Notes under the pieces: model-generated
Told to the model about the DNA's origin: nothing
The model's database searches: none
What the model saw: only the letters and a program-made list of their open reading frames with translations
Shown here: positions 1 through 64,000 of the stretch, one piece after another
How the letters are laid out: every line of letters begins with the position of its first letter
How positions within the stretch are numbered: position 1 is the first letter of the stretch
Made by a program: the position numbers and the translations under genes
Assembly: GCF_020523925.1 (NCBI RefSeq)
Contig: NZ_JAJAPW010000004.1
Coordinates: 124,001-188,000, forward strand
Direction of reading: 5' to 3'
Source of the DNA: Neotamlana laminarinivorans
Lineage (GTDB): Bacteria; Bacteroidota; Bacteroidia; Flavobacteriales; Flavobacteriaceae
DNA: 64,000 nucleotides

Positions 1-554
1 TTGTTGCTGCAATTTATATTTATTTTGAGCGTATTTTTGCAATAAAAGCAGCATCAAATGTCGATGCCAATTTTATGAATCAAATAAAAGACCATGTAAG
101 TAATGGTAAAATAGATTCAGCTCAAATGTTATGTGCTCAAGTAAACACTCCTGTATCCCGATTAATCGCTAAAGGTATTTCACGTATAGGAAAACCACTC
201 GCAGATATTAATACCGCTATAGAAAATGCAGGTCGTTTAGAAATTTATGGTTTAGAAAAAAACGTAAGTATCTTAGCTACAATTTCTGGTGCAGCTCCAA
301 TGATAGGTTTCTTAGGGACTGTTACGGGTATGATTCTTGCAATTTTTGAATTAGCAAATGCAGGAGGATCTATAGAAATGGATGTTTTAGCAGGTGGTTT
401 ATACACAGCCATGACAACAACTGTTGCTGGCTTAATTGTAGGTATTGTTGGTTATATGGCTTATAATCATTTGGTAGTTAAAACCGATAAGGTTGTTTAC
501 CAAATGGAAGCTAATTCTTTAGAGTTTTTAGATCTTTTAAACGAGCCAACATAA
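1..554 (+). CDS. exbB: ExbB/TolQ/MotA family proton-channel protein (5' end outside window)
   Basis: Cytoplasmic-membrane subunit of the ExbB-ExbD-TonB motor, which uses the proton gradient to drive TonB-dependent outer-membrane uptake. The frame is open from base 3, upstream of the first Met at 75, so the gene is truncated by the window edge and the Met at 75 is internal. Two hydrophobic segments are visible: one with the Gly-rich GFLGTVTGM stretch and a second with AMTTTVAGLIVGIVGY, the arrangement of the MotA/TolQ/ExbB domain (family knowledge). The stop is followed after one base by the exbD start, so the two are co-translated. The family call is secure. TolQ rather than ExbB cannot be excluded, but the TonB-like gene two positions downstream favours ExbB. 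Confidence 0.9.
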   Translation, partial: VAAIYIYFERIFAIKAASNVDANFMNQIKDHVSNGKIDSAQMLCAQVNTPVSRLIAKGISRIGKPLADINTAIENAGRLEIYGLEKNVSILATISGAAPMIGFLGTVTGMILAIFELANAGGSIEMDVLAGGLYTAMTTTVAGLIVGIVGYMAYNHLVVKTDKVVYQMEANSLEFLDLLNEPT

Positions 555-555
555 T

Positions 556-951
556 ATGAATTTTAGAAGCAGAAACAAAGTAACACCAGAGTTCAATATG
601 TCTTCTATGACAGATATTGTATTCTTGTTACTTATCTTTTTTATGATTGCCTCAACGTTAGTTACCACAAATGCTATAGATATTGTTTTGCCTAAAGCAA
701 GCGGTAAAACAGAGAACAATAGTTCTGTTGCGGTAAGTATTAAAAAGGATTTAACATATTATATTGACCAAAAACGAGTTGGCGAAAGTGTTCTAGAAAA
801 TCAATTATTAGCGTTACTTTCTAGTCAAGATAAACCAACTATAGTTTTACGAGCAGAAAAATCTGTTCCAGTAGAAAATGTAGTGAAGGTTATGGATATT
901 GCAAATCGTAATAAATTTAAGGTAATTTTAGCAGTTCAACCCAATAAATAA
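556..951 (+). CDS. exbD: ExbD/TolR family biopolymer transport protein
   Basis: A 131-residue single-pass inner-membrane protein that partners ExbB. A short cytoplasmic N-terminus is followed by one transmembrane helix (about residues 18-40) that begins SMTDIVFLLLIFFM. Asp20 in it matches the family's essential proton-relay Asp. The remaining ~90 residues form the periplasmic ExbD/TolR domain. Length is normal for the family. The gene starts 1 nt after the exbB stop, and its own stop (TAA) overlaps the ATG of the next gene by one base, so exbB-exbD-tonB read as a single translationally coupled unit. Confidence 0.93.
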   Translation: MNFRSRNKVTPEFNMSSMTDIVFLLLIFFMIASTLVTTNAIDIVLPKASGKTENNSSVAVSIKKDLTYYIDQKRVGESVLENQLLALLSSQDKPTIVLRAEKSVPVENVVKVMDIANRNKFKVILAVQPNK

Positions 952-1805
952 TGAAGTATTTAAAAACTAAACACGAAAGAAATTCAGCTAAAATAACAGC
1001 TTTAATATCTGTTATTTTAGTGCTTTTGTTGTTTGTTGTAAATACAACTCCAGAAGATCCACCAGAAGAATATGGTATTGCCGTAAATTTCGGAACTACA
1101 AATTTCGGAAGCGGTACAGTACAACCCAAATCACCTATAAAATCTACTCCTCGAGAAATTAATGAACCTCCACAACCAGATGTTTCTGAGCCAGAAACAT
1201 CGGCATCACCATCAACAGAAGCAAAAGAGGAGGTATTAACAGCTGATAATGCTGAAGAAATAGCAGTAAAAAAGCAGAAGGCAGCTGAAGCTAAAGCAAA
1301 GGCAGAAGCCGAGGCTAAGGCCAAAGCAGAAGCAGAGCGAAAAGCTAAAGAGAAACGCGAACAAGAGGAGAAAAAGAAAAAACTAGATGCTTTAATAGGT
1401 GGTGTTAGTAAATCTGAAGGAACAAGTTCAGGTAGTGAGGGTAATGATAATAAAGTAGGAGATAAAGGACAGTTAGATGGTAACCCTTATGCACCAAGTT
1501 ATTTTGGTGGACAGGGAACTGGTAGTGGCGGAGTTGGTTATGGGTTAAATGGTCGAGGAAGAGCTACATACAAAACACTTAAGCAAGATTGTAATGAATC
1601 TGGTATGGTGGTTGTAAGAATAAAAGTCAATCAAAGTGGTAATGTAATATCAGCAGAACCAGGCGTAAAAGGCACAACCAATACAGCATCATGTTTATTA
1701 AAACCAGCAAAAGAAATAGCCCTTTCTCATAAATGGCCTGCAGATTCTAAGGCTCCAGCAGAACAAATAGGTTTTGTTACTGTAAACTTCAAATTAGGTC
1801 AGTAA
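951..1805 (+). CDS. TonB/TolA-like energy transducer
   Basis: A 284-residue periplasm-spanning transducer. It has a basic N-terminus, one transmembrane anchor (about residues 15-30), a Pro/Glu-rich segment, a long Ala/Lys/Glu-rich helix (about 103-145, repeating KAEAEAKAKAEAERKAK), a Gly/Ser linker, and a C-terminal TonB_C-like domain (about 205-284) with two Cys. The Lys/Ala helix resembles TolA as much as TonB. The position directly after exbB-exbD (1-base overlap) supports a role as the energy transducer of that motor, linking it to outer-membrane receptors. Whether it serves import (TonB) or envelope constriction (TolA-like) cannot be decided from sequence. Confidence 0.85.
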   Translation: MKYLKTKHERNSAKITALISVILVLLLFVVNTTPEDPPEEYGIAVNFGTTNFGSGTVQPKSPIKSTPREINEPPQPDVSEPETSASPSTEAKEEVLTADNAEEIAVKKQKAAEAKAKAEAEAKAKAEAERKAKEKREQEEKKKKLDALIGGVSKSEGTSSGSEGNDNKVGDKGQLDGNPYAPSYFGGQGTGSGGVGYGLNGRGRATYKTLKQDCNESGMVVVRIKVNQSGNVISAEPGVKGTTNTASCLLKPAKEIALSHKWPADSKAPAEQIGFVTVNFKLGQ

Positions 1806-1809
1806 TTTC

Positions 1810-3027
1810 ATGACGTATAAAGAAACACTTGATTGGATGTTTTCTCAGCTACCTATGTATCAAAAACAAGGGAAAACAGCCTTCAAAAAAGACTTATCAA
1901 ACACTTTAAAACTTGCAAAACATTTAAATAACCCAGAGAATAGTTTTAAGGCTGTCCACGTTGCAGGAACCAACGGAAAAGGATCTACAAGCCATATGCT
2001 AGCCTCTATTTTACAAGAAGTCGGTTATACGGTAGGTCTGTATACATCCCCACATTTAAAGGACTTTAGAGAGCGTATAAAAATTAACGGTAAAGTAGTC
2101 TCTAAACAATTTGTAATTAATTTTATTAAAGAAAATATAGCCTTTTTTGAAGCTAATAAGTTGTCGTTTTTTGAGATGACAGTTGGAATGGCTTTTAAGT
2201 ATTTTTCAGAAGAAAAAGTTGATATAGCTGTTGTAGAGGTAGGTATGGGAGGTCGTTTAGATTCTACAAATATTATAACACCTGAAGTTTCAGTAATTAC
2301 AAATATAGGTTTAGATCATGTTCAATTTCTTGGAGATACGTTACAAGAAATAGCAGCAGAAAAAGCTGGTATTATAAAGCCTAATATACCTGTTGTTATT
2401 GGTGAATCTCAAGACGAAACTATACAGGTTTTTAAACAAATTGCAGATAAAAATAAGGCTTCTATTACTTTTGCAGATAAAAATATAGAGGACGTTTTCG
2501 ATTCTGATTTAAAAGGAAGTTATCAAGATAAAAATAAAAAAACGGTATTACAAACGATAAAAATATTGCAAAACAATAATTTTAAAATTGGTTTAGATGA
2601 GATTAAAAATGGTTTGCTAAATACGGTAAAAAACACAGGTTTATTAGGCCGTTGGCAAATATTACGAGATAATCCTAAGGTGATTTGTGATACAGGTCAT
2701 AATAAAGAGGGTTTAACTTATACTATGAATCAGTTAAAAAATGAAAATTACAATACGCTGCACATAGTTTTCGGAGTAGTAAATGATAAAGATTTAAGTT
2801 CAATTATACACTTACTACCTAAAAAAGCAAGATATTACTTTTGTAAACCAAAAATTTCTCGTGGCTTGAATGAAAAAATTTTACAAAAAGAATTTGAGTC
2901 TAAAATGTTTTTTGGAGAATCTTATAGTTCTGTACGTGAGGCTTATAAAACGGCTTTGAGTAATGCTTCTAAAAGCGATTTAATCTTTGTGGGAGGTAGT
3001 ACTTTTGTGGTTTCAGAAATTATTTGA
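1810..3027 (+). CDS. folC: Bifunctional folylpolyglutamate synthase / dihydrofolate synthase
   Basis: A cytosolic Mur-ligase-family enzyme that adds glutamate to dihydropteroate and to folates, using ATP. The 405 residues match the family length. The P-loop is GTNGKGST (about residues 53-60), followed by YTSPHL and by the Mur-type central motif EVGMGGRLDSTN. A C-terminal glutamate-ligase domain follows (GRWQILRDNPKVICDTGHN). It begins 4 nt after the tonB-like gene and is probably in the same transcript, an odd partnership between envelope energisation and folate metabolism. No terminator is visible between them. Confidence 0.93.
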   Translation: MTYKETLDWMFSQLPMYQKQGKTAFKKDLSNTLKLAKHLNNPENSFKAVHVAGTNGKGSTSHMLASILQEVGYTVGLYTSPHLKDFRERIKINGKVVSKQFVINFIKENIAFFEANKLSFFEMTVGMAFKYFSEEKVDIAVVEVGMGGRLDSTNIITPEVSVITNIGLDHVQFLGDTLQEIAAEKAGIIKPNIPVVIGESQDETIQVFKQIADKNKASITFADKNIEDVFDSDLKGSYQDKNKKTVLQTIKILQNNNFKIGLDEIKNGLLNTVKNTGLLGRWQILRDNPKVICDTGHNKEGLTYTMNQLKNENYNTLHIVFGVVNDKDLSSIIHLLPKKARYYFCKPKISRGLNEKILQKEFESKMFFGESYSSVREAYKTALSNASKSDLIFVGGSTFVVSEII

Positions 3028-3046
3028 TAATTTCTTTAAAAAAGTT

Positions 3047-3076
3047 TTTGTAGATCGAAAAACTAGCTTATATTTG
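3047..3076 (+). promoter_or_regulatory. Bacteroidota-type promoter of tRNA-Val
   Basis: TTTG at 3047-3050, an 18-nt spacer, then TATATTTG at 3069-3076. This fits the Bacteroidota sigma-ABfr consensus (TTTG, about 19 nt, TAnnTTTG). The -7 box ends 35 nt before the tRNA 5' end, as expected for a short leader. Confidence 0.6.
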
Positions 3077-3111
3077 CATCCGCAATCAGGAACAATGATT
3101 GTTAAACACAA

Positions 3112-3186
3112 GGGCGCGTAGCTCAGTTGGTTCAGAGCACTTGGTTTACACCCAAGGGGTCAGGGGTTCGAATCCCTTCGCGCCCA
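3112..3186 (+). tRNA. tRNA-Val (anticodon UAC)
   Basis: A 75-nt cloverleaf read by eye. The acceptor stem GGGCGCG pairs with CGCGCCC. The D stem is GCTC/GAGC. The anticodon stem CTTGG/CCAAG encloses loop TTTACAC with anticodon TAC. The T arm is AGGGG-TTCGAAT-CCCTT with one G-T pair. The discriminator is A. The 3' CCA is not encoded (bases after the discriminator are CAA), so it must be added by CCA transferase. It is a monocistronic unit with its own promoter and terminator. Confidence 0.96.
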
Positions 3187-3217
3187 CAAAAAGCATCCAT
3201 TTATGGATGCTTTTTTT
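3187..3217 (+). terminator. Rho-independent terminator after tRNA-Val
   Basis: The hairpin AAGCATCCAT-TT-ATGGATGCTT lies immediately after the tRNA and is followed by a run of T to 3217. Confidence 0.85.
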
Positions 3218-3278
3218 ATTTCTTTAAATCCTTTTTATTAGCTTTATTTTATATTTTAGTATAAAATCCCTCGTAAAG

Positions 3279-4049
3279 ATGATTAATACTAGTATTAAGG
3301 ATGTGTATAAAATAATTTTTCAATCGTATGATAAACCAAGTTTAGGTACACATATTGATAAAATTATAGAGCTAGATCCTTACTTACCATATAATTCTAC
3401 TTTTTTTTGCATTACAAATACTCAAGAGCTTTCTTTTGAATATGTAAGTAAAAATTTAACAGCTTGTTTAGGGCTTGATCGCGAAACGCTTAAATCAGGA
3501 GGCATGAAAATGTTTTGGAAACGAATGCATCCAGAAGATTTAGAACAGTGGTTAAATGCTTTAAATGGGTTAATGGAGTATACACTATCTGAAATCTCTG
3601 AACAAGATCGAGATAAAATGAGTTACACTTGGAACTACAGATTAAAAAACGCAAAAGGTGAATATGTAAATATTATCCAGAATACAACACCAATTGAATT
3701 TGATGCTGCTAATAAACCTATTATAGGTCTTGCACATTATACTGTAGTAAGTGGTGAAATAAAAATGGAAGTATGTGCTTCTGCAAAAATGCTTAATGAA
3801 AATAACGAATATGAAACTAAGTACTTTAGTAATTTTTCAAAAAAAATGCTTTCTGAAGGGGTAAGTAATCGTGAGCGAGATATTATAAGATTGTTAATTT
3901 TAAAGTATACTAGTAAACAAATTGCCGAAAAATTAGGTATTAGCCATAATACTGTAGATACACATAGAAGAAATATAATGAAGAAACTTAAAGTATCTTC
4001 AACAGGAGAATTAATTGGAATGCTTAAAACAAATAACTATCTATTTTAA
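3279..4049 (+). CDS. PAS-LuxR transcriptional regulator
   Basis: A 256-residue cytosolic DNA-binding protein. The N-terminal ~150 residues look like a single PAS fold (FEYVSKNLTACLG and HPEDLEQW are typical PAS_3 features). The C-terminus (about 195-250) is a LuxR/GerE helix-turn-helix: SNRERDIIRLL, then SKQIAEKLGISHNTVDTH. No receiver (Asp-phosphorylation) domain is present, so the signal is probably a ligand or another small-molecule or redox cue sensed by the PAS domain (inference). It stands alone between a tRNA and convergent murF, so neighbours give no clue to targets. Flavobacteria commonly have several paralogues of this architecture. Confidence 0.85.
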   Translation: MINTSIKDVYKIIFQSYDKPSLGTHIDKIIELDPYLPYNSTFFCITNTQELSFEYVSKNLTACLGLDRETLKSGGMKMFWKRMHPEDLEQWLNALNGLMEYTLSEISEQDRDKMSYTWNYRLKNAKGEYVNIIQNTTPIEFDAANKPIIGLAHYTVVSGEIKMEVCASAKMLNENNEYETKYFSNFSKKMLSEGVSNRERDIIRLLILKYTSKQIAEKLGISHNTVDTHRRNIMKKLKVSSTGELIGMLKTNNYLF

Positions 4050-4146
4050 AAAAACAATAAAATACTCAATTTGAGTATTGTGCTATTAGCTTTAATTTGA
4101 GATATTTGCTTAGCTATTAATTAGTTCTTAGGGAGAATTTTTTTGA

Positions 4147-4190
4147 AGTGCCTGTTAATGATTTATTTTAACAGGCACTAGCTTTTTAAA
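4147..4190 (+). terminator. Probable terminator of the PAS-LuxR gene
   Basis: Perfect 12-bp stem AGTGCCTGTTAA (4147-4158) / TTAACAGGCACT (4168-4179), followed by AGCTTTTT on the + strand. It sits between two convergent genes, so it may also slow leftward murF transcription, but the minus strand has no T-run after the stem. Confidence 0.7.
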
Positions 4191-5451
4191 ATAAAGGTAG
4201 TATACGCTCTAGTGCCATTCCTCTGGAGCCTTTAATTAAAATTGTAGATGGTTTTATAGATTTTATATCATATTCATTTTTAAAATCATCAAAACTCTTA
4301 AATTTTATAGATTTTATCTCCGCTCTATAAAAATTTTCACCTATAAATATTACCAAATCTATATCTAAAGATTCAGCTAAATTTGCGATATTTTGATGTT
4401 CGGCTTTAGCTTCGTCACCCAGTTCAAACATATCACCTAAAATAGCCACAGTATTTCCACTTTGCTTTTCTAAGTTTAATATTGCAGCTTGCATACTTGT
4501 AGGGTTAGCATTATAAGCATCTAAAATAATATTATGTGAATCTATTTTTACTATCTGCGATCGGTTGTTAGTCGGGGTGTAATTTTCTATAGCCTTCTTT
4601 ATAATATCGTTTTCTAGTTTAAAGTATTTGCCAATAGCCATTGCTGCTGCTATATTATTATAGTTGTAAGCTCCTATTAGTTTACTTTTAATTAAAATTT
4701 CATCTAAGGTACAAAACACAAAAGGAGAGGCTTTAATAAATTTTATATTTATGTTGGCTTTATTAGTTCCAAATGAAAAAGTATTAGCATTTCGAGTTTT
4801 TTCAATTTGAATAGGGTCTTTAAGGTTTACAAAAATAGTTTTGTCATTTTTTATTAAATAATTATACATTTCTGCTTTACCTTTTATTACACCCTCAACA
4901 CCTCCAAAACCTTCTAAATGTGCTTTACCAAAATTTGTAATATAACCAAAATCAGGCTGTGCTATATTACACAAAAAATCAATTTCTTTTTGGTGGTTTG
5001 CTCCCATTTCAATTATTCCAACTTCAGTTTTTTTAGTCATTGAAAGTAAGGTTAAAGGAACACCAATATGGTTATTTAAATTGCCTATAGTGGCTGTGGT
5101 ATTATACTTTTGTTTAAGTACTGTATTTATAAGTTCTTTAGTTGTGGTTTTACCATTACTTCCAGTTAATGCTATTATTGTTGTTTTTAAATAATTTCTA
5201 TGGTATGTAGCAAGGTTTTGTAGGGTTTTTAGAACGTTTTCAACTAAAATAGTTTTATCTGTGGTTTTAAATTCAGGTTCATCAATTATAGCATATTTAG
5301 CTCCTAAATCAAGTGCTTGTGCAGCATATTTGTTACCGTTAAAGTTTTCGCCTTTTAGGGAAAAAAACATATCATTTAACTTTATTTTTCGGGTATCTGT
5401 GTTAGCAGCGTTGCAGTTTAAAAATAATTGATGAAGTTTAGCTATTTCCAA
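4186..5451 (-). CDS. murF: UDP-N-acetylmuramoyl-tripeptide--D-alanyl-D-alanine ligase
   Basis: Cytosolic ATP-dependent ligase that adds D-Ala-D-Ala to UDP-MurNAc-tripeptide, the last soluble step of peptidoglycan precursor synthesis. It has the P-loop TGSNGKTTTKELI, the Mur central motif EMGANHQKEI and the C-terminal LDAYNANPTSM. I choose a TTG start at 5451, giving 421 residues beginning MEIAKLHQLF, where homology-like sequence begins. The longer frame from an ATG at 5499 would have to be translated through the gldJ terminator hairpin. The gene is downstream of gldJ on the same strand. No separate promoter was found in the 85-nt gap, so expression may depend on read-through. Confidence 0.9.
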   Translation of the reverse strand: MEIAKLHQLFLNCNAANTDTRKIKLNDMFFSLKGENFNGNKYAAQALDLGAKYAIIDEPEFKTTDKTILVENVLKTLQNLATYHRNYLKTTIIALTGSNGKTTTKELINTVLKQKYNTTATIGNLNNHIGVPLTLLSMTKKTEVGIIEMGANHQKEIDFLCNIAQPDFGYITNFGKAHLEGFGGVEGVIKGKAEMYNYLIKNDKTIFVNLKDPIQIEKTRNANTFSFGTNKANINIKFIKASPFVFCTLDEILIKSKLIGAYNYNNIAAAMAIGKYFKLENDIIKKAIENYTPTNNRSQIVKIDSHNIILDAYNANPTSMQAAILNLEKQSGNTVAILGDMFELGDEAKAEHQNIANLAESLDIDLVIFIGENFYRAEIKSIKFKSFDDFKNEYDIKSIKPSTILIKGSRGMALERILPLF

Positions 5452-5481
5452 TGTGTAAAATCTTTTGTTTAAATAAATGTA

Positions 5482-5514
5482 TAAAAAAAGTCCTAACAAC
5501 GTGGTTAGGACTTT
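5482..5514 (-). terminator. Rho-independent terminator between gldJ and murF
   Basis: An 11-bp stem (AAAGTCCTAAC at 5487-5497 with GTTAGGACTTT at 5504-5514, 6-nt loop). On the minus strand it is followed by a run of seven or more T. It ends gldJ transcripts or attenuates read-through into murF. Confidence 0.8.
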
Positions 5515-5536
5515 AAGTTTTTATAAAAAACTAAGT

Positions 5537-7219
5537 TTAGTTTTTTGTTTTTTGTTTTGTTTTACTTTTTGAGCCTACTCTAGACATGGCGCATCTAAAA
5601 CCAATATAGTCTGTAGCCATATCTTGTGGGAAGAAGCGTCTTTGTGCTGGATCTAACCAGTATTCTCTATCTTTCCATGAACCGCCTTTGTAAACTCTTA
5701 CTTCGTCGTTGATTAAAGATGTACGATTGTTTTTTGTATCGAATTCTCTAATAATTTTTCCGTTTTCGTCTCTTGTTACTGTATGCTTTGGAGAGTTGTA
5801 CATTTTACTTGTTTCAGCATCTTCATTTTCTTCTTCTTCTCCACCAAAATTTTCAAAATGTCTAGAAGACCTTCTGTCACCATCTCTAAAGTTTATTTCG
5901 TTACTTCTGTCAAAGTTAGTACGTAAGTATGTTTCGTTTTCATCTACAGGTACTTGTAAAATTTCACCAGGTAAATTTCTAGCAACAACTTTTCCGTTTG
6001 AAAGCGTATCGTAAACAATATCATCACTTGTTATAACCTTAACAGTTCCATCTTCATTTAATGCATTTTTGGTATATACATTTCCACGGTAATAGTTAAA
6101 ATCGTTAAATTCATCGTCTACTATAGGTCTATAAACATCTGCTACCCATTCTGCAACGTTACCAGCCATATCATATAATCCAAAATCATTTGGTTCGTAT
6201 GATTTTACAGCATTTGTAATATCTGCACCATCGTCAGACCATCCTGCAATACCGCCGTAATCACCTTTACCTTGCTTAAAGTTTGCCATTTGGTCTCCAC
6301 GTATTTTGCGTTTACCAGAACGTGTGTATTGACCATCCCAAGGATACTTTTTTCTGCCTCTATATAAGTTATAATCTCTTAATTCGCTTAATCCTAAAGC
6401 GGCATACTCCCATTCTGTTTCTGTTGGTAGTCTGTATTTAGGAGATATTAAACCAGTTTCGCGAGTTGCATAAATATTACTTTCGTTTCCTTCTTCGTCG
6501 GTGCGAACGTAACGTTTGTTTTTATTTTCACCGTTTATAATTTCTTCGTTACCACCGTAAGTTAATGTTGGAGCATTAATGTAAGTATCTGTATTGAAGT
6601 TTTCATCTGCTCCTACAGCTGTAATTTTAGCATCACGTTTTAAAAAGCCTGCTTTTTCTAGGTTGTGTTCGTTAACACGGTCGGTACGCCAGTTAGCAAA
6701 TTCTACTGCTTGAATCCAGCTTACACCAACAACAGGATATTCTCCGTATCCTGGATGACGTAGGTAGTTTTCAGTCATTACTTCATTGTAACCTAAACGG
6801 TTTCTCCATACTAGTGTATCTGGTAATGCGCCTTCGTAAATGGCTTTGTAATTTTCTTCAGAAGGTGGATAAACACGTTTAATCCAATCTAAATACTCCA
6901 TGTACATAGCGTTTGTTACTTCAGTTTCATCCATATAGAATGACTGAACGTGCTGTTGAGAAGGACTATTGTTCCAGTCGTGCATAACATCGTCTTGAAC
7001 TCGTCCTTTAGTGTATGTACCACCTTCAACAAAAACTAAACCAGGGGCGGTTTCTTGTTCTTTGAAATCTGAATTGTATTGAAAACCTCCGTTTTTATCG
7101 TTAATTGCCCATCCTGTAGCTCGAGAAGTGTTCTTTGAGCTAGAAGATTGTTTACAACTAGAAACGAATATAGCAATTAGAGCGATTGCTAGAAATTTAA
7201 ATGCCGTTACTTTTTTCAT
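5537..7219 (-). CDS. gldJ: Gliding motility lipoprotein GldJ
   Basis: Outer-membrane lipoprotein essential for gliding and T9SS function in Flavobacterium (family knowledge). The start is placed at the ATG at 7219, which gives a clean lipoprotein signal (MKKVTAFKFLAIALIAIF, then VSSC with lipidated Cys22) and 560 residues, the usual GldJ length. Upstream Mets at 7225 and 7270 would add a non-signal extension. The body is an FGE-sulfatase/SUMF1-like fold: GTYTKGR, ETEVTNAMYMEYLDW, VVGVSWIQAVEFANW, RLPTETEWEYAA, YDMAGNVAEW and the terminal YIGFRCAMSR. In GldJ this fold is structural rather than catalytic. It is divergent from porU, the order seen in Flavobacterium. Confidence 0.93.
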   Translation of the reverse strand: MKKVTAFKFLAIALIAIFVSSCKQSSSSKNTSRATGWAINDKNGGFQYNSDFKEQETAPGLVFVEGGTYTKGRVQDDVMHDWNNSPSQQHVQSFYMDETEVTNAMYMEYLDWIKRVYPPSEENYKAIYEGALPDTLVWRNRLGYNEVMTENYLRHPGYGEYPVVGVSWIQAVEFANWRTDRVNEHNLEKAGFLKRDAKITAVGADENFNTDTYINAPTLTYGGNEEIINGENKNKRYVRTDEEGNESNIYATRETGLISPKYRLPTETEWEYAALGLSELRDYNLYRGRKKYPWDGQYTRSGKRKIRGDQMANFKQGKGDYGGIAGWSDDGADITNAVKSYEPNDFGLYDMAGNVAEWVADVYRPIVDDEFNDFNYYRGNVYTKNALNEDGTVKVITSDDIVYDTLSNGKVVARNLPGEILQVPVDENETYLRTNFDRSNEINFRDGDRRSSRHFENFGGEEEENEDAETSKMYNSPKHTVTRDENGKIIREFDTKNNRTSLINDEVRVYKGGSWKDREYWLDPAQRRFFPQDMATDYIGFRCAMSRVGSKSKTKQKTKN

Positions 7220-7417
7220 ATCCATACGTTTAAGTAAGCTAATAATATTTTTGGTGCTGCAATATAGCAATTTAACCTAACAAACCAAGTTATTTCGTGC
7301 ATTTTGTCCAAAAAAATATGTATTTCACCTTATTTTTTGCGCATTACAACGATGATTTTAGTCTGTTTTGTTGTTGTTTTGTGCAATATTAACGACCGAT
7401 TTACTAAATTATTATTG

Positions 7418-7425
7418 TATTTTTG
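7418..7425 (+). promoter_or_regulatory. Possible -7 element for porU-porV
   Basis: TATTTTTG matches TAnnTTTG and lies 62 nt upstream of the porU ATG in the divergent gldJ/porU gap. No TTG -33 box is visible at the right spacing, so this rests on one element in AT-rich DNA. Confidence 0.35.
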
Positions 7426-7487
7426 GATTAGTTTTAAAAATAATTTTAAGATTATAATAACATTTTGCCTGTGGCGTTTATTTAATA

Positions 7488-10400
7488 ATGAAAAAGAGTT
7501 TTTTTTTAGTATTTCTTTTATGTTCTACAATAGTATATAGTCAACAAAAAACATATACTATATCATGGGATGAGAAAGGTAAAACTGTTTCTGGTGATGG
7601 TTTTTCGTATGAAGTACCTAGTTTTAGTAACGCCAATTATAATTTTGATTTTACAACCGGTCTTTTGTTTGTAGATCAATGGGAAAGTAGCAATATAGTT
7701 AATGAAGCTTCTGCTTCTATAAGTCAAGTTGTATACAATTCAATTTCTTTAAATGAATTAAAAGATTTAGATAAAAACCTTATACCAAACGAAGTTAAGT
7801 TTACTTTAAAAAATTCTATATCTAGAAATAAAAGGTATGCATACTTTCAAATATCACCCATTATTAAAGATTCCAATGGACAATTTAAAAAAATAATTTC
7901 TTTTAAATTAAATTATGATTTTGGTGTTTCATCAAAAAATATAACAAGTAAAACTTTTAATAATTTTAAAGGAATAACAAATTCGGTTTTAAGTTCTGGT
8001 GATTGGTATAAGTTTTATGTAGATACAACAGGCGTATTTAAATTAACAAGAAATTTCATACAGGGTTTAGGTGTAAATGTTTCGAGTGTAGACCCAAGAA
8101 CTATTAAAATTTACGGCTATGGAGGGCGCATGATTCCTTACGCAAATTCAACAGAATACCCAACAGATGTTCCAGAAAATGCAATTAAATTTATTGGGGA
8201 AGATGATGGGAGTTTTGACGATGAAGATTACATACTTTTTTATGCTGAAGGCCCACAAGGTTATAATGGAGAAAGTCAAACACATATAAATTGTTACACA
8301 GATAAAACTTACTATTATTTAAATATAAGTTCTGGCAATGGCAAACGAATTTCTGAAATGGTGCAGCCAACAAGCAATGCAGATTTGATTATAAGCACTT
8401 TTGAAGATTATAAGTATTATGAAGTTGATGATTATAATTTAGTCTCGCTTGGTAGGCGTTGGTTTGGCGATGTTTTTGATGTTGAAACAACAAAAACTTA
8501 TGATTTTAATTTTCCAGATCTGGTAACTAGTTCTCCCATAACATTGTCTGTAGTTGTAGCTTCAACATCATCAACAAGTACTAGCATGAGTGTAAGTTTA
8601 AACAATAACTTTGTTTCAAATTTATCATTAAGTGCTATTTCCTCGCCTATTTTGGCTAGTGGCGCATCTTATTTTGGTAATGTAAATTCAACGTCATCAG
8701 CTATATCTGTTCAGTTGGATTATGATAAAGCAGGAAATCCAAGTGCTATAGGGTATCTCGATTATATTTCAATTAAGGCTTTACGTAATTTAAATTTCTA
8801 TGGTAGTCAATTTCAGTTTGAAAATAGCGAGGTTGAAACTAATTCGGGAACAGGTCAGTACATTATATCCAATTCAACTCAATTGTCAGAGGTCTGGGAG
8901 GTAACAGATATATACAATGTAAGTAGTGTTAGTAACATAAATAACGACGATAATTTTAGTTTTAAAACAGAGCTTGGGAGTTTAAAAACTTATGTAGCGC
9001 TTTCAAATACAGATTATTTCACTCCTAATTCAGATTCAAACACAACGGTTTCAAATCAAAATTTAAAAGGTACAATATTTAATAATGGTTCGGGTGTTTT
9101 TGAAGATATCGATTATATAATAGTATCACCAACTAATATGCTAAGTCAAGCACAGCGCCTTGCAAACATAAACGAAGAACAATACAATTTAAATATTAAA
9201 GTAATAACCCTAGACGAGATTTATGCAGAATTTAGTACAGGCAATCCAGATGTTGCGGCTATTAGAAATTTTGTAAAATACGTATACAATAATGCGAGTT
9301 CAACAGATGCAAGAATAAAATATTTGTGCTTATTTGGCGATAGTTCTTACGATTACAAAAATAGGGTTTCAGGCAATACTAATATTGTGCCCTCGTGGCA
9401 TACTTACAATAGTTTTAGTTTAACCTCATCTTTTATTTCTGATGATTTTTACGGATTAATGGATGATAACGAAGGTAACCTAGCAACAAGCGATAAACTA
9501 GATATTGCAATTGGTCGTATTTTAGCAGATACACCTCAACGAGCTATAGAATTAGTTGATAAAATTGAATCATACTACAATAAGGAATCTTTTGGAAGCT
9601 GGAGAAATAATTTCGTAGTAATTTCAGATGATGTAGATGAAGATTGGGAAGGTTTATTACAAGAAACTACAGATAATGTCGGGAATTTAGTTTCAGATGA
9701 AAAACCATTTATAAACGTTGTAAAAATTCATTCCGATTCCTTTCAGCAAGAAACCTCAGCTGGAGGCGATCGTTATCCAGATGTTGCAACCGAAATAGTA
9801 AACGCAATTGATAACGGAGCTTTGGTGATAAATTATTTTGGCCACGGTGGAGAAGATGGATTGGCCGAAGAACAAATCTTTTTAAAAACAGATATTAATA
9901 ACCTGCGTAACTTGTTTAAACTTAATTGTTTTGTTACTGTTACTTGCGAATTTACTCGTTTCGATAATCCGTTGCGAGAAACTGCAGGCGAGCTTACCTA
10001 TTGGAACGAAACCGCAGGAGCTATTGGGCTAATAACAACCACCAGACAAATTTTTGTAAGTTTCGCTATAAACTTTAATAACACTTTAGGTCAATATTTA
10101 TTCTCTTACAGTGATGATGACGATTATGGTGATTACGAATATCCATCAATGGCAGAAGCCTTACGTCTAGCTAAAAGCGATCCTGCAGTAGCAAGTTCTA
10201 GTCAAAAACGACTTATATTTTTTATAGGAGATCCAGCCATGAAGCTGGCGTTTCCAGAGCCAAATATTGCTCTCACAGAAATTAACGATGTGCCTGTAGC
10301 TCAAGCAACCGACACTTTAAAGGCTTTGGGGCGAGTAAAATTAGCGGGTCAAGTAACCGATTTATCTGGGAATTTGTTATCGAATTATAATGGTACACTG

Positions 10401-11372
10401 TCAACAACAATTTACGATAAGCCAATAGAGCGCGAAACATTAGCAAACGATGGTACAAGGTTAAATGGTGAGCTTGTGGTTTTAGATTTTGAAACTTTAG
10501 GAGAAATTATTTTTAGAGGGCAAGCTTCTATTACAAATGGAGAATTCGAATTTGAATTTATTGTGCCCAAAGATATTGGTATTCCAGTAGATTATGGTAA
10601 AGTTAGTTTTTATGCAAAAAACACCGAATTAACCCAAAACCAAACAGGAGCAAGTGTAAATACCGTTTTAATTGGAGGTTTAAATGAAGATGCGCCAGAA
10701 GATAATGAGGGCCCAATGATTAATTTGTTTATGAATGATGAGAGCTTTGTTTCTGGAGGAATCACAAACGAAAGCCCAACATTGTTAGTAAAATTAGAAG
10801 ATTTAAATGGTATAAATACCGCAAGCGGAATAGGTCACGATATTGAAGCTGTCCTAGATGGAGATGAAACCAACCCAATTACACTAAATAGTTATTACCA
10901 AACCGAAGTAGATGATTACACTAAAGGTGTGGTTACATATTTGTTTAACGATTTAGAACCTGGTTTGCATACATTAACATTAACAGCATGGGATGTCTAC
11001 AACAATTCATCAACAGCCGAAATACAATTTATTGTTTATGATGAAGATGAGCAACTTGTAATAGAAAATGTGTTGAACTATCCAAATCCTTTTGTCAATT
11101 ACACAGAATTTTGGTTTAATCACAATAGTTCGGAGTCTTTAGACGTTTCTATACAGATATTTACAGTTTCCGGTAAGCTAGTTCGTACATTAAATGGCCA
11201 AACAACTAGCGGTATTGTTACAACAGGTTCTTTATCCAGGGATATTATTTGGGATGGACGTGACGATTTTGGAGATAAAATTGGTAAAGGAGTTTACATA
11301 TATAAATTAAAAGTGCATTCCAATCTATTAAATAAAACAGTTGAAAAAATTGAAAAACTTGTTATACTCTAA
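7488..11372 (+). CDS. porU: T9SS C-terminal signal peptidase PorU
   Basis: Gingipain-type (C25) cysteine peptidase on the cell surface that removes the C-terminal sorting domain of T9SS cargo and attaches the mature protein (role established for Porphyromonas PorU). The 1294 residues begin with signal peptide MKKSFFLVFLLCSTIVYSQ. The catalytic pair is visible: His in NYFGHGGEDGLAEEQ (about residue 786) and Cys in FVTVTCEFTRFD (about residue 820). A peptidase C25 core precedes them (about 540-900, with YLCLFGDSSYDYKN). The C-terminus ends in a FlgD/sorting-like module (YPNPFVNYTEFWF, then GKGVYIYKLKV). It sits next to gldJ and porV. Nothing looks truncated. Confidence 0.93.
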   Translation: MKKSFFLVFLLCSTIVYSQQKTYTISWDEKGKTVSGDGFSYEVPSFSNANYNFDFTTGLLFVDQWESSNIVNEASASISQVVYNSISLNELKDLDKNLIPNEVKFTLKNSISRNKRYAYFQISPIIKDSNGQFKKIISFKLNYDFGVSSKNITSKTFNNFKGITNSVLSSGDWYKFYVDTTGVFKLTRNFIQGLGVNVSSVDPRTIKIYGYGGRMIPYANSTEYPTDVPENAIKFIGEDDGSFDDEDYILFYAEGPQGYNGESQTHINCYTDKTYYYLNISSGNGKRISEMVQPTSNADLIISTFEDYKYYEVDDYNLVSLGRRWFGDVFDVETTKTYDFNFPDLVTSSPITLSVVVASTSSTSTSMSVSLNNNFVSNLSLSAISSPILASGASYFGNVNSTSSAISVQLDYDKAGNPSAIGYLDYISIKALRNLNFYGSQFQFENSEVETNSGTGQYIISNSTQLSEVWEVTDIYNVSSVSNINNDDNFSFKTELGSLKTYVALSNTDYFTPNSDSNTTVSNQNLKGTIFNNGSGVFEDIDYIIVSPTNMLSQAQRLANINEEQYNLNIKVITLDEIYAEFSTGNPDVAAIRNFVKYVYNNASSTDARIKYLCLFGDSSYDYKNRVSGNTNIVPSWHTYNSFSLTSSFISDDFYGLMDDNEGNLATSDKLDIAIGRILADTPQRAIELVDKIESYYNKESFGSWRNNFVVISDDVDEDWEGLLQETTDNVGNLVSDEKPFINVVKIHSDSFQQETSAGGDRYPDVATEIVNAIDNGALVINYFGHGGEDGLAEEQIFLKTDINNLRNLFKLNCFVTVTCEFTRFDNPLRETAGELTYWNETAGAIGLITTTRQIFVSFAINFNNTLGQYLFSYSDDDDYGDYEYPSMAEALRLAKSDPAVASSSQKRLIFFIGDPAMKLAFPEPNIALTEINDVPVAQATDTLKALGRVKLAGQVTDLSGNLLSNYNGTLSTTIYDKPIERETLANDGTRLNGELVVLDFETLGEIIFRGQASITNGEFEFEFIVPKDIGIPVDYGKVSFYAKNTELTQNQTGASVNTVLIGGLNEDAPEDNEGPMINLFMNDESFVSGGITNESPTLLVKLEDLNGINTASGIGHDIEAVLDGDETNPITLNSYYQTEVDDYTKGVVTYLFNDLEPGLHTLTLTAWDVYNNSSTAEIQFIVYDEDEQLVIENVLNYPNPFVNYTEFWFNHNSSESLDVSIQIFTVSGKLVRTLNGQTTSGIVTTGSLSRDIIWDGRDDFGDKIGKGVYIYKLKVHSNLLNKTVEKIEKLVIL

Positions 11373-11406
11373 TAAAAACATATATTTGTTAACTAAACCT
11401 ACGTTT

Positions 11407-12654
11407 ATGAAGAATAAAATACTAATCACCTTCATTTTTATTATTGCGCTTAAATCTAGTGTTTTGGCTCAGGAAACAACAGTTGTAGTTCCTAATGATA
11501 ATGATAGCCGTGTAATTACAACAGGAATCCCATTTTTATCCATCGCTTCAGATGCTCGCGCAGCTGGATTAGCCGATATGGGTGTGGCAACAAGTGTAGA
11601 TGCTTATTCTCAACAATGGAATTCATCAAAATATGCATTTTCAGAAACTCAATCAGGCGTAGGTGTAAGTTATACACCTTATTTGAGTAAATTAGTAAAC
11701 GATATCTTTTTAGGATCGGTTACATATTTTAATAGATTAGATGAGCGTAGTGCATTTGCAGCTAGTTTAAGATATTTTTCTTTAGGCGAAATAGAATTTG
11801 TTGATGGGCCAGACGATACACCAAGGCAACAAAAACCAAATGAATTTTCTCTTGATGCCTCTTATGCATTACGTTTGTCAGACGAATTTGCAATGTCTGT
11901 AGCCATGCGCTATTTACGTTCAGATTTAAGAATTCAAGGTGTAGATGGCGATATAAGTCCTGCAAATACATTTGGTGTAGATATCTCTGGGTTTTATCAA
12001 GGTGAAGAACAAGCGTACAACGATTTTAATGGACGTTGGCGAGGTGGATTTGCTATTCAAAATATTGGACCAAAATTTAAATATGATGAAGGCGGTGAAG
12101 AAAACTTCCAGCCAACAACGTTGCGTTTAGGTGGTGGTTTCGATTTTATTTTCGATGATTATAACAAAATTGCAGTAACAGCCGAAGTTACAAAGCTTTT
12201 AGTGCCAACACCTCCACAATTAGGAACAGAATATGTTTTTGAAGATGTAAACGGTAATGGTACTTATGAAGAAGATGAAGATACCCTAATAAGTCAAACA
12301 GATAATGTTATTTACGCAGGTCAATCCGACGATGTAGGATTTTTATCAGGGATTTTTCAATCTTTCGGTGATGCACCTGGCGGTTTTAGTGAAGAGTTAA
12401 AAGAGTTCACTTGGGCATTAGGTGCAGAATATCAATATCAAGATTCTTTTGCTTTTAGAGCAGGTTACTTTAATGAAGCCGAGGAAAAAGGAGCAAGGAA
12501 GTTTTTAGCATTAGGTGCTGGTTTTAAGGCAAATGTTGTAAATATCGATTTATCGTATTTGTTCTCTGCATCAAAAGTACAAAGTCCTTTAGAAGGTACT
12601 TTGCGTTTTTCTTTAACCTTTAATATTGGAGAGGGTGCTTATTTAGAGTATTAA
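11407..12654 (+). CDS. porV: T9SS outer-membrane protein PorV
   Basis: A 415-residue outer-membrane beta-barrel of the FadL-like PorV/LptO family. It carries secreted cargo from the translocon to PorU in the attachment complex (family knowledge). The start at 11407 gives signal peptide MKNKILITFIFIIALKSSVLAQ. An in-frame ATG at 11341 lies inside the porU coding end and adds a non-signal leader, so it was rejected. Diagnostic early sequence is TGIPFLSIASDARAAGLADM, followed by alternating amphipathic strands. It ends in an outer-membrane style terminus. It follows porU by 34 nt and is followed by a terminator, so porU-porV is a two-gene unit. Confidence 0.93.
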   Translation: MKNKILITFIFIIALKSSVLAQETTVVVPNDNDSRVITTGIPFLSIASDARAAGLADMGVATSVDAYSQQWNSSKYAFSETQSGVGVSYTPYLSKLVNDIFLGSVTYFNRLDERSAFAASLRYFSLGEIEFVDGPDDTPRQQKPNEFSLDASYALRLSDEFAMSVAMRYLRSDLRIQGVDGDISPANTFGVDISGFYQGEEQAYNDFNGRWRGGFAIQNIGPKFKYDEGGEENFQPTTLRLGGGFDFIFDDYNKIAVTAEVTKLLVPTPPQLGTEYVFEDVNGNGTYEEDEDTLISQTDNVIYAGQSDDVGFLSGIFQSFGDAPGGFSEELKEFTWALGAEYQYQDSFAFRAGYFNEAEEKGARKFLALGAGFKANVVNIDLSYLFSASKVQSPLEGTLRFSLTFNIGEGAYLEY

Positions 12655-12677
12655 TCAATAAAATATTTATAAAGTAA

Positions 12678-12710
12678 ATAAAAACTATTGTCTTTGGCAG
12701 TAGTTTTTTT
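12678..12710 (+). terminator. Terminator after porV
   Basis: An A-rich lead, the hairpin ACTATTGTC-TTT-GGCAGTAGT (9 bp with two G-T pairs) and then seven T, 24 nt after the porV stop. Confidence 0.75.
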
Positions 12711-12738
12711 ATGTCAACATATATAGTTAAATTTGAGT

Positions 12739-13221
12739 ATGAAGGAAATAGTAATAGAATCTAAATTATTTGTTTTCGAAAATTTAGATAAACTCCCCAA
12801 GCCCTCTCAAGAATTAATGCAAAAAGCTATCGAAGCAAGGCAAAAAGCCTATGCTCCTTACTCTCAATTTCATGTTGGAGCAGCATTATTACTAGAAAAT
12901 GGTGAAATAATAACAGGGAATAACCAAGAGAACGCCTCTTATCCATCTGGATTATGTGCAGAACGAACCGCAATTTATTATGCAGGCTCAAAATATCCAG
13001 ATGTAAAAATAGTTGAAATGGCTATATCAGCAGGATCACAACTTAAAGAAACTACAGAGCCAATTCCACCATGTGGAGCTTGTAGACAAGCCATAGCAGA
13101 ATACGAAATCAAACAAGAATCACCAATAAAAATTTATTTTATGGGGGCTTCAGGAAAGGTTGCAAAATCTAATTCTTTAGAAAATTTATTGCCTTTAATG
13201 TTTAATAAAGAAGCATTATAA
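12739..13221 (+). CDS. cdd: Cytidine deaminase
   Basis: Zinc-dependent enzyme that converts cytidine or deoxycytidine to uridine or deoxyuridine in pyrimidine salvage. The ATG at 12739 gives 160 residues. A TTG six bases earlier is possible but unnecessary. Zinc and catalytic residues are all present: Cys73-Ala-Glu75 (CAERTAIYYAG) and PCGACRQ with Cys112 and Cys115. This is the tetrameric T-CDA pattern of three Cys ligands, with YAPYSQFHVGAAL before it. It is slightly longer than the ~130-residue bacterial T-CDA because of an N-terminal extension, seen in many flavobacterial homologues. It lies between the porV terminator and the pdhA promoter, probably as a single gene. Confidence 0.95.
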   Translation: MKEIVIESKLFVFENLDKLPKPSQELMQKAIEARQKAYAPYSQFHVGAALLLENGEIITGNNQENASYPSGLCAERTAIYYAGSKYPDVKIVEMAISAGSQLKETTEPIPPCGACRQAIAEYEIKQESPIKIYFMGASGKVAKSNSLENLLPLMFNKEAL

Positions 13222-13275
13222 CAAAATGAAGTAAAAAATTACGATTTTCGGTTTTTTCATTAATAACTAAAGTGT

Positions 13276-13283
13276 TACTTTTG
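13276..13283 (+). promoter_or_regulatory. Likely -7 element of the pdhA-pdhC promoter
   Basis: TACTTTTG matches TAnnTTTG 57 nt before the pdhA ATG. The -33 position holds only a T-run without a clear TTG. Confidence 0.4.
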
Positions 13284-13340
13284 TTACCAGCTTGTTTTAA
13301 TTTAATAACAAGCAGTATTTTACTTTATAAATTGAATTAA

Positions 13341-14339
13341 ATGCAAAAAGTCACAAAAGAGGTTTACCTTAAATGGTATGAAGACATGTTATTCTGGAGA
13401 AAGTTTGAAGATAAACTTGCTGCAGTATATATTCAACAAAAAGTTAGAGGATTTCTTCACTTGTATAATGGTCAAGAGGCAGTATTAGCAGGAGCTTTAC
13501 ATGCCATGGATTTAACCAAAGACAAAATGATAACAGCTTACCGTAATCACGTACAGCCTATAGGCATGGGAGTAGACCCTAAGCGTGTAATGGCAGAGTT
13601 ATACGGTAAAGCTACAGGAACTTCTAAAGGAATGGGTGGTTCTATGCACATCTTTTCTAAAGAGCACCGCTTTTACGGTGGTCATGGTATTGTTGGAGGT
13701 CAAATTCCTTTAGGTGCTGGTATTGCATTTGGTGATAAATACCACGGAGTAGATGGTGTAACACTTTGTTGCTTTGGTGATGGTGCTGCACGTCAAGGTT
13801 CTTTACATGAAAGTTTCAATTTAGCAATGCTTTGGAATTTACCAGTAGTATTTGTTTGCGAGAACAATGGTTATGCTATGGGAACTTCTGTTGAAAGAAC
13901 TGCAAACCACGAAGAAATTTGGAAACTAGGATTAGGCTACGAAATGCCTTGCGGACCAGTTGATGGTATGGATCCTGTAAAAGTAGCCGAAGCGTTTGAT
14001 GAAGCTATTACTCGTGCAAGAACAGGTGGTGGTCCAACTTTCTTAGAATTAAAAACGTATCGTTACAGAGGGCACTCAATGTCTGATGCACAACACTACA
14101 GAACTAAAGAAGAAGTAGAGGAATACAAAAAAATAGATCCTATTACACAGGTAAAAGATATTTTACTTAAAAAGAAATATGCTACCGAAGAGGAAATTAA
14201 AGTAATAGATAAACGTGTAAAAGAACGCGTTTTAGAATGTGAGAAATTTGCTGAAGAATCTCCATTCCCAGAAGTACAACAATTATATGATGTTGTTTAC
14301 GAACAAGAAGATTATCCATTTATAAAACATAAACTATAA
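13341..14339 (+). CDS. pdhA: Pyruvate dehydrogenase E1 component, alpha subunit
   Basis: Thiamine-diphosphate subunit that decarboxylates pyruvate in the PDH complex. The 332 residues match the alpha subunit of heterotetrameric (alpha2beta2) E1. The ThDP-binding motif runs from FGDGAARQGSLHESFN (about 145) to ENNGYAMGTS (about 175-184). The phosphorylation-loop-like YRGHSMSD is present near 245. It is followed after 3 nt by the E2 gene. No E1-beta gene is adjacent, so pdhB must lie elsewhere, a split arrangement common in flavobacteria. Confidence 0.95.
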   Translation: MQKVTKEVYLKWYEDMLFWRKFEDKLAAVYIQQKVRGFLHLYNGQEAVLAGALHAMDLTKDKMITAYRNHVQPIGMGVDPKRVMAELYGKATGTSKGMGGSMHIFSKEHRFYGGHGIVGGQIPLGAGIAFGDKYHGVDGVTLCCFGDGAARQGSLHESFNLAMLWNLPVVFVCENNGYAMGTSVERTANHEEIWKLGLGYEMPCGPVDGMDPVKVAEAFDEAITRARTGGGPTFLELKTYRYRGHSMSDAQHYRTKEEVEEYKKIDPITQVKDILLKKKYATEEEIKVIDKRVKERVLECEKFAEESPFPEVQQLYDVVYEQEDYPFIKHKL

Positions 14340-14342
14340 ATA

Positions 14343-15956
14343 ATGGCTATAGTAGTAAATATGCCGCGTTTAAGCGACACTATGGAAGAAGGAACCGTGG
14401 CAACATGGTTAAAAAAAGTTGGTGATAAGGTTGAAGAAGGAGATATTTTAGCAGAAATTGAAACCGATAAAGCCACAATGGAGTTCGAATCTTTTAACGA
14501 AGGAACATTACTTCATATAGGTGTGCAAGAAGGTGAAACTACAAAAGTAGATGAGCTTTTAGCAATTATAGGTGATGAAGGTGAAGATATTTCTGGACTA
14601 TTAAATGGAGGTAGTGCTCCTGCTGAGGCTCCTGCAGAAGAGTCTTCAAGTAATTCAGAAGAAGCACCAGCAGCTGAAACTCCTGCTCAAGAATTACCTG
14701 AAGGTGTAATAGTTGTAACTATGCCACGTTTAAGTGATACTATGGAAGAAGGAACTGTAGCAACTTGGTTGAAAAAAGTTGGCGATACAGTTGAAGAAGG
14801 AGATATTTTAGCAGAAATTGAAACTGATAAAGCAACCATGGAATTTGAGTCATTTCAATCTGGTACTTTATTAGAAATAGGTTTACAAGAAGGAGAATCG
14901 GCAAAAGTAGATTCTTTATTAGCAATAATTGGTCCTGCAGGAACAGATGTTTCTGGAGTAGCATCAGGTTTTTCTGCGACAGCAGCAAAAACTGAGGTAG
15001 CACCAAAGGCAGAAGCTCCAAAAGCTGCGGCACAAGCTCCAGCAAAAAGCGAGTCTAAGCCAAGTGCGCCAAAACCAACACCTGTAACAGAAAACGGTCG
15101 TGTATTTGTTTCGCCTTTAGCTAAAAAATTAGCTGAAGAAAAAGGAATTAACTTAACTAAAGTTCAAGGTACTGGTGAAAACGGACGTATAGTTAAACGC
15201 GATATAGAAAATTACGAACCTGCAGCTGCAGTAGCAGAAAGTCCTGCTGTTACTAGTTTTGCTGTTGCCGGAGAAGAAAAAACAGAAGAAGTTAAAAACT
15301 CTTCAATGCGTAAAGCTATTGCTAAGTCGTTAGGTAAATCTAAATTTACTGCACCACACTTCTACTTAAATATTGAAGTAGATATGGATAACGCTATTGC
15401 TTCTCGTAAAACAATAAACGCTATTCCAGATACAAAAGTATCTTTTAACGATATGGTTGTAAAAGCTTGTGCTATGGCACTTGTAAAACACCCACAAGTA
15501 AATACTACTTGGGATGATAACGTAACTAAATTCCATAGTCATATTCACGTTGGTGTGGCTGTAGCTGTAGACGACGGTTTAGTTGTACCAGTTATTAAGC
15601 ACACAAATGCATTAAGCTTAACTCAAATTGGTTCTTCGGTTCGTGATTTAGCTGGAAAAGCAAGAAACAAAAAAATTAAACCAGATGAAATGTCTGGAAG
15701 TACATTTACAGTTTCTAACTTAGGGATGTTTGGTATTCAGAGTTTTACATCTATTATCAATCAACCTAACTCAGCAATTTTATCGGTTGGAGCAATTGTA
15801 CAAAAACCAGTTGTAAAAGATGGTCAAATAGTTGTGGGTAATACCATGATGTTAACCTTAGCATGCGATCACAGAACGGTTGATGGTGCAGTAGGAGCCC
15901 AATTTTTACAAACTTTAAAAACATTTATTGAGAACCCAGTAACTATGATTGCGTAG
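14343..15956 (+). CDS. pdhC: Dihydrolipoamide acetyltransferase (PDH E2)
   Basis: Core acyltransferase of the PDH complex, 537 residues. Two lipoyl domains in tandem are nearly identical, each with the lipoylated Lys in DKATMEFES (Lys43 and Lys163). They are separated by Ala/Pro/Glu-rich flexible linkers. A peripheral-subunit-binding domain follows (VFVSPLAKKLAEE to GENGRIVKRDI, about 253-290), then the catalytic domain (about 315-537) ending in DHRTVDGAVGA with catalytic His510 and Asp514. The repeated lipoyl domains make a near-direct repeat at DNA level (about 14355-14500 and 14720-14870). It is co-transcribed with pdhA and ends at a strong terminator. Confidence 0.96.
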   Translation: MAIVVNMPRLSDTMEEGTVATWLKKVGDKVEEGDILAEIETDKATMEFESFNEGTLLHIGVQEGETTKVDELLAIIGDEGEDISGLLNGGSAPAEAPAEESSSNSEEAPAAETPAQELPEGVIVVTMPRLSDTMEEGTVATWLKKVGDTVEEGDILAEIETDKATMEFESFQSGTLLEIGLQEGESAKVDSLLAIIGPAGTDVSGVASGFSATAAKTEVAPKAEAPKAAAQAPAKSESKPSAPKPTPVTENGRVFVSPLAKKLAEEKGINLTKVQGTGENGRIVKRDIENYEPAAAVAESPAVTSFAVAGEEKTEEVKNSSMRKAIAKSLGKSKFTAPHFYLNIEVDMDNAIASRKTINAIPDTKVSFNDMVVKACAMALVKHPQVNTTWDDNVTKFHSHIHVGVAVAVDDGLVVPVIKHTNALSLTQIGSSVRDLAGKARNKKIKPDEMSGSTFTVSNLGMFGIQSFTSIINQPNSAILSVGAIVQKPVVKDGQIVVGNTMMLTLACDHRTVDGAVGAQFLQTLKTFIENPVTMIA

Positions 15957-15985
15957 TTATTAAGTACTTTTTAATTTATAAAATA

Positions 15986-16020
15986 AAAACCTGGATCAAT
16001 TAATTTGATTCAGGTTTTTT
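15986..16020 (+). terminator. Terminator after pdhC
   Basis: The stem AAACCTGGATCAA / TTTGATTCAGGTTT has one mismatch and is followed by a T-run, 30 nt after the pdhC stop. Confidence 0.8.
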
Positions 16021-16048
16021 TATCTTTAAACAAAGAATATTTTAAATA

Positions 16049-16984
16049 ATGAAACAAATATTATCTGTATTTAGTTTACTAACTATACTATGTTGTTCAA
16101 CTTCTAAAGCATTTCAAGTAAAAGAACAATCCGTTAAAACAAGTTTAACATATTTAGCTTCCAATGAGTTAAACGGAAGGCAAACCGGAACACCAGGTAT
16201 TGAAAAGGCGGCGATTTACATAGAATCTATTTTTAAAGACTATAAAGTATCTCCTTATTTCGAAACCTATCGCGATAGCTTTCAGCTTAAAGATATTACA
16301 GGTTATAATATAGTTGGGTATTTAGAAGGAAACGACCCTAAATTAAAAGATGAATTTGTAATTCTAGGCGCACATTACGATCACATTGGAACGGCAAAAA
16401 CTGTAGATGACGATAGTATTGCTAACGGAGCTAACGATGATGCTTCAGGAACTGTGGCGGTTTTAGAATGGGCAAAATATTTCGCAAAAGCAAAAAACAA
16501 TAAACGCAGTGTTTTATTTACCCTATATTCAGCAGAAGAAATGGGTTTAAAAGGTTCTGCTCATTTAGCCAAAGTTTTAAAAGAACAAAATTTAAACTTG
16601 TACACCATGATAAATTTTGAAATGATTGGTGTGCCAAGGACTTTTGGTAATAAATTAAGTTATGTAACAGGCTATAAAAACTCGAATATTGCGGATAAAT
16701 TGAACGCTTATGCTGGAGAATCTCTAGTCGGATTTTTGCCGCAGGCTAAAAAGTTTAACTTATTTAAACGTTCAGATAATTTTCCGTTTTTCAATGAGTT
16801 TAATGTGCCTGCGCACGCCATTTCGACGTTTGATTTTACCAATTTTGATTATTATCATCATGTTGACGATGAAGCTGAAAATATGGACTTTACCCACATG
16901 ACCAACTTTATAAATAAAATGATTCCTGCACTTGAAGGCATGATTAATGCACCTTCAAAAGAAATAAAACTAAACGATGAGTAA
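16049..16984 (+). CDS. M28 family zinc aminopeptidase, exported
   Basis: A 311-residue exported metallopeptidase with a two-zinc M28 fold. The N-terminus MKQILSVFSLLTILCC is a signal sequence. The Cys pair could act as a non-canonical lipobox, but this is uncertain. Metal-ligand motifs in order are GAHYDHIG, GANDDASGTVAVLE, SAEEMGLKGS (catalytic Glu plus ligand Glu), INFEMIGV and the C-terminal DYYHHVDDEAENMDF. It probably trims peptides in the periplasm or at the surface. Its last 8 bases overlap the next gene (SDR), so the pair is translationally coupled, but I see no shared pathway. Confidence 0.88.
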   Translation: MKQILSVFSLLTILCCSTSKAFQVKEQSVKTSLTYLASNELNGRQTGTPGIEKAAIYIESIFKDYKVSPYFETYRDSFQLKDITGYNIVGYLEGNDPKLKDEFVILGAHYDHIGTAKTVDDDSIANGANDDASGTVAVLEWAKYFAKAKNNKRSVLFTLYSAEEMGLKGSAHLAKVLKEQNLNLYTMINFEMIGVPRTFGNKLSYVTGYKNSNIADKLNAYAGESLVGFLPQAKKFNLFKRSDNFPFFNEFNVPAHAISTFDFTNFDYYHHVDDEAENMDFTHMTNFINKMIPALEGMINAPSKEIKLNDE

Positions 16985-17660
16985 AAATATAATTATTACC
17001 GGAACTAGTCGAGGTATTGGTTTCGAATTAGTTAAGCAATTCGCAAAAGCAGGACACCATGTTTTAGCGCTTTCGCGGAATGAAAAAACCGTTCAAGATT
17101 TAAAACTGCAAAATGTAACCGCTTTTTCGTTTGATTTATCTGATGTTGAAGCCTATAAAAAAGTAGAAGATTTTATTAATAAATACTGGCAACAAGTAGA
17201 TGTTTTAATAAATAACGCGGGAGCTTTGGTTAATAAACCATTTTCAGAATTAACAATGAAAGATTATGAAACTGTATACAAAACCAATGTATTTGGGGTT
17301 GCCGAATTAACTCGCATAGTTTTACCGTTTATGAAAATTAATAGCCATGTGGTTACTATAAGTTCTATGGGCGGTGTACAAGGCAGTTTAAAATTTCCTG
17401 GTTTGGCTGCTTACAGCTCAAGTAAAGGCGCTGTTATTACTTTAACCGAGTTGCTTGCTGAAGAATATAAAGATTCCGGTATAGCATTTAATGTACTTGC
17501 TTTGGGGGCGGTACAAACCGAAATGTTAGAAGAGGCATTTCCAGGTTACCAAGCGCCAACAACAGCTCAAGAAATGGCAGATTATATTTTTAATTTTGCA
17601 CTTACAGGACAAAAATACTATAACGGGAAACTGTTGCAGGTTTCAAATTCTACGCCTTAA
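16977..17660 (+). CDS. SDR family NAD(P)-dependent oxidoreductase
   Basis: A 227-residue classical short-chain dehydrogenase. It has the Rossmann cofactor motif TGTSRGIGFELV at the N-terminus, NNAGALVNKPF, the catalytic Ser in VVTISSMGG, and YSSSKGA holding catalytic Tyr and Lys. The substrate cannot be predicted. It overlaps the M28 peptidase gene by 8 nt. One of the three TTCCGCGAAAGCG 13-mers of this window lies within it, in antisense orientation. Confidence 0.88.
   Translation: MSKNIIITGTSRGIGFELVKQFAKAGHHVLALSRNEKTVQDLKLQNVTAFSFDLSDVEAYKKVEDFINKYWQQVDVLINNAGALVNKPFSELTMKDYETVYKTNVFGVAELTRIVLPFMKINSHVVTISSMGGVQGSLKFPGLAAYSSSKGAVITLTELLAEEYKDSGIAFNVLALGAVQTEMLEEAFPGYQAPTTAQEMADYIFNFALTGQKYYNGKLLQVSNSTP
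17068..17080 (-). repeat. 13-mer TTCCGCGAAAGCG, copy 1
   Basis: The reverse complement CGCTTTCGCGGAA occurs inside the SDR gene, encoding part of ALSRNE. Identical copies are at 24826-24838 and 36006-36018. Confidence 0.7.
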
Positions 17661-17720
17661 TTTGTGTTCAAATTTATAAGATTTAGCTAGTAGTTTTTCT
17701 GAAAAAAGACACTTGAGTTT

Positions 17721-19208
17721 TTATTTAAAAGCATTTTTTAAAACGTATCTTAAATCGATAATAATACTGTCTTTTACAGGTTTGTTTATTTCCTCATTTA
17801 TTGTCGAAATTTTATAATTTAGTTTTAATGGTGTTTCATTTTTGCGCTCTGCTAAGAGTTGTTGAAACATTGGCTTTGCTACCCAAATTCTAGAACTAGA
17901 AACTTGTCCGAATTCATCAGCATAGTTGTTTTTGTAAAATTTGTTTTTTATTAAAAAGCTGTCTTTTGGTTTTATTATAACAATATCTTTTTTGTTTTCC
18001 AGTGAAATTTGGTTAACACTTTCTTTTATAGCTAAAAATTCAGTCTGTTGAATTTTCGAGATAAATATATTCTGATTAATTGAAGAAAGAATAATAAATA
18101 AAAGAGCTATAAATACGCCTATTTTCTTATTTAATTTCTTTTTTAATATAAGATGTCTGAAAAAATAAAATTGATAAAATAATACAATTATTGCTGCTGG
18201 GGCTATAACTCGAGAGCAAACGTAATAACTTGAAGAGAGAATGTTAGGAGTGTAGCTAAAAGCCAAAACTAAGCTAAAAAACAGAAAAAACTTCAAGTTT
18301 TTATAACGATGCTGTTTTTTTACTATAAGCAAATAAAAAAAGCCTAAAAAGCTTATAATACCTATAATCAGAGTTAATTTTTTAAGAACTAATATGCCAC
18401 TACCATACATTAACATTCTTAATTCTCTTAAATAAAATAATATTAATTTATAAGGGATTTTAAATAAGCTTAGTGCTGTTCTGTCGGCGGGCATTACGTT
18501 ATACCATTTTAAAGATAATTGAAAAATTATGTAGTAAACAATGAGTGATGTAAATAAAAAAGCAACTAAATAAAAACAATGCTTAACTAGAAGTTTCTTT
18601 TTTGATATTGTAAATATTGTAATAGGAATTAAAAAAGCAGTAGCTGCAGGTTGGTAAATGCACAAGCAAAATAGAACTAACACTAATGCTATTATAGTAT
18701 TCGAAACATAATTTTTATTTTGGGTAAAGCTATTTAATAAAAGGATACCTGCATGAAAAGAGAGAGACAATAAAAGAGGTATTTGAAATGTTGCTGTCCA
18801 TCCCATGTAAATAGTAAAAGAAGGAATAGAAAGTACTAAAAAGGAAAATATAGCAGATTCGTAAATTTTAAAGTTGAGTTTCAGAAAAAAATGAAATAGT
18901 TGAGTAGAGAACAAAACAGAACAAATTAGGGAAAATAGCCGTATCCATTTTAAATCGGAAAAAGAATGAACTAAACTCCCAAAAACAAACTTAATTATAG
19001 CGCCTAGAATAAAGCGTCCGCCTTTAATAAATTCATGTTCAAAATTAACCTGGTATTTAGCAGTCCAAAAATACTCGTAAATGTCTCGATAAGCATATGT
19101 TTTTAAAATGCCAAAATTTACTATTAGAGAAAGGCAAAACGTAAATAAAAGATAACATAAAACAGGTTTAGTTTTTAAAAGCTTATTAAATTTTTTGATG
19201 TACGACAT
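17721..19208 (-). CDS. Polytopic membrane protein, possibly GT-C/GtrII-like glycosyltransferase
   Basis: A 495-residue integral membrane protein with roughly ten to twelve hydrophobic segments between residues 15 and 375 and a ~110-residue hydrophilic C-terminus. An acidic/aromatic loop after the first helix (AYRDIYEYFWTAKYQ) and GGRFI before the next helix resemble the first periplasmic loop of lipid-linked-sugar glycosyltransferases (GT-C, GtrII-type). This is a weak, pattern-level similarity. It is a single gene, convergent with the SDR and divergent from the HAD gene. No sugar-pathway partner is directly adjacent, though manC lies 1.4 kb beyond its start. Function is unassigned. Confidence 0.75.
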   Translation of the reverse strand: MSYIKKFNKLLKTKPVLCYLLFTFCLSLIVNFGILKTYAYRDIYEYFWTAKYQVNFEHEFIKGGRFILGAIIKFVFGSLVHSFSDLKWIRLFSLICSVLFSTQLFHFFLKLNFKIYESAIFSFLVLSIPSFTIYMGWTATFQIPLLLSLSFHAGILLLNSFTQNKNYVSNTIIALVLVLFCLCIYQPAATAFLIPITIFTISKKKLLVKHCFYLVAFLFTSLIVYYIIFQLSLKWYNVMPADRTALSLFKIPYKLILFYLRELRMLMYGSGILVLKKLTLIIGIISFLGFFYLLIVKKQHRYKNLKFFLFFSLVLAFSYTPNILSSSYYVCSRVIAPAAIIVLFYQFYFFRHLILKKKLNKKIGVFIALLFIILSSINQNIFISKIQQTEFLAIKESVNQISLENKKDIVIIKPKDSFLIKNKFYKNNYADEFGQVSSSRIWVAKPMFQQLLAERKNETPLKLNYKISTINEEINKPVKDSIIIDLRYVLKNAFK

Positions 19209-19327
19209 TAAGTTTTTATTTGTAATAAATAAAGTATAATTCTAGGTATAGATAAACGAAGATAAATTTTTTATTTTATGAAAGTTCATTAATATTGGAG
19301 GAACTTTTTGAATAAAGAAAAAAAATT

Positions 19328-19966
19328 ATGAGTAAATACAAATGCATAATTTTCGATTGCGATGGTATTTTAGTCGATAGTGAAATTGTTAGCAATCAAG
19401 TTTTAGTTGATATGGCTAACGAACATGGAGCTAACATCGATTTAGAATATGCTTTTAAACATTTTAAAGGCAGTTTTATTGAAGCTTGTACTGAAAAAAT
19501 AGAAACATTAGCAACAAAACCACTTATAAATAATTTTATAAACGAGTATAGAAAACGAAGTTTTGAAGCCTTTAAACAAAGCATGAAACCAGTTAATGGT
19601 ATTAAAGAAGTTTTAGAAAATTTAGAATTGCCTTTTTGTGTGGCATCTAGCGGGCCAGAAGATAAAATAAAACTCAATTTAGGTTTAACGGGCTTATTAC
19701 CATTTTTTGAAGATCGCATTTTTAGTTGTTACGCTATTAATAAATGGAAACCCGATCCGTCTGTGTTTTTATGGGCAGCAGAAACTATGGGGTTTAAACC
19801 TAGCGAATGTTTAGTTATAGAAGATAGCTTATCTGGTGTAACTGCTGCAATAAATGGCGGTTTTGATGTGTTTGGTTATACCGAGCGCGATTACAAAAAC
19901 GCTTTGCCAACCAAGGCCACAAAAACCTTTGGTAATATGGCAGAATTACTAAACTTAATTTCATAG
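19328..19966 (+). CDS. HAD family phosphatase (beta-phosphoglucomutase/YieH-like)
   Basis: A 212-residue cytosolic HAD hydrolase. Motif I is FDCDGILVDSE with nucleophile Asp10 and Asp12, motif II is SSGPEDKI, motif III Lys is in KWKPDPSVF, and motif IV is VIEDSLSGV. An alpha-helical C1 cap of the beta-PGM/phosphatase type sits between motifs I and II. The substrate is not determined; small sugar phosphates are typical. It is first in a rightward series with SprT-like (6-nt gap), manC and DUF389. Association with manC could hint at sugar-phosphate metabolism, but this is inference. Confidence 0.88.
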   Translation: MSKYKCIIFDCDGILVDSEIVSNQVLVDMANEHGANIDLEYAFKHFKGSFIEACTEKIETLATKPLINNFINEYRKRSFEAFKQSMKPVNGIKEVLENLELPFCVASSGPEDKIKLNLGLTGLLPFFEDRIFSCYAINKWKPDPSVFLWAAETMGFKPSECLVIEDSLSGVTAAINGGFDVFGYTERDYKNALPTKATKTFGNMAELLNLIS

Positions 19967-19972
19967 AATTAA

Positions 19973-20575
19973 TTGCAGTCTAAATTAATACATTATATAC
20001 CAGAGGAAGCTTTATCAAAAGTTTTAAAGTTATTAGATCATGATAATTTAGTGATTAAAGTAAAAGGCGAACGTAAAACCAAACATGGCGATTATAGGGC
20101 TTTATCTAGCGGGAAACATCAAATTACAATAAATTCTAACTTAAATAAATATAGGTTTTTAATCACTTTAATTCATGAAATTGCTCATTTTGAAGCCTTT
20201 CAAAATTACGGCAGACAAATAAAACCACATGGATTGGAGTGGAAACGCACATTTCAGCATTTAATGTTGCCTTTTTTAAACCCAGAAATTTTTCCAAATC
20301 ATTTACTTTCGCTTTTAGCAAATCATTTTAAAAATCCAAAAGCATCAAGCGATACCGATGTTAAATTAGCTTTATCATTAAAACAATACGATGCACCAAA
20401 TAATAAAACTTATATATTTGAAGTTGCGCCAAATACCATTTTCAAAATTTATAATGGTAAAATGTTTAAAATGCTTAAAAAACGAGTTAAACGTTACGAA
20501 TGTGTTGAGATTGAAACAGGAAAATTGTATCTTTTCAATCCAAATGCAGAAGTAGAAGTAATAAAGAATAAATAA
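19973..20575 (+). CDS. SprT-like metalloprotease-fold protein
   Basis: A 200-residue protein with zincin signature HEIAH (His68-Glu69-His72) and a plausible third ligand in KPHGLEWKRTF (His86). This is the SprT/Spartan-like pattern, a family tied to DNA-protein crosslink proteolysis in eukaryotes but uncharacterised in most bacteria. I see no C-terminal zinc ribbon. The C-terminal part carries a compact beta-type segment (FKIYNGKMFKML, YECVEIETGKLYLF). The start is TTG at 19973, six bases after the HAD stop. No ATG or GTG is available at the N-terminus. It is co-transcribed with HAD and manC. Confidence 0.82.
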   Translation: MQSKLIHYIPEEALSKVLKLLDHDNLVIKVKGERKTKHGDYRALSSGKHQITINSNLNKYRFLITLIHEIAHFEAFQNYGRQIKPHGLEWKRTFQHLMLPFLNPEIFPNHLLSLLANHFKNPKASSDTDVKLALSLKQYDAPNNKTYIFEVAPNTIFKIYNGKMFKMLKKRVKRYECVEIETGKLYLFNPNAEVEVIKNK

Positions 20576-20601
20576 ACATAAAATAACTAAAATACTTTAA
20601 A

Positions 20602-21681
20602 ATGAACAAAAATTATTATGCCATCCTAATGGCAGGTGGAGTTGGCTCTAGGTTTTGGCCGGTGAGTACTCAGGATTTTCCAAAACAATTTCACGATATG
20701 TTGGGTACAGGCGATACTTTAATTCAAAAAACATTTCAAAGACTTTCACATTTAATCCCAAAAGAAAACATATACATTTTAACCAACGAGCGTTATAACG
20801 ATTTGGTTTTAGAGCAACTTCCAGAGGTTACACAAAAGCAAGTGGTTTTAGAACCTGCAATGCGTAATACGGCGCCTTGTATTTTATATGCTTCATTAAA
20901 AATTCAAAAGGAAAATTCAGATGCGGTTATGATTGTTGCACCAAGTGACCATTGGATTGAAGATGAGGCGACATTCTCCAAAAACGTAGAACAAGCATTC
21001 GAATTTTGTGCCGATAACGATGCCTTAATGACCTTAGGTATTCAACCAACTTTCCCAAATACAGGTTATGGTTATATAGAGTTCGATAAAGACGCATCAA
21101 ACGATATAAAATCAGTAAATCAGTTTAGAGAAAAACCAGATTACGAAACAGCAAAATCGTTTATAGCCCAAGGAAACTTTTTATGGAATGCTGGGATATT
21201 TATGTGGAGTGCTAAAAGTGTGGTGAAAGCTTTTGAAAGTAATCAACCAGAACTGTACAAACATTTTGAAGCAGGAATATCGGCATATAATACCGAAGCT
21301 GAAGAGGCTTTTATAAAAGAAAATTACCCATTAGCAGAAAACATTTCTGTAGATTATGCCATCATGGAAAAATCAAAAAATGTTTATGTTATTGCAGCCG
21401 AATTCGATTGGAACGATCTTGGTACTTGGGGTAGTTTATATGATAAATTGGGAGCTAACGATAATGGTAATGCAGTAGTTAATGCTAGAACTTTAGTGGA
21501 AGATGCATCGGGAAATATGATTAGAACTAAAAACAATAAAATTGTAGTTGTAGATGGTTTAAATGATTATATTGTGGTAGATAAAGAAGATGTGTTATTA
21601 ATTTATCCAAAATCAAAAGAACAGGATATTAAAAAAGTTCTTCAAAAAGTAAAAGATAAATTTGGAGAACAATACGGTTAG
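20602..21681 (+). CDS. manC: Mannose-1-phosphate guanylyltransferase
   Basis: Cytosolic nucleotidyltransferase that makes GDP-mannose from GTP and mannose-1-phosphate for glycans. The 359 residues correspond to the stand-alone GMP domain, with no fused phosphomannose isomerase. Signature motifs are AGGVGSRFWPVS (N-terminal pyrophosphorylase loop), FPKQF, APSDHWI, FREKPD, FLWNAGIFMW and DWNDLGTWGSL. It lies in the HAD-SprT-manC-DUF389 series with 26 nt before it and 6 nt after it. Confidence 0.93.
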   Translation: MNKNYYAILMAGGVGSRFWPVSTQDFPKQFHDMLGTGDTLIQKTFQRLSHLIPKENIYILTNERYNDLVLEQLPEVTQKQVVLEPAMRNTAPCILYASLKIQKENSDAVMIVAPSDHWIEDEATFSKNVEQAFEFCADNDALMTLGIQPTFPNTGYGYIEFDKDASNDIKSVNQFREKPDYETAKSFIAQGNFLWNAGIFMWSAKSVVKAFESNQPELYKHFEAGISAYNTEAEEAFIKENYPLAENISVDYAIMEKSKNVYVIAAEFDWNDLGTWGSLYDKLGANDNGNAVVNARTLVEDASGNMIRTKNNKIVVVDGLNDYIVVDKEDVLLIYPKSKEQDIKKVLQKVKDKFGEQYG

Positions 21682-21687
21682 TATTTT

Positions 21688-23157
21688 ATGAGCGAAGAAA
21701 GTAAATTTAATTTCACTGAAGATGAAGTGAAACCTGAAAAAAATGTTGAGCAATCTAAAGAAGCTGTAAAAAAAGATGCGCAAGGTTTATTTAAAAGTAT
21801 AAAAACTTTTTTTAGTGAGTTATTAGATTTTAGAGATGATACCGACAGAGATGCTACAATTGCAGCTATAAAAGGAGATATTCCATTTAAAGGAGCAACA
21901 GCTTGGATTTTAATTTGTTCCATTTTTGTAGCCTCTATTGGTTTAAATGCAAACTCAACAGCTGTAGTTATTGGTGCGATGTTAATTTCACCATTAATGG
22001 GGCCAATTTTAGGTGTCGGACTTTCTATTGCTATAAACGATATTGATACATTAAGACGCTCGTTAATAAATTTAGCTATTATGATAGTTTTAAGTTTATT
22101 AACGGCGTTTTTGTTTTTTAGATTTTTTCCTTTAAGTGAAGATACTTCCGAACTGTTAGGGCGTGTTAAACCAGATATTCGTGATGTTTTAATTGCTTTT
22201 TTTGGTGGTTCGGCTTTAATTATTGCACGAACAAAAAAAGGTACTATTGCTTCAGTTATTTTTGGTGTCGCTATTGCCACAGCTTTAATGCCGCCATTAT
22301 GCACAGCAGGGTATGGTTTAGCAAAAGCCAATTGGGAATATTTTGGGCAAGCCATGTATTTATTTACTATTAATACTATTTTTATAGCTCTTGCAACCTT
22401 TTTAGTATTAAAAATATTACGTTTTCCAATGTTGCGATACGCAAATTCTAAAAAACGTAAACGTATATCCCAGTTAGCATCAATTACTGCAATTGTTGTA
22501 ATGATTCCGGCTTCGTTTACATTCTGGAGCGTGTATAAAGAAAGTACTTTTAATAGAGATGCTATTCGCTTTATAGAGACAGAACTTACCGCTTTGGATT
22601 ACGGTGAGTATATCAAGAAAAATACAACATATAAATATGGTGGCGATACCGATGGTTTAATAGAATTAAATTCTTTTGGTCTTGAAGAAATACCAGAAAG
22701 TACTATAAACTTGTTGAAAAAAAGGATAGAAGATTACCCTGCTTTGGTTGAAGAAAATACACAGTTAATATTTAATCAAAATAAAAACTCAACTGTAGAT
22801 CAATTTAATTACATGAAACAATTAAGGTTTCGTGATTCATTAGATTTATTATCCTATCAAGATAAAATTAAATATTTACAAGATAGAGTTATAACTTTGG
22901 AGCGTTACGAGAAAAATCATATTCCGTTTGAAACAATAGCCAAAGAAGTTCAAATAAATTATGAAAATATTGAAGAGATTTCGTTTTCTAATGTTATTAA
23001 TTCAAATTTTAAAAAAATAGATACACTTCCTGTGTTTTCTTTTAAATGGACTAGTAAAACTAATGAAAGCTCAAGAAAAAATGATACTGAAAAATTAGAA
23101 AAATGGCTTAAACTAAAGCTTAAATCTAATAAAATTGAAGTAAAAAGAGTAAATTAA
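21688..23157 (+). CDS. DUF389 family membrane protein
   Basis: A 489-residue protein. A charged ~60-residue N-terminus is followed by a cluster of about six hydrophobic segments (residues ~70-280) with the family-typical NSTAVVIGAMLISPLMGP and IATALMPPLCTAGYG. A ~200-residue hydrophilic C-terminal domain follows, probably cytosolic. This matches the DUF389 (TIGR00341-type) family, whose function is unknown. It starts 6 nt after manC and converges on mlaF with a 12-nt gap that has no terminator hairpin. Confidence 0.88.
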   Translation: MSEESKFNFTEDEVKPEKNVEQSKEAVKKDAQGLFKSIKTFFSELLDFRDDTDRDATIAAIKGDIPFKGATAWILICSIFVASIGLNANSTAVVIGAMLISPLMGPILGVGLSIAINDIDTLRRSLINLAIMIVLSLLTAFLFFRFFPLSEDTSELLGRVKPDIRDVLIAFFGGSALIIARTKKGTIASVIFGVAIATALMPPLCTAGYGLAKANWEYFGQAMYLFTINTIFIALATFLVLKILRFPMLRYANSKKRKRISQLASITAIVVMIPASFTFWSVYKESTFNRDAIRFIETELTALDYGEYIKKNTTYKYGGDTDGLIELNSFGLEEIPESTINLLKKRIEDYPALVEENTQLIFNQNKNSTVDQFNYMKQLRFRDSLDLLSYQDKIKYLQDRVITLERYEKNHIPFETIAKEVQINYENIEEISFSNVINSNFKKIDTLPVFSFKWTSKTNESSRKNDTEKLEKWLKLKLKSNKIEVKRVN

Positions 23158-23169
23158 TTTAATTTAATA

Positions 23170-23937
23170 CTAAACGTTATCTTCCAGGTACATTCGGCGA
23201 ACTTTTTTAAATAAGTTAGACGAGTAAACAAAATCTGTAACAGATGTATTATCGGTTTTAAAAATAGTATGCTTTGAGCCTTCCCATTCTTTTAAGCCAA
23301 GTTTTAAGAACACAATTTTTTCACCAATTTCCATTACAGAATTCATATCATGCGAATTAATTACAGTTGTTATTTGATATTCTTCGGTAATTTCTTGTAT
23401 TAAATTATCAATAACAATTGAGGTTCTCGGGTCTAAGCCGGAGTTTGGTTCGTCGCAAAATAAATATTTTGGTTTATTTACAATGGCACGTGCAATTGCC
23501 ACACGTTTTTGCATTCCTCCAGAGGCTTCGCTAGGCATTTTATTATGAGCATCATCTAAATTTACCCGTTTAAGAACAAAATCTACACGATCTTCCATTT
23601 CGCTTTTGCTTTGTTTTGTAAACATTTTTAAAGGAAACATAACATTTTCGGCAATCGTCATAGAATCAAATAAAGCACTTCCTTGAAAAACCATACCTAT
23701 CTCTGCACGAATATTACGCTTTTCATCTTCAGATAGCTTTGAAAAAATTTTGCCATCATAAGCAATGCTTCCTTGTTCGTAATCAAATAGGCCTAATAAG
23801 CATTTTAAAAAAACGGTTTTACCAGAACCACTTTGCCCAATAATCAGGTTGGTTTTACCTTTTTCAAAAGTGGTTGTAATGCCTTTTAAAATATGAGCAT
23901 TTCCAAACGATTTATGTAAATTTTTAACTTCTATCAT
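23170..23937 (-). CDS. mlaF: ABC transporter ATP-binding protein, MlaF family
   Basis: Cytosolic ATPase of the MlaFE-type phospholipid transporter that maintains outer-membrane lipid asymmetry. The start at the ATG at 23937 gives 255 residues beginning MIEVKNLHKSFG. The longer frame adds 20 non-conserved residues encoded within mlaE. Walker A is GQSGSGKT (34-41, Thr in place of the usual Ser), the ABC signature is SGGMQKRVAIARAI, Walker B is LFCDEPNSGLDP, and the H-loop is INSHDM. The ATG overlaps the mlaE stop by one base, so MlaE and MlaF are coupled. No MCE/MlaD gene is adjacent. Confidence 0.92.
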   Translation of the reverse strand: MIEVKNLHKSFGNAHILKGITTTFEKGKTNLIIGQSGSGKTVFLKCLLGLFDYEQGSIAYDGKIFSKLSEDEKRNIRAEIGMVFQGSALFDSMTIAENVMFPLKMFTKQSKSEMEDRVDFVLKRVNLDDAHNKMPSEASGGMQKRVAIARAIVNKPKYLFCDEPNSGLDPRTSIVIDNLIQEITEEYQITTVINSHDMNSVMEIGEKIVFLKLGLKEWEGSKHTIFKTDNTSVTDFVYSSNLFKKVRRMYLEDNV

Positions 23938-24674
23938 TATCCTAACATCATATCGGTTAATAAATAATTTAGTAAAATAATAACAACCGAAGTCCAAACA
24001 AACGAGGTCGTACTTGCTTTACCAACTTCTAAAGCGCCACCTTTCATATAATAACCATAATAAGAGGGGATAGTAGCTAAAATAATAGCAAACACAAATG
24101 TTTTTATAAAAGCGTAAATAATATGAAAAGTTTCAAATTCGGTTTGTATGCCCGTTACATAATCTGCTAGAGTAGAATAACCTCCATAGATACATGCTGC
24201 CATGCCTCCCAGAATACCTAAAAACATGGCTATAGATATAACAAACGGGTAAAGTAAAAGTGCAATAAATTTTGGAAAAACTAAATAGTTTAAAGAGTTT
24301 ATACCCATAACTTCTAATGCGTCAATTTGTTCTGTTACGCGCATGGTTCCTATGCTAGAGGTTATAAACGAGCCCACTTTACCAGCCATAATTATAGATA
24401 TAAATGTTGGTGCAAATTCTAATATAACAGACTGTCTTGTAGCAAAACCTACAAGGTACTTGGGTATTAAAGGGCTGTCAATGTTTAAGGCTGTTTGTAT
24501 AGTAACAACGCCTCCAACAAAAAAGGCTATAAAAGATACTATACCCAACGATCCAATTATTAAATCATCTATATCTTTTAGTATAAGTTGTTTCATAACA
24601 CTCCACTTAGTGGGTTTACGAAACATTTCGGCAGTCATTAAAAAATAAGCTCCTATATTTTTTAGGTAGGTCAT
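23937..24674 (-). CDS. mlaE: MlaE family lipid ABC transporter permease
   Basis: A 245-residue inner-membrane permease of the MlaE family. It has an N-terminal amphipathic interfacial region, then five hydrophobic segments. Family-typical stretches are FVGGVVTIQTALN, RQSVILEFAPTFISIIMAGKVGS, TEQIDALEVMGINSLNYLVFPK and the C-terminal TSFVWTSVVIILLNYLLT. It forms the channel partner of MlaF in trafficking lipids between inner and outer membranes. It is first in a two-gene leftward unit and divergent from pafA (104-bp gap). Confidence 0.92.
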   Translation of the reverse strand: MTYLKNIGAYFLMTAEMFRKPTKWSVMKQLILKDIDDLIIGSLGIVSFIAFFVGGVVTIQTALNIDSPLIPKYLVGFATRQSVILEFAPTFISIIMAGKVGSFITSSIGTMRVTEQIDALEVMGINSLNYLVFPKFIALLLYPFVISIAMFLGILGGMAACIYGGYSTLADYVTGIQTEFETFHIIYAFIKTFVFAIILATIPSYYGYYMKGGALEVGKASTTSFVWTSVVIILLNYLLTDMMLG

Positions 24675-24752
24675 ATAAATATATATTATTGCTAAATTAA
24701 AAAAACTTAAGCGTATTTAACCTTAAATTTAAATTAAGATGTTATAAATATG

Positions 24753-24760
24753 TATTTTTG
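24753..24760 (+). promoter_or_regulatory. Possible -7 element for pafA-nuclease unit
   Basis: TATTTTTG fits TAnnTTTG and ends 18 nt before the ATG at 24779. It overlaps the upstream TTG at 24758, which argues against that TTG being the start codon. No clear -33 box is seen. Confidence 0.4.
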
Positions 24761-24778
24761 AAGCATAAATTTTTTACC

Positions 24779-26416
24779 ATGATTAGAAAAATAATTATCC
24801 CTGTTTTAACTGTAATTGTTTGTTTTTCCGCGAAAGCGCAAACTATAAATACAAACGAAAACCCAAAATTAGTTGTTGGTATAGTTGTAGACCAAATGCG
24901 ATACGATTATTTAACACGTTTTTATAACAAATTTGGAGAAGATGGTTTTAAACGCATGGTAAATGAAGGGTTTAATTGTAAGAATCATCATTTTAATTAC
25001 ATACCTACAAAAACAGGTCCAGGTCATGCTTCGGTTTTTACAGGAACTACACCTAAATATCATGGTATTATAGCAAACGATTGGTACGATAAATACGAAA
25101 AAAAAATGGTGTATTGTGCTGAAGATGATTCTGTGCAATCTGTAGGAACAGAATCTAGCGACGGACAAATGTCTCCTCGTAGAATGCAAACAACTACTTT
25201 TGCTGATGAAAATCGCTTGTTTACTCAAAATCTAGGAAAAACCATTGGTATTTCTATTAAAGACAGAGGTGCAATTTTACCTGCTGGCCATACAGCAAAT
25301 GCAGCATATTGGTTTAGAGGTAAAAGTGAAGGTAAGTTTATTTCAAGCACTTATTACATGAATGAATTGCCTAATTGGGTAACATCATTTAACAAATCTA
25401 AAACTGTAAAATCGTATTTAAAAGACTGGAATACGCTACAAAATATTGAAACATATACAGAAAGTGGAGCCGATTTAAATGAGTTTGAAGGCGGTTTTAG
25501 AGGTAAAGAAACACCTACATTTCCATACGATTTAAAAAAACTTAGTAAAGTAAACGGCGGTTTTGATATTTTAAAAGGCACACCATATGGTAATAGCCTT
25601 GTAATAGATTTTGCTATTGCAGCATTAAAAGGAGAGGCTTTAGGTACAGATAATATTACAGATGTGTTAACCGTTAGTTTTTCTAGTACCGATTATGTAG
25701 GGCATAATTTTGGTGTAAACTCTAAAGAAGTTGAAGATACTTATATCCGTTTAGATAAAGATTTAGAACGTTTTTTTAAGGTATTAGATGCCGAAGTAGG
25801 TAAAGGAGAATATACCGTATTTTTAACCGCAGATCATGGTGCTGTAGATGTGCCTTCTTACTTACGAAAAATGCAAATTCCTGCAGGATATTTAAATAAT
25901 AAAGAAACCAAAGCTAAATTTGCAGCATTTTTAATGGATACTTTTGGAGTTGATAATTTAATTGAAAACATTAGTAACGATCAAATATTTTTAAATCACG
26001 AAGCTGTAAAAGCTACAAATAAAACTTTAACCGAAGTTGAAGCGATTATTGTAGATGAGCTTATAAACTATAAAAACGTTTACAAAGTATACGCAGCCTC
26101 TACAATACACAACAGTGGTTTTAACTCAGGAATGGAGCAATTACTGCAAAAAGGTTATAGCCAAAAACGTTCTGGAGATGTTCTAATAATAGCCAACCCA
26201 AATTATATTTCTTACAGTAAAACGGGTTCTACACATGGTAGCGGATTTAAATATGATACCCATGTACCATTATTATTGTTTGGAAAAGGAATAAAACATG
26301 GCGAAACATTGCAAAAAACAGTAATTCCAGATATAGCACCAACTATTTCTGCTTTATTAGGTATAAGTTTTCCTAACGGTACAACAGGCGAACCATTGGA
26401 ATTTGTGCTGGATTAA
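24779..26416 (+). CDS. pafA: Alkaline phosphatase PafA-type phosphomonoesterase
   Basis: Exported two-zinc alkaline-phosphatase-superfamily enzyme that releases phosphate from organic monoesters. The start at the ATG at 24779 gives signal peptide MIRKIIIPVLTVIVCFSAKAQ and 545 residues. Residues that define PafA are in place almost at the reference numbering: metal ligand Asp39, nucleophile Thr79 (PTKTGPGHAS), Asn100 (GIIANDW), and the KDR of SIKDRGAILPAGH (Lys161, Arg163). Further ligands are in STDYVGHNFG, TADHGAVD and the late GSTHGSG. PafA is the phosphate-insensitive phosphatase of Bacteroidota (family knowledge). Its stop overlaps the start of the downstream nuclease (TAATG). Confidence 0.92.
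   Translation: MIRKIIIPVLTVIVCFSAKAQTINTNENPKLVVGIVVDQMRYDYLTRFYNKFGEDGFKRMVNEGFNCKNHHFNYIPTKTGPGHASVFTGTTPKYHGIIANDWYDKYEKKMVYCAEDDSVQSVGTESSDGQMSPRRMQTTTFADENRLFTQNLGKTIGISIKDRGAILPAGHTANAAYWFRGKSEGKFISSTYYMNELPNWVTSFNKSKTVKSYLKDWNTLQNIETYTESGADLNEFEGGFRGKETPTFPYDLKKLSKVNGGFDILKGTPYGNSLVIDFAIAALKGEALGTDNITDVLTVSFSSTDYVGHNFGVNSKEVEDTYIRLDKDLERFFKVLDAEVGKGEYTVFLTADHGAVDVPSYLRKMQIPAGYLNNKETKAKFAAFLMDTFGVDNLIENISNDQIFLNHEAVKATNKTLTEVEAIIVDELINYKNVYKVYAASTIHNSGFNSGMEQLLQKGYSQKRSGDVLIIANPNYISYSKTGSTHGSGFKYDTHVPLLLFGKGIKHGETLQKTVIPDIAPTISALLGISFPNGTTGEPLEFVLD
24826..24838 (+). repeat. 13-mer TTCCGCGAAAGCG, copy 2
   Basis: Lies within the pafA signal-peptide codons (FSAKA). Identical to the copies at 17068-17080 (other strand) and 36006-36018. 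Confidence 0.7.
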
Positions 26417-27222
26417 TGAATAAAAGAACTATATATTCTGCAATAGCCATTATTTTAGTTATTGGTGTTTATGGTTACGAACATTTTCTAAAGGAAGAAG
26501 ATAAAGTTGAAACTGTTTTAGAAGGCACTAAAGCAAAACAAAATACAAACGAGTATTTTCTGCCAACAAGCACAACGGGTCAAATAGTACATCATAGCGG
26601 ATATTCGTTATCGTATAGTGAAACTCATGAACAAGCAGAATGGGTGGCGTACGAATTAAAAAAGGAGCATTTAACTAATACTAATTTTAAACGTCCTTAT
26701 TTCGAAATTGATGATGCCGTAAAAACAACGGCTGCACATTGGAGAAATTATAAAAATTCGGGTTACGATCGCGGGCATCTTTGTCCTGCAGGCGATAGAA
26801 AGTATAGTAAAACGGCTCACGACGAAACATTTTTAACCAGTAATATAAGTCCGCAAGAGCACGAATTTAATGCTGGAATTTGGAATACTTTAGAGCAAAA
26901 AGTACGCTATTGGGCTAATAAATATAATGGTGTTTTTGTTGTTACAGGAGGTGTTTTACAAGGTAATATGAAAACTATTGGTAGCGAAAATGTATCGGTG
27001 CCTAATAAATTTTTTAAAGTATTAATTGACAACAATACAGGCACTACTAAAATGATTGCTTTTTTATTACCACATGAAAATTCACGAAAGCCTTTATATG
27101 AATTTGTTGTTTCTGTTGATGACATTGAAGCCTTAACAGGAATAGATTTTTTTCCAGAATTAGATGATGATATAGAAAACAAACTTGAAGCTTCAAGCAG
27201 TTATAAAGGTTGGAGTTTTTAG
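26416..27222 (+). CDS. DNA/RNA non-specific endonuclease (NUC1/EndA-type), exported
   Basis: A 268-residue beta-beta-alpha-metal nuclease. The N-terminal hydrophobic stretch (residues 5-20) is a signal or membrane anchor, so it acts outside the cytoplasm. The family motif is GYDRGHLCPAGDRK with catalytic His121. The metal-binding Asn lies in the following region (FLTSNISPQEHEFNAGIWNTLE). It shares a TAATG stop/start with pafA, so the two are co-translated. The pair would turn extracellular nucleic acid into nucleotides and then free phosphate (inference). Confidence 0.92.
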   Translation: MNKRTIYSAIAIILVIGVYGYEHFLKEEDKVETVLEGTKAKQNTNEYFLPTSTTGQIVHHSGYSLSYSETHEQAEWVAYELKKEHLTNTNFKRPYFEIDDAVKTTAAHWRNYKNSGYDRGHLCPAGDRKYSKTAHDETFLTSNISPQEHEFNAGIWNTLEQKVRYWANKYNGVFVVTGGVLQGNMKTIGSENVSVPNKFFKVLIDNNTGTTKMIAFLLPHENSRKPLYEFVVSVDDIEALTGIDFFPELDDDIENKLEASSSYKGWSF

Positions 27223-27243
27223 GGGTGTTAGTTGTTAGTTGGT

Positions 27244-27267
27244 GTCCTGCTGAGCGCAGTCGAAGCA
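27244..27267 (+). repeat. Dispersed palindromic repeat (GAGCGCAGTCGAA core), intergenic copy
   Basis: GTCCTGCTGAGCGCAGTCGAAGC lies in the gap after the nuclease gene. Its core TGAGCGCAGTCGAA is shared with 48584-48597 inside the alpha-2-macroglobulin gene and, in variant form, with 54900-54913. Confidence 0.65.
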
Positions 27268-27317
27268 TAACATCTAAATTACAACGATTTAACCTTACAG
27301 CAATAGCATTTAACTAC

Positions 27318-27527
27318 TTAATGCTTTTGGGTTGCAATGTAATAGGCTCGACTTTTAATGTTACAACAACCTTGATGCTTAGTGCTGTCTGATTTTAAAC
27401 CATTAGGAGCCATACAGCTTTTGGAGGCAATTGTATTTTTTAATGCGATAATTTTAGGTTCAGGTTTTAACTTGCTTAAAAAGTAAGTTCCAAGGCCGAT
27501 TAAAACTATAAGTGTAAAATATTTCAT
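27318..27527 (-). CDS. Small single-pass membrane protein, unknown
   Basis: A 69-codon frame whose ATG directly abuts the stop of the glycosyltransferase gene (TAAATG on the minus strand), the spacing of a coupled gene. It encodes a hydrophobic N-terminal helix (YFTLIVLIGLGTYFL) followed by a basic, Cys-containing tail with three Cys (SKSCMAPNG, HQGCCNIKS). I recognise no family. It could be a real short membrane protein or a chance frame; tight coupling and a credible membrane helix are the only support. Confidence 0.4.
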   Translation of the reverse strand: MKYFTLIVLIGLGTYFLSKLKPEPKIIALKNTIASKSCMAPNGLKSDSTKHQGCCNIKSRAYYIATQKH

Positions 27528-28376
27528 TTATTTTAATTTTTTAAGCATGCCGTTCCAGCGTAAGTTTCTAATAAATTTTCCTTCTTCTTTATTTACTAAA
27601 AATTCAGGTTTCTCTTTTAAAGCTTTAAAATATCCAGATATATAATCTAGAAATAACTTAAAACTACGTTTTTTATAAGCTAATTTTAAAGCTGAAATTA
27701 ATGTAATAACAAAGCCATATCTCATTTTGTACATGGCTTCCCCTTGTAAATATTTCGATGCTTTATTATAACTAACGCCAGTTGGCTTTAAATGTTTTAC
27801 ATGAAGTGTTTCATCGGTTAAAATTTCCCAACCGTAGTATTTAGCCAAAAGCTCATCTACTGTATCCCAACCCATAGAAGGTTTTAGTTTACCAATATCT
27901 GAAAAGCATTGTTTTCTGTAAGCTTTTAAAGCACCACGAATATGGTCTTTACGGGTTAGGTTCTCTAAAACCCAATGATTGTTTTTTTCAATGTAACAAA
28001 AACCTGCAGCCATTCCTAATTTAGAATTATTTGAAAAATGATCAGCGATAGATTCTAAGTAGTTTTCTGGAAAAATAAGGTCGGCATCGAACTTACATAG
28101 CACATCATAATCATCATTTATAACATTAAAACCTTTGTAAAATGCGTTAATAATTTTGCTTCCTGGTAAGTGTTTGTTCGACGATTTCGAGTTGATTAAC
28201 GTAATCCAATCGTGTTTTTGGCAATAATTTTCAATAATACGCTGCGAATCGTCGGTAGAATTATCATTAACCACAACAACTTGTTTTGGTCTAAGGGTTT
28301 GTTTAACCAAAGATTCTAGGGTTAAACCTATAACATCTTGCTCGTTATGTGCGGGAATTATTATTGAAAAGTCCAT
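27528..28376 (-). CDS. Family 2 glycosyltransferase
   Basis: A 282-residue GT-A-fold enzyme that transfers a sugar from a nucleotide-sugar, probably at the inner face of the membrane. The N-terminus FSIIIPAHNEQDVIG and VVVNDNSTDDS bind nucleotide. The DxD-type metal site is FDADLIFPENY. The acceptor-loop WDTVDELLAKYYGW corresponds to the ED/W region. It follows the FkbM methyltransferase after 2 nt. Together they suggest decoration of a surface glycan, but no full polysaccharide locus is present here. Confidence 0.9.
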   Translation of the reverse strand: MDFSIIIPAHNEQDVIGLTLESLVKQTLRPKQVVVVNDNSTDDSQRIIENYCQKHDWITLINSKSSNKHLPGSKIINAFYKGFNVINDDYDVLCKFDADLIFPENYLESIADHFSNNSKLGMAAGFCYIEKNNHWVLENLTRKDHIRGALKAYRKQCFSDIGKLKPSMGWDTVDELLAKYYGWEILTDETLHVKHLKPTGVSYNKASKYLQGEAMYKMRYGFVITLISALKLAYKKRSFKLFLDYISGYFKALKEKPEFLVNKEEGKFIRNLRWNGMLKKLK

Positions 28377-28378
28377 TA

Positions 28379-29284
28379 TTAATCGGTTATAAACGTTTCA
28401 ATTAAATTTAATTTAGATTTTGGTACAAAAAAGCAATTTCTTATGCCGTTGTCTTTAGACCTTGTAATAGTTTTAACTTCTTTTAATCCTTGTTTTGTGT
28501 GGTTAAAAAACAGATAATTTAAGCTGTTAAAAAAGTCATCCAATTCATTTTCAATTGTATTGTATAACGTTTCGCAAATAACAATAGGTTCATGTTTGGC
28601 AATGGTTTCTTTACTAGCTTTTAAAATAGTAATTTCGGTACCTTCGGTATCCATTTTAATGAGGTCTATTTTGCTTAATTTATTTTGAGTTACAAACTCT
28701 GAAAGTGTAGTTGCTGTTACTGTGTTTTTTATAAAATTTCTAGAGGATGTTTTAGTGCCCGCATTACCTTCGCCGGCTAGGTCATGCTCCAAATATGTGT
28801 ATTTTTTACTTTTTACTTCATAAAAATCGATAGTTCCAGAGTTATCACTTAAAGCCAGATTAATAGGTGAAATTATCGATTCAAAATTATTAATAAGTAT
28901 ATTTTTTTTTAAAAAATGTTTTGGGCCTAGGGCAGGTTCAAAAGCGTAAATCTTAATTTCTGGATTCGCTTTTGCTGCTATTAGCGAGTAATACCCAATA
29001 TTTGATCCAATATCTAGAAAATTTGTAGTTTGCTTACATAATTTTTCGAAAATTTCTGAATACTCAAAATATTTATATCCTTTCCAAAAAAGCAATTGCG
29101 TTAAGTAACTTGTTTGGTTTGTGGCTATTTTAATAATTCCCGAATCGGTTTTTAAGTTAAGAATACCAGAAGGAGGGATCTTTATTTTTTTAGGAATAAA
29201 TGGGTTAATAACATAATTTATATTTCTTAAAACATAATTAATATGTTTTTGATAGATTAATTTATAGATAATTTGTAATATCAT
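28379..29284 (-). CDS. FkbM family methyltransferase
   Basis: A 301-residue SAM-dependent methyltransferase. SAM motif I is NFLDIGSNIGYYSLIA, followed by YAFEPALGPKHFLKKNI, LALSDNSGTIDFYEV and the FkbM-typical IDLIKMDTEGTEITIL. FkbM enzymes usually O-methylate sugars in glycans or natural products. It is first of a leftward unit with the GT2 gene (2-nt gap). Upstream DNA (29285 onward) is AT-rich and leads into a pseudogene. Confidence 0.88.
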   Translation of the reverse strand: MILQIIYKLIYQKHINYVLRNINYVINPFIPKKIKIPPSGILNLKTDSGIIKIATNQTSYLTQLLFWKGYKYFEYSEIFEKLCKQTTNFLDIGSNIGYYSLIAAKANPEIKIYAFEPALGPKHFLKKNILINNFESIISPINLALSDNSGTIDFYEVKSKKYTYLEHDLAGEGNAGTKTSSRNFIKNTVTATTLSEFVTQNKLSKIDLIKMDTEGTEITILKASKETIAKHEPIVICETLYNTIENELDDFFNSLNYLFFNHTKQGLKEVKTITRSKDNGIRNCFFVPKSKLNLIETFITD

Positions 29285-29419
29285 TATGTTTTTTCAATCT
29301 TAAAAGGAGTTTGTAAATATATTTACAATTATAAAAAAGATGGGTGTTTTTCGTTCTAATTTTAATTTTTATGTATTTTTTTAATGCTAACATTAAAAAT
29401 AAATTCTAGGTTTATACTG

Positions 29420-30145
29420 TTAATAGCTATAAAAAAATAAATCAAGCTCAAGGCGGTTTTAATACAGCACTTGTTACAGAATATTTTTTTGGAGAATCTG
29501 TTACAAATATAGGTGATTTAGATGGCGGAAAATTATTTGTTATAAACGGTTAAAAGTATAGGTAAAGTATCTAATAAAGATGGTACGGTATCCGAAAATT
29601 ATTTTTAGAGTTATTAAGAGTTTTGTTTTGCTGGAGATTTAGATAGTGTGAAGGTGGTGTAATATTCTTATTTCAGGTGTTACTAGTAATTCTATCTTTA
29701 GCGTTAGTTATAATGATGTTTAAATGCGTTCTCTTACTTTAAATTGTAATTGAAATGGATAATTAGAAATTACAGGATTAAGCGAACGTTTATTAAGTTA
29801 TTTAATAAAAGAACCCTGGAAATCATGCTAAGTGGTGTTGTTAAATGTTATTTTAGAATGTAAAACGTAATCGAATGATGAACTGTGTTTTAAATTAAAA
29901 CCTTATTTTACGCCAAACAATGATGGTGTGAATGATTTTTGGAATATTAAAACGATGTTTAAAACGATTATACTATTTATATTTTTGATAGGTACGGAAA
30001 GCTTTTAACAACTTTAACCACACAAAGCAACGTATGCGACGGCACATATAGTTAATATGCCGTCCAATGATTATTGGTGTTTAGCGAATATTACATAAAT
30101 GTTGCTTCAAACCAATTTAAATATCACTTTGCATTAAAACGATAA
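29420..30145 (+). pseudogene. Decayed T9SS type-B surface protein (FG-GAP plus CHU_C domain)
   Basis: No open frame spans this stretch, but three-frame reading recovers a protein fossil on the + strand. At about 29438-29550 it encodes FG-GAP-like sequence with FFGESVTNIGDLDGG, then a stop. A second degraded AGDLD unit lies near 29632. From about 29902 it encodes PYFTPNNDGVNDFWNI; after a frameshift IFDRYGKLLTTL and CDGTYS-stop; then in other frames MPSNDYW and the terminal FKYHFALKR with a stop at 30143-30145. These are landmarks of the gliding-motility-associated (type-B) C-terminal sorting domain. Several stops and frameshifts mean it is dead. The 5' end is not definable. Confidence 0.8.
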
Positions 30146-30146
30146 A

Positions 30147-31205
30147 TTAATATTTGTAAACAATAGCGTTTATGTGCATGCCAGCACCTACGCTTGCAAA
30201 TATAATAACATCTTCAGCATTTAATTCATGGTTTTCTAATTGATTTCGTTTAACTAAATCTAGCAATGTAGGTATAGTTGCTACAGAACTATTTCCCAAT
30301 TTATGAATACTCATTGGCATAACATGTTCTGGAGCTTCTAAATTGTAAAGTTTGTAGAAACGCTCTAAAATGGCTTCATCCATTTTTTCGTTAGCTTGAT
30401 GTATAAAAATTTTTTTTACTTCAGAGATAGAAACCCCACTGCTATCTAAACAGGTTTTCATGGCTTGTGGTACATTTGTTAGGGCGAACTCGTATATTTT
30501 TCGGCCGTCCATTTTTATGTAGCGTGTATCATTAACAGTCTCTTGCTTATTAGATTTACCAAAGTATAAATAGTAGGCTTCATCATATGTAAAACTAGCT
30601 GTTTCGTGCGCTAAAATACCACCATCATTATCTGTTGTTTCAATAATAGTTGCACCAGCACCATCAGAAAAAATCATCGCATCTCTATCGTGTTTGTCTA
30701 CAACTCTAGAAAGTGTTTCTGTACCAATTACTAAACAGCGTTTAGCCATACCGGATTTAATGTATGCTTTGGCTTGTATAACACCTTCTACCCAACCTGG
30801 GCAACCAAAAAGAATATCAATGGCAACACATTTTGGGTTTTTTATTCGCAAACTGTGTTTAATTCTAGAGGCTAGGGAAGGTAGTAAATCGCTTTGAATG
30901 GTGTTGTGTTTAACATCTCCAAAATTGTGAGCGACAATAATATAATCTATAGTTTCAGGGTCTATTTTAGCGTCATCAATGGCACGTTCTGCGGCAAAAA
31001 AGCCCAAATCTGAAGAATTTAAATGTTCTTTAGCGTATCGCCTTTCACTAATACCAGTTATGGCTTTAAATTTTTTAACAATTACTTCATTGGGATGTTT
31101 AATTAAAGATCCGTCTGAGTTTAAAAATTCGTGATTATGAAAATTTTCGTTTTTCTCTATAGTACTTGGTATATAACTACCTGTACCTGTTATCTTGATA
31201 TTCAT
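30147..31205 (-). CDS. 3-oxoacyl-ACP synthase III family protein
   Basis: A 352-residue thiolase-fold condensing enzyme. The KAS III triad is visible: Cys135 in LFGCPGWVEG, His in KIFIHQANEKM and Asn in HKLGNSSVA, with the terminal GAGMHINAIV. It condenses an acyl-CoA with malonyl-ACP, or performs a related Claisen reaction. It stands alone, without fabD, fabG or acpP, so it is probably an accessory FabH-like enzyme for a special acyl starter rather than the housekeeping fabH (inference). Its 3' end abuts the pseudogene. Confidence 0.88.
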   Translation of the reverse strand: MNIKITGTGSYIPSTIEKNENFHNHEFLNSDGSLIKHPNEVIVKKFKAITGISERRYAKEHLNSSDLGFFAAERAIDDAKIDPETIDYIIVAHNFGDVKHNTIQSDLLPSLASRIKHSLRIKNPKCVAIDILFGCPGWVEGVIQAKAYIKSGMAKRCLVIGTETLSRVVDKHDRDAMIFSDGAGATIIETTDNDGGILAHETASFTYDEAYYLYFGKSNKQETVNDTRYIKMDGRKIYEFALTNVPQAMKTCLDSSGVSISEVKKIFIHQANEKMDEAILERFYKLYNLEAPEHVMPMSIHKLGNSSVATIPTLLDLVKRNQLENHELNAEDVIIFASVGAGMHINAIVYKY

Positions 31206-31306
31206 AGAACTAAAAATGCCTTATTTATGTAGCCTTGCAATGTAAAGGCTTTTAGTAAAAATGCATTTTTAATTTTATAATTTATTACGATGTTCAAAGG
31301 CTAGTT

Positions 31307-34156
31307 TTAAGCCTCAATATAATCCTCAATAGGTGTGCATGAACATACTAAATTACGGTCGCCAAAGGCATCATCAACGCGACGCACACTTGGCCAAAAC
31401 TTATTGTTTTTTACGTAGTTTAACGGAAATGCAGCTTTTTCTCTTGTGTATGGTAAATCCCACTCGTTGGCGGTAATCATTTCTAAAGTGTGAGGTGCAT
31501 TTTTTAATACATTGTTTGGCTCGTCTTTTGAAACAGAATCGATTTCATTTTTAATCGAAATCATAGCATCACAAAAACGATCTAATTCTGCTTTACTCTC
31601 ACTTTCGGTAGGCTCTATCATTAAAGTGCCAGCCACAGGGAAAGAAACTGTTGGCGCATGAAAGCCATAGTCCATTAAGCGTTTTGCAATATCTGAAACC
31701 TCAATACCATTAGCTTTAAAAGGACGACAATCAACAATCATTTCGTGAGCCGCTCTACCACGTTCACCAGAGTATAAAGTATCAAAACTCCCTTCTAAAC
31801 GCTTTTTAATATAATTAGCATTTAGTATGGCAATTTTAGTAGATTCTGTTAAGCCTTCTGCTCCTAACATTTTTATATATCCATACGATATTAAACATAC
31901 TAATGATGAGCCAAAAGGAGCGCCAGAAATTGCAGAAATTGCTTTTTTTCCTCCAGTTTTTACAACAGGATTTCCAGGTAAAAACGGAACCAATTGTTTG
32001 GCAACACAAATAGGTCCAACACCAGGGCCACCACCACCGTGTGGAATTGCAAATGTTTTATGTAAATTTAAATGACAAACATCGGCACCAATTTGCCCAG
32101 GATTAGTTAAGCCAACTTGTGCGTTCATGTTAGCGCCGTCCATATATACTTGTCCGCCGTTGTCATGAATAATTTTAGTAATTTCTTTAATAGCCGATTC
32201 GTAAACCCCGTGAGTGGATGGGTAAGTTACCATTAAACAAGATAAATTATCTTTGTGTAATTCTGCTTTTTCACGTAAATCGTCGACATCAATATTTCCT
32301 TTTTCTGTAGATTTTGTTACAACAACCTTCATTCCTGCCATTACTGCGCTTGCAGGGTTTGTTCCATGAGCTGATGATGGGATTAAACAAATGTTTCTAT
32401 GATGATCGCCACGAGATTCATGGTAAGCTTTTATAACCATTAAACCAGCAAACTCACCTTGTGCACCAGAGTTTGGTTGTAAAGATGTTGCTGCAAAACC
32501 TGTAATTTCGGTAAGTTGATCTTCTAGTTCTTTTAAAACCGTTAAATAACCTTTGGCTTGTTTGGCTGGTACAAAAGGGTGAATGTTAGCCCATTTAAAA
32601 AAACTTAAGGGTAGCATTTCTGAAGCAGCATTAAGCTTCATGGTACAAGAACCTAATGATATCATCGATTGATTTAAAGCCAAATCTTTGCGTTCTAAAA
32701 ATTTAATGTAACGCATTAATTCGGTTTCGGAATGATAAGTGTTAAATACTTCTGAAGTTAAGAAACTAGAATTACGTTGAAGGTTGTTATCAATGTTATT
32801 TCTTTCTTTTATATCGTTTATTTTGATAGTTTTTTTATCTGCAGCCTCTGCAAAAACTGAAACTATGTAATTTAAATCACGAATAGAAGTGGTTTCGTTA
32901 ATTGAAATTGTTACCGTTTCTTTATCTGGATAATAAAAATTAACTTTCTTCTTGGTGGCAATTTTTTTAATGGTTTTTGCCTTAGCTTTTATTAGGAGCG
33001 TATCAAAATACGATGTGTTTTCTTGTTCGTAACCTAAATCATTTAAAGCCTTTTCTAAAGCTACAGTTTTACTGTGTACACTATTTGCTATAAATTTTAA
33101 GCCTTTAGGCCCGTGATAAACAGCATACATGCTTGCCATAACAGCAAGTAAAACTTGGGCTGTACAAATATTTGAGGTGGCTTTATCGCGTTTAATATGT
33201 TGCTCGCGTGTTTGCAAAGCCATACGTAAAGCACGGTTGTCATCAACATCTTTTGTAACTCCAATAATTCGTCCAGGAATATCTCGCTTATAAGCTTCCT
33301 TGGTGGCAAAATAAGCAGCATGTGGGCCACCGTATCCCATTGGTATTCCAAATCGTTGTGTAGTACCAACAACCACATCGGCACCAAATTTACCAGGCGC
33401 TTCAAGTTTTACTAAACTTAATATATCGGCAGCAACGGCTACCTTAATGTTATTGCTGTTTGCTTTTTCTATAAAGGATTTTATGTCGGTAACTTGACCG
33501 TGTTTTCCAGGATATTGAAGTAGTGCACCAAAGAATTCTTGAGAGAAATCAAATTCACTTTCTTTACCAATAACCAATTCTATACCAATTGGTAAGGCTC
33601 TTGTTTGTAAAAGCGATAAGGTTTGCGGTAAAACATCTTCAGAAACAAAAAACTTATTAATACCTGCTTTTTTTTGATCGCGTGATCTAACTGCAAAAAG
33701 TAAGCTCATGGCTTCTGCTGCGGCGGTACTTTCATCAAGTAAAGAGGCGTTTGCTATTTCCATTCCGGTTAATTCAATAACCATGGTTTGAAAATTTAAA
33801 AGGGCTTCTAAACGGCCTTGAGCAATTTCGGCCTGATAAGGTGTGTAAGCTGTATACCAACCTGGATTTTCTAGAATATTTCGTTGTATAACGGCAGGTA
33901 AAATAGTAGGGTGGTAGCCTAACCCAATATAAGTTTTGTATGCTTTATTTTTTTTAGAAAGTTCATGAATATGCAATAAGTATTCATGCTCTGTCATGGG
34001 TTCGTCTAAATCGAGATTGTTTTTTAGTCGAATATCATCGGGAATAGTTTCATAAATTAACTGATCTAGCGAGTCAATTCCAATAGTTTCAAGCATTAAT
34101 TGTTGGTCGTTTTCACGCGGACCAATATGACGAAGAGCGAAAGCATTTGTGTTCAT
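31307..34156 (-). CDS. gcvP: Glycine dehydrogenase (aminomethyl-transferring), P-protein
   Basis: PLP-dependent P-protein of the glycine cleavage system, which decarboxylates glycine and passes the aminomethyl group to the lipoylated H-protein. The start at the ATG at 34156 gives 949 residues beginning MNTNAFALRHIGPRE, the canonical N-terminus. The 26-residue longer frame reads through the promoter. The full-length fused two-half type is present. The PLP Lys is in HLNLHKTFAIPHGGGGPG (about Lys700), with GTNPASAVMAGM before it. The other gcv genes are not in the window. Confidence 0.96.
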   Translation of the reverse strand: MNTNAFALRHIGPRENDQQLMLETIGIDSLDQLIYETIPDDIRLKNNLDLDEPMTEHEYLLHIHELSKKNKAYKTYIGLGYHPTILPAVIQRNILENPGWYTAYTPYQAEIAQGRLEALLNFQTMVIELTGMEIANASLLDESTAAAEAMSLLFAVRSRDQKKAGINKFFVSEDVLPQTLSLLQTRALPIGIELVIGKESEFDFSQEFFGALLQYPGKHGQVTDIKSFIEKANSNNIKVAVAADILSLVKLEAPGKFGADVVVGTTQRFGIPMGYGGPHAAYFATKEAYKRDIPGRIIGVTKDVDDNRALRMALQTREQHIKRDKATSNICTAQVLLAVMASMYAVYHGPKGLKFIANSVHSKTVALEKALNDLGYEQENTSYFDTLLIKAKAKTIKKIATKKKVNFYYPDKETVTISINETTSIRDLNYIVSVFAEAADKKTIKINDIKERNNIDNNLQRNSSFLTSEVFNTYHSETELMRYIKFLERKDLALNQSMISLGSCTMKLNAASEMLPLSFFKWANIHPFVPAKQAKGYLTVLKELEDQLTEITGFAATSLQPNSGAQGEFAGLMVIKAYHESRGDHHRNICLIPSSAHGTNPASAVMAGMKVVVTKSTEKGNIDVDDLREKAELHKDNLSCLMVTYPSTHGVYESAIKEITKIIHDNGGQVYMDGANMNAQVGLTNPGQIGADVCHLNLHKTFAIPHGGGGPGVGPICVAKQLVPFLPGNPVVKTGGKKAISAISGAPFGSSLVCLISYGYIKMLGAEGLTESTKIAILNANYIKKRLEGSFDTLYSGERGRAAHEMIVDCRPFKANGIEVSDIAKRLMDYGFHAPTVSFPVAGTLMIEPTESESKAELDRFCDAMISIKNEIDSVSKDEPNNVLKNAPHTLEMITANEWDLPYTREKAAFPLNYVKNNKFWPSVRRVDDAFGDRNLVCSCTPIEDYIEA

Positions 34157-34181
34157 TAAAACGAAATTGATATATTTTTCG

Positions 34182-34189
34182 CAAAAATA
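34182..34189 (-). promoter_or_regulatory. Likely -7 element of the gcvP promoter
   Basis: CAAAAATA on the + strand is TATTTTTG on the minus strand, 26 nt upstream of the gcvP ATG. A TTTG -33 candidate lies at 34214-34217 with a slightly long 24-nt spacer. The short leader leaves no room for a glycine riboswitch. Confidence 0.45.
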
Positions 34190-34275
34190 AACAATAAAAT
34201 GCGTGTTTTGTTGCAAATAATGTAAAGTTTTCAACCAAATAAAAACCTTATTAACACTTTGGTTATTTTTGTAAG

Positions 34276-35109
34276 ATGAAAGTATTAAAAAGACTTTTTA
34301 ATTTTTATTTGCAAAGTAGTATTCATGTAGCTTTATCGGTTGTGTCACTTACGCTAATAACGCTTTTTGAGTTTAATATTTTATATACCCCGTCGTTACT
34401 TTATTTTGTTTTTTTTGCTTCGGTTACGGGCTATAATTTTGTTAAGTATTTTGGTGTCGCAAAATTCCATCATATTAGTTTAACAAAATGGCTTAAAGTT
34501 ATCCAGATATTTTCGCTTATATGTTTTTTATTAATGTGCTTTTTTGCTTTTAAGTTAAGTAGTAAAACATTGTATTGCATTTTTGGTTTGGGGTTAGTAA
34601 CTTTTTTATATGCTATACCGTTTTTGCCAAAGCACTTTTTTTTAGATAATAAACAAAACTTAAGGAGTATAGGTGGTCTTAAAATTTACTTAATTGGTTT
34701 AGTTTGGAGTGGTGTTACGGTTTTGTTACCAGTAATTGAAGGAGGACTATCTATTTCTGTAGATGTTTTTATAACGGCATTACAAAGATTTGTTTTTATA
34801 ATTGCTCTTATGCTTCCTTTTGAGATACGAGATTTAAAATATGATAGTTTAAAATTATCTACAGTGCCTCAAAAAATAGGAGTAAAACCAACAAAAGGTC
34901 TTGGAGTGATTTTGTTGGTTTTATTTTTTATTATGGAGTTTTTTAAAGATGAGGTAAACTTGTTGTTTACAACTATTTTACTTTTTACAACAATTATAAC
35001 ATTATTGTTTATACTGTTATCAAAAGTTAAGCAAAAAGAATATTACAGTGCGTTTTGGGTAGAAGCTATACCTATTTATTGGCTTATGTTGCTTTTAATG
35101 TTTCGATAA
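34276..35109 (+). CDS. UbiA-like polytopic membrane protein
   Basis: A 277-residue protein with seven to nine membrane helices. The layout and the loop EIRDLKYDSLKLSTVPQKIG resemble the second Asp-rich motif of UbiA-type prenyltransferases. The first motif, normally NDxxDxxxD, reads TGYNFVKYFG here and lacks the acidic residues, so prenyl-transfer activity is doubtful. It could be a divergent family with an unknown substrate. It is divergent from gcvP (about 120-bp gap), and its 3' end overlaps the convergent small ORF by 15 nt. Family placement is tentative. Confidence 0.7.
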   Translation: MKVLKRLFNFYLQSSIHVALSVVSLTLITLFEFNILYTPSLLYFVFFASVTGYNFVKYFGVAKFHHISLTKWLKVIQIFSLICFLLMCFFAFKLSSKTLYCIFGLGLVTFLYAIPFLPKHFFLDNKQNLRSIGGLKIYLIGLVWSGVTVLLPVIEGGLSISVDVFITALQRFVFIIALMLPFEIRDLKYDSLKLSTVPQKIGVKPTKGLGVILLVLFFIMEFFKDEVNLLFTTILLFTTIITLLFILLSKVKQKEYYSAFWVEAIPIYWLMLLLMFR

Positions 35110-35349
35110 TTCTTTTTTAAACTTCATTTCTAACGCTTCTCTTTCTTTTAGATTAAGGCATTCAGCGTTCGATGACTTTACTACATTAGTAAGTTTTTTG
35201 TTTCTTTTGTAATATTTTTGAGTCACATTACAATATATAAGACGAATGTTTAATTTTATTTTTTCCCATGAGCTAGCCTCATCATATTGTGCTTTATCAC
35301 AAATGTGTTTTGCTTCGTCACAACTTATAAATAATACGCTTTTCTTCAT
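35095..35349 (-). CDS. Small protein downstream of ECF sigma factor, possible anti-sigma
   Basis: An 84-residue soluble basic protein from the ATG at 35349, beginning two bases after the sigma-factor stop and therefore translationally coupled to it. It contains SCDEAKHICDKAQYDEASSWEKIKLNIRLIYC, whose Cys/His spacing and helix resemble the N-terminal part of small zinc-binding anti-sigma-like proteins that follow ECF genes in flavobacteria. No membrane helix is present. Role as a sigma partner is inferred from position and this pattern only. Confidence 0.65.
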   Translation of the reverse strand: MKKSVLFISCDEAKHICDKAQYDEASSWEKIKLNIRLIYCNVTQKYYKRNKKLTNVVKSSNAECLNLKEREALEMKFKKELSKH

Positions 35350-35351
35350 TT

Positions 35352-35906
35352 TTATAACCAGTTTTTTTCTAAACAATCTGCCATTGCAGTTCTTGCTCTA
35401 TGAACTATTACCCAGAGGTTAGACGCTGTTATATTCAATTCATTACAAATAACTTCTGTTTCGTAATTTAAAATGGTTTTCATTTTAAAAACGTCAGCTT
35501 GTTTTTGTGGTAGTTTGCTTAAGCAGTTGTGAATAGCATCACCAAGTTCTTCGTTTTGTAAAGTGTCTTCAGCGGTTTTGTCAAAAGGATCGGCAACACG
35601 TTCTTCAAGCCAATCGCCTTCGCTTTCGGCATCATCGTTGTAACCTATTCTAACTTCAGCTTTTCCCTTATTAGAATTAATTTTCCTGTAATAATCTATA
35701 ATTTTTCGTTTTAAAATAGAGATTAGCCATGTACGTTCGCTAGCATCTCCTTTAAAGTTTTTCATAGATTTTAATCCAGCCAAAAAAGTTTCGGAAACTA
35801 AATCTTGAGCCATTTCTCGATCGTTTACTCTCGATATAGTGTAATTAAATAAGTAATCGGAGTACAATTCGATCCACTTATTCGGGTTAATTTCATGTTT
35901 TGGCAT
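35352..35906 (-). CDS. ECF-type RNA polymerase sigma factor (sigma-70 family)
   Basis: A 184-residue extracytoplasmic-function sigma factor. Region 2 is visible as YSDYLFNYTISRVNDREMAQDLVSETF with core-binding and -10 recognition features (ERTWLISILKRKIIDYYRK). Region 4 is the helix-turn-helix LPQKQADVFKMKTIL to NELNITASNLWVIVHRARTAM. It is paired with a small downstream gene that may be its antagonist. A -7 element lies just upstream. Its regulon cannot be predicted from the window. Confidence 0.9.
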   Translation of the reverse strand: MPKHEINPNKWIELYSDYLFNYTISRVNDREMAQDLVSETFLAGLKSMKNFKGDASERTWLISILKRKIIDYYRKINSNKGKAEVRIGYNDDAESEGDWLEERVADPFDKTAEDTLQNEELGDAIHNCLSKLPQKQADVFKMKTILNYETEVICNELNITASNLWVIVHRARTAMADCLEKNWL

Positions 35907-35928
35907 GTTAAGTAGTTTTCTTTTTTCT

Positions 35929-35936
35929 CAAAAATA
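35929..35936 (-). promoter_or_regulatory. Possible -7 element of the ECF sigma operon
   Basis: TATTTTTG on the minus strand, 23 nt ahead of the sigma ATG, in the 46-bp gap after the M3 peptidase gene. No -33 box is recognised. Confidence 0.4.
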
Positions 35937-35952
35937 GGATAAAAAAATGAAT

Positions 35953-37995
35953 TTATTTTTTAATTAACCCAGCGCGCTTCAATAAAGCTTCTGGCTGAGG
36001 TTCTTTTCCGCGAAAGCGTTTGTATAAAACCATAGGATCTTCTGTACCGCCTTGCGACAACACATTGTCTTTAAATTTTTTGGCAACCGTTTTACTGAAT
36101 ATTCCTTCTTCTTTAAAATATTCAAAGGCATCGGCATCTAAAACTTCGGCCCACTTATAACTGTAATATCCAGACGAATAACCGCCTTGAAAAATATGAG
36201 AGAACGATGTGCTCATGCAATTTTCGGCAACATCTGGGTACAATTGTGTGTTTTTAAAAGCTTCTAATTCATGTGCTTTAATTGAATTGATAGTTTCTGG
36301 TGACTCAATAGCATGCCAACTCATGTCTAATAAACCAAAACTTATTTGGCGTAAGGTTTGCATGCCTTCGTTAAATGCTGCCGAAGCTTTTATTTTTTCA
36401 ACTAAATCCATTGGGATAACTTCGTCTGTTTCATAGTGCGTTGCAAAAAGTTCTAAAGCTTCTTTTTCGTAACACCAGTTTTCGAATACTTGACTTGGTA
36501 ATTCAACAAAATCCCAGAATACGCTTGTTCCCGATAAACTTGGATAAGTGGTGTTGGCAAGCATACCGTGTAGGGCATGACCAAATTCATGAAAAAGTGT
36601 AGTTACTTCGTTAAAAGTTAACAGCGACGGTTTGCTTTTTGTAGGTTTTGTAAAATTACACACTATAGATATGTGTGGGCGATCGTTTTTATCAGCCTTT
36701 ATATATTGAGGTTTGTAAACGGTCATCCACGCGCCACCACGTTTTCCTGCTCTTGGGAAAAAATCGGCATAAAAAATGGAAATATAATTGCCTTCGGTAT
36801 CTGTTACTTTGTAGGTTAAAACGTCGTTGTGATATTTATCGATGTCGTTTATTTCTTCAAATTGAAGCCCAAATAGTTTATTGGCAATTGTAAATACACC
36901 ATTAATTACATTTTCAAGTTTAAAATATGGCTTAAGTTTCTCGTCATCTAAATCAAACAATTTTTGTTTTAGTTTTTCTGAGTAATATGATGCATCCCAT
37001 TTTTGTAATTGGTCTATTCCATCTAATTTTTTAGCAAAATCGCTCAGTTTGTCAAACTCTTGTTTGGCTGCTGGTTTTGCTTTTTGTAATAAATCGTTTA
37101 AAAATGTGGTTACGGTTTCTGGGTTTTTCGCCATACGCTCTTCTAACACAAAATGAGCATGAGTTTTATAACCTAGTAAATTAGCACGTTTATGGCGCAG
37201 TTTTACAATTTTTAAAACGATATCTTGATTGTCTAATTCATCATTATTAAAGCCTTTTGATGCAAATGCTAGCGAGAGTTTTTTTCGTAATTCTCGGTTT
37301 TTTGCATAGGTCATAAATGGTACATAACTTGGATATTGTAAAGTAATAATCCAGCCGTCTTTACCTTTTTGTTCTGCCGTATCTTTAGCATCTTCTATAG
37401 CGCTTTCTGGTAGGCCATCTAAATCGGCTTCGTTGGTAATATGTAGTTCGTATTTGTTGGTTTCGGCTAGAACATTTTCGCCAAATTTTAGGCTTAGTTG
37501 ACTTAATTCTTTGTCTATTTCGCGAAGTTCTTGCTTTTTATCTTCTGGTAAATTAGCACCATTTCGTGAAAAGCCTTTATATTTTTTGTCTAATAGTGTT
37601 TGTTGTTCGGTAGTTAAATTTAAGTCGTCTTTAGCATCGTAAACTGCTTTTACACGTTTAAATAATGCTTCGTTTAATGTTACATCGTTACTGAATTCTG
37701 ATAGTAATGGCGATACTTCTTGAGCTATTTTTTGTATTTCTTCGTTAGTTTCGGCAGAATTTAAATTAAAAAATATGCTAGATATTCTGTTTAACTGATC
37801 ACCAGAAAAATCTAAATCTTCAATAGTATTTTTAAAATTTGGAGCTTCAGGATTATTAGTAATGGCATCAATTTCAGCTTTAGCATCTTTGATGCCTTGT
37901 TTAAAAGCAGGAAGAAAATCTGCGTTTTTTATTTTTGAAAATGGTGCGGTATTGTAATTTGTTCTAAATTTTTTATTTAAAATATTTTCGGCCAT
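35953..37995 (-). CDS. M3 family oligopeptidase / peptidyl-dipeptidase
   Basis: A 680-residue zinc peptidase of the thimet-oligopeptidase family (Dcp/oligopeptidase A type) that cleaves short peptides. The zinc motif HEFGHALHG starts at about His469, and the third Glu ligand lies ~25 residues later in SVFWDFVELPSQVFENW. The N-terminal helical domain begins directly (NKKFRTNYNTAPFSKI) with no signal peptide, so it is probably cytosolic. Length is normal. It contains one copy of the 13-mer repeat. Confidence 0.93.
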   Translation of the reverse strand: MAENILNKKFRTNYNTAPFSKIKNADFLPAFKQGIKDAKAEIDAITNNPEAPNFKNTIEDLDFSGDQLNRISSIFFNLNSAETNEEIQKIAQEVSPLLSEFSNDVTLNEALFKRVKAVYDAKDDLNLTTEQQTLLDKKYKGFSRNGANLPEDKKQELREIDKELSQLSLKFGENVLAETNKYELHITNEADLDGLPESAIEDAKDTAEQKGKDGWIITLQYPSYVPFMTYAKNRELRKKLSLAFASKGFNNDELDNQDIVLKIVKLRHKRANLLGYKTHAHFVLEERMAKNPETVTTFLNDLLQKAKPAAKQEFDKLSDFAKKLDGIDQLQKWDASYYSEKLKQKLFDLDDEKLKPYFKLENVINGVFTIANKLFGLQFEEINDIDKYHNDVLTYKVTDTEGNYISIFYADFFPRAGKRGGAWMTVYKPQYIKADKNDRPHISIVCNFTKPTKSKPSLLTFNEVTTLFHEFGHALHGMLANTTYPSLSGTSVFWDFVELPSQVFENWCYEKEALELFATHYETDEVIPMDLVEKIKASAAFNEGMQTLRQISFGLLDMSWHAIESPETINSIKAHELEAFKNTQLYPDVAENCMSTSFSHIFQGGYSSGYYSYKWAEVLDADAFEYFKEEGIFSKTVAKKFKDNVLSQGGTEDPMVLYKRFRGKEPQPEALLKRAGLIKK
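36006..36018 (+). repeat. 13-mer TTCCGCGAAAGCG, copy 3
   Basis: Antisense to the RFRG codons near the 3' end of the M3 peptidase gene. Identical to the copies at 17068-17080 and 24826-24838. Confidence 0.7.
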
Positions 37996-38049
37996 TTTTT
38001 GTGTAGTATGTTAAAAAAAAATTTTATTATGAGCGCATAATATTTTTTT

Positions 38050-38145
38050 GTATTATTGCCCTCAGCAATTTAAAGAGTGACTAACTCTTAAGAATTATTG
38101 TTAATAGCTAAGCAAAGCCTTGAATTTATTCAAGGCTTTTTTTAT
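38050..38145 (+). ncRNA. Candidate small RNA with three hairpins
   Basis: The purE/M3 gap holds three successive stems on the + strand: ATTGC-CCTCA-GCAAT (38055-38069), AAGAGT-GACTA-ACTCTT (38073-38089), and an 11-bp terminator stem (38114-38139). The T-run is on the + strand although both flanking genes run leftward. A rightward transcript would explain this. I find no good TAnnTTTG promoter (only the imperfect TATTTTTTTG at 38041-38050), so the call is weak. Confidence 0.3.
38114..38143 (+). terminator. Strong hairpin-T-run terminator in the purE/M3 gap
   Basis: AAAGCCTTGAA (38114-38124) pairs with TTCAAGGCTTT (38129-38139), then more T to 38143. The T-run orientation fits + strand transcripts. 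On the minus strand only three T follow the stem, so it is a poorer terminator for purE. Confidence 0.7.
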
Positions 38146-38625
38146 TTATAGGTTTTTAGCAGACTCGTGAACTTTTATTTTTAAGCCTTCTTTATAAGCT
38201 ATAACTCTGTCTAGTACACATTTTTCGTGTGTGCCAATAATTTGAGCAGCTAATATGCCTGCATTTTTAGCCCCGTTTAAAGCCACGGTTGCAACAGGCA
38301 CGCCTCCTGGCATTTGTAGAATAGACAAAACAGAATCCCAGCCATCAATAGAATTGCTACTTTTTACAGGAACGCCAATTACAGGAAGAGGAGATAAAGA
38401 TGCTACCATTCCTGGTAAGTGAGCAGCGCCACCAGCACCGGCAACTATAACGTTAATTCCTCTGGTGTGTGCATTTTTACTGTAATCGAATAATTTTTCA
38501 GGTGTGCGGTGTGCAGAAACTATATCTACTTCAACTTCAATATCAAATCCTTTTAAGATGTCTATGGCATCTTGCATTACAGGAAGGTCGCTTTTGCTTC
38601 CCATAATTACGCCTACTTTGCTCAT
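38146..38625 (-). CDS. purE: 5-(carboxyamino)imidazole ribonucleotide mutase
   Basis: Class I PurE (159 residues), which converts N5-CAIR to CAIR in purine synthesis. It has GVIMGSKSDLPVM (substrate loop), SAHRTPEKLFDY with the catalytic His, and GAGGAAHLPGMVA. It is the second gene after purK on the same strand (45-nt gap), making the standard PurK-PurE pair that replaces CO2-dependent carboxylation. Confidence 0.95.
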   Translation of the reverse strand: MSKVGVIMGSKSDLPVMQDAIDILKGFDIEVEVDIVSAHRTPEKLFDYSKNAHTRGINVIVAGAGGAAHLPGMVASLSPLPVIGVPVKSSNSIDGWDSVLSILQMPGGVPVATVALNGAKNAGILAAQIIGTHEKCVLDRVIAYKEGLKIKVHESAKNL

Positions 38626-38670
38626 ATTTTTTTATGTTTAGTTTTAAATTTAAAACTTCCGAATTAAAAT

Positions 38671-39828
38671 TTATTCACTTATTACTTTAATTTTCTTTTT
38701 TACTTCTTCTGCAATTTTACGCGCTTCATTTAAATTTTCGTTAGCTATGGTAACGTGTCCCATTTTTCTGAATGGGCGTGTTTGTTTTTTTCCATAAATA
38801 TGTGGTGTAACGCCGTCCATTTTCATTATAGCTTCAATATTTTGGTAAACAACATTGCCACTGTAACCTTCAGCGCCAACTAAATTTACCATTACACCAC
38901 CAACTTTACTGTCTGTTCTTCCTAGAGGTAAATTTAAAATAGCACGAATATGTTGCTCGAACTGTGAGGTATAGCTTGCTTCAATAGTTTGGTGCCCTGA
39001 ATTATGAGGTCGTGGTGCTACTTCGTTTATTAAAATTTGATCGTCTTCGGTTTGAAACATTTCAACAGCTAATAAACCAACATGATTAAAAGCTTCTGAT
39101 ACTTTTAAAGCAACTTCGGTTGCTTTTTTTGCAACTGCTTTATCAATTCTAGCCGGACAAATAACATATTCTACTTGGTTGGCTTCTGGGTGAAATTCCA
39201 TTTCAACAACTGGAAAGGTTTTTATTTCACCAGAACTATTTCTTGCAACAATTACTGCTAATTCATTTTTAAACGGTATTAGCTGTTCGGCTATACATTC
39301 GCCAGTTGGTAAGCCTTGTAAATCTTCAATCTTTCTTACCATTTTCACACCATTACCATCATAACCAAACTGTGCTGCTTTCCAAACAAATGGTAGGTTT
39401 AAGCCGCCATTTTTTATAGCGTCTTCAATTTCTGATAGGTATGCAAAACGCGTAAAAGGAGCTGTGGGTAAATTATTATCTACATAAAACAATTTTTGGG
39501 TTGCTTTGTTTTGTATGGTGCGTAAGGTTTTTGATGCTGGGTAAACCTTTATGCCTTCTTTTTCTAAGGTTTCAAGGGCATCAACATTAACATTCTCAAT
39601 TTCAATAGTAAGTACATCAACTTGTTTTCCAAAATTATAAACATCATCAAAATTCATTAAATCGCCTAAATGAAATTCATTACAAGCAATTTTTGATGGT
39701 GCTTCGTTACTATTATCTAAAATGCAAGTATGAATATCGAATTTTCGGGTGTTATAAAGTAGCATTTTACCCAATTGGCCACCACCTAAAATACCTAGTT
39801 TAAAACTTGAAGAAAAATAATTTGCCAT
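38671..39828 (-). CDS. purK: 5-(carboxyamino)imidazole ribonucleotide synthase
   Basis: ATP-grasp enzyme that makes N5-CAIR from AIR, bicarbonate and ATP. The start at the ATG at 39828 gives 385 residues beginning MANYFSSSFKLGILGGGQLG; the 12-residue longer frame starts upstream of the likely transcription start. It has the preATP-grasp loop GILGGGQLGKML, ATP-grasp GYDGNGVKM and EIAPRPHNSGH-type metal region (NEVAPRPHNSGHQT). It feeds purE, encoded next. Confidence 0.95.
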   Translation of the reverse strand: MANYFSSSFKLGILGGGQLGKMLLYNTRKFDIHTCILDNSNEAPSKIACNEFHLGDLMNFDDVYNFGKQVDVLTIEIENVNVDALETLEKEGIKVYPASKTLRTIQNKATQKLFYVDNNLPTAPFTRFAYLSEIEDAIKNGGLNLPFVWKAAQFGYDGNGVKMVRKIEDLQGLPTGECIAEQLIPFKNELAVIVARNSSGEIKTFPVVEMEFHPEANQVEYVICPARIDKAVAKKATEVALKVSEAFNHVGLLAVEMFQTEDDQILINEVAPRPHNSGHQTIEASYTSQFEQHIRAILNLPLGRTDSKVGGVMVNLVGAEGYSGNVVYQNIEAIMKMDGVTPHIYGKKQTRPFRKMGHVTIANENLNEARKIAEEVKKKIKVISE

Positions 39829-39861
39829 ATTTCTAATACTAAAAAGCTCGTTTTTAGTACA

Positions 39862-39869
39862 CAAAAATA
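39862..39869 (-). promoter_or_regulatory. Possible -7 element of purK-purE
   Basis: CAAAAATA on + is TATTTTTG on minus, 33 nt ahead of the purK ATG. The implied transcription start is inside the longer ORF, which supports the shorter start. No -33 box is seen. Confidence 0.35.
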
Positions 39870-39933
39870 CATTTAAATCTTAAATTAGTTCCTAATTCAT
39901 AAACCAAAAAATCGTTAATCGTTAATCTTTAAC

Positions 39934-39941
39934 TATCTTTG
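39934..39941 (+). promoter_or_regulatory. Likely -7 element of the hpt::adk gene
   Basis: TATCTTTG matches TAnnTTTG, ending 21 nt before the GTG start. A short direct repeat (ATCGTTA ATCGTTA) sits where the -33 box would be, without a TTG. Confidence 0.4.
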
Positions 39942-39962
39942 CCACTTCAAAACTAAATTAAA

Positions 39963-41072
39963 GTGATTAAGTTACACGATAAATACTTTAAACCATTTAT
40001 TTCTGCCAAGCAAATTGATGAGGCTATTGAAAGATTAGCTGTTGATATTGCAAATGATATTGGAGATGAAATTCCGGTTTTTGTAGGGATTTTAAACGGA
40101 TCGTTTATGGTAGTAAGCGATTTTGTTAAAAAGTATAAAAAACCTTGCGAGGTTACTTTTATTAAATTAGCCTCTTACGAAGGTGTTAAATCTACTGAAG
40201 ATATTCAGCGATTAATTGGGCTAACGCAAGATTTAACAGGGCGAACAGTAGTTGTTTTAGAAGATATTATTGATACAGGAAATACGTTAGCAGAAGTGCA
40301 CCGTATTTTTAAAAACGAAAAAGTAAAATCTTTAAAAATAGCAACACTATTCTACAAGCCAGAAGCTTATAAAAAAGACTTTAAACTACACTACGTTGGT
40401 ATAGAAATTCCTAACAAATTTATTGTTGGTTATGGTTTAGACTATGACGAACTAGGAAGAAACTTGCCAGAAGTATATCAAATAAAAGAAACACAACACA
40501 TGACAAACTTAGTGCTATTTGGCCCTCCAGGAGCTGGAAAAGGAACACAAGCAAACTTTTTAAAAGAAAAATATAATTTAGTACACATCTCTACAGGTGA
40601 TGTTTTTAGATATAATATTAAAAACGAAACCGCTTTAGGAATGCTTGCCAAATCTTATATGGATAAAGGTGAATTGGTTCCAGATCAAGTAACTATTGAT
40701 ATGTTAAATGCTGAAGTTGAAAAAAATGCAGATGCCAATGGGTTTATTTTTGATGGTTTCCCAAGAACAAATGCTCAAGCTGAAGCTTTAGATAATTTAA
40801 TGAATGCTAAAGATTCGCAAATTAACGCGATGATTGCACTTGAAGTTGATGACGAAATTTTAGTTCAACGTTTATTAAAAAGAGGCGAAACTAGTGGAAG
40901 ACCAGATGATGCAGATGAGTCTATTATTAGAAACAGAATTAAAGAATATTATAATAAAACAGCTATTTTAAAGGATTTTTATTCTGCACAAGACAAATAT
41001 TATGGTGTAGATGGTGTTGGTACTATTGAAGAAATTACCGAGCGTTTAAGCAGCGTAATTAATAATTTATAG
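39963..41072 (+). CDS. adk: Fused hypoxanthine phosphoribosyltransferase - adenylate kinase
   Basis: A 369-residue two-enzyme fusion. Residues 1 to about 178 are a purine PRTase (Hpt-type), with the PRPP-binding motif VVVLEDIIDTGNTL and early EIPVFVGILNGSFMV. Residues 180-369 are a complete 190-residue adenylate kinase: Met180, then LVLFGPPGAGKGTQ, STGDVFRYN, DGFPRTNAQAE and SGRPDDADE. It has the short-type LID. The start is GTG at 39963. The Adk part begins exactly at an internal Met, so an independent Adk product is conceivable. The fusion links purine salvage to adenylate balance and is known in flavobacteria. obgE follows 88 nt later. Confidence 0.93.
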   Translation: MIKLHDKYFKPFISAKQIDEAIERLAVDIANDIGDEIPVFVGILNGSFMVVSDFVKKYKKPCEVTFIKLASYEGVKSTEDIQRLIGLTQDLTGRTVVVLEDIIDTGNTLAEVHRIFKNEKVKSLKIATLFYKPEAYKKDFKLHYVGIEIPNKFIVGYGLDYDELGRNLPEVYQIKETQHMTNLVLFGPPGAGKGTQANFLKEKYNLVHISTGDVFRYNIKNETALGMLAKSYMDKGELVPDQVTIDMLNAEVEKNADANGFIFDGFPRTNAQAEALDNLMNAKDSQINAMIALEVDDEILVQRLLKRGETSGRPDDADESIIRNRIKEYYNKTAILKDFYSAQDKYYGVDGVGTIEEITERLSSVINNL

Positions 41073-41131
41073 ATGTAAATTATTCCAAATCGGGATGCTT
41101 TAAAATCTTATTAGCGATTTAAATTAAAAAA

Positions 41132-41151
41132 ATTCCCGCCTTGGCGGGAAT
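41132..41151. repeat. GC-rich inverted repeat just upstream of obgE
   Basis: Perfect 9-bp stem ATTCCCGCC / GGCGGGAAT with a 2-nt loop, ending 9 nt before the obgE ATG. It is preceded on + by a run of A, which on the minus strand is a T-run after the stem. It is thus shaped like a minus-strand terminator, or it is a hairpin in the obgE leader. Confidence 0.7.
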
Positions 41152-41160
41152 ATAAATACT

Positions 41161-42159
41161 ATGACTGAAGGAAATTTTGTAGACTACGTAAAAATGTATG
41201 TAAGTTCAGGTAATGGCGGTAAAGGTTCCGCACATTTACACCGTGAAAAATACATTACAAAAGGCGGGCCTGATGGTGGTGATGGTGGTCGTGGAGGCCA
41301 TGTAATTGTACGTGGTAAGGCAAACCTTTGGACATTATTACACTTAAAATTTAAAAAACATACCAGAGCAGGACACGGCGAACATGGTAGTAGTGGCCGT
41401 AGCTTTGGTGCTGATGGTGAAGATGTTTATATAGATGTGCCTCTTGGAACCGTAATTAGAGATACCGAAACCAACGAAATACTTTTTGAAATTACCGACG
41501 ATGGTGAAGAAAAAATATTAGCCCGTGGTGGTAAAGGTGGTTTAGGAAACTGGCATTTTAAAAGCTCGACAAACCAAACGCCGCGTTATGCCCAACCTGG
41601 GTTGCCCATGGAAGAAAAATTTGTAACCATGGAGCTTAAGGTACTTGCCGATGTTGGTTTAGTTGGTTTTCCAAATGCAGGTAAATCTACATTATTGTCG
41701 GTGTTAACTGCCGCAAAACCTAAAATTGCAGATTACGAGTTTACTACTTTAAAACCTAATTTGGGTATTGTAAAATATCGTGATTTCCAAACCTTTGTTA
41801 TGGCAGATATTCCTGGTATTATTGAAGGTGCTGCAGAAGGTAAAGGTTTAGGTCACTACTTTTTACGCCATATAGAACGTAATTCTATTTTGTTATTTTT
41901 AATTCCATCGGATGCTCCAGATATTAGAAAACAATACGATATTCTGCTCGATGAACTTAAGCGTTACAATCCAGAAATGCTTGATAAAGAACGCATGATT
42001 GCCATATCGAAAAGTGATATGTTAGATGATGAGTTACGAGCAGAATTAAAAACCGAATTAGATAACGAATTGCCAATTCCGTATATGTTTATTTCTTCGG
42101 TGGCTCAAAAAGGAATTACAGAGCTAAAGGACAAGCTTTGGAAAATGCTAAACGACTAA
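41161..42159 (+). CDS. obgE: Obg family GTPase (ObgE/CgtA)
   Basis: A 332-residue ribosome-associated GTPase. The Gly-rich OBG domain is at the N-terminus (about 1-158; [30 protein letters not shown]). The G domain follows, with G1 [10 protein letters not shown]2/G3 around FTTLKPNLG and DIPGIIEGA. The G4 motif reads SKSD where NKxD is usual. No C-terminal OCT domain is present. It is a conserved 50S assembly/stress factor. Its last 4 bases overlap the convergent hydrolase gene, with no room for terminators. Confidence 0.96.
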
Positions 42160-43256
42160 TTTGTTTGTTTTAAAATCCAATCTTTAATAATATTTAGTGC
42201 TTCTGGTGAAAAAGTTTCTTCAATACTACTATACTCATTAATCATGCCTGTTTCGCAAGTTTGAAATAAGTGATTTAAGTCTGCTAATTCTTGTAACGTA
42301 ACATTTTTATTGTCGGCTAATTTTAAGGCATTGCCAATACTTTCCAAATTTAATTTAGGCAAAACCTGAACGTCTTTATTGCCGTTTAAAGCTAAAACAG
42401 GACAGGTGGTTTTTTCAAGATAATCTTTAGGTCCGGTTCTAATAAAAGTTAAAAGCCAAGGCGAGTTTAAAACCTTAAACTGTTGCTCAATCATTACCGG
42501 TGTAATTGCATTAGCAATGGGTGACATTGGGTTTTTAAACTTATAATCGTTTAAAGTGTCTGTTATTTTTGTTTTTATAATGTCGTTATCATTTTCATTT
42601 TGAATAATACTGTAAATAAGGCTGGAGAGTTTCTCGTTTTCGTCAATAAACATTTCTGGTGTTCCAGATAATTTAGCTATTTTTCGCGATTGCGATTTTA
42701 AAATTTCAGCGCCGTTTACACCAGGTCCAGCAAGTAATACGCAAAAGGCAAGAGTTTTGTCTTTTGATGCTACTATGGGGGCAATTAATCCGCCTTCACT
42801 ATGTCCAATTAAACCTATTTTGGTAGTGTCAATATCGGTTCTCGTTTTTAAATACTTTATGGCTGCATCAACATCTGTAGCAAAATCGAAAGTAGTTGCA
42901 GTACTAAAATCGCCTTCAGATTCTGCAATGCCTCTATCATCATATCGTAAAACAGCAATGCCATGTTCAGATAAAAAATCGGCTAAAACCCAAAACGGAC
43001 GATGGTTAAATTGTGTGACTTCTTCATTTCTATTTTGAGGTCCTGACCCCGAAATTAAAATGGCAACGGGTGCATTTTTTGTGTTTTTGGGTAAGGTTAA
43101 AGTACCGGCAAGTTTAATGCTATCGGCTTCGGTATTGATAAAATTAATAGCTTCAGAAGTGTAGTTAAAAGGAGGTTTAGGGTCTTGAGGTCTTTCGTTT
43201 TGCCCATGTAAAAACGTAACAATTAATGTGGCAAACAAAGTAAAAAGTCGTTTCAT
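42156..43256 (-). CDS. Exported alpha/beta hydrolase
   Basis: A 366-residue alpha/beta-hydrolase with signal peptide [19 protein letters not shown], so probably periplasmic. The oxyanion region is [14 protein letters not shown], and [17 protein letters not shown] precedes the nucleophile elbow GLIGHSEGG (Ser in GHSEG). The acid and His are likely in [12 protein letters not shown] and [10 protein letters not shown]. This pattern fits the dienelactone-hydrolase/prolyl-oligopeptidase-like group. The substrate is unknown. It overlaps obgE convergently by 4 nt. Confidence 0.88.
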
Positions 43257-43369
43257 GTGCTTAATTAATGGTGTTATGCTTCAAGATACTATAAGTTTCA
43301 CAAATATTTAGCATAAAAACTTAAATAGGAAGTCTGTTTTTCTGTTAATTTTAAATAAAAATTAAAGTT

Positions 43370-43891
43370 ATGAGATTTTTACTAGTCTTTTTACTAGCCA
43401 TTACAATTTTATCCTGCGCAACCGTTAAGGTGGATTATGATTATGATAGCGCAGCTAATTTTAATAATTATAAAACCTATAATTACTATGCCGATATGAA
43501 AACAGGCTTTAGCGAATTAGATACAAATCGTTTACTCGATGCCATTGATAGCACCATGACTGCAAAAGGATTTTACTTAGCAGATAGCCCAGATTTTTTT
43601 ATTGATATAAAAAGTGAAGCTTTTCAAGCACCACCCAGACAAACTGTGGGCGTAGGCGTAGGCGGTGGTGGCGGACATGTAGGCGGCGGCATATCTATAG
43701 GAATACCTGTTGGAGACTCTAATTTTAACCGAGTTATTACTATTGATTTTGTTGATGAGAATAAAAAACAACTGTTTTGGCAAGCCGTTGCAGAAACCAA
43801 AATAGTCCCAAATGCTAAACCCGAAAAAAGAGAAGCGCTTTTTTATGCTATTGCAGAAAAAATTTTAGCAAATTATCCTCCAGAACATTAA
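43370..43891 (+). CDS. DUF4136 family lipoprotein
   Basis: A 173-residue lipoprotein with lipobox ITILSCATV (Cys near residue 16), then the family pattern VDYDYDSAANFNNYKTYNYY, INTKG-like MTAKGFYLADSPDFFIDIKSEAF, a Gly-rich stretch (VGVGVGGGGGHVGGG) and FVDENKKQLFWQAVAETKI. DUF4136 proteins are envelope lipoproteins of unknown role. It is a stand-alone gene, 96 nt ahead of the DinB-like gene. Confidence 0.88.
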   Translation: MRFLLVFLLAITILSCATVKVDYDYDSAANFNNYKTYNYYADMKTGFSELDTNRLLDAIDSTMTAKGFYLADSPDFFIDIKSEAFQAPPRQTVGVGVGGGGGHVGGGISIGIPVGDSNFNRVITIDFVDENKKQLFWQAVAETKIVPNAKPEKREALFYAIAEKILANYPPEH

Positions 43892-43987
43892 ATTCATACC
43901 AATTAGCGTTAAGGCTGTGTTAATCGTTTTATGTGTAAGGAAGAGTTGTTTTATTTTAGTACTAAAATCAATCAAAATACAAAAAAA

Positions 43988-44539
43988 ATGAAACGTTTCT
44001 GTACCATTCTACTGTTATTAGTTGTTAGTATTAATACTCATGCGCAATATGAGTTAAAAGCCCCTAAGGGGTATACCCACGATATTGGTAACATGATTTC
44101 TATGTTAGATAATCTAAAAGAACGTGTTGAGAGTATAGTAAAAGATTTGAGCCAACAGCAAACAGATTTTTTAATAGATGAAAATGCAAACCGCATTGGC
44201 GCTATTATTTATCATTTGGCAGCCACAGAAAAATATTATCAGTTGTACACTTTTGAGGATCGACAATTCAATGAAGAAGAAAATAATATCTGGTCAGTGC
44301 CATTAAGTTTAGGAGATAAAGGACGAGAAGCATTACAAGGAAAACCAATAAAATATTATTTAAAAATTTACGATGATGTTCGCAAGGAGACTAAAAAGCT
44401 TTTAAAAGAAAAAAATGATGCATGGTTTACTGAAAAAACAGGACCAATGACGAATCATTGGGCGTGGTTTCATGTTATGGAACACCAAGCCAACCACATG
44501 GGACAATTAGCCTTTTTAACCAAACGATTACCAAAATAA
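43988..44539 (+). CDS. DinB-like helical protein, exported
   Basis: The ATG at 43988 gives 183 residues with signal peptide MKRFCTILLLLVVSINTHAQ, unlike most DinB proteins, which are cytosolic. An earlier ATG at 43931 adds a non-signal leader and was rejected. The DinB four-helix bundle carries metal-type His residues in IGAIIYHLAATEKYYQ and NHWAWFHVMEHQANHMGQLAF. The enzymatic role is unknown; family members include thiol-dependent and metal-dependent transferases. It is followed 12 nt later by an SDR gene. Confidence 0.84.
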   Translation: MKRFCTILLLLVVSINTHAQYELKAPKGYTHDIGNMISMLDNLKERVESIVKDLSQQQTDFLIDENANRIGAIIYHLAATEKYYQLYTFEDRQFNEEENNIWSVPLSLGDKGREALQGKPIKYYLKIYDDVRKETKKLLKEKNDAWFTEKTGPMTNHWAWFHVMEHQANHMGQLAFLTKRLPK

Positions 44540-44551
44540 AAACAATACATT

Positions 44552-45277
44552 TTGAATACATTAAAAAATAAAACCGCTTTAATAACCGGCGGATCAAAAG
44601 GCATAGGTTACGCTACAGCTTTAGCTTTATTAAACGAAGGTATTAACGTTGCGGTAACGAGTAGAAGTAAAGCAGCTGCCGATAATGCAGTTGCAGAGTT
44701 AAACAAAACTAAAACTACAGATGCAGAAGCTATAGGGGTAGAAGCCGATGTTAGAAGTTTTGAAAGTCAGGAAAATGCGGTTAAAGAAATTTTAGAGCGT
44801 TTTAAACAGATAGATATTGTAGTTGCTAATGCAGGTTTAGGGCATTTTGCGAGTATAGAAGATTTAACTTTGGAGCAATGGCACGACATTATAGATACCA
44901 ATTTAACAGGTGTTTTTTATTCCATTAAAACTACGGTTGAAGCTTTAAAGCAAACTCAAGGTTATTTTATTAGCATTTCGAGTTTAGCGGGAACAAACTT
45001 TTTTGCAAAAGGATCGGCTTACAATGCGAGCAAATTTGGTGTTACAGGGTTTACCCAAGCCGTAATGTTAGATTTACGTCAGCATAATGTAAAAGTTAGT
45101 ACAATAATGCCAGGTTCTGTATCGACTTATTTTAACGGAAGAACGCCAAGTGAAGACGAAGCGTGGAAAATTCAAGGTGAAGATATTGGCGAGTTGGTGG
45201 TAGATTTGCTTAAAATGAATCCGCGAACCTTACCAAGTAAAATAGAGGTGCGCCCAACCATGCCGCCACAAAAATAG
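44552..45277 (+). CDS. SDR family oxidoreductase (FabG-like)
   Basis: A 241-residue classical SDR starting at TTG 44552 (MNTLKNKTALITGGSKGIG). No ATG exists before the cofactor motif. It has TGGSKGIGYATA, VVANAGLGHF, catalytic Ser in FISISSLAG, and YNASKFGVTGF with catalytic Tyr and Lys. NADP preference is suggested by VTSRSK after the second strand. It may be a 3-ketoacyl-ACP reductase or another dehydrogenase. It follows the DinB-like gene by 12 nt. Confidence 0.87.
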   Translation: MNTLKNKTALITGGSKGIGYATALALLNEGINVAVTSRSKAAADNAVAELNKTKTTDAEAIGVEADVRSFESQENAVKEILERFKQIDIVVANAGLGHFASIEDLTLEQWHDIIDTNLTGVFYSIKTTVEALKQTQGYFISISSLAGTNFFAKGSAYNASKFGVTGFTQAVMLDLRQHNVKVSTIMPGSVSTYFNGRTPSEDEAWKIQGEDIGELVVDLLKMNPRTLPSKIEVRPTMPPQK

Positions 45278-45387
45278 AATACGAAGCATTTAGATTTTTT
45301 TTGATAATTAACGATTGAAGCTACATCTGTAGTTTTGGTGGTTTTTTATTTGATGCTAGAGGTTTTTACTCTAAAAAAAGAAAACAG

Positions 45388-46770
45388 TTACAGCTTAATA
45401 AGTTTTTTTGTAGATAACAACGCATTATCAGAATAAAAATTAGCTAAATAAACTCCGGCGTTTAATTTGCTAATGTTTACACTTTCGGTTTCAAAATTTT
45501 TAAGCGATAATGTTTTTATTCGCTTTCCATCTAAACTTATAATTTCAATTTTTAGGTTAGAATTATTTCCGTTTTCAAATGAAAAATTAATGGTATTTTT
45601 AGTAGGATTTGGATACATTTTAATACTCAAATTGTTTTCGCTACTAATAGTTTCAATACCTAAAGTAGAGTAATTAATACTCCAAGTTACGGTGTGTATA
45701 TTTATGGTTTCGTAATTGTCAATTCTAATAAGGCTTGTGTTGTCTGTAATGGCAGTTACAAGTGTGTTTTCACCTTCAATTAAATCGGTTTCGTTAATAG
45801 AAATTTCATCTAAATTGCTTGCAAAAATATCGTTGTTTAAGGTCCAAGTACTCTCCAATGTGTTTGGGTCTGGCTTAATTAAAGATAGGCTAAAATCAAT
45901 TGGAAAGTCTGTAGCTTCAATTGTATTGCTATTAGGTAAATAACTATCAATTGGAGAAACCAATTCATGAATTTTTGCTACCATGCCTTCTTTACAAACC
46001 GAGCAAAATCCTTTGTCTATTTTCTCCATAATGCAGTTTTGGTGCGGTTTATACCAATCTGCACAATTTCCCGTATCGCAAGTATATTGATAAATGCCAA
46101 CGCTATTTGTGTTAATCCAGTTTTTCCATTTCACAGCGGCTGGGTTGGTTTCTTTTGTCATATTAATAGCTTCTGCTGCTAATTCATCTCCAGGATAATA
46201 TTCATCTTTTAAATCGAAAAGCGAATGCCCGATTTCGTGCATAATTACATTATTACCCCAATAGCCATTATAAGCCATAGGGAAACTACCACCACTACCA
46301 CCATAATCGGGAGAATTTACCAAAATAAGTCCCACATCATAATTTGGTGTATTATCGGCTAGAACACTAAGTATTTTTGCTTCGGTATTGTTGGCGCTAT
46401 ACCCATCGACTTCGTAATAAAGTAAATATGGTTGACCAAAAGCTTCATGCGTAGCGTTAAAATAAGTGTCTACGTAAGTGTTTGTAGAAGGCCTGTCGGC
46501 ACCACTTTCGTTCGATGGTACTTTTACTGCGTAAACATTAAAATAATTAGTGTAATTTGAAAAAGGAGCTTCTGCAAACATGGTTGAAGTGAATTTTTCC
46601 GCATCAGAAATAAAATTTGCTAATTCACTTTCTTGATAGCCTTCACTTAAAATAACTAGATTAATACGATTATTGTCATCACTAGAATATTTAATAGTTT
46701 CCACATCAAAAACCTGAGCGTTTAAAAAGCTTGATAGCATTAAGACGATAAAAAATTTAACCTTTTTCAT
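45388..46770 (-). CDS. M64 family metallopeptidase with T9SS type-A sorting domain
   Basis: A 460-residue secreted metzincin-like peptidase (IgA-peptidase M64 family). Signal peptide is MKKVKFFIVLMLSSFLNAQ. The zinc motif is HEIGHSLFDLKDEY (His178, Glu179, His182). Paired Cys follow (CDTGNCADW, CSVCKEG). The C-terminus is a type-A T9SS sorting domain (IKMYPNPTKNTINF to NAGVYLANFYSD, then KKLIKL). The PorU/PorV machine encoded at 7.5-12.7 kb would export and process it. Its ATG overlaps the upstream lipoprotein stop by 4 nt (ATGA type), so the two are coupled. Confidence 0.92.
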   Translation of the reverse strand: MKKVKFFIVLMLSSFLNAQVFDVETIKYSSDDNNRINLVILSEGYQESELANFISDAEKFTSTMFAEAPFSNYTNYFNVYAVKVPSNESGADRPSTNTYVDTYFNATHEAFGQPYLLYYEVDGYSANNTEAKILSVLADNTPNYDVGLILVNSPDYGGSGGSFPMAYNGYWGNNVIMHEIGHSLFDLKDEYYPGDELAAEAINMTKETNPAAVKWKNWINTNSVGIYQYTCDTGNCADWYKPHQNCIMEKIDKGFCSVCKEGMVAKIHELVSPIDSYLPNSNTIEATDFPIDFSLSLIKPDPNTLESTWTLNNDIFASNLDEISINETDLIEGENTLVTAITDNTSLIRIDNYETINIHTVTWSINYSTLGIETISSENNLSIKMYPNPTKNTINFSFENGNNSNLKIEIISLDGKRIKTLSLKNFETESVNISKLNAGVYLANFYSDNALLSTKKLIKL

Positions 46771-47270
46771 TTTTGATCCAGTTTTGTAGTTATAAGCTCT
46801 GTTGTGCTTTTTTTGTTATCGGTTATTACAAGTAATCTTAAATAATGCGCTTCGGGATGCAATTGTAATTTAAGTGAAACTGAAGCTTTTTTTAAAATGT
46901 GTTTTTGTCGTGAAAACTCAAGCGATTCGTTTGACGTTTCGGTAAACTTAATTAACGGATTTTTTATATAGTCAACGTGAATTGCTTTATTATTTTTATC
47001 TAATTGTACACATTTAATATCATCAATATTTGGTTCGCTAATAAATTTATGGCTTTGGGTTTTTAACAAGCCATCTGTGATTTTTTTATTTATTAGTTGT
47101 ATTTTTTTTGTGTTTTCTTCCTGTGCTTCTAAAGTGTAATTAATAAATAGCAGTTTAGGATTTTCGGTAATAGGAATGCTATTATCGCTAATTTGTTTTT
47201 GCCCACCACAAGCTAGAAGGCATAACACACCAAGCAGGAAAATTAACTTAAAAAAGAATAACCGTTTCAT
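46767..47270 (-). CDS. Uncharacterised lipoprotein
   Basis: A 167-residue lipoprotein with signal and lipobox KLIFLLGVLCLLACGGQ (Cys near 21). The rest is beta-rich and charged with no family I recognise. It ends 4 nt into the M64 peptidase gene and begins 45 nt after the alpha-2-macroglobulin gene, all on one strand. It may tether, inhibit or fold the peptidase or assist the alpha-2-macroglobulin (inference from position). Confidence 0.7.
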   Translation of the reverse strand: MKRLFFFKLIFLLGVLCLLACGGQKQISDNSIPITENPKLLFINYTLEAQEENTKKIQLINKKITDGLLKTQSHKFISEPNIDDIKCVQLDKNNKAIHVDYIKNPLIKFTETSNESLEFSRQKHILKKASVSLKLQLHPEAHYLRLLVITDNKKSTTELITTKLDQK

Positions 47271-47315
47271 AGGCGTAATAGATTTTGGGGCAAATCTGTT
47301 ACAAATTTAAACAAT

Positions 47316-50300
47316 TTAGTTTACATGTAATCTTACGCCTTCGCTATGGCTACTAAATTCGGGAGCGTACATGCTTTGTATGGTGGTAATTCCATTACTC
47401 ATATTACCGGCATTGTTAACACGTAAATCGTATTCAAAAACATAAATGCCTTTTGGTAAATAGTCGAAAAAGAAGTTTGTGCTCGCATCTTTTGTGCTTT
47501 CGTAATAGCCCAAACCGTCTTGCCATTTGTATTGACTAATTACATTTACGGGTTCTAAACCTGCGGCACGCATGTCTTTCATGTGTATAAATTCCATAGC
47601 ACGATCGCTGCGTAACTCAATACGAACCCGAACTAAATCGCCAACTTCAAGTTTGGTGTTTTCAGTAATTTCGGTGATTTCTTCTCCAAAATCTGTGTTT
47701 GTTTTTTTGAAAAGCTTCTTTTTAAGGCTTAATGGTGTTTCTGCTGATGAAATTTTATCTAAATCTTCAAAATACTGCCAATACAATCCGCCCCAAGCAA
47801 TACCGTCGCCTTTTTTGGTTAGTGTAACGTTGGCCATTTCGGGTTTAATTTCAGAAGGATTCCATGAGGTTTTAAAGTAACCCGTTCCGGCTTCAACTTT
47901 TACGTTCTCTAGCTTTTTAGGTTCAATTTTTTTATTACCAACCAAAACATCAACGGCTTCAGTAACACTTAACCAATCACTACCTTGAAGCAATAATGCA
48001 TACACCGCTTCGGTAGTTGCTTTGGTAGTTTTCCAACGGTTGGTTTGCTTATTTTTAAGTAACCAGATTTTTAGGTTGTCTATGGTTTCTAAATTATTCG
48101 CTTCGGTCTGAATGACAAGGCCTGCTTCAGAAAAGGCTTCAATTAAAAGCGTTTGTGTTTCAATGGGTGCTTGATACCAAAACCATGAGTTGGTGTTTGC
48201 TTTCCAGTACATGCCCAATTCTTCATTAGTTATGCTGGTTTCCTTTAACGATTTTAAAATTTTTGATGCTGTATTTTTATCATCTTTTCTATAAGAAACG
48301 AGCGCCATTAATCCTTTTGCGTATAAGCTGCTACTTATCCAATACTTTTGAATTTGAGTTTGGTAATAGGCCATAATGTTTTCAACTTCTTTTGAAGGTT
48401 TAATTTCAGGGAAGAAGCTTCGCATGTATAAATATTGAAGTTGTGTGTAACTTAAGTGATCTTTGCTTAAATCGACTTTAGAATTGTATTTTGTTAGGTC
48501 GTTGTATTCTTTAACAAACTGCGCATCTAAATATTTGATGGCTTTTTGAATCATTTTATTTCGAGGTTCCTCGGAGCCTGTCCTGAGCGCAGTCGAAGGG
48601 CTCAGGGAGACATTAAGTTGCTTAAGATGCCCAAAACCAGAAATAATATGTTGGGTAATGTAGCGGTTTTCGCGTCCGCCTTTAAACCAACTCCAAGCAC
48701 CAGAACTCATTTGGTTTGATTTTAGTTTGTTGATTGCCGATTGCAATTCATTATTCATTTTGTTTAAATTGAATAATAAGGCGATGCGTTTTTTCTGTTC
48801 GGTTTCACTTTGTGCATCTCGAAGCCAAGGTGTTTCTTGTATTAAAATAGATTTTAATTTTTCGTTTTTTTCAAGGTTAGAAACAAGAGCATCTGCATTG
48901 GCCCATTGGTTAAAAACCTCCTGAATTCGCGGATTAGAATTTGCAATGTGGCTTGCCAAAGCATTCGCATAATACCTGCTAAATGTTTGCTCGTTACATT
49001 CGTAAGGATATTCCATTAAATACGGTAATGCTTGCACTGCGTACCATGCCGGATTAGAAGTGATTTCTAAAGTTAGCTTATGATGTTTTAATGTAGCAGA
49101 CGAATTGGTCTTTAACTTATCGAGTGTAAAGGTTCGGGTTTCGTTACTTTTAATCCACATAGGAAGCGTTTCTGTAACTAACATACGATTACTTAAAACC
49201 GGTAGAGCGTTTTGCTCGCCATCGCTAAAGGTGTCGGATTTTGCGACAATTTTATATTGAACCGCATCGATAGTGTCTGGAATACTAAGTTGCCATGACA
49301 CTTGCGTGTTGGCTTGAGGGTTAACCACGAAGGTTTCGACTGCGCTCAACCTGACAAGTTCTTTTGTAACATCTTCTCCAGAAATAGCATCCGTAAGGAC
49401 TAAAAATGCGTTTCCTGATAATTGGTTGTTTGTTAGGTTTGCAATTTTTGTACTAATGGTAATGCTATCGCCATGGCGTAAAAAGCGTGGTGCGTTAGGT
49501 GTTACCATAAGTTCCTTTTGTGTAACTGTAGTAAGTGTTTTTGTTGCGCTTTCTAGGTTTTTGGTGTGTGCTAAAAGTTGCAGTTTCCATTGGGTTAAAG
49601 CTTCAGGTGTGGTGAAACTAAAACTTATATTTCCAGCTTCGTCGGTTTTTAGCTCAGGAAAAAAGAAAGCGGTTTCTTGTAAATTTTTTCGAATTTGTAT
49701 GTTATCGAAATTTGGGGTTTCTGTAGCTAATTCTCCGGAAGTTTCTTCTACAATCTCTTTTTTCAAATCTGCATTTTCTGCCATAGGTGCTGCGGAAACT
49801 TGAGTAACTGCTCCTGTTAACGATTTTCTTTTTTGAGTACCGTAACCAACTACAACGACTTCATCTAAAAGGGCTTCGTCTTCAACAATCTGAACACCAG
49901 CTACACGGCCACCAAGCGCACTCGAAATATTATTCTTACCTCTTATGATTAAATTTTCATTACCAAACCTAAACCCAAACCAATTTAATTTATCATAATG
50001 TTGTTGAGGATAGCTTTTTCGTGGGTTATAGTTATAAACTTGAAAATTTGTATTACCAAAACTGTTATAAGCTTTATTGTTACTTCGTGAATAATATGTT
50101 GGGTTATTTACAGGATTGAAATACCAATTATGAGGTTTAAACTGGTCGAGTGAAGCGTCATACATGCTTGCTAAAAATTCGGCGCTTACTTTTTCGCCTT
50201 TCGGGCCTTTAATGTTAAAACTCCAAGTTTCGTTGGTTCCTGGTTGTAATTTATCGCGAAACGTATTGGTTTCAATGTTTAAATCGGTTTTAGGATAAGG

Positions 50301-53300
50301 CACAGCAATATAGGTTGTGCCAGATTTATAACTGTTATAGGCGGCAAAACTATAATGCACTACAAAACCGCCAATGTCGTTGGTTTCAACGGGAACTGAA
50401 ATGCTTTTTTTATTGTTGTTAAGCTGAATTATTTCGGTTTTTATAATTTTTTTATCTTTTTCAATACGAATAGTAACCGATACATCTTCGGAAGCAGAAG
50501 CTACAGTAACAACTGCAGTTTCACCAATATTGTATTTTGATTTGTTGGTTGTGATACTAAACAATTGCTTATCGGCTAAAGTTTTATCGGTTTCACTAAA
50601 TAAGGTGGTTTTAACTTCGTCTTTAACTAATTGTCCGAATTTGTCTTTACTCTCTAAAGTGATGAGGTATTGGCCAGATTCCCATTTTTTAAGTTTTCCT
50701 AAATCTATTTGTTTAGCGTTTTTGGTATTAAAATCACTACTAAAAACAAGCGTGCCTTTTTCCCAATTAGCCGAATTGTCTTCGTTTTTATAAGCTTCAT
50801 TAGGGAATAAGTTTTTGTATGCCTCTTTAGAGAATTCTTGATAATCTGGCGTTTCCCAAGGGCGAGGCCTTACAACGGTTTCAGGAGCTTTAAGTTTGTA
50901 TATTTTAATATTACCTTGAGCCGGAACAAATTCACCATTTAGATTTTTTGTATCAATATAAATACTATGGTTTTTCTTGTTTTTATCAATTAAAGCATCT
51001 ACGGTTAATTGAGCGGTTAAGGCATGATAACCTACGTTAACAACGGTTGTTGCACTTCTGGTTTCTCCGTTTAAATCGGTTACATTGGCAGTGATTTCGT
51101 AGTTAAAAATGGGTAAACTGTTTTTATCTACACTTTGGTCTGGAAGCGCTTTAAAAGTAATTTCGAAGTTTCCAGAAGCATCTGTTACGGTTTCGCCGTG
51201 TGTAATTTCTTGAGCTTCGCTGCTAAAATATGGTCTGTGCCAAAAATACCAACGCGGATATTGTACTTTGCGGTGTACACGGTAAACCACTTTAGCATCG
51301 GTAATATTGCTGCCGGCATAAGCTTGCGCATTTCCTGTTATGGTAACCGAATCGTTAATTCTATAAGTGTCTGTAACGGGTATAAATTCGGTTTTAAATT
51401 TAGGACGTTTGTACTCTTCTACAGAAAAATAGTGTTTTGTGAGAAAGTCTTTATTGTCGCCGTCAAATTCTATATAATATTCGCCATTTAAACCGTTATT
51501 TGGTAAAATGAATTCACCGGAAACCGACCCAAATTCGTTGGTTTTAAACTCTAATTCGCTAACTTCCTCATCGTTTACGTTATAAAGTGTCGCGTAAACA
51601 GGTTCGTTATCAACAACTTCAGATTTGTTGTTTTTAGTTTTAATGGCAATGGCCTTAAAAAACACGGTTTGCCCAGGGCGATAAATACTTCTATCGGTAA
51701 AAATAAAAGCTTTGTATTGTGTTTTTTCTCGAGGTTCTTGGTATTTAGTATAGACATTATAATTACCAAAATAAGCCGTTTCGTTAGCGTTGCTTACTTT
51801 TAAAGTTATGTTTCTGTACCAATCGTTGGTTTTTTCAATACGTATTTCTCCGTAGTTGTTTGTGGTGTATTCTTCACGATTAATGGCGCGTGAATTTCTT
51901 TCGTAATAACTCATTTCAACTTTAGCGTTGCTAACAGGAGCGCCGTTAGTTCTGTTAATTACTTGAAATATTTTTTGCGTATTCGTTTCGGTTTCAACCA
52001 AAGCCAAATCGGTAACTTGCACTGTTGTGTAAGCAAAATTTTCTGTGTTGTTTTTTATTTCGGCATAAATTAAATAATCGCCGCCAACTAATTTTGGTAT
52101 TAAAATTTCGGTGCTATGTTGTTGGTAATCGTTTTCGTTTTTTAAAACACTTTCCCAAGATTGACTCTCGTTTAAGGCTTTTATAAAATCTAGTTTTTCT
52201 TCTTTACGGTAAATGTTTTCAAACTTCTCAAGCTCTTTTCTTTTTAGCTTAAATAGTTTAAAATTTAAAGCTTCAATATTTTTATAATCAACTAAAATTT
52301 TAGCATGTTTTTGTATAGGTAAAAAGCGTTCTGCTGTTAATTTTAATGAGTTAGTTTTAATGGTTTGTTTTAAAAATTGGCATTTATAGGCTGCATGACT
52401 TTCTGGGTAATTTGAAATAACACTATTACAAATTTCTAGAGCTTCTTTTGCTTTCCAACGACAGTCTTTCTGGGATTGTGTATTGTATTTTGTGCTTTGT
52501 AGTTGGTAAATATTGGCAATTTCAAAATTGTATAAACCAGAAACATCATGGTTTTTAACTTTGTTTTTTCCTGTTTCAAGTGCTTTTAAAAAGAAGGCTT
52601 CTTTATTACTAAATGTGGCATACTTGTTTACAAATTTTAAGCGTTCAATATCGTTATACGCCTTAGCGTAAAGAGTATTGTCTTTTAAATGAAATTGAAT
52701 TAAATCTTGATAAATTTTTAGAGCATTTAATTGTAACGAAGTAGAATCTTTTGATGTTATTTTTAATTCCGAAAAGGTTTTGGAATCGGCTAAAAAATCT
52801 GGATTATCAATTTCGAATTTGTAAGAAGGTCTGGTAATATGCGTTTCACTGGTTTTATAAAATTCTAGAGCTTCATGGTTTAAAAAATCGAATAAGGTAG
52901 GGCGGTATTTTTTAGAGTCCTTTTGAAGAATTAAAATATCATTAAACTGGCCTAAATCTTCTTGCTGAAGCATTAATCCGCTCGCTAAGGCATTTTGGTA
53001 GTGTACATGAATTTCGTTAAAAAGTGTTTGTAAATCCCAAGTTCTAAAATCGGTTTTATCTACCTTTTCACTTGTTTTCGTGCGGTTGTAAAACAGCCAA
53101 CGGTTTTGCTGAAAATATTGCCAATACATTTTGGCAAGCATACTTTCTAATAGATTTTTAGTAGGGAACTGGCTTGTTTCAATTTGCGTTTTAAAATCGT
53201 TTATTATGTTAAGTTGGGCATCTTCTTCTAAAATAAGGGCAAATTTGCCTTTAAAAACCATTGTTTTTATAAGTTGAGGCGTGTTATTGTCTTGTTTAGC

Positions 53301-53459
53301 TTTTATTACAATGTCTTCTACCACTTTTAAAGCCGATTTAGGTAGGCCATCTAACTCATACTGTTTAACTTTATTCCATAGATTTTGGTAATTTTCGGTT
53401 TGTGCAGTAGTAAAATTTGCAAAAAGTATAATCATTAAAAAAGTAAAAGTCTGTTTCAT
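47316..53459 (-). CDS. Alpha-2-macroglobulin family protein with SusC/TonB-plug-like insert
   Basis: A 2047-residue exported protein with signal peptide MKQTFTFLMIILFANFTTAQ. Order: a helical N-terminal region (20-370); MG domains including an MG2-like segment (IFTDRSIYRPGQTVFFKAI, near 590); MG domains to ~1150; a bait-region position (about 1165-1225) containing IIRGKNNISSALGGRVAGVQ and DEVVVVGYGTQKRKSLTG, which read like SusC/RagA plug and N-terminal signatures; the A2M domain (WKLQLLAHTK, ~1280); then the thioester helical domain with ECNEQTF (Cys1488, Gln1491). Bacterial A2Ms trap proteases in the periplasm or at the surface. Two palindromic DNA repeats lie in frame (residues ~1617-1632 and ~1367-1376). 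It heads a unit with a lipoprotein and M64 peptidase. Confidence 0.9.
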   Translation of the reverse strand: MKQTFTFLMIILFANFTTAQTENYQNLWNKVKQYELDGLPKSALKVVEDIVIKAKQDNNTPQLIKTMVFKGKFALILEEDAQLNIINDFKTQIETSQFPTKNLLESMLAKMYWQYFQQNRWLFYNRTKTSEKVDKTDFRTWDLQTLFNEIHVHYQNALASGLMLQQEDLGQFNDILILQKDSKKYRPTLFDFLNHEALEFYKTSETHITRPSYKFEIDNPDFLADSKTFSELKITSKDSTSLQLNALKIYQDLIQFHLKDNTLYAKAYNDIERLKFVNKYATFSNKEAFFLKALETGKNKVKNHDVSGLYNFEIANIYQLQSTKYNTQSQKDCRWKAKEALEICNSVISNYPESHAAYKCQFLKQTIKTNSLKLTAERFLPIQKHAKILVDYKNIEALNFKLFKLKRKELEKFENIYRKEEKLDFIKALNESQSWESVLKNENDYQQHSTEILIPKLVGGDYLIYAEIKNNTENFAYTTVQVTDLALVETETNTQKIFQVINRTNGAPVSNAKVEMSYYERNSRAINREEYTTNNYGEIRIEKTNDWYRNITLKVSNANETAYFGNYNVYTKYQEPREKTQYKAFIFTDRSIYRPGQTVFFKAIAIKTKNNKSEVVDNEPVYATLYNVNDEEVSELEFKTNEFGSVSGEFILPNNGLNGEYYIEFDGDNKDFLTKHYFSVEEYKRPKFKTEFIPVTDTYRINDSVTITGNAQAYAGSNITDAKVVYRVHRKVQYPRWYFWHRPYFSSEAQEITHGETVTDASGNFEITFKALPDQSVDKNSLPIFNYEITANVTDLNGETRSATTVVNVGYHALTAQLTVDALIDKNKKNHSIYIDTKNLNGEFVPAQGNIKIYKLKAPETVVRPRPWETPDYQEFSKEAYKNLFPNEAYKNEDNSANWEKGTLVFSSDFNTKNAKQIDLGKLKKWESGQYLITLESKDKFGQLVKDEVKTTLFSETDKTLADKQLFSITTNKSKYNIGETAVVTVASASEDVSVTIRIEKDKKIIKTEIIQLNNNKKSISVPVETNDIGGFVVHYSFAAYNSYKSGTTYIAVPYPKTDLNIETNTFRDKLQPGTNETWSFNIKGPKGEKVSAEFLASMYDASLDQFKPHNWYFNPVNNPTYYSRSNNKAYNSFGNTNFQVYNYNPRKSYPQQHYDKLNWFGFRFGNENLIIRGKNNISSALGGRVAGVQIVEDEALLDEVVVVGYGTQKRKSLTGAVTQVSAAPMAENADLKKEIVEETSGELATETPNFDNIQIRKNLQETAFFFPELKTDEAGNISFSFTTPEALTQWKLQLLAHTKNLESATKTLTTVTQKELMVTPNAPRFLRHGDSITISTKIANLTNNQLSGNAFLVLTDAISGEDVTKELVRLSAVETFVVNPQANTQVSWQLSIPDTIDAVQYKIVAKSDTFSDGEQNALPVLSNRMLVTETLPMWIKSNETRTFTLDKLKTNSSATLKHHKLTLEITSNPAWYAVQALPYLMEYPYECNEQTFSRYYANALASHIANSNPRIQEVFNQWANADALVSNLEKNEKLKSILIQETPWLRDAQSETEQKKRIALLFNLNKMNNELQSAINKLKSNQMSSGAWSWFKGGRENRYITQHIISGFGHLKQLNVSLSPSTALRTGSEEPRNKMIQKAIKYLDAQFVKEYNDLTKYNSKVDLSKDHLSYTQLQYLYMRSFFPEIKPSKEVENIMAYYQTQIQKYWISSSLYAKGLMALVSYRKDDKNTASKILKSLKETSITNEELGMYWKANTNSWFWYQAPIETQTLLIEAFSEAGLVIQTEANNLETIDNLKIWLLKNKQTNRWKTTKATTEAVYALLLQGSDWLSVTEAVDVLVGNKKIEPKKLENVKVEAGTGYFKTSWNPSEIKPEMANVTLTKKGDGIAWGGLYWQYFEDLDKISSAETPLSLKKKLFKKTNTDFGEEITEITENTKLEVGDLVRVRIELRSDRAMEFIHMKDMRAAGLEPVNVISQYKWQDGLGYYESTKDASTNFFFDYLPKGIYVFEYDLRVNNAGNMSNGITTIQSMYAPEFSSHSEGVRLHVN
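48561..48610 (-). repeat. Palindromic dispersed repeat inside the A2M reading frame, copy A
   Basis: Two hairpins in tandem: CGAGG-TT-CCTCG (48562-48573) and CCTGAGC / GCTCAGG (48582-48588 with 48600-48606) around GCAGTCGAA. It encodes about 16 in-frame residues (SLSPSTALRTGSEEPR) of unusual composition. The core matches the intergenic copy at 27244. Confidence 0.75.
49331..49357 (-). repeat. Palindromic dispersed repeat inside the A2M reading frame, copy B
   Basis: AGGTT-(TCGACTGCGCTC)-AACCT followed by GACAAG. The same core as copy A in the opposite orientation, encoding RLSAVETF in frame. Confidence 0.65.
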
Positions 53460-53678
53460 GCTGTTTGTTTTGTACCCAAAATACCTTCAAAAGCTATTCC
53501 AAAAAACAATAAATTGGTAAAAGCGACTGTTGGTTGAGTGAAGTTACCTTTTTTTAAAGAGAATAAACACTCGCAATATTTAATTTATAGTTAAATTCGT
53601 AAGAAAAGTTTAACTCAAAATAGTTAATTAAGGTTTAAAACCTTGAAAGATTAATAGTAGTTTGTCGACCTAAATGTT

Positions 53679-54629
53679 ATGAAAAAGTTTATACTTCTTT
53701 TACTATTTCCGTTAAGTATATTTGCCCAAATAAATAAGGCCGAAATAGACTTATTATTTAAAAATAAGCAATATCAAAAGGCCGAAAATATACTTAAATT
53801 CTATGTAAAAAACAACCCTAAAAATCTCGAAGCAATAGAGCTTTTAGGAGATGCTTACGGCTACCAAGAGCAATGGGATAATGCCATAAATACATACAAA
53901 ACTTTAGTTAATGTAAAGCCCAACATTGCAAATTATCAATACAAATATGGTGGCGCTATGGGCATGAAAGCTCTAGAAAACAAGTTTAAAGCCATTAGTT
54001 TTGTTGGTGATATAAAAAGCGCATTTATAAAAGCAGCCGAACTCGATAAAAACCACATAAATGCACGTTGGGCATTGGTAGAATTATATGTTCAATTGCC
54101 CGGAATTATTGGCGGAAGTATAACTAAAGCCTTAAAGTATGCCCAAGAGCTGGAAAAGCTATCAAAAGTAGATGGCTACTTAGCAAAAGGTTATATTTAT
54201 GAATACGACGACGAGCCCGAATTAGCCGAAAAATTTTATAAACAAGCCATAAAGCAAGGCGGTTCTTTAGTGTGTTTCGATAAGTTAACCAAGTTTTACG
54301 AAAAAACAAACAAACCAGAACAGGCTATAAAAAACATAGAAAGCGCACACCAAAAACACCAGCGTAACGCTTTACATTATCAAATAGGTAAAGTGGCTGC
54401 CGAGTATAATGTTGAGTTACAAAAAGGCGAAAAATGCTTAAAAGTTTATATTAAAAATTATTCTGCCGAAGATGGCGTTCCAAAAGCTTGGGCAAACTAC
54501 CGTTTGGCGCAAATTTATTACCATAAGCAAAATAAAACCGAAGCTTTAAAACACATCGATTTAGCCCTAAAAGAGTTGCCAAAAATTCAAGTTTTTAAAA
54601 ATAAAAAACAAAAAATTTTAAATCTTTAA
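53679..54629 (+). CDS. Exported TPR protein
   Basis: A 316-residue periplasmic protein with signal peptide MKKFILLLLFPLSIFAQ and about six tetratricopeptide repeats (for example YQKAENILKFYVKNNPKNLEA, DNAINTYKTLVNVKP, and ELAEKFYKQAIKQGG). TPR arrays bind partner proteins; the partner is unknown. It is divergent from the alpha-2-macroglobulin gene (219-bp gap) and followed by a 484-bp repeat-bearing gap. Confidence 0.85.
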   Translation: MKKFILLLLFPLSIFAQINKAEIDLLFKNKQYQKAENILKFYVKNNPKNLEAIELLGDAYGYQEQWDNAINTYKTLVNVKPNIANYQYKYGGAMGMKALENKFKAISFVGDIKSAFIKAAELDKNHINARWALVELYVQLPGIIGGSITKALKYAQELEKLSKVDGYLAKGYIYEYDDEPELAEKFYKQAIKQGGSLVCFDKLTKFYEKTNKPEQAIKNIESAHQKHQRNALHYQIGKVAAEYNVELQKGEKCLKVYIKNYSAEDGVPKAWANYRLAQIYYHKQNKTEALKHIDLALKELPKIQVFKNKKQKILNL

Positions 54630-54718
54630 AATTGGGCGTTTCCCTACAGGTCACGCTTTTATTCATGGTTTTTTGTTCTATATTTTTGAATTCATTAACA
54701 TAGATGTTTCGCTATATC

Positions 54719-54781
54719 TTTTTTTGGCTTCTCGATACATTTTACTCATACTTCGTAAAACACTCGAAGCGACAAAAAAAA
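54719..54781. repeat. Long imperfect inverted repeat
   Basis: Outer arms TTTTTTTGGCTTCTCGA (about 54719-54735) and TCGAAGCGACAAAAAAAA (54764-54781) and an inner stem TTTTAC / GTAAAA (54740-54745 with 54755-54760). It is followed by AGGATGCCGCTGCAATCCC, which I recall as part of a dispersed flavobacterial repeat (from memory, unchecked). Confidence 0.5.
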
Positions 54782-54896
54782 GGATGCCGCTGCAATCCCT
54801 AACGCGCTTATCAAATGGCAAATTTTTATAACCTAAGGTAAGTTTTATTCAGTCTCGCTTGTTTTTAGTTGAAAATTAAAACAACATATTTTGTCC

Positions 54897-54965
54897 GGTT
54901 GAGCGGAGTCGAAACCTAATTAATGTAAGATTATTTTGAGACCTTTCTACTCCGCTAAAGGTGAC
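54897..54965. repeat. Pair of diverged hairpin repeats with compensated stems
   Basis: Copy 1, GGTT-GAGCGGAGTCGA-AACC (54897-54916). Copy 2 in opposite orientation, ACCTTT-CTACTCCGCT-AAAGGT (about 54941-54962) followed by GACAAG, the same tail as the A2M copy at 49353. Stem sequences differ between copies yet still pair. Confidence 0.6.
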
Positions 54966-55113
54966 AAGTGCTAGTTTTTATAGGATTTTTGGCTATTCTT
55001 TTAGGAGTTTCATATAAGGCTCACATTAAACTAAAACATAGAAAAAAACAGATGCTTTTAAAAAATAAAAGTATAAACTTTGAGATTTAAGCTTATAAAC
55101 AGATATTTGCTTT

Positions 55114-56469
55114 ATGAATGTACATTTTATAGCCATAGGCGGTGCGGCAATGCACAATTTAGCCATTGCATTACATAACAAAGGTTACCAAGTTACAGGT
55201 AGCGACGATGTTATTTTTAATCCATCAAAATCAAGACTACAAGCCAAGGGTTTATTACCCGAGCAATTTGGTTGGTTTCCAGAAAAAATCACTCAAAACT
55301 TAGATGCTATTGTTTTAGGAATGCATGCCAAAGCCGATAATCCAGAGCTGTTAAAAGCACAAGAATTAGGGCTTAAAATTTACAGTTATCCAGAATTTTT
55401 ATACGAGCAATCTAAAAATAAAACACGTGTAGTAATTGGTGGTAGTCATGGTAAAACAACCATAACATCTATGATTTTGCACGTTATGCATTATCACGAT
55501 CGCGATGTCGATTATATGGTAGGCGCGCAATTAGAAGGTTTCGATGTTATGGTAAAACTTACTGAAGAAAACGACTTTATAGTACTTGAAGGCGACGAAT
55601 ATTTAAGTTCGCCAATAGATCGCCGACCAAAATTTCATTTATACAAACCCAACATTGCCTTATTAAGCGGTATAGCTTGGGATCATATAAACGTGTTTCC
55701 AACCTACGAGAATTACGTAGAACAGTTTAAAATATTTGTCGACTCTATTGTGTTAGGAGGCAGTATAAACTACAACGAAGAAGACGAAGAAGTAAAGCGT
55801 GTTGTAGAAGCCAGCGAAAACCCAATACGCAAAATAGCTTACCAAACACCAGAATATACCGTTGAAGCCGGTGAAACTTTATTAGAAACTCCCGAAGGTC
55901 CAATGCCGATAGAAGTTTTTGGTAAGCACAACCTTAATAATTTAGCTGGTGCCAAATGGATTTGCCAACATATGGGTATTGATGAAGACGATTTTTATGA
56001 AGCCATTTCAACTTTTAAAGGTGCAAGCAAACGTTTAGAAAAAATAGCCGAAAGTAGTACTAGTGTGGCTTATAAAGATTTTGCACATTCGCCAAGTAAA
56101 GTAGCTGCAACCACAAAAGCTGTAAAAGAGCAATATGCTAATCGTACTTTGGTTGCTTGTTTAGAGTTGCATACATACAGCAGTTTAAATGCTGAGTTTT
56201 TAAAAGAATATAATGGCGCGCTTAATGCCGCCGATGTTGCTGTTGTATTTTACAGCCCACATGCCGTTGAAATTAAAAAACTTGATGCGGTTAGCGAACA
56301 ACAAATAGCCAATGCTTTTAAACGCGACGATTTAATAATTTACACAAACCCAGACGATTTTAAAAACTATTTATTCTCACAAGATTTCGATAACAAATCA
56401 CTTCTTTTAATGAGTTCGGGTAATTATGGCGGACTGGATTTTGATGCCGTTACCAAATTAATTAACTGA
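55114..56469 (+). CDS. mpl: Mpl-type UDP-MurNAc tripeptide ligase
   Basis: A 451-residue Mur-ligase-family enzyme that reattaches recycled L-Ala-D-Glu-meso-DAP tripeptide to UDP-MurNAc. It has the N-terminal MurC-like HFIAIGGAAMHNLA, the ATP P-loop GGSHGKTT (109-116), EGDEYLSSPIDRRPKF and WDHINVFPTYENY (Mpl-like substrate and Mur motifs), and KDFAHSPSKVAAT in the C-terminal domain. MurC is an alternative, but AAMHNLA in place of GIGMSGIA and the DEYLSSPID signature favour Mpl. It is a single gene. Confidence 0.9.
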   Translation: MNVHFIAIGGAAMHNLAIALHNKGYQVTGSDDVIFNPSKSRLQAKGLLPEQFGWFPEKITQNLDAIVLGMHAKADNPELLKAQELGLKIYSYPEFLYEQSKNKTRVVIGGSHGKTTITSMILHVMHYHDRDVDYMVGAQLEGFDVMVKLTEENDFIVLEGDEYLSSPIDRRPKFHLYKPNIALLSGIAWDHINVFPTYENYVEQFKIFVDSIVLGGSINYNEEDEEVKRVVEASENPIRKIAYQTPEYTVEAGETLLETPEGPMPIEVFGKHNLNNLAGAKWICQHMGIDEDDFYEAISTFKGASKRLEKIAESSTSVAYKDFAHSPSKVAATTKAVKEQYANRTLVACLELHTYSSLNAEFLKEYNGALNAADVAVVFYSPHAVEIKKLDAVSEQQIANAFKRDDLIIYTNPDDFKNYLFSQDFDNKSLLLMSSGNYGGLDFDAVTKLIN

Positions 56470-56470
56470 T

Positions 56471-56560
56471 GTTGTCACCCTGAACTTGATTGAGGATCTT
56501 ACCAAGGTGAGGTTTTGCTTTTATAGATTCCTCATCTAGTGTGTCATCACAAAACGATTG
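56471..56560. repeat. Remnant of a second dispersed repeat type
   Basis: GTTGTCACCCTGAACTTG, then GAGGATCTT, and a later CCTCATCTAGTGTGTCATCA. It shares the GTGACA edge with the hairpin repeats at 54897-54968. It fills most of the 254-bp gap after mpl and creates a spurious small ORF. Confidence 0.45.
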
Positions 56561-56723
56561 GATTTTGATAAAGTTAATGGGGTGATAGGTAGTTTCGTTT
56601 AACGTGCTTGTCTTTATTTTTTTTGCGTGATTTAACACATGATTTAGCAAATAAAACGGAATAGAATATTTACAAGTATTTTCGTGATTATTCTAAAACA
56701 AGTAATAAATTATATTTGGTGTT

Positions 56724-58457
56724 TTATAATTTTTTGACGTATTCCTTGGCTATTTCTAAAAGTTCCTGATTATATTTGGCTCGTTTTAAAACATCTTTAC
56801 TCGGAAAGGGTAAAAGGTCAATAACTTTGTAACAATGTTTGAAAATTTGCTCGTAATCTCTATTTTTAGAATTAAGTTTCTTGATAATTGAGTCACAATA
56901 GCTATTTGCTTTTTTTGAATTAGGTTTAATTTCTTCAAATTTCTTATGTGCAATAATTTTAAATAATTCTAAAATGTGCCATCTCAAAAGTACATATTTA
57001 TGAGAATTATGCTTTTTAATATTTACTAAATTATTAAACCTATACAAGGTTAGAGCTGATGTATAGTAAAGAGCTTCTTGATCATTTTCTTTAAATAAAT
57101 TATCCTTTTGTATTTTGAAAATCTGTGATACATATCTAGCAGAGTTAAAAGGTTGATTTAGAAACATTGCATTATATGCGCGACAAATTAGTTTTATGTC
57201 AAATATTCTTGATTGTTGATAGTCTTTATTTTTATATTCATTCTCTCTTCTTTCAAAGTATAAATGATAATCTCTGGTTAATTCAGAGTTCTTAATTTCA
57301 AAATATTTTTGAACTAATTTTGTTTTTTCTTTTAATGAATAAAAGGCTTCATTCGATATAATCGTTTGACTATTTGTTGCCGAAATTATATCTGTAATGT
57401 TATGTTCATTTGAAGATTCTATACACTTAACTACAACATTTGTATTATCATCTAAATGTGTATAATTTTCGAATAAAGTATTACTTGTTTGACATCCATT
57501 AATAATTTGATAATTTATTAAATCAATTTCTTTTGAATTTGGTGTCAAAGTTAATTCTGGTGTAACTATTGTTATACCATTATTTAAAACAGAGAATAGT
57601 TTTCTTTTGTTTTGATTATAAAGTGTTTCGCTAATTTTTTTATTAACTGGTGTTGATCCTAAAAAAGCTCTTATATTTTCTTCAAAAACTTCATTTTTAA
57701 TGTTTCCGCTTTCGTCTCTTAATACTTTATCTACAAATTCTTTAGCATTTACTAAAGCTACATATGATTGAGGTATATTTGGCATAGGTGGCATACCAAA
57801 AAATTCTATCAATTTTAATTTTGCTTCATTAGTTTCAGTAATAGAATTCCATAGTTTAGTTAATTCACTTCTTCCAATGGGTACAACTATTACATTACTA
57901 AATAGTTCAGTTATTTCAATCTCGCGTTCAATTATTTCAAATGAAGCTTTTATTTCTCTTTCATTGTTGTAAGTTCCACTAGTACAGTAATAAACCTCGA
58001 TTGAAGGTAATTTATTTTTAACCTTTTTTAAGTTATTTAATACAACATTAAAGACCTCAAGCATTTCTTTATTAAGTTCACCGTTTGGTAATTTTGGCTC
58101 AAGAGAAAGAAAGTCTTTAACTCCTATATTAAAGTTTGCAATATCATCCTTTGCAAACTTTTCTCCACTTTTTATTTGTGTAAGGATTAATTTGGCTTCA
58201 AGATTTGATTTATGAGTGTCAAATAATTGTTCTGCATCTTCTTTAGTAGTTATTAGTTCTCCATCTATGATGAAACAAAGTCCATCAATTGAGGCGTCAT
58301 CTTCATTAGTAGTAACAATATCAGGATTAAATCTCCCCAAATAAGATTTAGAGACAATACAAAAATTACAAAATAACTCGAATAGTTTTGAATCGGATTT
58401 ATCAAAGTCAAATTCTTTTTGTATTGCCTCAATATTCTTCTTTAATATTATATGCAT
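56724..58457 (-). CDS. AIPR (abortive infection phage resistance) family protein
   Basis: A 577-residue cytosolic protein of the AIPR family, named after lactococcal abortive infection (family knowledge). Core motifs are SVLNNGITIV (about 290-300) and NYQIINGCQTSNTLFENY (about 315-330). The N-terminal ~120 residues look like a restriction-endonuclease fold: acidic Asp58 in ASIDGL and LTQIKSG with Gln94-x-Lys96, the QxK variant of PD-(D/E)xK nucleases. It is a single gene with ~200-250 bp gaps on both sides and no methylase, toxin-antitoxin or other defence gene adjacent. Its role as an anti-phage effector is inferred from the family. Confidence 0.88.
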   Translation of the reverse strand: MHIILKKNIEAIQKEFDFDKSDSKLFELFCNFCIVSKSYLGRFNPDIVTTNEDDASIDGLCFIIDGELITTKEDAEQLFDTHKSNLEAKLILTQIKSGEKFAKDDIANFNIGVKDFLSLEPKLPNGELNKEMLEVFNVVLNNLKKVKNKLPSIEVYYCTSGTYNNEREIKASFEIIEREIEITELFSNVIVVPIGRSELTKLWNSITETNEAKLKLIEFFGMPPMPNIPQSYVALVNAKEFVDKVLRDESGNIKNEVFEENIRAFLGSTPVNKKISETLYNQNKRKLFSVLNNGITIVTPELTLTPNSKEIDLINYQIINGCQTSNTLFENYTHLDDNTNVVVKCIESSNEHNITDIISATNSQTIISNEAFYSLKEKTKLVQKYFEIKNSELTRDYHLYFERRENEYKNKDYQQSRIFDIKLICRAYNAMFLNQPFNSARYVSQIFKIQKDNLFKENDQEALYYTSALTLYRFNNLVNIKKHNSHKYVLLRWHILELFKIIAHKKFEEIKPNSKKANSYCDSIIKKLNSKNRDYEQIFKHCYKVIDLLPFPSKDVLKRAKYNQELLEIAKEYVKKL

Positions 58458-58653
58458 TTTTTTTAAAATTTTATAGAACTTAGAGCATAGTTTATTTTGT
58501 TCCTGATATTCATATTAAGGTTTAATTAAGACAGTGTTTTTCTTAAAAGGGAATAATTAAATATACAAATTATTCAACAGTAAAGAAGAGGTTAATTGAA
58601 AATCAAAGAGTTGTTAAATTATAAGTGTTTTAGGTGAATGTTTAATTAAGGTT

Positions 58654-60342
58654 TTATTTTTTTGATAGGTTGTCTGCTAAATGTTGGGCAAATGCAACCA
58701 TTGGCATTGTTGGGTTCCATGAGGCTCCAGTTGGCCATAATGAGGCTCCTGTTATATAAACGTTTTTAACACCTTTAGGTCTGTAATCAAGGTTTACCGG
58801 GCTTTCGGGGTCATTTCCAATCCACATTGTTGAAGCTTCATGAACAAGACCAGGAATCCTAAGAAGTTGTCTGCTTTTTTTCCATTTATTCTTGTTGTAA
58901 TCCCAGTATTCTACACCTGTTTTTCCTTTGGGCGAAATTATTTTTTCTAAGGTTTCAAATGTGCCTTTATCCATGGAATCCCAAACTTTATTGTCATTTT
59001 TATTTGCTTCAACATTTAAAAAAGAATTGGTAGTTAAATCGTTAGAGTTGTGTTTTAAAAACGAATTATTTGGGTTGTTATAGTCAATTTCACCTAAGCA
59101 AGCACAAACAAATACTATGTGGTTTTTAGAGCTGGTTAATTGCTCGAGTGTAGCAGTTGCTACAACATCGGGCATGTTTCTTAACGCAACAGGAGCATTT
59201 TCTTCTGGATTTTTATCAGATAAGGCAGTTAATTGAATATGAAATTGACCTTTGTTTTTAAGTTCGGGATTAACACCAGCAACGTAAAATGCGCCTAATT
59301 CGAGCTCGGAAAGTTTGCTAGAGAATTTGAAATCTTTTTTAGGTATTCGTGCTACAATGGCAGTAACAAAGTGAGATGTAAACCTTTTGCCTATATTTTT
59401 AATTTCAGGGAACGAGTTAGCAATTAGTGTTGTAGGTGGTAATGTTCCCATGGCTAAAATTAATTTAGCATTTCCAATATTAACAATACCTCTAGTTGTT
59501 TCTAATGCCGTAGCTTTCATGTCCTGCTGCAAAATTTTTGAAACCGTACAGTTTGTCGCAATTTTTAATTCAGCGCCTTTATTTTTAGCAAATAGTAATT
59601 TTTGCTTTTCTATAAGTTCAAGTAATTTACTAGGTGTAGAGAATTTAGAGAAATCTACATCATTTTCTTCGGTAGTTTTAACAGCTAGTGGGGCAGGAAA
59701 AGCTCTTGTTAGTTCGTTTACATTATTTAAATTTCTGTTTAGTAAGTTTTGAATTTCTTTTTGTAACGTAGCATAAATGGGTCTGTTATTACTAGTTGAT
59801 TTAATTTGGTTTGCAGGAATAACATTTAGTAATGTTTCGGCATCTTTAAAATAAGTTTGTAAAACATTAATAACTTCTTTTGGCCAGTTAATCATTTCTT
59901 CTTCTGTTGGTCTAGGGCACCAACCACTCCAAAGTGTAGAGCGACCTCCAAAAAAAGGAACCATACCGTGTTGCCATTTTATATGTTTTCCGTTTGTGGT
60001 TTTTTCCGATAACGTCCACGGATAAGTTTCACTTAATCCACCAAGTGTGCTTTTGTATGGACCTGTTAAATCTTGAAAATGCTCAGGAAGAAAAAAATCA
60101 CCTCTTTCAAGTATTAAAATTTTTGCAAAAGGATTGTTTTGTAATATTCTTTCGGTAAAAGCAAGAGCGCAAAAACCAGTACCTATTACAATATAGTCGA
60201 AATGTTTTTTTTCACGAATTTCTTTCCATTCTGTTTTTGAAACGAAAAATACATGATCCATAACATCTCTACCTGTGGGAGATTGTGGTCCAGGAGTAGG
60301 AAATCCGTAATTAAAATTTGGTGATGATGAATACTGTCCCAT
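58654..60342 (-). CDS. GMC family FAD-dependent oxidoreductase
   Basis: A 562-residue glucose-methanol-choline oxidoreductase. The dinucleotide-binding motif YIVIGTGFCALAFTE is at residues 50-64, followed by ILERGDFFLPEH. The GMC stretch is FFGGRSTLWSGWCPRP, and the C-terminal YITGASLWPTGASWNPTMPMVAFA holds the FAD/active-site end, with VHEASTMWIG before it supplying a candidate catalytic His. There is no signal peptide; a ~47-residue Pro/Gly/Ser-rich extension precedes the FAD motif. The substrate is unknown. It is upstream of nothing obviously linked; the sulfatase gene ends 180 bp away on the same strand. Confidence 0.87.
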   Translation of the reverse strand: MGQYSSSPNFNYGFPTPGPQSPTGRDVMDHVFFVSKTEWKEIREKKHFDYIVIGTGFCALAFTERILQNNPFAKILILERGDFFLPEHFQDLTGPYKSTLGGLSETYPWTLSEKTTNGKHIKWQHGMVPFFGGRSTLWSGWCPRPTEEEMINWPKEVINVLQTYFKDAETLLNVIPANQIKSTSNNRPIYATLQKEIQNLLNRNLNNVNELTRAFPAPLAVKTTEENDVDFSKFSTPSKLLELIEKQKLLFAKNKGAELKIATNCTVSKILQQDMKATALETTRGIVNIGNAKLILAMGTLPPTTLIANSFPEIKNIGKRFTSHFVTAIVARIPKKDFKFSSKLSELELGAFYVAGVNPELKNKGQFHIQLTALSDKNPEENAPVALRNMPDVVATATLEQLTSSKNHIVFVCACLGEIDYNNPNNSFLKHNSNDLTTNSFLNVEANKNDNKVWDSMDKGTFETLEKIISPKGKTGVEYWDYNKNKWKKSRQLLRIPGLVHEASTMWIGNDPESPVNLDYRPKGVKNVYITGASLWPTGASWNPTMPMVAFAQHLADNLSKK

Positions 60343-60522
60343 ACTTACTAATGTTAAAAACTAGTAAGACGAATTTAGGCGATTTTTTTTACAAAACAAA
60401 AGACTTATAAGTTTGTGGTTAAGAAATGTTTTAGTGAGAAATTACTTTTTTAATACGTTTAAGGAGGTATGATGAGTTATCTTTTAGTGGTTATCAATTA
60501 ATTATTAAAAATATGTAATTTT

Positions 60523-61806
60523 TTAATTTCTTATTTTTAATAATTGATCATCTAACTTTTGTTTTATGTTGTTTTCAGAATTATTTAATTCAAAGTTTAA
60601 TAAGTTGTTTTTCTCGTATGGGTCCATTTTTAAATTATACATTTCTTCATTTCCATTTGCAAAAACTATAAGTTTATAGGTTCCATTACTTATTGTCCAA
60701 GCGTTATTTTTATCATTTTTCATTTCAGAGTATTGAAATTCTCTAATTGTATTTTTTTTATTTAAAAGCGATTTAAAACTTTTACTGTCATTTATTTCTT
60801 TAATATTTACCCCAGCAATTTCGGCTATAGTTGCAAATAGATCTGTGCTGGTTATTAGGTTATTATCAATTCCGTTTCTATTAACACCTTTTCCTGAAAT
60901 AAACAAAGGCATATTAATGCCACCTTGATAAAGGCTTCGTTTAACTTGGTTTTTGTTGTAAGGATTTTGCGTTACTTCGGGTTCTGTACCATTATCGCCA
61001 ATAAAAATAATAATAGTGTTCTCTTTGTCTTCAATTGAAATTGAGTTTAAAAGTTTGCCTATTTGATAATCCATAGCTTCAATTGAAGCCATAAAGTATG
61101 GAGTTGGGTTTGCTTCTTTAGTATAAGGTTTTAAATTCCCTTGATTATGCATTTCTGCCGGAGGAATATGAAAAGGTGTGTGAGGTGCATTGTAAGCTAA
61201 CCACATGAACCATGGTTTTTCTTGCTTTTTAATCCAATTAGAAGCTAAATCTGTGAATTTTTTGGTGGTGTATTCTGTACAAGTTGTTTGTTTTCCGTTT
61301 TCAGATAATGGCCAATTATAATAATTTTTTACAGACCCATTAAATATGCCTGAATAATAATCTATACCAAAGTTTTCTGGGTTTATAGTAGTGTCGAATC
61401 CAGACAAATGCCATTTTCCAATTACAGCAGTTGCATAACTATTTGTTGTGTTTTTATTAATATATTTTTGTAGTAAAATCTCGTTATTATCTAGCTTTTG
61501 GTTTGCCCATCTTACATTGGTTCTATAACCATATTTTCCAGTAATAATTGAGGCTCTAGTGGGAGAACAAGTTGGATATGTCCAGAAGTTGGTAAAACTT
61601 AGTCCAGAAGTTCTAATAGAGTCAATGTTTGGAGTGTTAGGTTTTATTTTTCCTTCAGTAAAACCAGCTAAGGCTTCTTTACCCATATCATCAGCGATTA
61701 TAAATAATATGTTTGGAGCCTTTTTGCTAGTTATTATTTGAGGCGCTGTTTTGCTTTTACAGTTAAATATTAAAAATGTAAATAGAACAAATAAAATGTT
61801 TTTCAT
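60523..61806 (-). CDS. Type I (formylglycine-dependent) sulfatase lipoprotein
   Basis: A 427-residue sulfatase. The N-terminus MKNILFVLFTFLIFNC ends in a possible lipobox Cys16. Metal ligands are Asp39-Asp40 (FIIADDMGKEA). The formylglycine site is CSPTRASIITGKYG (Cys80), requiring a maturase, not seen in this window. GKWHLSG and IFIGDNGTEPEV supply further metal and sulfate ligands. It desulfates a polysaccharide or aryl ester, typical of marine Bacteroidota. No SusC/SusD or glycoside hydrolase gene is nearby, so this is an orphan rather than part of a polysaccharide-utilisation locus. Confidence 0.9.
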   Translation of the reverse strand: MKNILFVLFTFLIFNCKSKTAPQIITSKKAPNILFIIADDMGKEALAGFTEGKIKPNTPNIDSIRTSGLSFTNFWTYPTCSPTRASIITGKYGYRTNVRWANQKLDNNEILLQKYINKNTTNSYATAVIGKWHLSGFDTTINPENFGIDYYSGIFNGSVKNYYNWPLSENGKQTTCTEYTTKKFTDLASNWIKKQEKPWFMWLAYNAPHTPFHIPPAEMHNQGNLKPYTKEANPTPYFMASIEAMDYQIGKLLNSISIEDKENTIIIFIGDNGTEPEVTQNPYNKNQVKRSLYQGGINMPLFISGKGVNRNGIDNNLITSTDLFATIAEIAGVNIKEINDSKSFKSLLNKKNTIREFQYSEMKNDKNNAWTISNGTYKLIVFANGNEEMYNLKMDPYEKNNLLNFELNNSENNIKQKLDDQLLKIRN

Positions 61807-62103
61807 TTATTTTTTTCTTTGAATATATATAAAACGGTCTAGTGTTTATAGAATTAGGTTCTTTTTTAACCTTTTATTTGATTTTCATAAAACCGTATTG
61901 AGTCGAGTTAATAAAAAAAAACAATAGGATGTAAAATACTGAATAACTATAATGTATAAGTGTAAGTCAATGTTTTTTTAGTTGATTTCTTATAAGATGT
62001 ATATTTAGTTAATTTACTAATTGTTCTATTTTTGGTAATTTTACCAATAGTTATATTTAAATTTAAATATTTGAAATTTTAAGATTATTAAAAACTTAAA
62101 TTG

Positions 62104-63537
62104 TTAATTTTCAATGGTATTTAAAATTTGTGCAAAATTAGCTTTAGTGCTTAAAACTTTGTTAATTACATCAATACGTTTAAGTTCGGTTTCAATAAGT
62201 TTGGCCTCTCGGTAGTTTATTAAAAAGAGTGAGCCTTCTCCAAGTTCAAATTTTCTTTCTTCGGCATTTACCAAACGCTTATAATCGTTTACTAAATTTT
62301 CTACAATATCACTTTGGGTTTGATAGGAGTTTATTTCTTGTTGTACGGCGTTTATTTTGTTTAGTAAACTTACACGTGTAGCCGATAAATCGAAATTTAC
62401 ATCTTGAAGTTTAATTTTTGCTAATTTTAAATCACCACGTTCTTTTCGTAAAAATAAGGGTATGCTAACGTTTACACTTGCTTTGTAATTAGCAGTGTTC
62501 AAGGAGTTTATTTGCTCGTAATCGCTAGTTAAAAAGTTATATTGTACGTCTATTTTAGGTAGCAAATTGCTGGTTTTTAGGCGTTTTTCAAGAACAAGCT
62601 GTTTTTGCTTAAATTCTAGGGCTTTAATTTTTGGATGATTTTCCAAAATACTGTCGGTTACTTGCAAAATGCTACTGTTTAAAACGGTATCTACCACTAA
62701 AGGGGAATTAATATCGGGTTTTAAGCTGTAATCTAGTTCTACGGGTACGTTGTTTTCTAGCCACAAATAATTAGAAAGTTCTAATTGGGACTTTAAATAT
62801 TTAATACGCGATTTTTCTACATCAAGAGCTCTGTTCTTGTAATTAATACTAGCCTCAAGAGTATCTACCGCAGGTTTGTCGCCTGCTTCAAAACTCGATA
62901 TAACATTGTTTAAGCGTTCGTTGGCATTTACTAAATAATCGTTATAAACTTGAAATTCTTGATACGATTTTAACCAATTAAAGTAGGTTGAAATGGCATT
63001 GTAAAGCACTTCATTTACAACAGTACGTTGTTTGTTAATGGCTATGTTTCTGTAAAGTTTGGCTTGCTTTAAGGTTGTCATGCGCTTATTGGCAAGAAAA
63101 CCTTTTGCAAGCGACATTGAAACACCAACACTATACAGTCCGTCTTCTGGAACGGTGGCTTCTGGGTTTAGGTAGTAGCCTTCATTATCTTCATAATTAG
63201 CTTTAAGTTCAATGCCGTACCAAGTTGGTATTTTAAAGGCAGCGTTTAATTTGTTGTAATATTCGGTGCCTTTAAATTCTTTGTTATTAAAATCGACTTC
63301 AACTTTAGGATCAAAAGCACCTCTAGCTTTTAATAATTTGGCTTCACCTTCGCTGGATATAAGGCGTGCTTGTTTTGCAATAGGATGAAATTGTTTAACA
63401 ATACCTAAATATTCTTCTAAGGTAAAAATACTATCGTTAGTAGTTTGGGCTTCAATATTAATTGTAAAACCTAAAACTAATAAAAAGCTTAGTTTTTTTA
63501 ACAGATTAATGTGAGTGTTTTTAAAAATCATTCGCAT
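62104..63537 (-). CDS. TolC family outer-membrane efflux protein
   Basis: A 477-residue outer-membrane channel component. Signal region is KKLSFLLVLGFTINIEAQ, starting at ATG 63537 (ATG 63531 also possible). Two TolC-type coiled-coil halves follow: EEYLGIVKQFHPIAKQARLISSEGEAK and later SILENHPKIKALEFKQKQLVLEKRL, with NLLPKIDVQYNF strand features and the terminal NKVLSTKANFAQIL. It is the exit duct for a tripartite export pump with the HlyD-like gene 12 nt upstream. Confidence 0.9.
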   Translation of the reverse strand: MRMIFKNTHINLLKKLSFLLVLGFTINIEAQTTNDSIFTLEEYLGIVKQFHPIAKQARLISSEGEAKLLKARGAFDPKVEVDFNNKEFKGTEYYNKLNAAFKIPTWYGIELKANYEDNEGYYLNPEATVPEDGLYSVGVSMSLAKGFLANKRMTTLKQAKLYRNIAINKQRTVVNEVLYNAISTYFNWLKSYQEFQVYNDYLVNANERLNNVISSFEAGDKPAVDTLEASINYKNRALDVEKSRIKYLKSQLELSNYLWLENNVPVELDYSLKPDINSPLVVDTVLNSSILQVTDSILENHPKIKALEFKQKQLVLEKRLKTSNLLPKIDVQYNFLTSDYEQINSLNTANYKASVNVSIPLFLRKERGDLKLAKIKLQDVNFDLSATRVSLLNKINAVQQEINSYQTQSDIVENLVNDYKRLVNAEERKFELGEGSLFLINYREAKLIETELKRIDVINKVLSTKANFAQILNTIEN

Positions 63538-63549
63538 AATTTTAAACGA

Positions 63550-64000
63550 TTATTTAGATTTTTTAGCATCACTATTTTGGGATGCTTCATGACCAAAAGG
63601 TGTATAGAAATTTGGAGGAAAACCATTTATTTGTCGCCAAATTTCATACCAAATTGGTACATCTTCTAAAAGAGCAATTGTTTGTGCACCAGAACCAACG
63701 CGTAACGCTTGAGGCCAGGGCTCGTAATCTGGATCTCTGGTAATTAATACACGATATAAACCTTGATCGTTAGCAAAATTTTCTATGGCAACAATAACAG
63801 CGCCGTAAGTTCCGTAAGACACGTTGGGCCACCCGCTAAAAACAATAGCAGGCCACCCATCGAATTGTACTTGTACATGTTCGCCTAAATGCAATAGCGG
63901 TAAATCCATTGGTTTTACATACATTTCTACTGCCAAATCATAATTAGCAGGCATAATACCAACAAGTGGTTCGCCTTCTTTAAAAGTTTCGCCAATACCA
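63550..64000 (-). CDS. HlyD/AcrA-type periplasmic adaptor (5' end outside window)
   Basis: The C-terminal ~150 residues of a membrane-fusion protein. The frame is open to the window edge (GIGETFKEGEPLVGIMPANYD), so the Met at 63954 is internal. Visible are the end of the biotinyl-lipoyl domain and a beta-barrel region (VEMYVKPMDLPLLHLGEHVQVQF, VIVAIENFANDQGLYRVLI). The last ~50 residues are an unusual aromatic/Pro-rich tail (PIWYEIWRQINGFPPNFY). It links an inner-membrane exporter to the TolC-like channel encoded 12 nt downstream. The transporter gene itself is outside the window. Confidence 0.83.
   Translation of the reverse strand, partial: GIGETFKEGEPLVGIMPANYDLAVEMYVKPMDLPLLHLGEHVQVQFDGWPAIVFSGWPNVSYGTYGAVIVAIENFANDQGLYRVLITRDPDYEPWPQALRVGSGAQTIALLEDVPIWYEIWRQINGFPPNFYTPFGHEASQNSDAKKSK

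Follow-up and report, generated by a model that had tools for sequence, protein, structure and literature searches.

The A2M gene and its bait loop

The window, by which is meant the whole stretch of 64,000 nucleotides analysed, encodes a type I (thioester-type) bacterial alpha-2-macroglobulin (A2M) of 2047 amino acids (47316..53459; ORF call and Pfam). This gene and all features of the window described below lie on the minus strand. The N-terminus carries what was judged by eye to be a signal peptide without a lipobox, and is followed by MG2 (PF01835; residues 583-680; 51420..51713; E 1.9e-17), A2M_BRD (PF07703; residues 968-1079; 50223..50558; E 1.2e-6), A2M (PF00207; residues 1263-1348; 49416..49673; E 8.4e-18) and bMG10 (PF17973; residues 1910-2034; 47358..47732; E 2.6e-32) domains. 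The thioester motif CNEQ (residues 1488-1491; 48987..48998) was read on the translation; its C, E and Q are invariant across the thirteen rows of alignment A1, and among the family loci listed the CxEQ pattern was found in 72/77, being absent from L022, L059, L062, L070 and L075. The closest named relative returned was Tamlana sedimentorum, with 93% identity in the best segment of 399 post-bait residues. A second A2M of another type (L244; 1842 amino acids, with HGCVEQ), unmatched by the post-bait profile, is encoded in the same genome (C37:306200-312300).

Between the PF07703 and PF00207 domains lies the bait loop (residues 1134-1248; 49716..50060), which is predicted to be disordered (AlphaFold2 pLDDT <50; model residues 275-389) and to be flanked by a strand on either side, in a model of residues 860-1440 of moderate quality (alignment of 49 sequences; mean pLDDT 64.8). 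Mapping the bait by sequence onto the A2Ms in the PDB gave four weak, meaningless matches only, and Foldseek was therefore used. The best matches of the bait-region model were C3/A2M-superfamily structures (complement-type, human, E. coli and Salmonella A2M), with TM-scores relative to the query of ~0.24-0.41 indicating similarity at the superfamily level only. The initial annotation had located a receptor-like segment in the bait region, and both the domain order and the structure prediction, in which the segment falls inside the disordered loop, agree with that location.

Directly downstream of the A2M are encoded a small protein of 167 amino acids with a lipoprotein-like N-terminus and no Pfam match (46767-47270) and an M64 peptidase bearing Por_Secre_tail, a T9SS domain (45388-46770; Pfam), the genes for these two overlapping by 4 bases. 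The peptidase is possibly a secreted protease restrained by its neighbours. Among 80 named loci, some of which have little downstream room, the M64 peptidase is found near the A2M in fifteen and the small protein in thirteen. The pair was dropped as a candidate operon partner of the A2M on the basis of the M64 count, for which reason it is also left out of the best explanation.

SusC-type blocks in the window and its relatives

The bait loop was scanned with position weight matrices (PWM) for sequence blocks of eight SusC-type receptors of the same genome (one KDA row being out of register through a deletion), with thresholds corresponding to 2e-5 per position on non-bait A2M sequence. A SusC-type TonB box with its GYG stretch, LDEVVVVGYGTQKR (residues 1198-1211; 49827..49868), scores 43 bits against a threshold of 6.7. 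It is preceded by the plug-start (GRVAG) block SALGGRVAGVQI (49887..49922; 18 bits against 8.3), in which GRVAGVQI represents residues 1184-1191 (49887-49910), and followed by SLTGAVTQV (49797..49823; 21 bits against 11.3), the SusC block after the TonB box, with SLTGAV at residues 1213-1218. The stretch from the box through the LTGAV block reads LDEVVVVGYGTQKRKSLTGAV (residues 1198-1218), within which LDEVVV is the SusC TonB box. Further upstream, IIRG (residues 1171-1174; 49938..49949) falls below its PWM threshold and weakly resembles either the plug IRG block or a carboxypeptidase-D-like VKGT stretch; it aligns with the carboxypeptidase-D-like NVIIKGTSN of the congener L277, and may be a remnant of such a domain. 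Since the GRVAG, box and LTGAV blocks lie far over their thresholds and IIRG lies under, the placement of GRVAG before the box, the reverse of the SusC order, is solid, whereas the leading IRG, also part of the altered order originally described, is doubtful.

The isolated segment matches the NCBIfam SusC/RagA profile TIGR04056 (E 6e-13), with the best stretch at profile positions 69-108 (box and LTGAV), so that the SusC-type signature first noticed by eye is borne out and extends beyond a few residues. The whole 2047-residue protein gave no match against NCBIfam. Pfam Plug was matched neither by the isolated segment nor by the whole protein, and the Pfam matches of the latter include no CarbopepD_reg domain and no beta-barrel family. 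As judged from these searches, the protein falls outside the SusC/RagA receptors, having neither barrel nor plug, and carries a TonB box. In the available text on the SusC protein Bt1763 (PMC7782687), the TonB box is VDEVVV, its deletion or replacement causes a levan growth defect resembling that of a SusD deletion, and an N-terminal extension (PF13715) lies upstream of the box.

The relatives compared comprise 291 loci, of which 289 have the post-bait profile and 271 the pre-bait landmark; removal of identical last-90-residue segments left 255 distinct bait segments, 152 in the family set and 103 from other families, with families assigned by the search that fetched each locus and a few named records placed only at class or order level. 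The A2M query was matched at E 0.001 in 129/149 family genomes, some of these matches being to receptor genes only. At least one SusC block is present in 115/152 family segments and in 21/103 of those from other families; shuffled segments gave a mean of 12.9/255. The blocks found in the family set are the box (86 segments), GRVAG (66), IRG (39), KDA (21), VDG (18) and GAV (17), while the box and GRVAG were found in thirteen and eight segments, respectively, of the other families. A relaxed TonB-box pattern occurs in 58/152 family and 21/103 other bait segments, against means of 1.4 and 0.3 for shuffles and 1.5 and 0.5 for non-bait windows. A one-off chimera or assembly fault is ruled out, with blocks in 136/255 distinct segments. 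The box is likewise ruled out as a trait of all A2M types, being absent from 14/14 A2Ms of the phylum with the other type of thioester (YGCxEQ/FGCxEQ), where the stretch corresponding to the bait yielded one GRV and one GAV match.

Of the family segments with both blocks, 24 have GRVAG before the box and 22 have it after, as in SusC; in the other families GRVAG comes first in 4/4. The short baits of L233, L241, L225 and L226, from distant families, show by eye a GRVAG-like block, an RG or similar pair and an EVVV-type box, which is the permuted order of the window. In L204 and L045 the order is mixed (GRVAG-box-IRG-VDG-KDA), with GRVAG preceding the box and the rest of the plug in receptor order, a possible intermediate in the shuffling of the blocks.

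The loops of the relatives take several forms. The full form, of 234-259 residues, combines a carboxypeptidase-D-like domain, the TonB box and a plug (e.g. L035, L036, L044, L050, L055 and L056), while further forms have the carboxypeptidase-D-like domain with the box, or the plug with no carboxypeptidase-D-like domain before it (L040, L042 and L045), and short forms of ~68-117 residues carry single blocks or none. The Winogradskyella sister loci L160 and L167 are near-identical after the bait (branch sum 0.053) and have wholly unlike baits, the one in TonB-box form and the other in plug form. Pfam, run on ten of the thirteen named long forms, identified CarbopepD_reg_2 in seven and Plug in four, and in all ten the insert is flanked by A2M_BRD and A2M; in L130, plug motifs are visible by eye and Pfam Plug is unmatched. 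The full-module loop matches the N-terminal architecture of SusC, and the relatives thus show the origin of the bait. In a model of the full-module protein L202, the pLDDT is ~90 for the carboxypeptidase-D-like domain and ~60-80 for the latter half of the plug, and the box region is disordered. The pTM of this model is low (0.39) and the 50 best Foldseek rows listed are all A2M-superfamily chains, so that the plug fold is assigned from Pfam and not from structure.

Receptor types other than SusC appear in two distant lineages. The bait of L332 (family f47) contains RGARSESTYSYVDGIRV ... GVPANYGDVSGGV and is matched by an ORF of 1262 amino acids from the same genome (E 3e-12; 58% across query residues 6-53). 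L232 belongs to f33, a family outside the class, and its bait has two matches among the ORFs encoded alongside it in that genome, with E-values of 8e-7 and 2e-5, besides weaker ones. CarboxypepD_reg and Plug were identified by Pfam in all three comparison ORFs scanned: L341, which comes from a congener of G387 and stands in for the homologous receptor of that genome, L343, from genome G283, and L344, from the genome of L232 itself. L339, whose longest ORF is on the wrong strand, was left out. The L341, L343 and L344 receptors were judged by eye not to be SusC in sequence. In both distant lineages tested, the bait thus resembles receptors encoded in the same genome.

Retention and turnover of the loop

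Every TonB-dependent receptor has a TonB box, as do the TonB-dependent colicins; the box forms a strand that pairs with the C-terminal domain of TonB, its activity depending more on local structure than on side chains (PMC11658791, in the text available). It is tentatively proposed, at somewhat less than an even chance, that the bait presents a TonB box able to dock TonB. The thioester A2M would be a periplasmic protease trap whose bait derives from the periplasmic module at the N-terminus of TonB-dependent receptors, a module that in the window gene is cut down and rearranged to the GRVAG block, the TonB box and the LTGAV block. By binding TonB, the trap would be held adjacent to the receptors with its loop still cleavable, and once the bait was cut the trap would fire and come free of TonB.

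Docking predicts that the core of the box is kept while the rest of the loop drifts. At an equal false-positive rate of 5e-5 per position, the core LDEVVV, the following stretch and both adjacent were found in 53, 26 and 22 of the family short forms (n=113), in 32, 17 and 15 of the family long forms (n=39) and in nineteen, two and one of the segments from other families (n=103), with the qualification that chance drift could yield a short, strand-like core more readily than the richer following stretch and that the thresholds equalise this only partly. By these counts the TonB-box core is commoner than the sequence after it, despite the fast turnover of the loop. A similar pattern is seen in the genus of the window (its own and three further genomes), where L275 and L276 have the short permuted form and L277 the carboxypeptidase-D-like domain with the box. 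LDEVVVVGYGTQKR is retained at 14/14 residues in L125/L276 and L275 and at 13/14 in L277, where LDEVVVV..GY is unaltered though the flanking dS is 1.4-1.9. Comparison with the two distinct relatives of short form gave a dN of 0.05 and a dS of 0.28-0.40 for the box region (19 codons), and a dN of 0.41-0.42 and a dS of 0.70-0.75 for the stretch after the box; in the box region of L277, 4/19 residues are changed (dN 0.21; dS not computable). These estimates are based on few codons in three relatives, L125 and L276 having the same sequence. With the core kept and the rest drifting, docking is the favoured explanation. A docking mimic that ties the trap to the receptors had been suggested in the initial annotation; this idea survives in changed form, in that the TonB-box core is the part most often kept, but the known partner of the box is TonB and not the receptors. 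The complete receptor module of some relatives, the very fast turnover of the loop and the other receptor types in distant lineages go beyond what that annotation described. Against docking counts that the box is not universal, with no match in 66/152 family segments and 90/103 others (37/152 and 82/103 are without any block), and that some long forms (e.g. L040, L042 and L167) keep the plug with no box over threshold, which docking alone would not predict.

The loop could alternatively be a lure that mimics receptors, the other role suggested in the initial annotation. The flexible linker between TonB box and plug, the exposed inner face of abundant outer-membrane receptors, would be attacked by proteases reaching the periplasm, and the bait would copy that site and capture the protease. 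The placement of the blocks in the bait and the copying of receptor types of the own genome in the two distant lineages tested are consistent with this, and the very fast change of the loop fits protease pressure: in five sister pairs, the dN of the bait is 0.16-0.76 versus 0.01-0.08 across 150 downstream codons. A lure should, however, retain the residues around the cleavage site generally rather than mainly the TonB-binding core, and no protease targeting TonB boxes or plugs is named in the available portions of PMC7782687, PMC4498604, PMC5764988 and PMC11658791. This explanation is considered unlikely.

Passive reuse, in which pieces of receptor genes enter an unconstrained bait by recombination and decay, with a role as no more than a flexible, exported, in-frame loop, is judged to be equally unlikely. 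Receptors are exported proteins whose genes are present in these genomes as a large family of repeats, with 48 Plug matches over the cut-off in the genome of the window, and the blocks are shuffled and truncated among relatives. Gain and loss, which are not distinguishable on the tree used (FastTree; ~400 post-bait residues; 255 rows), are rapid: the carboxypeptidase-D-like state, which is undercounted as the landmark pattern clipped some segments too short (L039, L060 and L277), requires 26 changes for 33 carriers versus 31.5 with shuffled labels, and the bait state differs in 38/80 sister pairs. Phylogenetic signal nonetheless remains, with 51 changes for the box versus 79 when shuffled and 17 versus 24.2 for the permuted order. 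Divergence is also local, the DNA identity between the window and L125 being 97.3% and 97.8% in the flanks, 85% in the pre-bait region and 81% in the bait; the diverged stretch between near-identical flanks, together with a pre-bait dS of 1.0, suggests recombination there, and none of the loci compared offers a nearer donor for that stretch than the congeners do. A recent conversion event with a receptor gene as donor was rejected at the DNA level, the best non-self match being 40 bases at 83% for the window, in its own genome, and 52 bases at 77% for L167, and this lack of a recent DNA-level donor also argues against passive reuse. So do the excess of the core over the following stretch, the unaltered core in L277 and the other families that reach the TonB-box core without the remaining SusC blocks. 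Regulation by a folded bait, where a carboxypeptidase-D-like and/or plug insert serves as a shield or spacer for the bait, with the box a mere linker, is in keeping with the folded insert and disordered box region predicted for L202, but is very unlikely given that 113/152 family segments, that of the window included, show no folded insert and 53 of those retain the box core.

Taken more broadly, the docking explanation would have the thioester A2M traps of Bacteroidota wired to the TonB motor through the box in the bait, with protease attack both firing and uncoupling them, and with lineages having repeatedly rebuilt the link from their own receptor types; in this generality it is a doubtful though possible account. 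If true, a soluble defence protein of the cell itself that bears a TonB box would join periplasmic protease traps and TonB-driven transport, which are thought of as separate, and would provide a sequence-based clue to what the A2Ms of Bacteroidota guard, and where. The close species, with the full module, the box only or nothing, form a natural series for studying bait evolution.

Comparison with known systems

No open-access paper on TonB boxes or plugs in A2Ms was found among the literature matches listed, as judged on title and start of abstract and with subscription papers mostly outside the search. E. coli ECAM and Salmonella Sa-A2M share with the window protein the MG domains, a bait before the A2M domain, the CxEQ thioester and export, and A2M structures of these species (5a42, 4rtd and 4u48) are among the Foldseek matches. 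ECAM is a lipoprotein, whereas the lipobox pattern was found in 0/123 family-set A2Ms with a readable N-terminus. As described in the accessible part of PMC4498604, the bait of the E. coli A2M is largely disordered and lies inside one MG domain, MG8, and in cleaved ECAM 20 bait residues (R923-L942) are without density, as compared with a predicted loop of 115 residues with a TonB box here. The type II A2M MagD of P. aeruginosa has in common with the window protein a periplasmic location, a bait region and the absence of a lipobox, and associates with the inner membrane and partner proteins; unlike the window protein it is without a thioester, and no TonB box is mentioned for it in the text available (PMC5764988).

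Among the receptors, SusC/RagA proteins (Bt1763) resemble the window protein in the succession of the TonB box LDEVVV, GYGTQKR and LTGAV, and resemble some of its relatives in the combination of an N-terminal extension (PF13715) with a plug. The window protein differs from them in being an A2M with no barrel family matched, in its permuted and partial blocks and in having no Plug or CarbopepD_reg domain. TonB-dependent colicins are likewise non-receptor proteins with a TonB box (PMC11658791, in the portion available); however, the colicins use the box for entry into the cell, whereas the window protein would be a periplasmic trap of the cell's own.
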